DNA from: Myxococcota bacterium
GTDB lineage: Bacteria > Myxococcota_A > UBA9042 > DTJE01
NCBI GenBank assembly: GCA_017994695.1
Contig: JAGOKF010000033.1
Location: 1 to 39,715 of the forward strand
Length of the DNA stretch: 39,715 bases
Direction of reading: 5' to 3'
Below are positions 1 through 39,715 of the stretch, piece by piece; the stretch's first letter is position 1, and the number at the start of each line of letters is the position of its first letter. A model generated the notes under the pieces. It was not told the origin of the DNA. It ran no database searches and saw only the letters and a list, made by a program, of their open reading frames with translations. Both the position numbers and the translations under genes were made by a program.

Positions 1-123
1 GCTCACGTGGACGCGGTGCGGCTGCTGGAGTTCCTGGACCTGTTCGTGCCGGTCTTCGCCGAGGACGTGCCGGCGACCAGCATCCTGCGGGAGTTCCTGG
101 GGGGGTCGGCCTTCAAGTACTGA
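1..123 (+). CDS. C-terminal end of an unidentified protein (partial)
   Basis: An open frame enters from the left edge and ends in TGA at 121-123, giving the last 40 residues, which close with Gly-Gly-Ser-Ala-Phe-Lys-Tyr. The next gene starts 10 bases later on the same strand with a GGGGGG-rich ribosome binding site in the gap, so the two could be co-transcribed. The fragment is mostly hydrophobic and acidic helix-like sequence with no motif I recognise. No function can be given without upstream sequence. Confidence 0.6.
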
Positions 124-133
124 GGGGGGCGGG

Positions 134-2629
134 ATGAAACGGACCGGGACACGGCCGGGATGGTTTCTGGTGCTGGGGATCGCCGTGTCCTGCGGCGGCG
201 GGGAACCGGCGGACCCGGGAGGGCTCCGGGACGTGCCGCCGGAAGCCGCGGACACGGAGGACCTGGCGGGGGACGACGCGGCCGATCCGCGCCCCCAGGA
301 GGTCGGACCGGCGGACCCAGGACCGCCGGAGGAGGTCCCGGAAGAGGCGGGGTCGCCCGAGGACGCCGGGACGGAGGATTCCGGGGCGGTGGAAGTCCTG
401 CCGGACACCGCCGGGGAGGACTTCGGGGGGGACGAAGCGGGGGAGCCGGAGGCCGATCCGGGCCCCCCGACGGACCGGGACGGCGACGGCCTGTTGGACG
501 ACGAGGAGGCCCGCCTGGGAACGGACCCGGACCACCCCGACACCGACCGGGACGGGATCGGGGACGGGCAGGAGGTCCGGGAGGGCACGGACCCGACCAA
601 TCCCGCCAGCGCCTCGGCATGGCACCCGGAATGGACCGTCCGGCCCAGGCTCTTCTTCGGCCCGGAGGACATCGGGGACCTCCAGGGGCGCCTGGCGGCC
701 GCCGACGGAGGCCTGAAGGTGCTGGCGGACCGCCTCCGGGCCCAGGCGGCGACCCCGGCGCCGGTGCACCCCGAAGGCCTCTACGATTCGCGGATCACCC
801 AGTCCCAGGGCTGGCTGGCGGGCACGGCGGCCCTCCAGGGCCTCCTGCGGGACGACCCGGAGGCCGTCGACAAGGCCCTGGCGCTGGTGCGGGTCGCGCT
901 GCCGGACCCCTTCGACGGCACCGTCGAGGGGACCAAGTACAACCTGGAGGAGTCCGAGGCCCTGGTGCACCTGTGCACGGCCTACGACCTCCTGGCGGCC
1001 AGCCCCCTAGTTTCCCCGGAAGCGTTGCAGGAGGCCCGGGCGGCCCTGGTCCGGCGCATCGACACGTTCCGGGAGATGTGCCACGACGGGCCCTCGACGA
1101 TGATGCTGCTGACCTCCCGGAACAACCACGTGATGAAGTTCTTCGCGGCGCTGGGGATCTGCGCCCTGGCGGTCAACGACCGCCCCGAGGCCGCCCGGGA
1201 CCTGTCGGAGGCGATGACCGGCCTGGACTGGATGCTGCACCGGATGTCCACCCCCGAGGGGGCCTGGGGGGAGGGGTGGAACTACCTGGTCTACGGCGGG
1301 CAGTCCTGGGTCCCCTTCTTCCTGGCATGGCACCGCTACGCCCGGGGGGCGACGCTCCCCTTCTTCGGGGTGCCGGACGTCCAGTCGTCGGACTCCCCCC
1401 ACGCGGGGTGGGTGGTTCCCATCGAGGATTTCGCGGTGCAGCCGAGGACCCGGGCGGTCTTCGAGACGGCCCTGTGGGCCCTGCAGCCGGACCGGCGGAC
1501 CCCGCCGACCGACGATGGCAACCCGACGGTGCTGTTCGGGAACCTGGTGGCGCACCTGCTGGACGACCCGCGCTTCCTGTGGGCCTGGGCGACCCCGGAC
1601 CTGGGCTGGCCGGTGAACGGGCCCTTCGCAGCGGCGCTGGCCTCCTGGGACGGGACGCCGCCCCCCGCGACGCCGGGACTGGCGCTGGAAGGGTCCAGCC
1701 CGGGGGCGGGCTTCGCGGTCTTCCGGTCCTCCTTTGCCGCCGACGCGACCTGGCTGCTGCTCCAGGGGGAACAGGGGGCCGCCCGGGAGGCCGATCCGGG
1801 ACACGAGCACGCAGACGAACTGTCCTTCATCCTCTGGCACGGGGGCCGCCCGCTGCTGATCGACCCCGGCTACATCTACTACGCCGAGCACGACCGGGTG
1901 AAATATGCCAAGGATCACAACACGATCCTGGTTGACGGGGAGGGGTCCCCCTTCACGGAACTCTTTGGGACCGCGCTGTCGGTCGGGGCCGATGCCTTCC
2001 TGGACCCGATGGAACACCGGGGGCCCTTCTCGTGGACCGCGGTGGCCACCCGCTACCGGAACACGGACTTCCGCCGCCGGGTGATCCGGCTGCCGGGGCC
2101 TGCATTCGTCATCGAGGACCGGATCGCCGGGGATGGCGGGGACCACCGGTACACCTGGCTGCTGAACGGCATGGGAGGCGGGCAGGTTCCCGACGGGGAA
2201 TTCCGGCTGGAGCCTCCCGTTGCGGCCTGGCGCAACGGGCCCGTGGAGGTCCGGGTGGCGGTGCAAACCCCCGAGGGGGAGACGGTCTTCGACCACGCCC
2301 AGGAGGAGCACTGCCCGGGATGGGGGACCTGGCGCCTGCACGAGCGCCTGTCGGTCGAGGCGACGATGGGGTCCCGGGCGGGATTCCTGGCCCTGGCGAT
2401 CCCGGGCCGGGCGGGGGAGGCCGCGGGGACGGTGGAGGCGGTTCGCCCCGAGAACGGCGTCGTGGCGATGCGCTGGATCCGGGAGGACGTCGAGGTCCTG
2501 GCGGCCTGGAACCGCACCCCGCTGGACCGGACGGTGTCCCTCTGGGGGGGGGCGGTCGTGCTGCCGCCGGGGATCTGGATCCGGGTGGCCGGGAACGGGG
2601 GGGACGCAGAGGAACTGCGCCTGCCGTGA
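134..2629 (+). CDS. Heparinase II/III-like lipoprotein with Ca-binding (TSP3-type) linker
   Basis: 831 residues. Residues 1-20 form a lipoprotein signal with the lipobox ending at Cys20, followed by Gly-Gly-Gly. Residues about 22-112 are an extremely acidic, Pro/Gly-rich linker. Residues about 113-150 hold two Asp-rich calcium-binding repeats ([13 protein letters not shown] and [13 protein letters not shown]) of the thrombospondin type 3 kind. The rest resembles polysaccharide lyases of the heparinase II/III family: a helical toroid-like half, then a beta-rich half with the family's His-Ala-Asp segment ([20 protein letters not shown]) and a downstream [10 protein letters not shown]. Known members cleave uronic-acid polysaccharides by beta-elimination. 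The expected location is the cell surface or periplasm, tethered by lipid. ATG at 134 follows a G-rich Shine-Dalgarno. The substrate cannot be told from sequence. Confidence 0.85.
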
Positions 2630-2635
2630 CGGGGA

Positions 2636-2679
2636 CCTCCCGGGAGGCCGCAACGGCGTCCTGGCGGCGTCCCAGGACG
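2636..2679. terminator. Hairpin pair between convergent genes, possible bidirectional terminator
   Basis: The 63-base gap between the converging lipoprotein and oxidoreductase genes holds a perfect 12-base palindrome (CCTCCCGGGAGG, 2636-2647). It also holds a perfect 8-bp stem with a 7-base loop (CGTCCTGG 2657-2664 with CCAGGACG 2672-2679). The position suits a bidirectional terminator. There is no T-run on either side, so intrinsic termination is inference. Confidence 0.4.
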
Positions 2680-2692
2680 GGGGCCGGAAGTG

Positions 2693-3679
2693 TCAGTCGC
2701 CCGGGATCAGCACCAGGGACCCGGCGGTCGCCCGGGACTGGAGGTCCCCCTGCGCCCGGGCGGCCTCGGCCAGGGGATACCGGCCGCCGATGGAAACCGC
2801 CAGGGTCCCGTCCCGGATCCGGTCGAAGAGGGCACCGGCCGATGCCAGCAGGTCCTCCCGCCGGGCGGTGTAGGTGAAGAGGGTGGGCCGGGTCAGGAAC
2901 AGGGACCCCTTCCGGGCCAGCACGGCGGGATCGAAGGGCGGCACGGGTCCCGAGGACTGTCCGTAGAGGGCCAGCAGGCCCCGGGGCCGCAGGCACTCCA
3001 GGGAACCCTCGAAGGTCTCCCGGCCCACGGAGTCGAAGACCACCGCCACTCCTTCCCCATCGGTCTCCCGGCGCACCCGTGCCACGAAGTCCTCCTCCCG
3101 GTAGAGGATGGGGACCTCGCACCCGTGGGCGGCGGCCAGGCGGGCCTTGCCGGGGCTCCCGACCGTGCCGAGGACCCGCAGGCCCAGGTGCCGGGCCCAC
3201 TGGCAGAGCAGGATCCCGACGCCCCCGGCGGCGGCGTGGACCAGCACGGGGTCGCCGGGTTGCAGGGGCCACAGGCGGCACAGCAGGTACTCGGCGGTCA
3301 TCCCCTTCAGCAGCGCCGCGGCGGCGGTGTCGAATGGGATGTCCGGGGGCAGGGGCACCAGCCGGTCCGCGGGGACGTTGCGGGCCTCGGCGTAGGCTCC
3401 CGGGAGGCCTCCGGCATAGGCCACCCGGTCCCCAACCCCCAGGCCGGCCACCCCGGGCCCCAGGGCCTCGACCACCCCCGCCGCCTCCAGGCCGAGGCCT
3501 GAGGGGAGCGAGGGCAGGGGATAGAGGCCCTCCCGGAAGTAGATGTCGATGAAGTTGACGCCGACCGCCCGGTGGCGCACCCGGACCTCCCCGGGGCCCG
3601 GGTCGGGCAGGTCCAGCACCTGCCAGCGGAGGACCTCGGGGCCTCCGTGGGCGGCGATGACGATGCCGTTGGTCCGCAT
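2693..3679 (-). CDS. NADPH:quinone oxidoreductase-type MDR protein
   Basis: 328 residues from the ATG at 3679 (MRTNGIVIAAHGGPEVLRW). This is the usual length of the QorA/zeta-crystallin branch of medium-chain dehydrogenases. It has the family's N-terminal GroES-like half (DLPDPGPGEVRVRHRAVGVN, then IDIYFREGLYP). The Rossmann half follows, with an AAAGGVGILLCQWA nucleotide-binding turn. The zinc-ligand cysteines of alcohol dehydrogenases are absent, as expected for quinone reductases. The family reduces quinones or other activated carbonyls with NADPH in the cytoplasm. The frame stays open upstream to 3748, but those residues do not resemble the family and would run into the divergent promoter region, so 3679 is preferred. 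It stands alone, divergent from the antiporter gene and convergent with the lipoprotein gene. Confidence 0.88.
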   Translation of the reverse strand: MRTNGIVIAAHGGPEVLRWQVLDLPDPGPGEVRVRHRAVGVNFIDIYFREGLYPLPSLPSGLGLEAAGVVEALGPGVAGLGVGDRVAYAGGLPGAYAEARNVPADRLVPLPPDIPFDTAAAALLKGMTAEYLLCRLWPLQPGDPVLVHAAAGGVGILLCQWARHLGLRVLGTVGSPGKARLAAAHGCEVPILYREEDFVARVRRETDGEGVAVVFDSVGRETFEGSLECLRPRGLLALYGQSSGPVPPFDPAVLARKGSLFLTRPTLFTYTARREDLLASAGALFDRIRDGTLAVSIGGRYPLAEAARAQGDLQSRATAGSLVLIPGD

Positions 3680-3795
3680 GGGATTCCCCGCCAGGGTCCG
3701 GGCCGGATTGTAGGGAGGCTTCCCCTCGAAGGAAAGGAGGACTACCATTCCGCGGCCTTCCGGCGCGAGGCCGGGAGCAATCGGAGGAGGCGACG

Positions 3796-5181
3796 ATGAT
3801 GCGGTCCGTCGGTCGGTTGCTGCTGCTGTGCGTGCTGGGGTCCTGGCCGCTCCCGGCCTGGGCCTCGGCCCCGGGCGCCTGGGTCCCCGAGGCCTGGTCG
3901 GTGGTCCCCTTCGGCCTGCTGCTGCTGGCCATCGCGGTGCTGCCCCTGGCGGTGCCCCACTTCTGGGAGCCGAACCGGAACAAGGGGATCGTGGCGGGGC
4001 TGCTGTCGGTTCCGGTGCTGGTCCTGACGCTGACCCAGGCCCCGGGGGCCCTCCTGCATTCCCTGGAGGAGTACCTGGGCTTCATCGTGCTGCTCTGGAG
4101 CCTCTACACCATCTCGGGAGGCATCCTGCTCCGGGGCAACCTGGTGGCCACCCCGAAGGTCAACACCGCCTTCCTGGCCATCGGGGCGGTGATGGCGAAC
4201 GTCTTCGGCACCACCGGGGCCTCCATGCTGCTGGTCCGCCCGCTGCTGCAGACCAACATGGAACGACGCCACAAGACCCACACCTTCCTGTTCTTCATCT
4301 TCCTGGTCTCCAACGTGGGGGGATGCCTGACTCCCCTGGGGGACCCGCCCCTCTACATGGGCTTCCTCCGGGGCATCCCCTTCACATGGACCCTGAACCT
4401 GTTTCCCGAGTGGCTGTTCATGACGCTGGCCCTCCTGGGGGTCTATTTCGCCTGGGAGACCCGGGCCTTCCGGAAGGAGCGGCCGACGGAGATGGCCGAG
4501 GAGGTGCTGGACTACGAGCCCCTCCGCCTGGAGGGGAAGATCAACCTGCTGCTGATTGCCGGCGTGCTGGCGACCATCGTCGTGTCGGGACAGGTGGACC
4601 TGGGCCCGGCGACACCCTTCCTCCGAGACGGGGTGATGGTGGCTCTGGGGCTCCTGTCGATGGTCCTGACGCCCCGGAAGGTCCGGGAGGACAACCGCTT
4701 CACCTTCGGGGCCATCATCGAGGTGGCGGTGCTCTTCCTCGGGATCTTCATCACGATGGTGCCGGCCCTGGCGCTGCTCCGGGCCAAGGGAGCGGACCTG
4801 GGGGTCACCGATCCCTGGCAGTTCTTCTGGGCGACCGGGTCCCTGTCCTCCTTCCTGGACAACACGCCCACCTACCTGACCTTCCTGGAACTGGCCCAGG
4901 GGACCCTGGGGGCCGCCCAGGCGCCGGACCTGCTGGCGACGGAGGCGGGGGCCTTCGTGCTGAAGGCCATCTCGCTCGGGGCGGTCTTCATGGGGGCGAT
5001 GACCTACATCGGCAACGGTCCGAACTTCATGGTGAAGGCCCTGGCCGAGGAGCGGGGGCCGACCCGGGTGCCGATGCCCTCCTTCGGCGGCTACCTGGTC
5101 TATTCCTGCGCGATCCTGCTGCCCCTCTTCGCCCTGACCACGGTGTTGTTCCTGATGCCCTGGTCCCCCCTGCGGTTCTAG
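3796..5181 (+). CDS. Na+/H+ antiporter-type (NhaD/CitMHS-like) membrane protein
   Basis: 461 residues with about a dozen hydrophobic segments. A cleavable-looking N-terminal signal (VLGSWPLPAWASA) precedes the first membrane span. The sequence resembles ion-transporter superfamily proteins usually annotated as sodium:proton antiporters or putative citrate transporters. Typical elements are the loop NVFGTTGASMLLVRPLL, the motif SNVGGCLTPLGDPPLYMGFL in the first half, and SSFLDNTPTYLTFLELA plus MTYIGNGPNFMVKALAEE in the second half. These two related hairpin-loop regions fit the inverted-repeat architecture of the superfamily. It would sit in the inner membrane exchanging Na+ (or an organic anion) with H+. 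ATG at 3796 or 3799 follows GGAGGAGG. The transported ion is not certain from sequence. Confidence 0.8.
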   Translation: MMRSVGRLLLLCVLGSWPLPAWASAPGAWVPEAWSVVPFGLLLLAIAVLPLAVPHFWEPNRNKGIVAGLLSVPVLVLTLTQAPGALLHSLEEYLGFIVLLWSLYTISGGILLRGNLVATPKVNTAFLAIGAVMANVFGTTGASMLLVRPLLQTNMERRHKTHTFLFFIFLVSNVGGCLTPLGDPPLYMGFLRGIPFTWTLNLFPEWLFMTLALLGVYFAWETRAFRKERPTEMAEEVLDYEPLRLEGKINLLLIAGVLATIVVSGQVDLGPATPFLRDGVMVALGLLSMVLTPRKVREDNRFTFGAIIEVAVLFLGIFITMVPALALLRAKGADLGVTDPWQFFWATGSLSSFLDNTPTYLTFLELAQGTLGAAQAPDLLATEAGAFVLKAISLGAVFMGAMTYIGNGPNFMVKALAEERGPTRVPMPSFGGYLVYSCAILLPLFALTTVLFLMPWSPLRF

Positions 5182-5327
5182 GTCCCCCGGCACCCGGCGC
5201 TCCGGCAATCCAGGCCCGGGATCGGGCGCCTCTTCAGGGAGCCGGACCCGGGCCCGGAGTTCCGGGGAACCGGTGGTGCCCCTGCGGGATGCATGGTAGA
5301 TTCGGGCCTCCCAATCAGGGGCATCGA

Positions 5328-6305
5328 ATGAACGGGACGTTCCGCCGCTGTTCCCGGGCCGTGGTCCCGACCCGGGACGTGCGAACGACTTCGCCAGCGT
5401 CCCGGGCCACCGGGATCCTCGGCCTGATTCTTGTGGTCGCAGGATCGGGTTGCTCCGGGAAACCCCAGGCGAAACCCGCTGCCGACGACGGGGACGACCC
5501 GCCGGCAACGGGGGCGACCGCAACCGTTCCCGCTCCGGCACCGGAACCCGTGCCGGTGTCCGCCGAGGAAACGCCTCCGCCTGCCGACCGTCGAAGGACC
5601 GACCCCCTGTTTCGGCCCCACACCTACTGGGAGTACCAGGCCCGCACCGGGATGTCCGCAGCCGAGCGCGTGGCGACTGCGGAGCATCTGAGGGGACCGG
5701 TCGTCCGGAACATGTCCCAGGACGCCCACGTGGCGTTCCCGCCGGCCCATCTGCTGTTCCGGGTCTTCAAGGAAGAGAGGGACCTGGAGGTCTGGGCGGC
5801 TTCCCGGCCCGAGGATCCCCTGAAGCACCTGGCGACCTACGAGATCTGCTACGCGAGCGGCGTCGCGGGACCCAAGAACCGGGAGCATGACCGCCAGGTC
5901 CCCGAGGGCTTCTACCAGATCACCTCCCTGAACCCGGCCAGCGCCTACCACCTGTCCCTGCGGGTGAACTACCCGAACGCCTGGGACGCCCGAAGGAGCA
6001 GGGCCTCGAGGCTGGGAGGCGACATCATGATCCATGGAAACTGTGTGTCCATCGGATGCATGGCCATGTCCGACGAGCGCATCGAGGAGATCTGGGTGAT
6101 GGCCCAGGCCACACGACGCAACGGCGGCGTGATGGACGTCCACATCTACCCCGGTCGTGACCTGGACCGCTTCATCGGGAGCGTCCAGGACAGGGACCCG
6201 CATCTGGCCTCCTTCTGGCGGTCGCTGAAGGCGGGCAACGACCTCTTCGAGAAGACCCGGCGGGTGCCTCGCCCGGGAAACCGCGACGGGGAATACGTCT
6301 TCTGA
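5328..6305 (+). CDS. YafK/DpaA-like L,D-transpeptidase-family lipoprotein
   Basis: 325 residues. A hydrophobic segment ends in Gly-Ser-Gly-Cys42, a plausible lipobox, followed by a Pro/Ala-rich linker (about 43-95). The catalytic YkuD domain carries the signature HGNCVSIGCMAM, with His236, Ser241 and the expected nucleophile Cys244. The HGNCVSIGC...IEEIW form is that of the YafK (DpaA) subgroup. The E. coli member acts on meso-DAP links in the cell wall, including detachment of Braun lipoprotein. Other family members form 3-3 peptidoglycan cross-links. The expected location is the outer-membrane or periplasmic face. ATG 5328 was chosen because the long upstream extension of this frame is only the shadow of the antiporter gene. 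The signal segment starts unusually far in (residue 29), so a later start is possible. Confidence 0.82.
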   Translation: MNGTFRRCSRAVVPTRDVRTTSPASRATGILGLILVVAGSGCSGKPQAKPAADDGDDPPATGATATVPAPAPEPVPVSAEETPPPADRRRTDPLFRPHTYWEYQARTGMSAAERVATAEHLRGPVVRNMSQDAHVAFPPAHLLFRVFKEERDLEVWAASRPEDPLKHLATYEICYASGVAGPKNREHDRQVPEGFYQITSLNPASAYHLSLRVNYPNAWDARRSRASRLGGDIMIHGNCVSIGCMAMSDERIEEIWVMAQATRRNGGVMDVHIYPGRDLDRFIGSVQDRDPHLASFWRSLKAGNDLFEKTRRVPRPGNRDGEYVF

Positions 6306-6312
6306 GTCGTTG

Positions 6313-6380
6313 GGCCCGATGTCAGACCCAGCAGCGATGGGTCAACCCGGCCTGGAGGGCCGGTGGCGTTGCATCGGGCC
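6313..6380. ncRNA. Three-way-junction RNA-like element between convergent genes
   Basis: The 167-base gap between the transpeptidase and tilS contains three nested perfect stems. The outer 9-bp stem is GGCCCGATG (6313-6321) with CATCGGGCC (6372-6380). Inside are a 6-bp hairpin, GACCCA/TGGGTC (6325-6330 with 6338-6343), and a 6-bp hairpin, CCGGCC/GGCCGG (6347-6352 with 6358-6363). Three-base linkers separate the first three helices. It could be a small structured RNA or an elaborate transcription stop. It lacks T-loop and anticodon features and is not a tRNA. Transcription is not shown. Confidence 0.35.
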
Positions 6381-6472
6381 AGGATGGGAACCCGGCGGTC
6401 ACCGATCGGGCGGACTCGACACGTCATGTCGGACCGGCGAGTCTCACGGAGTCCGTCCTCCCGGGGATCTTC

Positions 6473-7516
6473 CTAGCCCTTGTCACGGAGTGGCGGGTTC
6501 GAGGAGGCGGTCCCGGCCCGGGCGGGACGGCGCCGGGACCCCGGCGGCGGAAGGTCCTCGGGTTCGCGCCACAGGCGGACCACCGGTCCCTCCCGCCGGG
6601 CGATCACCCGGCCGGGAAGGTGGGCCTCGGCGACCCCGGATCCCGACCACAGGCGGACCAGGGCCTCGAGGTGGGCCCGGGACAACCCCCGGACTTCTCC
6701 GGTGAGGGCCACCCAGGCCTCGCGCATCCGGTAGGCCCGCAGGGCCTCCGGCAGAGCCGGATCCAGGGGAACGGCCACCTCTCCGGGACGACCCAAGGCG
6801 GCGTCCGAGGACGGTCCGCCGGGCAGGGCGAGGGCCTCCAGGTCCTCGGCCAGTGCCTCCAGGGCGAAGTCGATGCGGGGGTTGAGATCCCGGAGCAGGG
6901 GAAGCACCTCGCCCCGGACGCGGTTGCGCAGGAACCGGCGGTCGGAGTTGGAAGGGTCCTCCCGCCAGGCCAGGCCCCGGGACCGGAGGAAGTCCCGGAC
7001 CTCCTCCCGGGTGGCGCAGAGCAGCGGCCGCACCACCCCCTCCCGGGTGGCCGGGAGGATCCCCGCCAGGCCCAGGGGGCCCGAGCCCCGGAGGAGGCGC
7101 AGGATCACCGTTTCGGCCTGGTCCGTGGCCGTGTGTCCCGTCGTGATGCGGGTCGCTCCCGCCTCCCGGGCCATGTCGTGCAGGGCCTCGTAGCGCTTCT
7201 CCCGGGCAGCCTGCTCGGGGGACTGTCCCCGGGCTTCGCAGCGGATCTTGCGAAGCAGGAAGGGAAGGCCCAGAGACCGGGCCAGGTCCCCCACGAACTC
7301 CGCGTCCTCGGCCGCCGTGGCTCGGAGACCGTGGTCCACGTGCCCGGCCACCAGCTCCACGGCCAGGACCCGCCGGAGGTCCGCCAGCAGGTGCAGCAGC
7401 GCCACGCTGTCGGCGCCCCCGGAAACCGCCGCCAGCACCCGGTCGCCGGTGCGCAGCAGTCCCCGGGTCCGGCAGTACTCCGTCACCCGTTGCGGCAGTT
7501 GACGCTTCCGGGTCAT
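6473..7516 (-). CDS. tilS: tRNA(Ile)-lysidine synthase
   Basis: 347 residues. The PP-loop ATPase signature SGGADS lies at residues 32-37 (AAVSGGADSVALLHLL). It is followed by GHVDHGLR, GHTATDQAETVILRLLRGSG and DPSNSDRRFLRNRVR, all characteristic of TilS. The enzyme ligates lysine to C34 of the AUA-reading tRNA(Ile), using ATP, in the cytoplasm. The length suits the short bacterial forms with a reduced C-terminal domain. The ATG at 7516 overlaps the upstream gene's TGA as ATGA (7513-7516), so the two should be translationally coupled. The frame is open far upstream through that gene, but homology starts near this ATG. Confidence 0.93.
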   Translation of the reverse strand: MTRKRQLPQRVTEYCRTRGLLRTGDRVLAAVSGGADSVALLHLLADLRRVLAVELVAGHVDHGLRATAAEDAEFVGDLARSLGLPFLLRKIRCEARGQSPEQAAREKRYEALHDMAREAGATRITTGHTATDQAETVILRLLRGSGPLGLAGILPATREGVVRPLLCATREEVRDFLRSRGLAWREDPSNSDRRFLRNRVRGEVLPLLRDLNPRIDFALEALAEDLEALALPGGPSSDAALGRPGEVAVPLDPALPEALRAYRMREAWVALTGEVRGLSRAHLEALVRLWSGSGVAEAHLPGRVIARREGPVVRLWREPEDLPPPGSRRRPARAGTASSNPPLRDKG

Positions 7517-8301
7517 CGTGCGGTCCCCTCGGCCGGGGCCCTGGCTGGGGTCTCGGGCCGGGGCAGGCAGGCATCCGCGGGGGCCGCCAGGGAACGGTCG
7601 GTCCGCTGGGGATGGCCCCGGACGACCAGCCCTGCCAGCGCGCCGGCCTGGTCGAAGACCAGCGTTCCGGACGGCAGGCGCCCGGCGACGGCAAAGAGGC
7701 CCGGGAACGGGGAGGCCTCGGCGCCCAGGGAGACCGTCGGGCTCAGCACCGGTTGGTCCGGCAGGCTCGGCAGCACCAGGAAGAGCCCCCGTCCCCGTTC
7801 CCGCGACGACGCCGGGGCTGTTGGGACCCGTGGCCAGGTCCTGCAGGGTCCCTCGCAGGGCAGGCGGGCCACCAGCGCATCGGCGTCCCGATCCTTCACC
7901 GCCGCCGTGGTCTCCCGTCCATCGGGGCCCGTCAGCCGGGCCACGGAAGCCCCCTCCAGGAGCAGCATCGCCGTGCACAGCAGGTCCCCGTCCACCCGGA
8001 ACGCCTGGCCGAACTGCGTCGGGGTCAGCCCCGGCTCCTCCAGGTCCGAGGCCCGGGGCCGGGACTCCAGCAGGATCACCCGGCGCCACAGGAGTTCCCT
8101 CAGGCGGTTCTCGTCCTCCATCGTCAGGGGCATCCAGGGGTCCAGGGAGGTCGCCTCCAGGGGGTGCGCCTCCCGGGGACCCGCCTCCGGGGCGGGGGCC
8201 GGTCCTCCGGCCGGTGGCTCCGGGGAGGGGACCTCGCCCCCTGCCGCCGGTGGCCACCCGGCCAGTCCCAGGCATAGCATCGCCAGGGCCATGCGTTTCA
8301 T
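7513..8301 (-). CDS. Secreted protein resembling a degenerate HtrA/trypsin-fold domain
   Basis: 262 residues with an N-terminal signal peptide (MKRMALAMLCLGLAG, probable cut after PPAAG) and a Pro/Ala-rich stretch to about residue 50. I do not recognise a named family. The middle resembles the start of HtrA-type serine proteases: VDGDLLCTAMLLLEGASVAR, then a PDGRE segment, then RDADALVARL, in the order of 'GDGxxLTNxHVVxGA / DGRxxxAxVxxxDxxxDLAxL'. The catalytic His of that motif is missing. Near the end, GTLVFDQAGALAGLVVRG resembles the strand pair after the catalytic Ser, which is also absent. I infer an inactive trypsin-fold domain, possibly a binding protein in the periplasm. It overlaps tilS by the four bases ATGA. 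Confidence 0.55.
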   Translation of the reverse strand: MKRMALAMLCLGLAGWPPAAGGEVPSPEPPAGGPAPAPEAGPREAHPLEATSLDPWMPLTMEDENRLRELLWRRVILLESRPRASDLEEPGLTPTQFGQAFRVDGDLLCTAMLLLEGASVARLTGPDGRETTAAVKDRDADALVARLPCEGPCRTWPRVPTAPASSRERGRGLFLVLPSLPDQPVLSPTVSLGAEASPFPGLFAVAGRLPSGTLVFDQAGALAGLVVRGHPQRTDRSLAAPADACLPRPETPARAPAEGTAR

Positions 8302-8422
8302 GGGCGACAGCGTAGCCGATCCGGTCCCGAATGGGGACAGTCACCCCGAAGTTCAACCCGATTTTGCGAATTGCCGGAACGCGGCACTGGAAGGATCGGG
8401 AAGAATCGCGGTGACGAAACCT

Positions 8423-9217
8423 TCAGGTCCCTTCCCAGAAGAACTCCTCGTAGGGGTCCTGGAGCACCTGCTGGACCGTGTCGTATTCCCCCGACAGGCG
8501 GGCCGCCGCCGCCTCGTCCACCACGACGAAGACGTGGGGGTGCATCTGGAGCACGCTGGCGGGGCACTGGGCGGTGACCGGCCCTTCGACCATCTGCTCC
8601 ACCGCCCGGGCCTTCGAGGACCCCGTGGCGATCAGCAGGATCATCCGGGCCTCCAGGATGGTCCCGATCCCCATCGTGATCACGTAGCGGGGCACGCTGT
8701 CCGGGTCCCCGAAGTCCGGCGTGTTGGCCAGGATGGTGTCCTGGCTCAGGCGCTTCACCCGGGTCCGGGAGGCCAGGCTCGACCCCGGCTCGTTGAAGGC
8801 GATGTGCCCGTTGCGACCGATCCCCAGCAACTGCAGGTCGATGCCCCCGGCCCGGCGGATGTCCTCCTCGTAGCGGGAGCAGGACTCCAGGATCGGCTCG
8901 TGGTTGCCGTCGGGGATGTGGACCCGTTCGGGCGGGATGTCCACGCCCTCCACGAAGTTCCACCGCATGTAGGAGTGATAGGAGGCCGGGTGATCCAGGT
9001 TCAGGTTCACGTATTCGTCGAGGTTGAACGACGTGCACCCGGCGAAGGAGACCTCTCCCTTCCGGTGGCGGTCCACCAGGTCCCGGTAGAAGCCCAGCAT
9101 GGTCCGTCCCGTCGCCAGGCCCAGCACCAGGCGGGGATTCGCGGAAACCTGGCGCACGACGAAATGGGCTCCAAAACGGCAGGCCTCCGTCTCGTCTCTG
9201 GCCCGGATGACCTTCAT
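8423..9217 (-). CDS. nagB: Glucosamine-6-phosphate deaminase
   Basis: 264 residues, the normal length. Family signatures are LGLATGRTMLGFY, NLDEYVNL (Asp67 aligns with the catalytic base of the E. coli enzyme) and GIGRNGHIAFNEPGSSLASR (His138 and Glu143). Asn136 sits where the E. coli enzyme has Asp141; to my knowledge this is common among other bacterial NagB proteins. The enzyme converts glucosamine-6-phosphate to fructose-6-phosphate plus ammonia, joining amino-sugar salvage to glycolysis. The ATG at 9217 has a strong GGAGGGA ribosome binding site. It lies downstream of secF with a 52-base gap, so it may be read through from the sec operon. No other amino-sugar gene is nearby. Confidence 0.93.
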   Translation of the reverse strand: MKVIRARDETEACRFGAHFVVRQVSANPRLVLGLATGRTMLGFYRDLVDRHRKGEVSFAGCTSFNLDEYVNLNLDHPASYHSYMRWNFVEGVDIPPERVHIPDGNHEPILESCSRYEEDIRRAGGIDLQLLGIGRNGHIAFNEPGSSLASRTRVKRLSQDTILANTPDFGDPDSVPRYVITMGIGTILEARMILLIATGSSKARAVEQMVEGPVTAQCPASVLQMHPHVFVVVDEAAAARLSGEYDTVQQVLQDPYEEFFWEGT

Positions 9218-9269
9218 GGCGCTCCCTCCTGCCTTCTCTGGGTGAAAGGGGATGCGGCCGTCTTCCGGG

Positions 9270-10577
9270 TCAGGCCCGGGCCGCCGCCCTGCGCCGGACG
9301 ACCCGGTCCAGCCACAGCGTCAGGGGCGCCGCCACGTAGATCGAGGAATAGGTCCCGAGGACGATGCCCAGGGCCAGCAGGATGGCGAAGTCCCGGATGG
9401 TGCCGCCGCCCAGGATCGCGATGCTGAGCACGACGATTTCGGTGGTCCCCGAGGTGATCAGCGTCCGGGACAGCACCTCGTTGATGGACTGGTTGATCAC
9501 GTCCCGCAGGTTGCCGACCCGGCCCTTCTTCAGGTTCTCGCGGATCCGGTCGTACACGATGATCGTGTCGTTGACGTCGTATCCGATGATGGTCAGCAGG
9601 GCGGCCACCACCGGCAGCGTGAACTTGATCTTGAACAGCACCATGAAGCCGAACACCACCGCGACGTCATGGACCAGGCAGAGGATGGCCCCGGGGGCGA
9701 ACTTCATGTCGAACCGCAACGCCACGTAGATCAGGATCCCGATGATGGCGTAGACCAGGGCCAGCATCGCCGTCTGGAACAGTTCCTTTCCGACGGAGGG
9801 GCTCACGCTGGCGGTCGAGAGGACCTCGACGAACCTGTCCCCGAACTGCTGCCGGAGGGCGTCCTCGACCTGGAGCTTGATGGCCTCGACCTCGATGGTG
9901 AACCGGTTGTCCCGGACCGCCGCGATGCGCCGCTGGGCCTCGGCCTCGACCCGGGCCGCCTCGGCCTTCACGTCGTCGTCCTTGGCCGACAGCAGCAGGT
10001 CCTTCTCCCGGAGCATGTCCGCCCGGATGCGCTCCTCCTTGTCGGACCGGACGCTGATGTGGGGGAATCCCGCCTGGGCGAAGACCCGCCGGATCTCCTC
10101 GCCGGCGGCGTCGAGGGGCCACTCGTCGGGCAGCGACAGGTAGAACTTGTCGCCTGCCTGCTGGGGGCTCTCGGCGACGGCTCCCCGGCCGAAGTGCCGC
10201 TCCATCGCCCGGGCGATCTCCAGTTTCGTCAGGGGGGTCAGCAGGCTCGGAAGTTCCGTGAAGACCTGGAACTTCACGGTGTCCGCCTCTCCGCTGGCGC
10301 CGACGTCGAAGTCCTGGACCTCGACCTGGGTCCCCTTCTGGCGGGTCTGCTTCTCCACCAGGGCGTTCACGGTGGTCTTGATCGTCTCCCGATCGACCCC
10401 CTGTCCCGCCTTGAAGGCCACGATGATCTTGGACCCGCCCTTGAAGTCGATGCCGCTGTCGAACCCGAAGATCAGGGCCGCCAGGATCGAGATCACGGTG
10501 AGGGACATCGAAAAGGGCACCCAGAACCTGGCGGCGCCCATGAAATCGAACCTGGTGCCGGGCTTGATGAACTCCAT
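9270..10577 (-). CDS. secF: Protein translocase subunit SecF, long periplasmic domain
   Basis: 435 residues, about 100 more than E. coli SecF. The N-terminal transmembrane helix is followed by the family element FDSGIDFKGGSKI. Five further transmembrane helices follow, with YDVNDTIIVYDRIRENLKK and SRTLITSGTTEIVVL. The extra length lies in the first periplasmic domain (about 40-260), where residues about 185-245 are charged, Glu/Lys/Arg-rich and heptad-like. SecF pairs with SecD to use the proton gradient to pull exported proteins through SecYEG. It starts 12 bases after secD. The shape of the insertion and any role for it are inference. Confidence 0.95.
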   Translation of the reverse strand: MEFIKPGTRFDFMGAARFWVPFSMSLTVISILAALIFGFDSGIDFKGGSKIIVAFKAGQGVDRETIKTTVNALVEKQTRQKGTQVEVQDFDVGASGEADTVKFQVFTELPSLLTPLTKLEIARAMERHFGRGAVAESPQQAGDKFYLSLPDEWPLDAAGEEIRRVFAQAGFPHISVRSDKEERIRADMLREKDLLLSAKDDDVKAEAARVEAEAQRRIAAVRDNRFTIEVEAIKLQVEDALRQQFGDRFVEVLSTASVSPSVGKELFQTAMLALVYAIIGILIYVALRFDMKFAPGAILCLVHDVAVVFGFMVLFKIKFTLPVVAALLTIIGYDVNDTIIVYDRIRENLKKGRVGNLRDVINQSINEVLSRTLITSGTTEIVVLSIAILGGGTIRDFAILLALGIVLGTYSSIYVAAPLTLWLDRVVRRRAAARA

Positions 10578-10589
10578 CGAGGCCTCCCG

Positions 10590-12446
10590 TCAGATGCCGA
10601 CGCTCAACCGCTCGGGGCGGAACTTGTCCAGGTACCAGTTGAACAGCACGCGCGTGAAGTAGAACTGCGTGAAGAAGGTGACGGCGATGCCGATCAGCAG
10701 CGTCACCGCGAAGCCGTAGACGGGGCCGCTGGAGTAGTTCATCAGCACGACGCCCGCGATGGCGGTCGTCAGGTTCGAGTCGAAGATGGCCGTGAAGGCC
10801 CGGGAGTAGCCTGCCTCGACGGCGGACCGGGGGCCCTTGCCCGACCGGATCTCCTCGCGGATGCGCTCGGTGATCAGCACGTTGGCGTCCACCGCCATGC
10901 CGACGGTCAGCACGATGCCCGCCAGTCCCGGCATCGTCAGCGCCGCGTTGAACCCCACCAGGATCGCCAGCGTGAAGAGCACGTTCAGGAACAGCCCGAT
11001 GTCCGCGATCAACCCCGAGCCGCGGTAGTAGAACAGCATGAACAGGAAGACCAGGGACACCGCCACGACGAGGGAGACCACGCCGGCCCGGATGGTGTCC
11101 CGTCCCAGGCTCGGGCCGACCTCGAAGTCGTGGACCTTGTGGACGGGGGCCTTGTAGGCCCCGTGGGTCAGCACCGTCACCAGCGCCTGGGCCTCCTTCA
11201 GCACCTCCCGGGGATGGCGGGCGCCGCCCAGGGTGATCTTGGCCCGGCCGCCGCCGATCCGCTCCCGGATCACCGGGGCGCTGTTGACCTCGTCGTCGAG
11301 CATGATGGCCATGTACTCGCCGGTGTTCTTCTCGGTGACCTCCTCGAAGAGGCGGGCGCCCACCGAATCGAACTCCAGGCTGACGTAGGGCTCGCCCTGG
11401 GTCTCGAAGAGGACCATCGCCCGGGTCAGGTGGTCGCCGGTCACGTCGGCCCGGGACCAGAGGTAGTGGGTCCGGTAGAAGCGCTCCTTCAGCAGGTTGT
11501 CCTCCCGGACCTCGACCAGTTCGTAGCCCACCATGTGGTCGTCGTCGATCGTCAGGGACTTGATGAAGGAATAGAGGGCGTTCTTGGCCAGGGCGTCGCC
11601 GGTGCCCCGGGCGATCCCGGCGTCGGCCCGGACATACCACTGGCCCGTGGAGGCGTCCCGGTCCATCTTCAGCAGGGCGCCCTTCTCGGGATAGCGATCC
11701 CGGAAGGCCTGGAGCGCCGCTTCCTGGCCCTTGAAGAAGTTCTGGGCCGCGGGGCTCCGGTCGACGATCCGGAAGGCCAGGCGGGCGGTCTGCCCGATGC
11801 GCTCCCGGACCTGGTCCACCTGGGCGCCCCGGACACCGGGCATCTGGATGTCGATGTCGGTGTCCCCGTTCTTGCGGACGTCGGGCTCCACCAGGCCGAA
11901 GGCCTCGATGCGCTTCCGGATGACCTCCAGCGTCTGGTCCACGATCTCGTCCCGGACCGCCGCCACCCGCCGTTCGTCCAGCCGGAGGGCGACCTTGTTG
12001 CCCGACGGGATCTGGCGCCGGAGGTCCCCCCGGAGATCCTCCACCAGTTCGGGGGTCACCACCTCGACGTCCGCCTCGTCTCGGAAGGTCAGCAGCAGGG
12101 TGTCGAAGTCGGTCCGCTCGCAGGTGAAGCGGTCCCGGAGGGCCTTGCGGTCCTCCTCGGAAAGCCCCTCGGGGTCCTTCCCGTCCTTCCGGGCGAGGGC
12201 CTCGACGACCTGTTCGGTCACCGCCTCCCGGGTGCGGAGCAGGTTGTCGGCGATGGCCCGCTGGTAGTCCACCGTGTAGCGCAGTTCCAGTCCGCCCTGG
12301 AGGTCCAGGCCGAAGGCGAGGCGCTTCTGGAAGGGGTACCAGGACGGGGTCTTCCCCTCGGGCAGCAGCGTCGGCAGCACGTAGAGGAACGACAGCAGGA
12401 TCAGCGCCAGCAGTGCAATGGGTTTCCAGAGGTTCTTGCGGTTCAT
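10590..12446 (-). CDS. secD: Protein translocase subunit SecD
   Basis: 618 residues, like E. coli SecD. One N-terminal membrane helix (IALLALILLSFLYVLPTLL) is followed by the conserved FGLDLQGGLELRYTVD. A large periplasmic region (about 45-430) follows, including RIEAFGLVEPDVRKNG and VRGAQVDQVRERIGQTA. Five C-terminal membrane helices carry TVGMAVDANVLITERIREE, the membrane motif with the Asp needed for proton-driven function. It works with SecF and YajC in protein export across the inner membrane. The yajC-secD-secF order is the usual bacterial operon. A 40-base gap separates it from yajC, and ATG 12446 is preceded by GGGAGA. Confidence 0.96.
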   Translation of the reverse strand: MNRKNLWKPIALLALILLSFLYVLPTLLPEGKTPSWYPFQKRLAFGLDLQGGLELRYTVDYQRAIADNLLRTREAVTEQVVEALARKDGKDPEGLSEEDRKALRDRFTCERTDFDTLLLTFRDEADVEVVTPELVEDLRGDLRRQIPSGNKVALRLDERRVAAVRDEIVDQTLEVIRKRIEAFGLVEPDVRKNGDTDIDIQMPGVRGAQVDQVRERIGQTARLAFRIVDRSPAAQNFFKGQEAALQAFRDRYPEKGALLKMDRDASTGQWYVRADAGIARGTGDALAKNALYSFIKSLTIDDDHMVGYELVEVREDNLLKERFYRTHYLWSRADVTGDHLTRAMVLFETQGEPYVSLEFDSVGARLFEEVTEKNTGEYMAIMLDDEVNSAPVIRERIGGGRAKITLGGARHPREVLKEAQALVTVLTHGAYKAPVHKVHDFEVGPSLGRDTIRAGVVSLVVAVSLVFLFMLFYYRGSGLIADIGLFLNVLFTLAILVGFNAALTMPGLAGIVLTVGMAVDANVLITERIREEIRSGKGPRSAVEAGYSRAFTAIFDSNLTTAIAGVVLMNYSSGPVYGFAVTLLIGIAVTFFTQFYFTRVLFNWYLDKFRPERLSVGI

Positions 12447-12486
12447 GCCGGTCTCCCAAAAGCCGATGGTCCAGCAGCCGGGCGGG

Positions 12487-12933
12487 TCAGGATCGGGCCT
12501 CGCCGGGCTCCTGGTACTGGGTCGCGATCTGGGACTTCAGGACCTTCACCCGGACGTCCTTGTCCAGTTCGATCACCGCGATGTCGTTCTGCAGACTGGC
12601 GATGCGGCCGATCAGCCCCGAGGCCAGCACGACCCGGTCCCCGGCCTTCAGGGCCTTCAGGAACTCCTCCTGCTTCTTCCGCTGCTTCTGCTGCGGCCGG
12701 ATGATCAGGAGCCAGAAGACCAGGATCATCACGCCGAAGAAGATCAGGGTCTGCCACATCTGGCCCTGGCCGGCCTGGGCCGCGGCATCGTGGACCGGGG
12801 CGGCGGCGGGGGCGGCCTGGGACCCGGCTGCGGGGGCCTGGGCCTGGACCGCGGCCTCGGCGCCGGCCGGGGGCGTCGCGCCCGGCACCGCGCCCTCCTG
12901 GGCGATCAGCACGAAATTCAGAAGACCCTTCAT
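12487..12933 (-). CDS. yajC: Preprotein translocase accessory subunit YajC
   Basis: 148 residues from the ATG at 12933, which follows GGAGGAAC. A short hydrophobic start is followed by an unusually long Ala/Pro/Gln-rich segment (about 13-55). Then come the single membrane helix (LIFFGVMILVFWLLIIRP) and the basic QQKQRKKQEEF, both typical of YajC. The small cytoplasmic domain has AGDRVVLASGLIGRIASL. YajC associates with SecDF and SecYEG. Most YajC proteins are 90-120 residues, so the N-terminal Ala/Pro segment is the oddity. The frame is open upstream to 13650, but that part is antisense to acpS and the ACP gene and was discarded. Confidence 0.93.
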   Translation of the reverse strand: MKGLLNFVLIAQEGAVPGATPPAGAEAAVQAQAPAAGSQAAPAAAPVHDAAAQAGQGQMWQTLIFFGVMILVFWLLIIRPQQKQRKKQEEFLKALKAGDRVVLASGLIGRIASLQNDIAVIELDKDVRVKVLKSQIATQYQEPGEARS

Positions 12934-12961
12934 CGTTCCTCCGACAAGGAGCGGACGCGCG

Positions 12962-12990
12962 TATGTAGCAGAAAGGAGGTTCGGGGTCAA
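12962..12990 (-). promoter_or_regulatory. Candidate sigma-70-type promoter for yajC-secD-secF
   Basis: Read on the reverse strand, TTGACC (12990-12985) and TACATA (12967-12962) are 17 bases apart. This gives a start about 22 bases before the yajC ATG. The -35 matches five of six consensus bases and the -10 three of six. Function is inferred from position only. Confidence 0.4.
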
Positions 12991-13056
12991 ACCCTTTGGT
13001 GGAACCCTTGCCTTTTCCCGGCGGGGCTTTCCGGCTAGACTCGCCCCGATGCGGCG

Positions 13057-13470
13057 GTGACGCGGATGGGCAGGATCCTGGGCGTGGGAACCGACGTGGT
13101 GACGATCCCGGACTTCGAGCGGCGAATGGAACGGTCCCCGGGCCTGGAGCAGAGCGTCTTCGCCCCCGAGGAGTCCGCCTACTGCCGGTCGATGGCCCGT
13201 CCCGCCCAGCACTTCGCCGCCCGGTTCGCCGCCAAGGAGGCCGTGCTGAAGGCCCTGGGCACCGGGTGGGCCGAAGGGGTGGATTTCCGGGACGTGGTGG
13301 TGGTCCGGGACGCCAGGGGCGCCCCCTCGGTGCGGCTGGAGGGGGGGGCGGCGGCCCGCCTGGAGGGACGGAGTGCGAGGGTGCACCTGAGCCTGTCCCA
13401 CGCCGGCGAGACGGCGATGGCGGTGGCGGTGCTGGAAGCAGGGGAGGATCGCGATGGCGGAGATTCCTGA
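13057..13470 (+). CDS. acpS: Holo-[acyl-carrier-protein] synthase
   Basis: 137 residues from the GTG at 13057; an in-frame ATG at 13066 is the alternative. Signatures are ILGVGTDVVTIPDFERRM (Asp13 binds Mg) and HFAARFAAKEAVLKALGTG (Glu61). A VHLSLSHAGETAMAVAVLE end matches AcpS. The enzyme moves 4'-phosphopantetheine from CoA to the serine of acyl carrier proteins, and its own operon encodes one such carrier. No Shine-Dalgarno precedes either start. A possible -10 (TAGACT, 13036-13041) lies only 7 bases before a tiny Met-Arg-Arg-stop frame whose TGA overlaps the GTG. The last 17 bases overlap the ACP gene. Confidence 0.93.
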   Translation: MTRMGRILGVGTDVVTIPDFERRMERSPGLEQSVFAPEESAYCRSMARPAQHFAARFAAKEAVLKALGTGWAEGVDFRDVVVVRDARGAPSVRLEGGAAARLEGRSARVHLSLSHAGETAMAVAVLEAGEDRDGGDS

Positions 13471-13723
13471 GGACCTGGCCGGGGAGGTCAAGAAGGTGAT
13501 CGTGGAGTGCCTGAACCTGGAGGTCCGTCCCGAGGACATCGAGGACGGAGCGCCCCTGTTCGGGGAGGGCCTGGGACTCGATAGCATCGATGCGCTGGAA
13601 ATCGCCCTGGGGCTCGAGAAGCGCTTCGGGATCAAGGTGCAGCCGGACAAGGAGACGAAGAAGTACTTCTTCTCGGTGGCGACGCTGGTGGACCTGATCC
13701 GGGAGCGTCTTCAGGGTGCCTGA
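13454..13723 (+). CDS. Acyl carrier protein 1
   Basis: 89 residues, acidic and helical. The phosphopantetheine attachment motif LGLDSIDALE places the modified serine at Ser44. The C-terminus (KKYFFSVATLVDLIRERL) is the usual last helix. It resembles the ACPs of accessory fatty-acid or polyene-type clusters rather than the housekeeping AcpP, which is normally beside fabF and fabG. It overlaps acpS by 17 bases and the downstream acyltransferase by 8, so the three genes are tightly coupled. It would carry acyl chains as thioesters in the cytoplasm, perhaps for the fused acyltransferase next to it. Confidence 0.92.
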   Translation: MAEIPEDLAGEVKKVIVECLNLEVRPEDIEDGAPLFGEGLGLDSIDALEIALGLEKRFGIKVQPDKETKKYFFSVATLVDLIRERLQGA

Positions 13724-15161
13724 TTCCTCTGCCGGGGAAGGGGCGAAGGTGCGGGGTCCCGGGGCCCGGAGGGGTGCCTGGGCCTTTGCCCTCTTCTGGG
13801 TTTCCTGGCCGCTGTGGATCTGGCTGGCCCTGACCCGCTTGGGACCCCGGGCCGCCTCGGGGCTGGTCCTGGGGTGCCTGGCCCTGCTGCTCTGGAGGGG
13901 ACGGCGCCGGGGCCTGGGCATGCTGGCGGTCCAGGCCGGGGGCGGCGCGGTGCTGTCCCTGGCCACGCTGGTCACGGGGCACCCGGCCTTCCTCTACCAG
14001 GCCCCGGTGCTGGTCAGCGCCTTCCTGCTGGGCACCTTCCTGTGGACGATCCGGCGACCCCCGCCGATGATCGAGCGCTATGCCCTCCTGGTGAAGCCGG
14101 ACCTGTCCCCCGGGGAGAAGGCCCACTGCCGGGCCTTCACCTGGATCTGGATCGCCTTCTTCCTGGCCAACATGGCCGTCACCGAGTGGCTGGCCCTCCG
14201 GGGAGACCCGGCGGCGTGGGCCCTGTGGTCCGGCGCCCTGGCCTACGGCGCGATGGGCCTGATCTTCGCCGCCGAGTGGGTGATCCGGCAGGTCCGCTTC
14301 GGGGACCGGCGCCGCTGGCGGACCGCGTTTCACACCGTCGCGTTCTACGCCCCCTGGGCCCTGGTCAGCGGGGGCTTCACGCTGCTGGCCTACCTGCCCC
14401 TCCGGCTGCTGTCCCCGGTCTTCCCGTCCCTGCGGAAGCGCTTCCGGCGGTTCGCCCAGGGCTTCTACCGGTTCCAGATGACCTTCCTGACCTGGACCGG
14501 GACCATCCGGATTGCCTCCATCGAGGGGGAGGAGGACCTGGCCCGGGCCGATCCCCGGGTGATCGTGGCGAACCACCGGACGCTGCTGGACGTCCTGATC
14601 CTGATGTCCCGGGTCCCCGAGGCCACCTGCCTGCTGAAGCCCCTCCGCCGTTCCGGGGCGGACCCCGGCCGCCACGCGATGCCGGATTTCTGGAAGCCGT
14701 TCATCCTGGGGCCCTTCTCGCTGCTGGGCTACATCCCGATGCCCGAGGACTGGCGGGACCCCTGGGGATTGCGCAGGGTGCTGGACCTCTGCCGGGCGCA
14801 ACTGGCCGAGGGGCGGCCGCTGATCATCTTTCCCGAGGGGACCCGGTCCCCCGACGGACGCCTGCTGCCGTTCCAGGACCTGCCATTCCGGGTGGCCCGG
14901 GAGGCCCGGGTGCCGCTGCAGCCCGTGGCCATCCACACCGACGTCCGGTTCATGCCCCAGGGGACCGTGGGCATCGACGCCGATCGTCGGTGCACGTTCC
15001 GCATCCGGGTGCTTCCCTGCATCGATCCCCGGGACGACCTCCGGGCCCGGGACCTGTTGGTGGAAACCCGCCAGCACCTGGTCCGGGAACTCCGGCGCAT
15101 GGAGGAGGCCTTCGGTCCCCTCTGGAGGGAGGGATCGGATCCCGGCCGGGAGGGTCCCTAG
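13716..15161 (+). CDS. Membrane protein fused to a PlsC-type acyltransferase
   Basis: 481 residues starting at a GTG that overlaps the ACP gene. Residues about 20-245 contain several hydrophobic helices and resemble predicted membrane proteins (COG4648 type) found beside ACPs in accessory lipid clusters. Residues about 260-470 are an acyltransferase of the 1-acyl-glycerol-3-phosphate acyltransferase family. The His-x4-Asp catalytic motif is NHRTLLD (His287, Asp292) and the second family motif is FPEGTRS (372-378). I infer that it transfers an acyl group from the neighbouring carrier protein to a lipid or other membrane acceptor. Such pieces are often separate genes, and the fusion supports a shared task. 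Its TAG overlaps the convergent fabD stop within four bases (15158-15161). Confidence 0.82.
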   Translation: MPDSSAGEGAKVRGPGARRGAWAFALFWVSWPLWIWLALTRLGPRAASGLVLGCLALLLWRGRRRGLGMLAVQAGGGAVLSLATLVTGHPAFLYQAPVLVSAFLLGTFLWTIRRPPPMIERYALLVKPDLSPGEKAHCRAFTWIWIAFFLANMAVTEWLALRGDPAAWALWSGALAYGAMGLIFAAEWVIRQVRFGDRRRWRTAFHTVAFYAPWALVSGGFTLLAYLPLRLLSPVFPSLRKRFRRFAQGFYRFQMTFLTWTGTIRIASIEGEEDLARADPRVIVANHRTLLDVLILMSRVPEATCLLKPLRRSGADPGRHAMPDFWKPFILGPFSLLGYIPMPEDWRDPWGLRRVLDLCRAQLAEGRPLIIFPEGTRSPDGRLLPFQDLPFRVAREARVPLQPVAIHTDVRFMPQGTVGIDADRRCTFRIRVLPCIDPRDDLRARDLLVETRQHLVRELRRMEEAFGPLWREGSDPGREGP

Positions 15162-16102
15162 TCCGACCAGGCGGCGGCCAGGCGTTCCAGGGAGGCCAGG
15201 TCGCCGACGCAGTGGGCCTCGTAGGCCGAGGCATCGGGCCAGATGCGCCGCAGGGTTCCCCGGAGCACCCGCCCGGGTCCCACCTCGACGAAGCGCGTCA
15301 CGCCCTCCCGGCGGAGTCCTTCGACGATCTCGACCCACCGGACCGGCCGCTGGAGCTGGGCCACCAGGGCCTCGCGGACCGCCAGGGGGTCCTCCTCCGG
15401 GAGGCCGGTGGCGTTGAGGTAGAGGCGTCGTGCCGGCGGGTGCAGGGCGATTCGCTCCAGGGCCTCCCGGAAGGGCGCCTCGGCGGGTGCCATCAGGCGG
15501 CTGTGCCAGGCCCCCGAGACGGCCAGGGGCACGCACCGGGCCTCCCGGGACTCGAAGTGCCGGGCGGCCCGATCCATCGCCTCGACAGTCCCCGACAGCA
15601 CCGCCTGGTCCGGGGCGTTCAGGTTCGCGACGCCTCCCTCGGCCGGGTCCAGGAGTGCCTCGGTCTCACGGAGGACCTGGTCCAGGGGAAGGCCCACCAC
15701 GGCGATCATGGTTCCCGGGTGCGCCGAGGCGGCGTCGTCCATCGCCGCGCCCCGGGCGGCGGACAGCCGGATCGCATCGTCCGCGGAGAGACATCCGGCG
15801 CACCGCAGGGCCGCGATCTCCCCCAGGGAGTGGCCGGCGGTGACCTGGGGCTCCAGGTTCCGGGATTCCAGCCAGGCCAGGCATGCCAGGCTGACGGTGG
15901 TGATGGCCGGCTGGAGGACCCGGGTCCGGGAGAGGGCCTCGAAGGGCCCCCGGGAGCAGAGGGCCAGCAGGTCGGTGCCCGTGCAGTCGGAGGCCGCCTC
16001 GAAGAGGCGCCGGGCCTCGGGATCGGACCGGGCCAGGTCGGCGCCCATGCCCACGACCTGGGATCCCTGGCCCGGGAACAGGAAGGCCGTCCTCGCCGCC
16101 AT
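15158..16102 (-). CDS. fabD: Malonyl-CoA:ACP transacylase
   Basis: 314 residues from the ATG at 16102. The FPGQGSQVVGMG start is typical. The active-site motif GHSLGE has Ser92, and the second catalytic residue is His200 in SGAWHSRLM; both positions match E. coli FabD. It loads malonyl groups onto ACP for chain extension. It follows fabG by 17 bases in the reverse-strand set cstA, ACP 2, GcvT-like, fabG, fabD. No beta-ketoacyl synthase accompanies it in the window, so either the housekeeping synthase is elsewhere or this is an accessory pathway. Confidence 0.94.
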   Translation of the reverse strand: MAARTAFLFPGQGSQVVGMGADLARSDPEARRLFEAASDCTGTDLLALCSRGPFEALSRTRVLQPAITTVSLACLAWLESRNLEPQVTAGHSLGEIAALRCAGCLSADDAIRLSAARGAAMDDAASAHPGTMIAVVGLPLDQVLRETEALLDPAEGGVANLNAPDQAVLSGTVEAMDRAARHFESREARCVPLAVSGAWHSRLMAPAEAPFREALERIALHPPARRLYLNATGLPEEDPLAVREALVAQLQRPVRWVEIVEGLRREGVTRFVEVGPGRVLRGTLRRIWPDASAYEAHCVGDLASLERLAAAWSD

Positions 16103-16119
16103 GCTCCGATCCTCCGGTT

Positions 16120-16866
16120 TCAGACCAGCAGGGAAGAGAGTCCCCCGTCCACCACGAGCGCCTGGCCCGTGATGTAGGACGCCTCGTCGGACAGCAGGAA
16201 CAGCGCCGCGTGGGCGACTTCCCGGGCCAGGCCGAACCGGCGCATCGGAATGCGATCCTGGAAGGCCCGGCGGCTCGGGGAGGGCATCACCGCGGTCATC
16301 TCGGTGTCGATGAACCCCGGGACCAGGGCGTTGACCCGAATCCCCTTGCCCACCGTCTCGGCGGCCAGGGACCGGGTCAGGGCCAGGATCGCCCCCTTCG
16401 ATGCCCCGTAGGCCGCCTGCCCCGGCAGCCCGAAGGACCCGGACACCGACCCGACGTTCAGGATCGCCCCGCGGCGGGCCTGGAGCATGGGCCGCAGGAC
16501 GGCCCGGCACCAGTGGATCGTCCCCGCCAGGTTGGTCCGGATCACCCGGTCCAGGTCCTCCCCGGGGGTCATCGCCAGCAGTCCCGAGTGGGTGACCCCG
16601 GCGTTGTTCACCAGGGCGTCGATGCGTCCTTCCCGCTCCAGGACCGACTCGAGCGCCCGCTGGACCGCCTCGGGGTCCCGGCCGTCGCAGGCCAGGGCCT
16701 CGACTCCCGGAAGGCGGGCCTTCACGGCCTCGGCGGCCTCGGAATGCCGCAGGAAGGTGAAGGAGACCCGGGCGCCCTCCTCGACCAGGCGCTCCACGAT
16801 GGCCCGGCCGATGCCCCGGCTGCCGCCGGTCACGACGACGACCTGGCCCTGCATCCGGTCCGCCAC
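16120..16866 (-). CDS. fabG: 3-oxoacyl-ACP reductase (short-chain dehydrogenase)
   Basis: 248 residues. The GTG at 16866 is preferred because AGGGGG lies 5 bases before it; the ATG at 16854 is the alternative. It has the Rossmann motif TGGSRGIGRA, the NNAG element, catalytic Ser140 (NVGSVSG) and Tyr153/Lys157 (YGASK). The ending YITGQALVVDGG is usual for FabG. It reduces 3-oxoacyl-ACP with NADPH. It begins 9 bases after the GcvT-like gene and ends 17 bases before fabD. Short-chain dehydrogenases are diverse; the FabG call rests on the fabD and ACP neighbours as well as sequence. Confidence 0.88.
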   Translation of the reverse strand: MADRMQGQVVVVTGGSRGIGRAIVERLVEEGARVSFTFLRHSEAAEAVKARLPGVEALACDGRDPEAVQRALESVLEREGRIDALVNNAGVTHSGLLAMTPGEDLDRVIRTNLAGTIHWCRAVLRPMLQARRGAILNVGSVSGSFGLPGQAAYGASKGAILALTRSLAAETVGKGIRVNALVPGFIDTEMTAVMPSPSRRAFQDRIPMRRFGLAREVAHAALFLLSDEASYITGQALVVDGGLSSLLV

Positions 16867-16875
16867 GGGATCCCC

Positions 16876-17970
16876 CTAGAGTTCGTCCAGCCGGATCTTC
16901 AGGCTTTCGGGCAGGAACGGGGGCATGGTCAGGGTCTGCCCCGGGAGCGACCGGTCCCCGTCGCGGACCTCGACCGGCAATCCGGCCCAGGCGAACGGGC
17001 GGCGGACCTGGGCCAGGCCCAGGTCCCGATCCAGCACGGGCGATCGTCCCGCAGCCACGACGGTCCCGACGGGTTCGCCGTCGAGAAGCACGGTCTGTCC
17101 CACGGCCAGGCCTCGGGTTTCCCGGTCCAATGCGACGCCGACGACCTTCGTGGACCCCCCGGCCTCCCGGCGGCGGATCACGGCCTGTCGTCCCGTGAAG
17201 CGGTCCTTCTGGAAATCGAACATCCACTGGAGCCCCAGGACCAGGGGATCCCGGACCCGGATCCCCTCCTGGTGCACGTTGAAGAACCGGCCGTCCAATT
17301 TCAGCAGGTCCAGGGCGGCGGTGCCGTAGAGGGTCCATGCGGGGTCTTTCGCGGCCCCGCGCAGGGCCTCCACCGTCCCGGCGGCCGCCTCCTGGGGGAC
17401 CAGGATCCAGTATCCGAACTCGGCGGTCTTCCCCGCCCGGATCACTCGGACGTCCGTGCCGGCCAGGGAGCGGGGCTCGATGGCGAGGTAGGGCATCCCC
17501 AGCACGTCGGGGCCCAGAAGTTCCCGGAGGGGGGCCCAGGCCCGGGGACCGTCCAGGGACAGCACGGCCCACCCGGACCCCTCGTCCCGCAGGGGCACCC
17601 CGGCCAGCAGGCGGTCGATCGTCGCCGGGTCCGCGGCGCACTCCAGCAGCACCCACAGGTCCTCGTCGTCGATGGCGACGTAGGCGTCCGCCGCCACAAG
17701 GCCGTCGTCGTCCAGCAGCAGCGTGTGGAGGACGCGCCCGAAGCGGAGCCGGGACACGGGGCCCGTCAGGACCTCGTCCAGGGGGTAGAGGGCGTCGTCC
17801 ACCGGTCCCCGGAGCACCCGGACATGGGTCATCGGGCACAGGCCCAGGGCCTTCCGGACGGCCAGGACCTCCCGCTCCGGGTCCCCGAATCCCGCGACGG
17901 CCGGCATCCCCGACCGGTCCTCGAACCGGGCTCCGGACCCCTCGAGCACCCGCCTCCAGGTCGCGGTCAT
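16876..17970 (-). CDS. GcvT-like aminomethyltransferase-family protein coupled to an ACP
   Basis: 364 residues, full length for the glycine-cleavage T-protein family. It has a tetrahydrofolate-binding-type region with LLDDDGLVAADAYVAI, in the place of the family's conserved catalytic Asp segment. It also has an AGKTAEFGYWILVP segment (family 'TGExGxEI') and a C-terminal LKLDGRFFNVHQEGIRVRDP with FTGRQAVI. GcvT proteins move one-carbon units between folate and a carrier. No gcvH, gcvP or lipoate gene is here. The start ATG overlaps the stop of ACP 2 as ATGA, and fabG and fabD follow directly. I infer a folate-dependent or degenerate one-carbon step on a carrier-bound substrate, not glycine cleavage. 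This is a hypothesis from context. Confidence 0.75.
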   Translation of the reverse strand: MTATWRRVLEGSGARFEDRSGMPAVAGFGDPEREVLAVRKALGLCPMTHVRVLRGPVDDALYPLDEVLTGPVSRLRFGRVLHTLLLDDDGLVAADAYVAIDDEDLWVLLECAADPATIDRLLAGVPLRDEGSGWAVLSLDGPRAWAPLRELLGPDVLGMPYLAIEPRSLAGTDVRVIRAGKTAEFGYWILVPQEAAAGTVEALRGAAKDPAWTLYGTAALDLLKLDGRFFNVHQEGIRVRDPLVLGLQWMFDFQKDRFTGRQAVIRRREAGGSTKVVGVALDRETRGLAVGQTVLLDGEPVGTVVAAGRSPVLDRDLGLAQVRRPFAWAGLPVEVRDGDRSLPGQTLTMPPFLPESLKIRLDEL

Positions 17971-18272
17971 GGCAGGCCTCCCGCGGCCTCGGGGTGGCCG
18001 GTCTCCCGGAGCACGTGGTCCGCCAGGGTGTTGATGGATCGCAACAGGGCCACGCTGCCCTCGGCGATCTTCACCCCGAACTCCTGCTCGACCGCCAGCA
18101 CCACCTCCAGGGCGTCGAGGCTGTCCAGGCCCAGGCCGGATCCCAGCAGCGACACGTCCTCGTGGAGGTCCTCCTCGGTATAGGGCAGGGACAGGCGGGC
18201 GATGAGGTTCCTCTTGATGCGGCCGATGACTTCCTGCCGCCAGGCGATCCGCCGTTCGATCTCGGGGGTCAT
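17967..18272 (-). CDS. Acyl carrier protein 2
   Basis: 101 residues from the ATG at 18272 (MTPEIERRIAWRQEVIGR). The motif GLGLDSLDALEVVLAVEQEFG places the phosphopantetheine serine at Ser51. The N-terminal 20 residues are a basic extension beyond a typical 80-residue ACP. It differs clearly from ACP 1 of the neighbouring forward operon, so the locus encodes two carriers. Its TGA overlaps the GcvT-like start (ATGA at 17967-17970), implying tight stoichiometry. It lies 60 bases after the cstA stop. The frame extends upstream to 18320, but those residues do not fit the family. Confidence 0.9.
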   Translation of the reverse strand: MTPEIERRIAWRQEVIGRIKRNLIARLSLPYTEEDLHEDVSLLGSGLGLDSLDALEVVLAVEQEFGVKIAEGSVALLRSINTLADHVLRETGHPEAAGGLP

Positions 18273-18332
18273 GGTCTCCTCGGGAAAGGTCGCCCTCGGT
18301 CGGCGCGGAATATACCACAAGACCCGGAAAGG

Positions 18333-20039
18333 TCACGGGGAGGGGCGGGTTCCCCTGGGACCGCGGGCCATCCGGACGGCATCCCCGACCACCAGCAGGG
18401 CCAGCACCGCCAGCAGCAGGGCGATGCCTCCCAGCAGCAGGTCGGGTCCCCGGGCCGGGTCGTAGGCCCAGAGGAACCGCCGTGCCTGCCAGGCCAGCGC
18501 CGTCAGCGTCGTGGCCAGCATCACCAGCGCCGGCCCGAGGGTGTACCAGGCGGGCTTGCCGAGCCCCACCAGCCAGGCCGACAGCACCAGGAGGGCCAGG
18601 GCGGCCACCAGCTGGTTCGAGGCCGCGAAGAGGGGCCAGAGGACGTTCTGGCCCCCGGTCATCACCAGCCAGAGGGCCGGGATCATGGGCAGCAGGGACC
18701 CGATCCACCGGTTCCGCAGCCAGGGGACGGCGTCCCCGGCCAGTTCCGCCACCAGGAACCGCGAGAGCCGCACCGTGGTGTCCAGCGTGGTCATCACGAA
18801 GGAGTTGATCATCGTGATGCCGAAGAAGATTCCCGCCGTGGCGCCGATCAGGGGGGCCGTCAGGCTTCCGAACCCCTCTCCGAAGGCCACGATGGCCCCG
18901 GCTCCCCGGGGCTGCACCACCATCTGCTGGAGGGTGTCCCAGGGCAGCCCCGCGGCGACGGTCAGCAGGGCCAGCACCGCCAGAGCCCCCTCGGTCAGCA
19001 TCGCGCCGTAGCCGATCCACAGTCCGTGGCCCTCCCGGGCGAGCTGCTTGGCGGTGGTCCCGCTGGCGACGATGCTGTGGAACCCCGAAATGGCCCCGCA
19101 GGCGATCAGGATGAAGAGCATCGGCCAGACGGGTCCCTGGGCCGTGACCGGGGCGGTGAAGAAGTCCGCCTGGATCGCCCGGTGGCTGGCCAGCACGCCG
19201 ACGAATCCCAGGGCCATCCCGACGATCAGGATCCAGTTGGCGATGTAGTCCCTGGGCTGGAGCAGCAGCCAGACGGGAAGCGCCGAGGCCAGCACCCCGT
19301 AGCCGCCGAGGACCAGGTACCAGGCGATCCGGGCCTGGTCCGGCGACAGGTGCAGCGACCAGACGGCCCACGCGTCGGGGAAGCGGTCCGCCGGGACCTC
19401 GTGGAGGGCGATGGGGAGGTGGCTGCCGCAGTAGATCAGCAGTCCGAGCCCGGCCAGCGCCAGGACGGTCGAGGGCACCAGGGGCCAGCGCCACCGGTAC
19501 ACCAGCAGGCCGAAGACCACCGCCCAGGGGATCAGGCCCAGGGAGGGCAGCACGATTTCGGGCTTGTCCAGGAAGGAGCGCGTCGCCACATCGATGAAGG
19601 CGGCCACGACCAGCACCAGGGTCAGCAGCACGAAGACCTGGAACAGCAGGCGGGCCCGGCGGCCCAGCGTCTTCCCGGCCAGATCGGGGATCGAGTGGCC
19701 CTGGTTGCGGACCGAGGCCATCAGGGCCGTGTAGTCGTGGACCCCACCCAGGAGGACCACTCCCAGCAGGATCCACAGCAGCGGGACCCCCCAGCCGAAG
19801 AAGGCCACCGCGAGGATCGGCCCGACGATGGGCCCGGCCCCGGCGATGGACGAGAAGTGGTGACCGAAGAGCACGAAGGGGTGGGCGGGGCGGTAGTCCA
19901 CGTCGTCCCGGAGGGCATGGGCGGGGGTGGGCGTCCGGTCCTCCGGGAGGAACAGCCGCCGGCGGAGGTGGCGCCCGTAGGTCAGGTAGGCAACCACGAG
20001 CCAGGCGAACGCCAGGATGGCAATGACCGCGCTGTTCAT
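18333..20039 (-). CDS. cstA: Carbon starvation protein CstA-family transporter
   Basis: 568 residues, in the shorter class of the family (E. coli CstA is about 700). About 16 hydrophobic segments are visible. Family signatures include DYRPAHPFVLFGHHFSSIAG, GAGPIVGPILAVAFFGWGVP and GGVHDYTALMASVRNQGHSI. Also present are GAISGFHSIVASGTTAKQL and FGITMINSFVMTTLDTTVRL. CstA proteins are inner-membrane carriers for pyruvate and possibly peptides, used on nutrient limitation. The gene is transcribed away from the kinase gene, with a 162-base divergent region. A role in the lipid block downstream is not obvious; the shared strand may be coincidence. Confidence 0.92.
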   Translation of the reverse strand: MNSAVIAILAFAWLVVAYLTYGRHLRRRLFLPEDRTPTPAHALRDDVDYRPAHPFVLFGHHFSSIAGAGPIVGPILAVAFFGWGVPLLWILLGVVLLGGVHDYTALMASVRNQGHSIPDLAGKTLGRRARLLFQVFVLLTLVLVVAAFIDVATRSFLDKPEIVLPSLGLIPWAVVFGLLVYRWRWPLVPSTVLALAGLGLLIYCGSHLPIALHEVPADRFPDAWAVWSLHLSPDQARIAWYLVLGGYGVLASALPVWLLLQPRDYIANWILIVGMALGFVGVLASHRAIQADFFTAPVTAQGPVWPMLFILIACGAISGFHSIVASGTTAKQLAREGHGLWIGYGAMLTEGALAVLALLTVAAGLPWDTLQQMVVQPRGAGAIVAFGEGFGSLTAPLIGATAGIFFGITMINSFVMTTLDTTVRLSRFLVAELAGDAVPWLRNRWIGSLLPMIPALWLVMTGGQNVLWPLFAASNQLVAALALLVLSAWLVGLGKPAWYTLGPALVMLATTLTALAWQARRFLWAYDPARGPDLLLGGIALLLAVLALLVVGDAVRMARGPRGTRPSP

Positions 20040-20201
20040 CCGACCCTCCGTCCCGGCCGTGCCGGGTTTCCAGCGGCCGCATCTTACCGCGGTGCCGGGA
20101 AGGGGGCAGACCCGGGGATGGGGATCGGGGCCATCCGGGGGCGATTGACAGCCCCTGCCGAATCGGAAGAACCTTTTCTGACAGGCAGAGGAGGATCGGA
20201 A

Positions 20202-21959
20202 ATGGAGGGGGAACGCCTGGGACGATACCGCCTGGTTCGGAGGCTGGCGACCGGGGGAATGGCCGAGGTCTTCCTGGCGGTCGCCGAGGGACCCGAGGGA
20301 TTCCGGAAGGTCGTGGTGGTCAAGCGGGTGCTGCCTCACTTCTCGGAGGACCCGCGATTCGCGGAGATGTTCCTGGACGAGGCCCGGCTGGCCGCCCGGC
20401 TGGAGCATCCCAACATCGTGCAGATCTTCGATCTGGGAGAGGCCGACGGGCGATACTTCATCGCGATGGAGTTTCTTCGGGGCCTGCCGGTCTCCCAGGT
20501 GCTGCGCAGGCTGCGGGCCCGGGGCCGGGAGTTCCCCCACCCCCTGGCCGCCTGGCTGCTGGCCCGGGCCGCCCAGGCGCTCCATTACGCCCATCGGCTC
20601 CAGGGACCGGACGGCCGTCCCCTGGGCATCGTCCACCGGGACATCAGCCCCGACAACCTCTTCCTGACCCGGGAAGGGGTCGTCAAGGTGCTGGACTTCG
20701 GGATCGCGAAGGCGGCCACCCACCGCCACGAGACGGCCGCCGGGACCGTGAAGGGGAAGTTCGCCTACATGTCCCCGGAGCAGGTCCGGGGGCAGCCTCT
20801 CGATGCCCGGTCCGACGTCTTCTCGCTGGGGGTGGTGCTCTACGAACTGACCACCTCGGCTCGGCCCTTCGGAGGGGCCTCGGACCTGATGACCGTGTCG
20901 TCGATCCTGAACGATCCCCCGCCCCGGCCCGCCGAGGTCTTCCCGGGCTACGACCCCCTGCTGGAGGCGGTCTGCCTGCGCTGCCTGGAAAAGGACCGGG
21001 ATCGGCGCTTCGGGAGCGCCGGGGAACTGGCGGAGGCCCTGGCTCCCCTGGCCGGCGGCACGGCGACCGAGGCGGCGTTGGCGGCGCTGGTGGAGGACCT
21101 GGCCACCGACGAGGAGAAGGCCCGTTGGGACCGCCCGGTGGAGGAGGGTTGCGGGGAGGCGACCGTTCTGCTGGAGGGCCCCGGGGAAACCCGGGCCCAG
21201 GGGACCCCCGGGGAGGGGGCGCCTCCGGGGTCCCGGGGGGGTGAGGGGGGCCGGCCGGGGACCGGCGGGGCGGGCGTCCCGGCCGAACCTGCGGCGGAGG
21301 CCCTGTCGGGACGGACGCTCCAGATCCCCTCGTCGGTGGAGAATCCGGTCCCCGCGGTTCCGGGGATCTCGCCCCGGAGGTCCGGCGGGCCGCGGAGGAC
21401 CAGGACCCTCGCGGTGGTGCTGGGGATTTTCCTGGGGGCCGTCGCGGCGGGAGGCGGTGCCTGGTGGGCCTGGCAGCAATCCTCGGAGCCGACGGAGGTG
21501 TCCGGATCCTCCCCTCCGGCGGGGATGGCCCCGGAACCCTCGCGACCGGCGGAACCGTCCCCCACGCGACTGGTGGTGACCAGCCTCTCCTCGGCGACCG
21601 TGGAGGTGGACGGGCGGGTCTGCGGGTTGGGCCGGTGCGAACTGGCGGTCGCTCCGGGGGCCCACCGGGTGCGGGTCCGGGGCGCCGGCTTCCAGCGGGA
21701 CCAGGAGGTCGCGGTTCCCGAGGGACGGACCACCGAGGTCGAGGTGCGGCCTCCCCCGGGGTCGCTGGTGCTGAAGGTCCCGGCCGGGGTGGAGGTCTTC
21801 CTGGACGGGGACTCGGTGGGCCGGGGACCCTTCATCCGCCCCGTGCAGACCTGGCAGGGGGTCCACACGGTCCGGTTCGTGCCTCCCCGGGGGGATCCGG
21901 CGATGCGTTCCGTGACGATCCCTCCGGAAAATCCACAGGTCACGCTGACCTGGCCCTGA
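20202..21959 (+). CDS. Ser/Thr protein kinase with membrane anchor and PEGA-like repeats
   Basis: 585 residues. The N-terminal kinase domain has the glycine loop [10 protein letters not shown], Lys41, Glu60, the catalytic [10 protein letters not shown] (Asp147, Asn152), DFGIAKA (Asp165) and the activation-segment end YMSPEQ. All key residues are present, so it should be active. A low-complexity Gly/Pro/Glu-rich region (about 310-395) leads to one membrane helix (about 400-424). A Pro/Ser linker follows, then two short beta repeats of PEGA type ([28 protein letters not shown] written in part; [15 protein letters not shown]) outside the membrane. This layout is common in myxobacteria. ATG 20202 follows GAGGAGGATCGGAA. 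Targets are unknown. Confidence 0.92.
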
Positions 21960-22056
21960 GACCCGGAAGGCCCGAGACCGGCCCGGCCTCCCCCATCGCA
22001 ACCGCGGGCCTCCGCGATCCCCCGTTCCCGGATCGAGGGGGCGGGCGACAGTGGTA

Positions 22057-22086
22057 TGGACCCCGCCGGCGGGACTCGACTATCAT
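22057..22086 (+). promoter_or_regulatory. Candidate promoter placing nadC on a leaderless transcript
   Basis: TGGACC (22057-22062) and TATCAT (22081-22086) are 18 bases apart. The -10 lies only 7 bases before the nadC ATG, so transcription would begin at or next to the start codon. No Shine-Dalgarno is visible before the ATG, which fits a leaderless message. This rests on consensus matching only. Confidence 0.4.
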
Positions 22087-22093
22087 TCGCCCC

Positions 22094-22969
22094 ATGTGGA
22101 CGAACCAGCCCCTGGTGCGACGGATCGTGGAACTGGCCCTGGAAGAGGACCTGGGCACCGGCGACGTCACCACGGAACTCGCGGTCCCGGACGGGGCCCG
22201 GGCCCGGGCCGAGGTGGTGGCCCGGGAGCCCTGCGTGCTGGCGGGGCTGCCGGTGGCCCGGGAGGTGTTGCGGCAGGTGGACCCGGAGGTCGAGGTCCGG
22301 GACCTGGCGGTGGACGGCGACGCGGTGGTGCCGGGCCAGGCGGTGATGGAGGCCACCGGGAGGGCGGCCTCGCTGCTCATCGCAGAACGGACCCTGCTGA
22401 ACTTCGTGATGCGGCTGTCGGGGGTGGCGACGGCCACCCGGGAGTTCGGAAAGGCCCTCGAGGGGACCGAGACGACGCTGCTGGACACCCGGAAGACCAC
22501 TCCGGGCCTCCGGGTGCTGGAAAAGTACGCGGTGCGGGTCGGCGGAGGGCGCAATCACCGGATCAACCTGGCCGGCGGGGTCCTGATCAAGAACAACCAC
22601 CTGGCCCTCTGGGGCGCGGACCTGAAGGACGCCATTCGCCGGGCGCGCCGGGGGGCTCCGGCGCTGACCCGGGTTGAGGTGGAGGTCCGGACGATGGAGG
22701 AGGTGCGCCGGGCCATCGAGGCCGGGGCCGAGATGCTGCTGCTGGACCACATGACGGTGGAACAGGTGGCCGAGGTCGTGGCGTACTGCCGCTGGAAGGT
22801 GATCCTGGAGGGGGCCGGGAACATGACGCCCGCGAAGGCCCGGGAAATGGCCCTGGCGGGGGTGGACTTCGTGTCCGCCGGATCCATCACGCACCAGGCC
22901 CGGTGGCGGGACTTCTCGATGGCGCTGACCCTCATCCAGGAGACGGCCGCCGATGCCCCGACCCCTTGA
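22094..22969 (+). CDS. nadC: Nicotinate-nucleotide pyrophosphorylase (carboxylating)
   Basis: 291 residues, normal for the family. Signatures are ALEEDLGTGDVTTE, ERTLLNFVMRLSGVAT, DTRKTTPGLRVLEKYAVRVG and NHRINLAGGVLIKNNHLAL, with a VEVEVRTMEE strand and ILEGAGNMTP. It makes nicotinate mononucleotide from quinolinate and phosphoribosyl pyrophosphate, the entry to de novo NAD synthesis. nadA and nadB are not in the window. It heads nadC-birA-coaX, a cofactor operon with 17-base overlaps at both junctions. The ATG at 22094 is the only start matching the family's N-terminus. Confidence 0.95.
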   Translation: MWTNQPLVRRIVELALEEDLGTGDVTTELAVPDGARARAEVVAREPCVLAGLPVAREVLRQVDPEVEVRDLAVDGDAVVPGQAVMEATGRAASLLIAERTLLNFVMRLSGVATATREFGKALEGTETTLLDTRKTTPGLRVLEKYAVRVGGGRNHRINLAGGVLIKNNHLALWGADLKDAIRRARRGAPALTRVEVEVRTMEEVRRAIEAGAEMLLLDHMTVEQVAEVVAYCRWKVILEGAGNMTPAKAREMALAGVDFVSAGSITHQARWRDFSMALTLIQETAADAPTP

Positions 22970-23720
22970 TTTCCAGGAACTGGGGATCCGGTTGCAGCAG
23001 GGAGGGTGCGCCTCCCCGCGGATCCTGTGGTTCCCAGAGGTCGGCAGCACCCAGGACGAGGCCGTCGCCCTGGGGCGCCAGGGGGCTCCGGCCGGGACGC
23101 TGGTGATCGCCGGCAGGCAGGCCCGGGGCCGGGGGCGGCAGGGACGGTCCTGGCATTCCCCTCCGGGCGGCCTGTATTTCAGCATCCTCCTTCGCCCCGA
23201 GGCCCCAGTGCACCGGTGGCCCTCCCTGGCCGTGGTGGCGGGGCTGGCGGCGGCCCGGGCGCTGGTCCGGTGCGGGGTGACGGGGGTTCGCATCAAGTGG
23301 CCCAACGACCTGGTCCTGGGGTCGCGCAAGGTCGCCGGGCTGCTGGCCGAGTCCTTCGGCGGCGAGGGATTCTGCGTGGTGGGGGTCGGCCTGAACCTGG
23401 ATCTCGGGGAGGGGCTGCCCCCGGATCTCCGGGAGATCGCGACGGACCTGGCCCGGGAGGTTCCGGGAACGGACCTCCTGGAGGCGGCCGCCGGGGTGGT
23501 CCGGGAGGTCGCCGGGAGTCTGCTGGAGGGTTCCCGGGATCCCCGGGTGGACCCCGAGGAGATCGCCCCCCTGCTGGTCCGGGACAGGGAGATCCGGGTG
23601 GGCGGGTTGCTGGGTCGTCCCGAGGGCGTCGAACCGGAAGGGGAACTGCGGCTGCGGGCGCCGGACGGGACCCTCCACAGGGTCCGCTGCGGGGAGGTGA
23701 TCCGTGCTGATCGCGATTGA
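22953..23720 (+). CDS. birA: Biotin--[acetyl-CoA-carboxylase] ligase, no DNA-binding domain
   Basis: 255 residues. The biotin/ATP loop GRGRQGRSWHSPPGGLYFSI and the second motif KWPNDLVLGSRKVAGLL (catalytic-region Lys115) are intact. A small C-terminal domain (about 205-255) closes the protein. The N-terminal helix-turn-helix of E. coli BirA is absent, so this is a group I ligase that only attaches biotin to carrier proteins such as AccB. The gene overlaps nadC by 17 bases and coaX by 17 bases. AGGAG lies 10 bases before the ATG, inside nadC. Confidence 0.94.
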   Translation: MPRPLDFQELGIRLQQGGCASPRILWFPEVGSTQDEAVALGRQGAPAGTLVIAGRQARGRGRQGRSWHSPPGGLYFSILLRPEAPVHRWPSLAVVAGLAAARALVRCGVTGVRIKWPNDLVLGSRKVAGLLAESFGGEGFCVVGVGLNLDLGEGLPPDLREIATDLAREVPGTDLLEAAAGVVREVAGSLLEGSRDPRVDPEEIAPLLVRDREIRVGGLLGRPEGVEPEGELRLRAPDGTLHRVRCGEVIRADRD

Positions 23721-24504
23721 CGTGGGGAACACCCACACGGTGATCGGGGCCTTCGAGGGGGATCGGCTCCTGCGGACCTTCCGGCTGACCAGCCATCGCA
23801 ATCTGACCGTGGACGAGTTGTCCTGGTGGATGGAAGGACTGATGCGCCGGAGCGGACTGGACCCCGATGCCGTCCGGGGCATGGCGGTCAGCAGCGTGGT
23901 GCCGCCCCTGACCGGGGTCTTCGAGGAATACGCCCGGCGAAACAAGACCCCCCTGATGGTGGTGGGGCCGGACACCGACACGGGGATCCAGGTGCGGTAC
24001 GAGCCCCCGGGGGACGTGGGGGCCGACCGGGTGGTCAATGCCGTGGCGGCCCATCACCGGTGCCCGGACCGCGACGTGATCGTGGTGGATTTCGGGACCG
24101 CGACGACCTTCGACGCGGTGACGGCCCGGGGGGAGTACCTCGGGGGAGTCATCGTTCCAGGCGTCACCGTGTCCCTGGACGCCCTCTTCGCCCGGACCGC
24201 GCGTCTGCCCCGGGTCGAGGTCCATCGTCCTCCCCGGGTCGTGGGCCGGAACACGGTCCACAGCATCCAGTCGGGCGCCTATTTCGGCTACCTGGCGATG
24301 GTGGAGGGCCTGGTGACCCGGATGCGCCGGGAAATGGCCGAGCCGGTGCGCGTGCTGGCGACCGGGGGTCTGGCGACCCTGCTCTGCGGAGACAGCCCCC
24401 TGATCGACGAGGTGCTGCCGGACCTCACGCTCGAGGGACTCCGCATCGTCTGGGATCGGAACCGTCCGGGGATGGACACCGTTCCGCCGCACCCGGCCCC
24501 GTGA
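23704..24504 (+). CDS. coaX: Type III pantothenate kinase
   Basis: 266 residues from a GTG preceded by GGGGAGG. Motifs are IDVGNTHTVIG (phosphate loop), DVGADRVVNAVAA (Asp108, general base), VVDFGTATTFDAV and GGVIVPGVTVSLDALF. All are typical of CoaX, the feedback-insensitive pantothenate kinase that uses ATP for the first step of CoA synthesis. It is last in the nadC-birA-coaX operon, a layout also seen in other bacteria. Its end faces the next gene with a 19-base gap and no clear terminator. Confidence 0.95.
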   Translation: MLIAIDVGNTHTVIGAFEGDRLLRTFRLTSHRNLTVDELSWWMEGLMRRSGLDPDAVRGMAVSSVVPPLTGVFEEYARRNKTPLMVVGPDTDTGIQVRYEPPGDVGADRVVNAVAAHHRCPDRDVIVVDFGTATTFDAVTARGEYLGGVIVPGVTVSLDALFARTARLPRVEVHRPPRVVGRNTVHSIQSGAYFGYLAMVEGLVTRMRREMAEPVRVLATGGLATLLCGDSPLIDEVLPDLTLEGLRIVWDRNRPGMDTVPPHPAP

Positions 24505-24523
24505 CAGGACCGGACCCGGATCC

Positions 24524-25762
24524 CTACTCGCCGTCGATCCGGCGCATCCAGCGGACCAGCATCCTGCCTTCCGGGTTGTAGAGATCCCTCAGGGATTTCC
24601 CGTTCGTCAGGATCCAGGGATTCAGGGCATGTCTGCCGTTCTTCGACAGGAAGAGGTCGTCGGCCAGCCACAGGGCCGCATGGACCAGGCGTCCCTCGGG
24701 GGTCCAGATCAGCATCGCGTCCCCCATCCGCCGCTCGTCCTCTTCGATGGCCCGGTACTGCTTCGCCAGGCGTTCCATCGCCACCCGGGAATCCAGCACC
24801 GAGTCGTCCGGCTGCTCGACGCCGAAATTGAGGACGGTCCAGAGGCAGTCCCGGGGCGGATCTCCCGGGGACGGATAGGAGTAGAGCCGGGTCCGGGATC
24901 CCCGGGGCAGCAGGTGCACGAGGTCCAGGTCCACGCCTCCGGGGATTTCCCGCGCCGATTCCAGCAGGGGCAGCAGGTCCTTCCGGCGGTTGCCGAACCG
25001 GGACCACCAGGTGGCCAGGGAGGCCGCGTCGTCCTCCGGTCCCACCTCCAGCCAGGCCATCCGGGTCGGGGTGGTCGCCCAGGCCCGGAGCACCTGGGAT
25101 CGATCCCGGGCGGAGGGGGCCCGGAGGCAGGCCAGGGGCAGGTCGGCCAGGGCCTGGGACCCCCGGAAGGCAAACACCAGCCCCTGGATCCACCGCTGCC
25201 ACTCGGGGGGCATCCTGGAAAGCCTCATCCAGGACCGGAGGTCCTCTTCGTCGAAGACCAGCAGGAACGGCAGGAAGGGCGAGTCGGGGTCCCGGAGCAC
25301 TTCCTCGAAGAGGCGGGACCTGGCGGCGGGGGAAAGGGCCTCCTGGAGGGAAGGCGGAGGCCTCACGGTGCAGCCCCGTGCATTGCAGCGGGAGGTCGTG
25401 CGAAGAAGGGCCCGGGAGCCGGCCGGGAGTTCCAGGCTGTCCAGGAACGACTCGAGGCGGTTCCGGGAAAATCCCGGGAAGGTCCATGGGGGCGATTCCA
25501 GGGGGCAGAGGTCCGGGTCCAGGAGGTCCGGGTGGGGGGCCAGCCAGAGAGGCAGCGTCTTGAGCCGTCCCCAGGGACCCGAGGCGCCGTTGGACACCGG
25601 CGTTGCCGATGGGGCCTGCGGGGGGAGCGTCGCCGTCGTCCTGGCGGGGGAACCGGCCGGCTCCCGGGCCATGGATCCCCACCAGTACCCGGCCCGGACC
25701 AGGCCCGCCGCTACCACGACGATCCCGGACGCGAGGAGGATGCGACGGGCCGAGGAGGACAC
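24524..25762 (-). CDS. Membrane-anchored protein with an NlpC/P60-like C-terminal domain
   Basis: 412 residues from the GTG at 25762, which has GGGAGG four bases upstream; an ATG at 25810 in frame is less likely. Residues about 8-22 form one hydrophobic helix (ILLASGIVVVAAGLV), so the bulk should be periplasmic. Residues 30-300 match no family I know. The last 110 residues look like a papain-fold (NlpC/P60-type) domain. RDCLWTVLNF offers Cys306, and GDAMLIWTPEGRLVHAALWL offers His361 after the usual Gly-Asp strand. FLSKNG (Asn375) would supply the third residue. Such domains cut or acylate peptidoglycan peptides or lipids. The assignment is inference from pattern. It is convergent with coaX and shares its strand with the lipoprotein upstream. 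Confidence 0.55.
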   Translation of the reverse strand: MSSSARRILLASGIVVVAAGLVRAGYWWGSMAREPAGSPARTTATLPPQAPSATPVSNGASGPWGRLKTLPLWLAPHPDLLDPDLCPLESPPWTFPGFSRNRLESFLDSLELPAGSRALLRTTSRCNARGCTVRPPPSLQEALSPAARSRLFEEVLRDPDSPFLPFLLVFDEEDLRSWMRLSRMPPEWQRWIQGLVFAFRGSQALADLPLACLRAPSARDRSQVLRAWATTPTRMAWLEVGPEDDAASLATWWSRFGNRRKDLLPLLESAREIPGGVDLDLVHLLPRGSRTRLYSYPSPGDPPRDCLWTVLNFGVEQPDDSVLDSRVAMERLAKQYRAIEEDERRMGDAMLIWTPEGRLVHAALWLADDLFLSKNGRHALNPWILTNGKSLRDLYNPEGRMLVRWMRRIDGE

Positions 25763-25844
25763 GGGACCTCCCGAAGCGCGGGGACATTCTGCCGAAAGCC
25801 CCCTTCGCAAATCAAGCGGTCGAACAGTTTCCGTGCTGGGTTGA

Positions 25845-28808
25845 TCAGGGAGTCGGGGGGGCGGGGTCCCGCAACTCGATGTCCGCGGCGAAGTGCAGGT
25901 AGCCCTGGTCGTGGCCCAGTTCCTTCGGGACGATCGCCAGGTCCTTGTCGGGCAACTGGAGAGGCAGGTCGCTGCCGGACAGCAGGTCCTTCAGATTGAA
26001 CGAGGGGATGGCCACCACGAAGGGCTCGTCAGCGATTTGCTGGAACAGCACCGGGATGGCCCCGAGCAGCAGGTCCCGGAAGGTGTCCTCCTGGCCGTCC
26101 CACTCCTCGTTCAGGTAGGCGATGTCCATGTCCACGAGGTCCGGCGGGTTCACCGTGATCTGGATGGCCGGGCCCTTTTCGGGGTCGTCCACGATGGCCA
26201 GCGACAGCGTCAGTTCCAGGAACAGGAACGCCTTCAGGTCCACCGGCTGCCCCATCAGCCCGAACTGCGCGTCCAGGTAGAAGTCCCCCAGCTGCACCGT
26301 CAGCGTTCCCGCGGGGTTGCAGGACGTGAAGACCGGGGGCAGCAGCGGGGTGGTCACCGCGTTCAGGTCGGTGATTCCGTACTGGGAGAGGTCGGTCCCG
26401 GTGCTGGCCAGATCCTCCGCCGTCAGCACGATGTGCAGGAAGCGGGAGTCCCAGACCGAGTAGAGGGCCTCGTTCAGCACGTCGTCGAAGATCGCCGCCA
26501 TGATCTTCCGGGCGTTGCCCAGGTCGAACCCGAACACCTCGGGGGTCAGGGCCAGGCACGAGGCCCTGCCGATGGATCCCAGGATGACCCGGTCCGCCAG
26601 ATGGTCCGAGGTGACCGCCCCGTCCAGGTCGATGGCGCCGCCGGCCGGCGTGAAGTCGATCTTGCGGGGCGCCAGGGAGATCCGGAGCACCAGGTTGTTC
26701 ATGCCCGGCAGCGGGGCGTCCACGGAGACCTCGAAGGGCTTCTCCAGCAGTTCGTTGACCTTGGGCTCCAGGTCGTTGATCGTCTTCACCAGCAGCGGTT
26801 CCACCTGGTCCCGGAGCAGGTTCTCCAGGGTCCCCTTCAGGATCGACGCCAGGAAGTTGAAGAAGACGTTGTCCAGGTGGAGGTTGAACCCGTCCATCTT
26901 CAGGGAGGTCTCCCCGGCGAAGATGCGGATCTTCCGGGTCGCCTGGTCCACCCCCAGGTTCACCCGCATGTTCAGCGTGACCTTCTGGGCCTCGGCGTAG
27001 CCGGACTGGTTGCCGGGACACAGGATGCCGCCCCCGGTCTTCACCAGCCGGACGTCGGCCCGGAAGTCCGGGATCGCCGCGTCGATCTGGAGTCCGCCGA
27101 AGGTGGGCTTCACCTGCACGTCGGGAGTGCCGAAGACCACCTGGTCCAGGAAGACGTCGTAGGCGCATCCGACCTGCTCCACCCGGGTCACGGGGCTGGG
27201 CAGCAGCGCTGTCACGTCCAGGTCCTTCAGCGCTGCCACCAGCAGCGCCGAGATCGTCGCCTGGTCGGCCGGGTCCGGGTTGTAGAACAGCAGGTCGTCG
27301 AGCCAGGCCTTCACCGCCTCGGGGACCAGGGACTGGGACACGTCCGGCTGGCCCATCGGGATCCACGTGGTGCTGAACAGGTAGGACTGGAGCACCCGCG
27401 TGGCGTTGCCGAAGGTGTCCGTGGCCACCGCGTCGATCAGGTTCATGCCCTGGACGGGCTGCATCGCAAACTGGAAGGTCCCCCCGGGGCCCATCTGGGC
27501 CGGCTGGCCGTTGATGGTCACCTGGCCGACCTGGCTGATGTCCTCGGACACGACGCCGGTCACCATCACCAGCCGGTCGCCGTCCAGCGTGGCCGCCCTC
27601 TCGGGGTAGGTGATGGCCAGGGTCGGGGCGGTGCCGTCGCACCAGGCCACGATGTCGTCGCAGCGGGAGGCATCGTCGGCCACGCAGGCGGCGAAGGTGT
27701 ATCGCCCCTCGGCCTCGAAGGCGAAGCGGTCCGCGGCGATGCGCCGGATGCCCGTTTCCGGGTCCACGGTGGGATCGGTGATGGCCCCGCCGGGGACGGG
27801 GTTTCCGAAAGCATCCACCAGGTCGAAGCCGACCTTCACCTGGTCGGCCACCCGGTAGGCCGGCTTTTCCGGGATGAGTTTCAGCCGCAGGCCCGTGGGT
27901 TGCCCCGCCTGGATGGTCAGGCGGGCCGACTCGAGGGTCGCCGGGGCGTCGTCGGCCGGGTGGCAGGTGACGTCGTACTGCCCCGCCTTGGTGCCCGTCA
28001 CCGTGAAGCCCATCGCCGAATTCGTCACCGAGAGGGCCTCGGGGACCTCGATCCGGAAGGACAGCCCGGCGATGGCGTTCCCCTCGGCGTCCGAGGCCTG
28101 GCAACTGCCCCGGCTCTCCTGTCCCGCCACGATGGTGTCCGGGTCCAGATCCGTGCGCACCCGGGCCAACGATCCCGCGACCACCTTCAGCGGGGCCGGG
28201 GTCTGGTCCACCGCGCCGTCGATCAGTCCGCAGGCCAGACGGTATTCGCCCGCCTTGCGTCCCGTGGCGTCGAACCGTCCGCCTCCCCGATCGACCAGGT
28301 CGATTCCCTCGGCGGGACTGGCCTGGACCTGGAAGGCCGCGACGGCGGGGTTCCCCAGGGCGTCGAAGGCCGAGCAGGTCACCTGGGCCGTCTCCCCGGC
28401 CCGGATGGTCGCCGGCGCGACGGCGGTATCCACCGTCAGGGGACGCCCCGACTCGACGGACAGCGTGGCGGGGGACTCATCCCGGAGTCCTGCTCCGGTG
28501 CAGGCGACCTGGTAGGTGCCGGCCTTGTCGCAGGTCAGCCGGAAGCCCGCGACGGTGCAACCGGCGGCCGGGTCCACCAGGACCTCGAAGGTCACCTCGG
28601 ATCCCTCGGGGGCTCCCAGGGCGACGCAGGTCACCTCGACGGTGCCTCCCGCCTCGACGGCCTCCGCCGAGAGGGTCGTGTCGATCGTCCAGCCGCTGAC
28701 GTCGCCGAAGTCGCCGCCGCTGTCGCTGCCACCGTTTCCGGAACCCCCGCCGCAGGCCCAGAGGACCGCCAGGGAGGCGACCAGGAGACCCTGCCACCGA
28801 TTCATCAT
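25845..28808 (-). CDS. Large lipoprotein with Ig-like repeats and an uncharacterised C-terminal region
   Basis: 987 residues. The signal ends in Leu-Trp-Ala-Cys19, followed by a Gly/Ser/Asp-rich tether. Residues about 40-310 contain three beta-sandwich repeats with recurring patterns (VEAGGTVEVTCVALG, IRAGETAQVTCSAFD, IVAGQESRGSCQASD, and YxVxC endings), resembling bacterial Ig-like (Big/invasin-type) domains with paired cysteines. Further beta domains follow to about 470. The C-terminal half has long amphipathic segments such as FNFLASILKGTLENLLRDQV and VKTINDLEPKVNELLEK between beta strands. This is reminiscent of lipid-binding TULIP-type folds, but that is speculation. It is probably surface or periplasmic. 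The second ATG (28805) sits at a better distance from AAGGGGG than the first. The function is unknown. Confidence 0.65.
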   Translation of the reverse strand: MMNRWQGLLVASLAVLWACGGGSGNGGSDSGGDFGDVSGWTIDTTLSAEAVEAGGTVEVTCVALGAPEGSEVTFEVLVDPAAGCTVAGFRLTCDKAGTYQVACTGAGLRDESPATLSVESGRPLTVDTAVAPATIRAGETAQVTCSAFDALGNPAVAAFQVQASPAEGIDLVDRGGGRFDATGRKAGEYRLACGLIDGAVDQTPAPLKVVAGSLARVRTDLDPDTIVAGQESRGSCQASDAEGNAIAGLSFRIEVPEALSVTNSAMGFTVTGTKAGQYDVTCHPADDAPATLESARLTIQAGQPTGLRLKLIPEKPAYRVADQVKVGFDLVDAFGNPVPGGAITDPTVDPETGIRRIAADRFAFEAEGRYTFAACVADDASRCDDIVAWCDGTAPTLAITYPERAATLDGDRLVMVTGVVSEDISQVGQVTINGQPAQMGPGGTFQFAMQPVQGMNLIDAVATDTFGNATRVLQSYLFSTTWIPMGQPDVSQSLVPEAVKAWLDDLLFYNPDPADQATISALLVAALKDLDVTALLPSPVTRVEQVGCAYDVFLDQVVFGTPDVQVKPTFGGLQIDAAIPDFRADVRLVKTGGGILCPGNQSGYAEAQKVTLNMRVNLGVDQATRKIRIFAGETSLKMDGFNLHLDNVFFNFLASILKGTLENLLRDQVEPLLVKTINDLEPKVNELLEKPFEVSVDAPLPGMNNLVLRISLAPRKIDFTPAGGAIDLDGAVTSDHLADRVILGSIGRASCLALTPEVFGFDLGNARKIMAAIFDDVLNEALYSVWDSRFLHIVLTAEDLASTGTDLSQYGITDLNAVTTPLLPPVFTSCNPAGTLTVQLGDFYLDAQFGLMGQPVDLKAFLFLELTLSLAIVDDPEKGPAIQITVNPPDLVDMDIAYLNEEWDGQEDTFRDLLLGAIPVLFQQIADEPFVVAIPSFNLKDLLSGSDLPLQLPDKDLAIVPKELGHDQGYLHFAADIELRDPAPPTP

Positions 28809-29079
28809 GACCCCCTTCGGAAGGCAGAAGCATTCTAGTCAAGGAGCCTGGCAAACACCAACCCGTGTTTCCTCGCGATGTCCGGACCTCGTCGGGACCC
28901 GGCTGCCGGTCGGCCCCGTGGAGGGCTGCCGGGGCCTGGTGGAGCGGCCCGGGGAGACCGAAAACGGGTGCCAGGGACCTTCCGGCGACGTATGATCCCT
29001 CCCGCTCCGGGTTCCCGTGGGTCGGGTGGCAGCAGGAACCCGTTCCCCGGGGCCCGGGGAACCCGATCCGGGAGTCGCG

Positions 29080-30318
29080 ATGACCCAGGAGGCCTGGCGG
29101 CGGCGGATTCGGCAGCGGGTCCAGGGGCCGGTGCACCGGTTCCACCTGGCCTGTCCCCCGGGATTCGAGGCCGAGGCCGCGGCCGAGTGCCGGGAGTCGG
29201 GCCTGCAGGATCCGGAGATCGCCGAAGCGGGGACGCTGGTGCTGGCCGGGAGACTGGCGGACGGCTGGCGGGCCTGCCTGTCCCTTTCCTGCGTGAACCG
29301 GGTGCGGGTGGAGGTCGGCCAGGGGCGGGCCGGAGCCCCCGAGGAGGCCTTCCGGCTGGCCCTGGCCGTTCCCTGGGAAGCGTGGCTGCCCGCCGGGCAT
29401 CCCCTGATCGTTCACGCCACGAACCGCCGGTCCCGGATGTTCGGCAGCGGCTTCCTGGACCGGGTGGTCCGGGACGCCGTGGACCGTCGTTTCCGGGAGT
29501 GCGGGCTCCCGGGGCCTTCCTGGAAGTCCTCCGGGGTCGGGCTGCGGGACGGGGAACCGGACGGGGAGGAGGAGGGGAGGGAGGAGGCCCCGGTCCCCGA
29601 CACGCTGGTCGCCCGCCTGGCGGACAACCGCCTGACGCTGATGCTGGACCTTGGGGGGGAGCCGCTGCACCGCCGGGGCCTGCGCCTCCGGGTGTCCCGG
29701 GCCCCCATCCGGGAGACGCTGGTCGCCGTGCTGCTGCGCCGGGCCGGCTGGAGTCCCGGACAGGCCCTGGTGGAGGGGTTCGCCGGGGACGCTCCCTTCG
29801 TCGCCGAGGCCGCGGCCCGGGACCGGGGCCTTCCGCCGGGAAGACTGCGGCGTTTCGCCTTTCAGGCCTGGCCTTCCTTCCGGCCGGCCGCCTTCCGGCA
29901 CCTGCGGGAGAAGGCGGAGGCCCGGTGCCTGCCATCGGCCCGGTCCCGGCTGGTGGCCATCGACCGGTCCCCCGAGGCCCTCGATCGGGCCCTGGAGCAC
30001 CTGGAACGGGCCGGGGTCGCAGGGGACGTCCTGCGGGTCCAGGCGGACTTCCTGGAATGGTGTCCGCCCGGGGACCTGGCTCCGGGACTTCTGTGCCTGA
30101 ATCCGCCCTACGGAATCCGCCTGGGCCTCCAGGATTCCCCGGGCTTCTTCCGGGACCTGGGATTCGCGCTTCGGTCCCGGTGGAGGGCCTGGCGCGTCCT
30201 CGTGGTCTGCCCCTCGGCGGCCCACGCCGAGGCCCTGGACCTCCCCCGTGCCCGCCGGTTTCCCCTGCCTCACGGAGGACTTCCGGCCGTGGGGGTGCTG
30301 TCCATCCCGGAACCTTGA
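29080..30318 (+). CDS. RlmL/THUMP-type RNA methyltransferase-like protein with altered SAM motif
   Basis: 412 residues. The order and local sequence follow the RlmL-type 23S rRNA guanine-N2 methyltransferases. An N-terminal THUMP-like region (about 20-200) has HATNRRSRMFGSGFLDRVV and LHRRGLRLRVSRAPIRETL. A catalytic half carries FAFQAWPSF and the target-binding NPPYGIRL (341-348). Motif I, which binds S-adenosylmethionine, should read like DPFCGSGT but here is EGFAGDAP (232-239). The Gly-Ser-Gly-Thr is lost while the flanks are kept. It may be inactive, use an altered pocket, or bind RNA only. A Glu/Asp-rich insertion sits at about 158-175. ATG 29080 is preferred to an upstream GTG-region extension. 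Confidence 0.75.
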   Translation: MTQEAWRRRIRQRVQGPVHRFHLACPPGFEAEAAAECRESGLQDPEIAEAGTLVLAGRLADGWRACLSLSCVNRVRVEVGQGRAGAPEEAFRLALAVPWEAWLPAGHPLIVHATNRRSRMFGSGFLDRVVRDAVDRRFRECGLPGPSWKSSGVGLRDGEPDGEEEGREEAPVPDTLVARLADNRLTLMLDLGGEPLHRRGLRLRVSRAPIRETLVAVLLRRAGWSPGQALVEGFAGDAPFVAEAAARDRGLPPGRLRRFAFQAWPSFRPAAFRHLREKAEARCLPSARSRLVAIDRSPEALDRALEHLERAGVAGDVLRVQADFLEWCPPGDLAPGLLCLNPPYGIRLGLQDSPGFFRDLGFALRSRWRAWRVLVVCPSAAHAEALDLPRARRFPLPHGGLPAVGVLSIPEP

Positions 30319-30644
30319 CCCCCGGGCCTGTTGGATCGTGGGGATGTCTGGGCGGTGGATGGATGCCCTTGGCCTGGAGGGAGGGGGCCTCCCATCGGGA
30401 GCACAGAACGGGTTGCAAGAGCCCTGGACAGCAGTCGGAAAACCTTTGTAGACTCCGCTTCTGTTCATAGAAGGTGCCGGTTCCGGGACCCGGAGACGCC
30501 GGTCGTGTCCCAGGGGATTGGTAGGCTCGTTCTTGGCCGGGAGACCCGGGGCATTTCAGTCGCCCGGGATCCCCACGGCGGGACGGGAGGGGGTCCGGGA
30601 CTTCGGAGGCTTGGCAAGGCATCGGCAACAGGCAAGGAGGCATC
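30319..30644 (+). other. 326-base region upstream of the cas operon
   Basis: No credible gene lies here; short frames lack start signals or homology. It holds a promoter-like pair at 30425-30454 and a long (about 180-base) untranslated leader before csb1. The csb1 Shine-Dalgarno AAGGAGG (30634-30640) is four bases before its ATG. No strong terminator hairpin with a T-run was found for the upstream methyltransferase gene. Confidence 0.6.
30425..30454 (+). promoter_or_regulatory. Candidate promoter of the cas operon
   Basis: TGGACA (30425-30430) and TAGACT (30449-30454) are separated by 18 bases, within an AT-richer patch. They match five and four consensus bases. Transcription from here would read csb1, csb2, cas3 and the last cas gene, whose junctions are all four bases or less. 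TAGACT also occurs before acpS. Confidence 0.45.
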
Positions 30645-31907
30645 ATGGCGGACGCGTTGACCCTGGAGACGTTGCGGGATCTGGTGGCGGGGGATGCGGT
30701 GGCGATCCGGCGCGTGCAGCGGTTGCAGCCGGCCGGGGGCCCTGGGGACAAGGTCTTCCCGCCGACCTATGAGGGGGGGACCTACGCAGAGGAGGAACGG
30801 ATCATCGACGGCCAGCAGGTCCACTGCGTGCTGCTGGACAGTGTGCAATCCCAGGCCAACCGCATGGAGCAGGCCCTCAAGGAGGCCTTTTACCGGGGAC
30901 CGGGACAGGAGGCTGACCTTCCGGTCATCACCGTGGACTTCGCCTCGGCCGGCCTGCCCGAGATCGGGGAGGTCACGAGTCTGGATGCGCCGCACCGCCT
31001 GGCCGACGCGATCCTCCGGGACAGCCTGCTGGACGGACAGCCGTTCCCCAAGACCTCCATTGGCCAGGTGCTGCGGAAGGCATCCCTGCACAACGCGACG
31101 GGCCTCTACGAGGTCTGTCCGACCGCGCTGATCTTCGGCGTCTGGGATTCCACCGGCGAAAGCGGCGGCCTGGGGGTCAAGTTCCAGAGAATGCTGGTCA
31201 GTGAGATCGTGGCGTTTCAGGCCCAGACAGGAAAGAGACCCTCCAGCCGCATCGATCCCCTGGGAATTGAAAAGGATGCTGGAACGCTTTACGCGGTTCC
31301 GGGTCATTCCGGCTGGACGCTCGATCCGGAAAAGGCATTGAAGGAAAACGGCAAACCAGTTCCCTACGGGACGAAGAAGGACAAGGTTGGAAAGAAAGTA
31401 GGAACACCTTCCGCGGCGAATCACGGCAATATCACGCCGTCTCTGAAAAATGAACAGGGCAAGGAGAACCACGGAGGGGTGACCTTCGCCTTTGCCCAGC
31501 AGTCGGTGGTGTTCAGTTTTCCGGCAGTGCGACGCCTTCGGTTCCCGGATTCCCAGAATCGTGTCGAAAAAGAGCGGGATCTGGCTGCCAGAACTGCCCT
31601 CGCGGCAATGGCGATCGGGGGGGCCCATCTGTCCGTCGGGAAGGGGTGTGACCTCCGCAGTCGGTGCCTGCTGGTTCCCGATGACTCTTCTGTCTCGGTC
31701 TGGGAAGTGATCCGGTTCGACGGATCGTGCGAGCCTCTCCGGATCGAGGACCCTGTGGAACTGTTGCGTCATGCGGACCGGAGTGCGCAGGGATTCGGGC
31801 TGCCTTCCTGGAGGCGACGTCCGTGGGTGCTGACCCCGAGCAATGAACTGGTGGAACTGGTGCGCAGGAGCAGGCAGGTCGTCCAGAACTCCTCTCCGGA
31901 GGATTGA
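30645..31907 (+). CDS. csb1: Type I-G Cas7 (Csb1/GSU0053 family)
   Basis: 420 residues. It matches the Csb1 family in layout: an N-terminal AIRRVQRLQPAGGPGDKVFPPTY, then LLDSVQSQANRMEQALKEA, SLLDGQPFPKTSIGQVLR and PTALIFGVWDSTGESGGLGVKF. Csb1 forms the crRNA-coating backbone of the type I-G (formerly I-U) Cascade. Residues about 190-275 are Lys/Asn-rich and AT-richer in DNA (31381-31440 is 31 G+C of 60), unlike the flanks, and may be a variable loop or a transferred segment. It is first in the operon with a strong AAGGAGG and ends four bases before csb2. Confidence 0.9.
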   Translation: MADALTLETLRDLVAGDAVAIRRVQRLQPAGGPGDKVFPPTYEGGTYAEEERIIDGQQVHCVLLDSVQSQANRMEQALKEAFYRGPGQEADLPVITVDFASAGLPEIGEVTSLDAPHRLADAILRDSLLDGQPFPKTSIGQVLRKASLHNATGLYEVCPTALIFGVWDSTGESGGLGVKFQRMLVSEIVAFQAQTGKRPSSRIDPLGIEKDAGTLYAVPGHSGWTLDPEKALKENGKPVPYGTKKDKVGKKVGTPSAANHGNITPSLKNEQGKENHGGVTFAFAQQSVVFSFPAVRRLRFPDSQNRVEKERDLAARTALAAMAIGGAHLSVGKGCDLRSRCLLVPDDSSVSVWEVIRFDGSCEPLRIEDPVELLRHADRSAQGFGLPSWRRRPWVLTPSNELVELVRRSRQVVQNSSPED

Positions 31908-31911
31908 CACA

Positions 31912-33477
31912 ATGTTTGCTCTAGGATGGCAGTACCTGACCGGGCGGGCAGTCGCAGCGGCCAGCGATGATTTGGAATCGCCGGAATGGCCTCCTCATCC
32001 CGATCGGGTCTTCAAGGCCCTGGTGGCAGCCTGGGGCGAAACAGGGGCCTCCGAAGAGGGAAGGGCCGCTCTACAGTGGCTGGAGCGTCAAGGGCCAGCG
32101 GCGATGGCTGTCTCGATGGACGAAGAGGTCCCGATCGGCACAATGCAGGTGTATGTTCCCGTGAACGATGATTTCAAGCATGAGAGGGAGAAACCGAAGC
32201 GGTCGAACGAGCGTGATACGGATGAAAGCCCTGACGAGTCAGATGAAGAATCCAAGGAAGGGAAGAAGAAGTCGCTTTTTCACGTGAGGAAAAGAAAACC
32301 GATCGCTTATGCGCTGCCTGGCGATCGCCCGTGCTTCCTGATCTTTCCCGAGGCCGACCCCGGTCCCCATCGGGCGGCCTTGGAGACGATCTGCCGGTCG
32401 GTGACCCACATCGGCCACTCCCGATCCCTGGTTCGCATGTGGATCGAGGACGACCCGCCCCCTCCCAACCTGGTTCCCCGGAGTTCCCGACAGACGACCC
32501 ACCACCTGGGGGTCTTCTACCAGGGGCGTCTTGCGGAACTGGAAGAGGACCACCGGGTGCTGTATCCGGGACCCCTTGAGGAGGAAACCGGGAAGGACAG
32601 GCAGAGCGGGAATGGCAAGTCGCCCCCTCCCCCGGTGCGCAGCCACGCCCGGGGGCAGTTCATCCCCTATGGCCCTCCCGGTGGCACCGTGTCGCAGCAG
32701 GGGGATTTCGAGCCGCGCGTGCTCGTGCTGCGTCGGGTGGAGGGCGCCCAGGCCAGCCTGCCCCGATCGCTGTCCTGGCTGGAGGTGCTTCGGAAAGCCC
32801 TGCTGCTGGCCGCCGACCAGCACCCCGAGTGGCGACGGCTGGTGAGCGGCCACGAGGCCTCCGGACAGGCGATGAACGCGCCGCACCTGGCGCTGGTCCC
32901 TCTGGCCGACGTCGGTCATCCCCACGCCGACGGACACCTGATGGGTTTCGGGATCCTGTTTCCCCGGGATCTGTCCCGGGACTTGGAAACGGACTTCCTG
33001 TGGGGGGTCCTGCCCCAGGTCTTCCAGGGGGACCCGGCACGGATCCGGCTGGTGGCCGGGGAGGCCGGGGAGATGCTGCTGGACCGGGAATCCCGTCCCG
33101 TGCCGCCCAGAACCCTTCAAGGCACCACCTGGACTCGGACATCGGCCCGCTGGGCCTCGGTGACGCCGGTCGTGCTGGACCGCCAGCCTCCCCGACGCCA
33201 CGAGGACCAGGACGCCTGGGCGATGGACCAGATCCGCCGAGCCTGCCTGCGGCAGGGATTGCCGGAGCCCGAGGAGGTCCGGGTATCCCCCGTGTCCTTT
33301 GTCCTGGGATCCCCGCCGTCCCGGGCCTTCCCGCCATTGCCCAGGCGCGGCGACGGGGGACGCCGCTGGCATCTCCACGCCGAAATCCGGTTCGCCGAAC
33401 AGGTCGCTGGACCGATTGTGCTGGGGGCTGGCCGGTATCGCGGGTACGGCCTGTTCCGACCGATGGGGGGACCATGA
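31912..33477 (+). CDS. csb2: Type I-G Cas5-Cas6 fusion (Csb2/GSU0054 family)
   Basis: 521 residues from the ATG at 31912. The start FALGWQYLTGRAVAAASDD and WPPHPDRVFKALVAAW are typical of the Csb2 family, which joins a Cas5-like half to a Cas6-like half. The C-terminus has the Gly-rich Cas6 loop GAGRYRGYGLF (505-515). His residues such as those in THIGHSRSLV and GHPHADGHLMGF are candidates for the RNase site. It should cut the CRISPR transcript in the repeat and cap the crRNA end. A charged stretch (about 85-125, EKPKRSNERDTDESPDESDE) is encoded by AT-richer DNA (32221-32280 is 27 G+C of 60). Its TGA overlaps the cas3 ATG. Confidence 0.9.
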   Translation: MFALGWQYLTGRAVAAASDDLESPEWPPHPDRVFKALVAAWGETGASEEGRAALQWLERQGPAAMAVSMDEEVPIGTMQVYVPVNDDFKHEREKPKRSNERDTDESPDESDEESKEGKKKSLFHVRKRKPIAYALPGDRPCFLIFPEADPGPHRAALETICRSVTHIGHSRSLVRMWIEDDPPPPNLVPRSSRQTTHHLGVFYQGRLAELEEDHRVLYPGPLEEETGKDRQSGNGKSPPPPVRSHARGQFIPYGPPGGTVSQQGDFEPRVLVLRRVEGAQASLPRSLSWLEVLRKALLLAADQHPEWRRLVSGHEASGQAMNAPHLALVPLADVGHPHADGHLMGFGILFPRDLSRDLETDFLWGVLPQVFQGDPARIRLVAGEAGEMLLDRESRPVPPRTLQGTTWTRTSARWASVTPVVLDRQPPRRHEDQDAWAMDQIRRACLRQGLPEPEEVRVSPVSFVLGSPPSRAFPPLPRRGDGGRRWHLHAEIRFAEQVAGPIVLGAGRYRGYGLFRPMGGP

Positions 33478-36458
33478 GCCTGCAACTGGAGCATTTCGGC
33501 GAGTTCTTCCGGGCCGTGCATGACCTTCCGCCCTTTCCCTGGCAAACCCGCCTGCTGCGGCAGGTGATGGACCAGGGCTGGCCCGAGGCCCTGGCTCTTC
33601 CGACCGCAGCGGGAAAGACGGCCGTGCTGGACGTGGCGGTCTTTGCCCTGGCCTTGCAGGCCGCGAGGCCTCCGGCCGAGCGGACGGCCTGCCGGCGCAT
33701 CGCCCTGGTGGTGGACCGGCGGATCGTGGTGGACGAGGCCTCGGAGAGGGCCCGCCGGATCGCGGAGTCCCTGGACAGTCCGAGCCTTCCCGTCCTGCAA
33801 CAGATGGCCGAGGCCCTGCGGTCCCTGGGAGGCGACCGACCCCTTGTCCATGCAACCCTGCGGGGCGGCATCTACCTGGAGGAGATGTGGGCCCGAAGCC
33901 CCGTGCAACCCGTGATCCTGTGCTCGACCGTGGACCAGGTGGGCTCCCGCCTGCTGCACCGCGGCTACGGGCTTTCGTCCCGAGCGAGGCCCCTGCACGC
34001 CGGGCTGCTGGCCAACGACACCCTGATCGTGCTCGACGAGGCCCATTGCAGCGAGCCGTTCCGCCAGACCCTCCGCTGGATCGAGCGGTTCCGGCAGGTG
34101 GCCGAGCGGCCCCTCCGGACGCCTTTCTCGGTCGTGACGATGACTGCCACCCCGGTTCCGGGGCAGACCGTCTTTTCCCCGGACGACGAGGATTGGCGCG
34201 ACCCCGTGTTACGAGAGCGATGGAGTGCCAGGAAGCCTGCGGTGCTCCAGGTCGCCCCGGGCGACAAGGAAGACAAGTTCGTCGATGCGTGCCGCCAGGC
34301 GGTGGAGGAGGTCCTTGCCGTTTCCGGGCAGACGGATGCGGGGCCGCTCTTCGGCAACCCGGTCCGGTCGGTGCTGGTCGTCGTGAACCGCGTGGCCACC
34401 GCGAGGGAACTTGCGAAGAGCCTGCGGGATCAGGCCACCGCTGCGGCGAAGAAAAAGAAGGGCCGGCGGGCCGAAACGCGGGACTCCGATGGCAAGGCCC
34501 GCTGGGACGTCCTGCTGCTGACGGGGCGCACCCGGGCCCTGGAACGGGACCGGCTGGTGCGTCAGTGGAGGGATCGCATCATCGCCGGGCGGCCGGTTCG
34601 GGATCCGCCCGGGGCGCCCCCGCTGGTGGTGGTGGCCACCCAGTGCGTCGAGGTCGGGGCCGATCTGGACCTGGATGCCCTGGTCACCGAGGCCTGTCCC
34701 CTCGATGCCCTCCGGCAGCGGCTCGGGCGGATCGACCGCCTGGGCCGGCGCGGCGAGTCCCCGGTCCGGATCGTCTGCCGAAAGGAACTGGCCTCGGGGG
34801 ACAAGGCGGACCCGGTGTACGGGGAGTCCCTGAAACGGGCCTGGGACCTGCTGCAGTCCCTCGCCCAGGACGGCACTCTGGACCTCGGCACCCAGGCATT
34901 GCGGGACCGTCTGGACAAGGCAGGGGACCTCGGGCCGGTTCTTTCGCCCAAGGGGGAGGCCCCGTTGCTCTTTCCGGCCTTCCTGGATCTCTGGGTGCAG
35001 ACGGGGCCCGAGCCCGAGGTCTCGCCGGACCCGGCGCTCTTCCTCCACGGAACCGAGGGCGCCGTCCCGGACGTGCAGGTGATCTGGCGGTCGGACCTGC
35101 CGGAGGATCGGCCGGATTCCTGGGCCGACATCGTGGGCCTGTGCCCGCCGTCCACCCTCGAGGCGATGCCGGTGCCCCTCCATCTTGTCCGGGCATGGCT
35201 GGCGGGCGATCCCAAGGTCGAGGACCGGGGGGGCGATATCCCGGAGGTCCTAAAGGAAGAACGGGACGCGAAAGAGCAAGGAAAGTTCAGGAAAGCGCTT
35301 CGATGGTTCGGACCCGACGAATCCACCCTGGCCGCCGATCCCCTGGATATCCGGCCGGGGGACGTCCTGGTGGTCCCGGCCTCCTACGGAGGGTGCGATC
35401 AAGAAGGATGGGACACCGCCGTCACGCAACAGGTCCGGGATTTGGCCGAGGAGGCCATCCTCGCGGGGTGCAGGCCGGCCGTGCTCCGAGTGACCCCCGC
35501 CCTCTGGAGCGGAGGAGGCCGGGAGGTCCTGGAGGAGATCTGGAAACCCCTGGGAACCCTCGACGCCTCGTCGGAGGACGGCTGGCCCGAGGACCTGCGG
35601 CAGCAGGTTCGGGAGGCCCTGGATCGTTCCGTGGAGGCCTTGCAGGGACTTCCGGAAGCCGATCGCCCGCAAGGTCTGTTCGGGGTTCTGGATCACCTTC
35701 GGGGCCTGTCGTCCTTGGACATGCTGCCTCACCCGTCCGGCCGGGGCATCCTGGTGCGCGCCCGCAGGCGGGTCCATCAGGTCGCCGCCGGCGAGGACGA
35801 TTCGTCGGTGTTGTCCGAGGGTCCGGTTTCCCTGGCGGCGCACATGGAACAGGTCGGTAGGCTCGCGGCGGACTATGCGGAGTCCGCCGGGTTGGAGGAA
35901 GGGCTCCGGACCGACGTCATGCTGGCTGGGCGGCTCCACGACGTGGGCAAGGCGGATCGGCGCTTCCAGGCCTGGATGCAAGGGGGTGACATCATCCGGG
36001 CCGCCCGGGCGGGCCTGGTGGCCAAATCGGATCGCCTGGTCCCGGGGACTCCCCAGTCCGAAGCCGCACGGGAACTGGCGGGGTATCCAAAGGGCTACCG
36101 CCACGAGGTGCTCTCGACGCGGATGATCCACGATTCGCCGGAGATCCTCCGCCTTGCATCGGATCCCGACCTGCTCCTCCACCTGGTCGTGGCCCACCAT
36201 GGTCACGCTCGTCCCTTCGTTCCCGAGGTCCACGATCCCCGGCCTCTGAAGGTGCGTTACGAATGGAACGGCGTTCCCCTGGAGGCGGGCAGCGACACGG
36301 ATTGGCATCGAATCGACAGCGGGGTCGCCGAGCGTTTCTGTCGGCTGATCCGGCGCTATGGCTGGTGGGGACTTTCCTATCTGGAGTCACTGGTGAAACT
36401 GGCCGACTACCGGGCCAGCGAGCGTCCAGAGACGTCGCAACAGCGCATGGAGGCATGA
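33474..36458 (+). CDS. cas3: Cas3 helicase-nuclease, type I-G form with C-terminal HD domain
   Basis: 994 residues. The superfamily 2 helicase comes first: Q-motif region PFPWQTRLLRQ, Walker A PTAAGKT (43-49), DEAH (188-191), TAT (224-226) and the motif VI region RLGRIDRLGRRG. The HD nuclease domain is at the C-terminus, with LHDVGKAD (His822-Asp823) and AHHGH (His908-His909). Most type I Cas3 proteins have HD first; helicase-then-HD is the GSU0051/I-G arrangement. It degrades target DNA after Cascade recognition. All key residues seen are intact. The start ATG overlaps the csb2 stop, and the next gene begins three bases after its stop. Confidence 0.93.
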   Translation: MSLQLEHFGEFFRAVHDLPPFPWQTRLLRQVMDQGWPEALALPTAAGKTAVLDVAVFALALQAARPPAERTACRRIALVVDRRIVVDEASERARRIAESLDSPSLPVLQQMAEALRSLGGDRPLVHATLRGGIYLEEMWARSPVQPVILCSTVDQVGSRLLHRGYGLSSRARPLHAGLLANDTLIVLDEAHCSEPFRQTLRWIERFRQVAERPLRTPFSVVTMTATPVPGQTVFSPDDEDWRDPVLRERWSARKPAVLQVAPGDKEDKFVDACRQAVEEVLAVSGQTDAGPLFGNPVRSVLVVVNRVATARELAKSLRDQATAAAKKKKGRRAETRDSDGKARWDVLLLTGRTRALERDRLVRQWRDRIIAGRPVRDPPGAPPLVVVATQCVEVGADLDLDALVTEACPLDALRQRLGRIDRLGRRGESPVRIVCRKELASGDKADPVYGESLKRAWDLLQSLAQDGTLDLGTQALRDRLDKAGDLGPVLSPKGEAPLLFPAFLDLWVQTGPEPEVSPDPALFLHGTEGAVPDVQVIWRSDLPEDRPDSWADIVGLCPPSTLEAMPVPLHLVRAWLAGDPKVEDRGGDIPEVLKEERDAKEQGKFRKALRWFGPDESTLAADPLDIRPGDVLVVPASYGGCDQEGWDTAVTQQVRDLAEEAILAGCRPAVLRVTPALWSGGGREVLEEIWKPLGTLDASSEDGWPEDLRQQVREALDRSVEALQGLPEADRPQGLFGVLDHLRGLSSLDMLPHPSGRGILVRARRRVHQVAAGEDDSSVLSEGPVSLAAHMEQVGRLAADYAESAGLEEGLRTDVMLAGRLHDVGKADRRFQAWMQGGDIIRAARAGLVAKSDRLVPGTPQSEAARELAGYPKGYRHEVLSTRMIHDSPEILRLASDPDLLLHLVVAHHGHARPFVPEVHDPRPLKVRYEWNGVPLEAGSDTDWHRIDSGVAERFCRLIRRYGWWGLSYLESLVKLADYRASERPETSQQRMEA

Positions 36459-36461
36459 GTC

Positions 36462-37478
36462 ATGGCACGCTTCCGGTTGACGGGACTGGACGGCCGGAAC
36501 CCGCTGCACTTCCTGGCGGCCCTGGGCCTGTTGCGCCTGGGGGATCGCATTCGTCCCGGCATGAGGCTCGGCTGGTCCTTTGAGGGGGCGGTCCGGAACC
36601 CTGTCCTGGAGCCCGTTGCGGACTTCGCGGACCTGGAGCGACTCGCCGAGTCGATGGCGGCCTGGTTGCGGGAACTCGGATCAACGAACCCATCTCCACC
36701 CACGAAGGCGGTTAATCTGCCTTTTGGCCAGGGAATTGCTCATCTGGGCGACATTATCAAAGCGCCCGTTGGGATTTTTCGTAATCTCGGTGAAAATGCG
36801 TTGCGTGATTGGTTTGATAGTGTTTCTGCCGGAAAGTTTCCAATTTGCCCGGTCCAGGATGATCCCTGGCTCGTTTTACAGCAACTCACTGCTCTTGCTT
36901 CGGAGGTTTGGCTGAAAAATGGTTACCTAAAAGAAACCCCATTAAGTTTCGGTAATGGAGGTGGAAAACAGTTTCTTTTGAAGCATTTTCGTATGCTTGC
37001 TGGAAATGTGAATCGGAGAAATCTGATCGCGTCTCTCATGGGAGGTCAGACGCGTTTCGTGATAGGCGGGACAGCCTTAAATTGGGACCCATCAGACCGA
37101 CGATCGCATGCTCTTCAAGCAAGAGATCCCGAATCTACGAAAAAGATTGTGGATGTTTCGGCAAATGTGCTGGCATACATTGGTCTTTCATTTGTGAAAG
37201 TAGTGCCTTGTAGGCCTGGTTTTTCAAGAATTTTGGGATATATATCGAATCAAAAGTTGAGTAAAGGCGATTCTTTGAAGGATGGTTCAGTGGGGAGCTT
37301 CTATTACCCGCTGTGGGAACGAACGATTCCTGTTGACCTGGTATCGGTGCTGTTCTCCCAGTTGGACAGGCTGACGACATCTGTTCCGCAGAATGGAATT
37401 AGGGAGATTTGGGGTTCTAGAATTGTTTCCTGTGATAAACGTAAATACTTCTCTAGGCCGAGACTGATAGTTTCCTAA
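36462..37478 (+). CDS. Type I-G effector subunit, Csb3/Cas8-like or 'Cas3-extension' family
   Basis: 338 residues. The start FRLTGLDGRNPLHFLAALGLLRL resembles the N-termini of I-G large-subunit candidates (Csb3/GSU0052, Csx17) and of the small proteins called Cas3-extension found right after cas3. I cannot tell these apart by eye. Csx17 is much longer, so this is not a full Csx17. The likely role is target or PAM recognition in Cascade. Base composition breaks inside the gene: 36481-36540 is 45 G+C of 60, while 36781-36840 is 26 and 37201-37260 is 21. The frame stays open throughout, so it may be a chimera or a partly transferred gene. It ends 40 bases before the first CRISPR repeat. Confidence 0.6.
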   Translation: MARFRLTGLDGRNPLHFLAALGLLRLGDRIRPGMRLGWSFEGAVRNPVLEPVADFADLERLAESMAAWLRELGSTNPSPPTKAVNLPFGQGIAHLGDIIKAPVGIFRNLGENALRDWFDSVSAGKFPICPVQDDPWLVLQQLTALASEVWLKNGYLKETPLSFGNGGGKQFLLKHFRMLAGNVNRRNLIASLMGGQTRFVIGGTALNWDPSDRRSHALQARDPESTKKIVDVSANVLAYIGLSFVKVVPCRPGFSRILGYISNQKLSKGDSLKDGSVGSFYYPLWERTIPVDLVSVLFSQLDRLTTSVPQNGIREIWGSRIVSCDKRKYFSRPRLIVS

Positions 37479-38065
37479 ACAGGGACAACAGACCAACCAT
37501 CGCACGCTTTTCTATGAAACTTCAATGTGGCCGCGCTTTCGAAAGCGCGGAAATGGCTCCGTCGGGGTGGATCGTCCAGCCGGGGGTCCTGCTTCAATGT
37601 GGCCGCGCTTTCGAAAGCGCGGAAATCAGTGGCATGGCGGCCAGTGGCATGCCGGCCAGTGGGCTTCAATGTGGCCGCGCTTTCGAAAGCGCGGAAATGA
37701 GCCATACTGGGACGGAAGCCTTTCACGTATTGCATCGCTTCAATGTGGCCGCGCTTTCGAAAGCGCGGAAATCAGGAGCCCGCGAATAAGACTGATTTCC
37801 TACTCCGAGATGGGCTTCAATGTGGCCGCGCTTTCGAAAGCGCGGAAATCGGGACCGCGAGCATCCGCATCGCGTCGCGTCGCTGGCTTCAATGTGGCCG
37901 CGCTTTCGAAAGCGCGGAAATTCCATCATCCTCTCCAGCCCGGGCTACGATGGCGCGGCTTCAATGTGGCCGCGCTTTCGAAAGCGCGGAAATGGGGCAA
38001 CGGTCGACCGATCGGGCGTACTCCATGGCGCTTCAATGTGGCCGCGCTTTCGAAAGCGCGGAAAT

Positions 38066-38177
38066 GAGGGGCCGTTGCGCGCAATCTCCATGGCCCATTC
38101 GCGGCTTCAATGTGGCCGCGCTTTCGAAAGCGCGGAAATGAGGGGCCGTTGCGCGCAATCTCCATGGCCCATTCGCG
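38066..38177. repeat. Tandem duplicated spacer unit (spacers 8 and 9)
   Basis: Spacers 38066-38103 and 38140-38177 are identical over 38 bases and flank repeat 9. The pair reflects duplication of one spacer-repeat unit after acquisition. Confidence 0.95.
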
Positions 38178-38642
38178 GCTTCAATGTGGCCGCGCTTTCG
38201 AAAGCGCGGAAATCACGTACGCCCGGGACGTGGACCTGGCGCCTCGTGACGCTTCAATGTGGCCGCGCTTTCGAAAGCGCGGAAATCGAATAGGTGATGG
38301 GGAAACCCCACACCCCCCGGTGCTTCAATGTGGCCGCGCTTTCGAAAGCGCGGAAATAACCCGGCCGGGTCGTCGTCCTCGACCATGATCTCGCTTCAAT
38401 GTGGCCGCGCTTTCGAAAGCGCGGAAATCAGGATTATTTTTTTCTGGGGCAAAAATTTTTTCTTGCTTCAATGTGGCCGCGCTTTCGAAAGCGCGGAAAT
38501 TACGCCCGGGACGTCGACCGGGCCCCGCGTGACGAGCTTCAATGTGGCCGCGCTTTCGAAAGCGCGGAAATCGCCCGTCGAGTGTGGCAGCAACCGTGAG
38601 TTTACTGCTTCAATGTGGCCGCGCTTTCGAAAGCGCGGAAAT

Positions 38643-38752
38643 GATGGGAGGAAGTGGCCGCATTCCAGGACGCGGCCCGGCTTCAATGTGGCCGCGCTTT
38701 CGAAAGCGCGGAAATGATGGGAGGAAGTGGCCGCATTCCAGGACGCGGCCCG
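38643..38752. repeat. Tandem duplicated spacer unit (spacers 16 and 17)
   Basis: Spacers 38643-38679 and 38716-38752 are identical over 37 bases and flank repeat 17. This is the second independent duplication in the array. Confidence 0.95.
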
Positions 38753-39591
38753 GCTTCAATGTGGCCGCGCTTTCGAAAGCGCGGAAATCGCTCCTGGACC
38801 TCGACCCAAACCAGCGGCAGTCGGCTTCAATGTGGCCGCGCTTTCGAAAGCGCGGAAATAGCCCGGGGTCGCGCTTGGTGGCGCGCAGGATCATGTGCTT
38901 CAATGTGGCCGCGCTTTCGAAAGCGCGGAAATTATCTGGTTTGACTTGGACGTTGGCGGGTCGTGGTAGCTTCAATGTGGCCGCGCTTTCGAAAGCGCGG
39001 AAATGGTGTGAACACGCGGGGGCGGGGCAGAAGCGAGATGCTTCAATGTGGCCGCGCTTTCGAAAGCGCGGAAATTCCGAAATCCGGGAAAAAGACCTTC
39101 CGGCCATCCGGGCTTCAATGTGGCCGCGCTTTCGAAAGCGCGGAAATACGCCCACCGATGGGCGATCGCGGTCAAGGTCGTCGCTTCAATGTGGCCGCGC
39201 TTTCGAAAGCGCGGAAATCGGACGGTTTATTTGGATCAACGCCTGTCCGATGACGCTTCAATGTGGCCGCGCTTTCGAAAGCGCGGAAATCCCGACGCGG
39301 GGGCGTCGTCGCGGTCGACCTTCTCGCTTCAATGTGGCCGCGCTTTCGAAAGCGCGGAAATCCGGAGCGGACCTGAACCTGCTGGCGCTCCGAGCGCATG
39401 CTTCAATGTGGCCGCGCTTTCGAAAGCGCGGAAATCGGCGGAAGCCCCCGTCGGATGGGAAGATGGCATCGCTTCAATGTGGCCGCGCTTTCGAAAGCGC
39501 GGAAATTCGGGAGCCCCGCCGCCCTTGACCAGCGGAGGCAGGCTTCAATGTGGCCGCGCTTTCGAAAGCGCGGAAATCTTCCAGGCCTGGA

Positions 39592-39715
39592 TGTCGTTTG
39601 CCACGATATAGGGACCACCTGGAGGCCTGGTTTGCCAGCAATTAGGGACCAGGTGATTGCCACCAATTAGGGACCACCCGCGGACTGTGGAGTGGTAAAG
39701 CCACGTCGGGCTCTG
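39592..39715. mobile_element. Probable end of an IS21-like element interrupting the array
   Basis: Right after the last repeat, 14 bases of spacer-like sequence (39578-39591) lead to a segment beginning TGTCGTTTGCCACG. Three related motifs follow, each TTGCCA plus TAGGGACCA: 39597-39617, 39631-39651 and 39656-39676. Several short repeats at the end, a 5'-TG start and 'TTGCCA...AGGGACCA' wording resemble IS21-family termini as I remember them. No transposase is visible before the window ends. The family name is from memory and needs a database match. Confidence 0.45.
39597..39676 (+). repeat. Three direct 21-base motifs (TTGCCA...TAGGGACCA)
   Basis: Copies start at 39597, 39631 and 39656, all in the same orientation, spaced 34 and 25 bases. 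Copies 2 and 3 share AATTAGGGACCA, and copy 1 has ATATAGGGACCA. They are unrelated to the CRISPR repeat and are best read as transposase binding sites at an element end. Confidence 0.75.

Follow-up and report, generated by a model that had tools for sequence, protein, structure and literature searches.

A GcvT-fold protein coupled to an acyl carrier protein among aryl-polyene-like genes of a Myxococcota bacterium

What does a protein of the glycine-cleavage T-protein fold do when its gene is coupled to that of an acyl carrier protein (ACP)? The question is raised by a lipid-type gene block within a 39,715-nucleotide contig of a Myxococcota bacterium (assembly GCA_017994695.1; the whole contig is hereafter the window). 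The initial annotation suggested an undescribed step there, either one-carbon transfer or hydrolysis on a carrier-bound acyl or aminoacyl chain. The idea of such a step is a fair one: the protein differs from ordinary GcvT, and its link with an ACP, a reductase and a malonyltransferase is retained well outside this genome. Folate-dependent one-carbon transfer, in turn, became doubtful. We regard the GcvT-like protein, found mostly beside polyene-lipid (pigment-like) genes, as a probable, so far undescribed enzyme that works on carrier-held chains. This is made likely by the missing pterin residue, the pairing with an ACP in at least seven phyla and the polyene gene surroundings.

Organization of the block

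Seven genes occupy positions 13057-18272, and the expected motifs are present in all of them (Table 1). The two ACPs, the convergence of a plus-strand run (acpS, ACP1, acyltransferase) on a minus-strand run (ACP2, GcvT-like, FabG, FabD) and the ATGA overlap of the ACP2 and GcvT-like genes, all described earlier, are confirmed. Comparison with the sister genome (G001) indicates purifying selection on all seven genes, with dN/dS of 0.02-0.38. The AcpS start as called is GTG; an alternative ATG at 13066, where the sister-genome alignment begins, is possible. ACP1 has an intact DSI motif and, in the ACP tree, falls among the ApeE proteins. FabD scores 257.7 bits against the fabD profile, whose cut-off is 260.9. 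The ApeG-ApeD fusion is split into two separate genes in two relatives (G005 and G011). A palindromic CTAG at 15158-15161 is the common stop of the convergent acyltransferase and FabD genes. The G+C fraction of the window is about 0.70 and falls to 0.57 at 36001-38000.

Table 1. Features of the ACP and GcvT-like gene block, in window positions
Feature	Position	Strand	Evidence
AcpS-type holo-ACP synthase	13057..13470	+	Pfam ACPS 2.4e-19; NCBIfam acpS above cut-off
ACP1, ApeE-type carrier	13454..13723	+	PP-binding; 50% identity to E. coli CFT073 ApeE
ApeG-like membrane domain fused to ApeD-like lysophospholipid acyltransferase	13716..15161	+	NHxxxxD, FPEG
FabD-type malonyltransferase	15158..16102	-	GHSLG; Acyl_transf_1 1.3e-35
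FabG-type ketoreductase	16120..16866	-	YxxxK, TGxxxGIG; adh_short_C2 1e-64
GcvT-like, GcvT-fold ACP-coupled protein	16876..17970	-	GCV_T 1e-28, GCV_T_C 3e-08 (Pfam)
ACP2, GcvT-coupled carrier, first gene of operon	17967..18272	-	PP-binding 2e-09; DSL at residues 50-52
ATGA overlap of ACP2 stop and GcvT-like start, 4 bp	17967..17970	-	sequence

The GcvT-like protein and its carrier

Both the folate-binding GCV_T domain and the C-terminal barrel are recognized in the GcvT-like protein by Pfam. Its AlphaFold2 model (pLDDT 94.9, pTM 0.92) has T-proteins as the best structural matches, with a TM-score of 0.86 to T. maritima 1woo/1wos; the fold is, as modeled, that of T-protein. However, the protein reaches 77.7 bits against TIGR00528, the curated GcvT equivalog, far below the cut-off of 235.85. 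Its gene has neither gcvH nor gcvP beside it, and its partner is an ACP. The earlier statement that no glycine cleavage gene is present holds for the block and fails for the genome: on contig C76 a canonical gcvT adjoins gcvP and gcvH, the latter called by reading the sequence, with DSQKA at the lipoylation site. This glycine cleavage system, absent from the initial annotation, raises the concern voiced there that the protein is an ordinary GcvT whose partners lie elsewhere. That is answered by the presence of a gcvT of their own beside gcvH and gcvP and by the maximum-likelihood tree, where 31 core proteins including that of the window fall into a single clade (100/98) and 19 canonical GcvT into another (100/100). 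An ORF overlapping a weak third GcvT match, on contig C138, was supposed to be YgfZ and was rejected, as it encodes a TerC membrane protein. Plasmid relatives found by tblastn are, among the matches listed, mostly sarcosine-oxidase-type in appearance.

A neighbourhood survey had been named beforehand as a test. Contigs were scanned with patterns taken from the GcvT-like protein only, with no ACP in the query, and the scan gave 38 loci from Myxococcota, Verrucomicrobiota, Kiritimatiellota, Lentisphaerota, Fibrobacterota, Omnitrophota and, more distantly, Pseudomonadota. Removal of one truncated locus and addition of the window and of genome G026 left 39 usable loci. Because simple ORF calls are not dependable at 70% GC, conservation across loci guided the choice of genes. 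In 39/39 loci of the seven phyla the GcvT-like gene has an ACP gene immediately upstream, so that the gene order is not unique to this genome. The junction is an exact 4-bp overlap in 26 of the 39 loci (24 of 31 in the core clade) and nearly all others are within a few bases; start codons were set by rule, and single junction values may be off. Judged from its recurrence across seven phyla, the ATGA overlap is more than chance. The 31 ACP2 proteins of the core make up a separate clade (support 0.78), distinct from the ApeE and ApeF carriers, and this clade parallels that of the core GcvT-like proteins.

Where a locus extends far enough, FabG and FabD in most cases follow the GcvT-like gene, often with an intervening 4HBT thioesterase. 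Of the 39 relatives' loci searched, several of which are short contigs, 29 show ketosynthase matches and 31 a FabG/ApeQ-type reductase. FabD, TE, FabA/Z, acyltransferase, HtrB, GT2 and MMPL genes also recur near the module, and sister genera have a ketosynthase, a chain length factor and a second reductase divergent from it.

We take T. maritima D96, E195 and R227 to be folate-binding or catalytic residues of T-protein. In the protein of the window D96 is kept as D95, E195 is replaced by W188 and R227 by L220. The D96 equivalent is Asp in 29 and Glu in 2 of the 31 core members. At the E195 position all 19 true GcvT have Glu; none of the 31 core members does (mostly Leu, Trp, Gln or Met), nor does any of the 6 Pseudomonadota members, where it is His and where the catalytic Asp is Ile. 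The R227 equivalent is His or Leu in the core. Tyr83, Tyr100 and Tyr188, invariant in the 19 canonical GcvT, have mostly given way to His, Ala and Lys in the core, in which many charged positions (H82, D95, E110, D140 and K181) are near-invariant. The published SesA residues D95, E189 and Y221 offer a parallel to this site, and the THF-binding Glu of SesA is kept in all BrdA proteins (PMC5547118). The pterin Glu, missing from the GcvT-like protein, is present in dimethylglycine dehydrogenase and TMAO demethylase. Of these, dimethylglycine dehydrogenase has no Arg227 equivalent; hence the loss of Glu is a stronger sign than that of Arg227, which alone would be compatible with folate use.

The predicted structure has the T-protein fold, and by residue comparison the catalytic Asp is in place and the pterin Glu and Arg227 are not. 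As the Glu is lost and the Asp kept, ordinary folate one-carbon transfer is doubtful. Ordinary pterin recognition is, on these residues, unlikely, and an altered mode of folate binding is possible. With Ile in place of the Asp in the Pseudomonadota, a single chemistry common to the whole family is uncertain.

Pathway context and a possible role in chain initiation

We used the apeA-R aryl polyene cluster of E. coli CFT073 as the reference for gene functions (PMC8253772). Within the window, positions 13454-15161 match ApeE (50%), ApeG (33%, at 13791-14291) and ApeD (26%, at 14433-14966). Contig C129 of the same genome (G000) has matches to ApeO (39%), ApeC (31%), ApeP (30%) and ApeQ (50%), so that the ketosynthase, chain length factor, DH and KR of the aryl polyene pathway are all matched there. 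Contig C27 has matches to ApeI (35%), ApeJ (32%), ApeK (38%) and ApeM (24%), together with a LolA-like gene, more ketosynthases and a B12-type radical SAM protein. The export and attachment set (ApeJ, ApeK, ApeL, ApeM) is thereby found on C27, where the LolA-like ORF was judged by gene order and sequence, without a database match. I-J-K, the LolA-like gene and the MMPL exporter stand there in the same order as in CFT073. In contrast to CFT073, the window genome adds ACP2, the GcvT-like protein, its own FabG and FabD and the B12-type radical SAM protein, no ApeH was found in it, and its Ape-like genes are spread over three contigs instead of a single cluster, with relative placement not given by the assembly. 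An ApeF-type ACP was looked for beside the ApeE-type ACP1 and none was found. Judged by these matches, the surroundings of the block are an aryl-polyene-like type II polyketide system, which the initial annotation had not mentioned. In the survey of the window's family, the ACP2, GcvT-like and ApeG-ApeD genes co-occur in 6 of 13 genomes and in 0 of the remaining 7; these profile counts are not independent, because the six module-bearing genomes belong to one family.

In the same genome, locus L097 (contig C20, 112000-130000) has ketosynthases, a radical SAM protein, a possible methyltransferase and one more ACP (41% to ACP2) at about 7200-11840. The locus, in which no GcvT-like gene was seen, is perhaps another polyketide-type cluster.

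The predicted role of ApeH in E. coli is the loading of the aromatic starter (PMC8253772). A search for ApeH gave no match in the window genome and found it in 0 of the 6 module-bearing genomes of the window's class. It was found in 10 of 10 class-mates with apeG but without the module, and therefore the search could have seen it; the empty result of the E. coli ApeH query in the window genome was accepted only with these positive controls. These absences are provisional, because most of the genomes are metagenome bins and that of the window is 96.7% complete in 158 contigs. Outside the class, about eight module-bearing genomes gave, with a more sensitive profile, strong matches to an ApeH-like ligase over its full or nearly full length. 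In Archangium, which has the module, the ligase is part of a standard apeD-E-F-G-H-I-J run; several Myxococcota with the module have it next to ApeE and ApeQ. These ligases may belong to second clusters. The strict rule that the module replaces ApeH, which holds in the window's class and fails in other lineages, was therefore rejected. As the exclusion fails beyond the class, we treat the starter-unit idea as a lead and not as a result; it is mainly the absence of ApeH that points to initiation.

Proposed step and alternatives

Hence, we lean, by a little over an even chance, towards ACP2, the GcvT-like protein, FabG and FabD being an additional module within a type II polyketide (fatty-acid-like) pathway of aryl-polyene-like character, in which the GcvT-like protein acts on an ACP2-bound intermediate, probably in initiation and without ordinary folate binding. 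FabD would load malonyl onto ACP2, the ketosynthase-chain length factor pair would condense and FabG would reduce. The GcvT-like protein, translated together with ACP2 from one coupled message, would receive the phosphopantetheine arm of ACP2 in the channel that the lipoyl arm of H-protein uses in true T-protein. An acid-base step might then proceed on the tethered intermediate, most likely with a starter unit being made or converted. The sequence supports this reading through the ACP2 coupling, the aryl-polyene-like gene set, the predicted T-protein fold, the loss of the pterin Glu and the retention of the catalytic Asp; we infer from these that ACP2 is the substrate carrier, that the step belongs to initiation and that folate is not used.

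The GcvT-like protein could instead use tetrahydrofolate to transfer or remove a methyl, methylene or formyl group on the ACP2-bound chain, a chemistry that T-protein, DmdA and LigM perform with other substrates. Such chemistry would agree with the close structural match to T-protein, with the Asp kept in nearly all core members, with the use of folate by nearly all characterised relatives and with the true T-protein substrate being likewise held on a carrier arm. However, the pterin Glu is lost throughout and Arg227 with it, the three Tyr positions have changed and the Asp itself is Ile in Pseudomonadota, and we consider this explanation unlikely, though worth keeping in view. The constant ACP pairing beside a drifting pocket, and the Pseudomonadota that lose the Asp yet keep the ACP, would also fit a non-catalytic chaperone or docking protein of the GcvT fold, which holds ACP2 or delivers it to the ketosynthase-chain length factor complex. 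The near-invariant His, Asp, Glu and Lys positions of the core suggest catalysis, however, and make such a role rather improbable. An ordinary GcvT or demethylase standing beside fatty-acid genes by chance would account for the Pfam matches to GCV_T and GCV_T_C, but the canonical system on C76, the score far under the GcvT cut-off, the separate clade and the ACP pairing across seven phyla leave it a very small chance.

The GcvT-like protein shares with T-protein the fold, the domain order, the catalytic Asp and, probably, an arm-bearing carrier partner. The two differ in that the carrier of T-protein is the lipoyl H-protein and that of the GcvT-like protein an ACP, with the pterin Glu and Arg227 replaced. 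DmdA, LigM/DesA, SesA/BrdA, TMAO demethylase, dimethylglycine dehydrogenase and YgfZ/IBA57 have the fold in common with it, and we know of none of them that pairs with an ACP. A search of the open-licence literature gave no report of a GcvT-like protein from polyketide or aryl polyene clusters. More broadly, and with slightly less than an even chance of being right, these proteins may constitute a widespread, undescribed class of enzymes of the GcvT fold, in which the lipoyl H-protein was swapped for an ACP, ordinary folate recognition was lost and a new step on ACP-bound chains arose in aryl-polyene-like pathways, perhaps providing an ApeH-independent starter. If so, the fold has shifted from a lipoyl to a phosphopantetheine arm, which is testable with two small soluble proteins. 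The conservation of the ACP-GcvT pair in seven phyla points to an enzymatic step not yet assigned and offers a marker for a polyene subtype.

Last, some further genes stand near such pairs. In locus L077 (1518-5273) and related loci (Fibrobacterota, Verrucomicrobiota, Omnitrophota) a B12-binding radical SAM domain, a ketosynthase and a likely chain length factor are fused in one protein of 1250 residues, just upstream of the ACP-GcvT pair. The distant ACP-GcvT clusters L078-L083 (Gammaproteobacteria, Phaeobacter, Pelagimonas, Pseudovibrio), whose GcvT-like protein is without the catalytic Asp, also carry a candidate FeeM-like N-acyl amino acid synthase, several ketosynthases and, judged by sequence, ABC transporter genes. 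A flavodoxin-like FMN reductase adjoins FabA/Z and acyltransferase genes in nine loci, e.g., L071, L073 and L077; it is encoded on the minus strand and has about 240-360 residues, the longer forms being joined to an SCP2-like domain.
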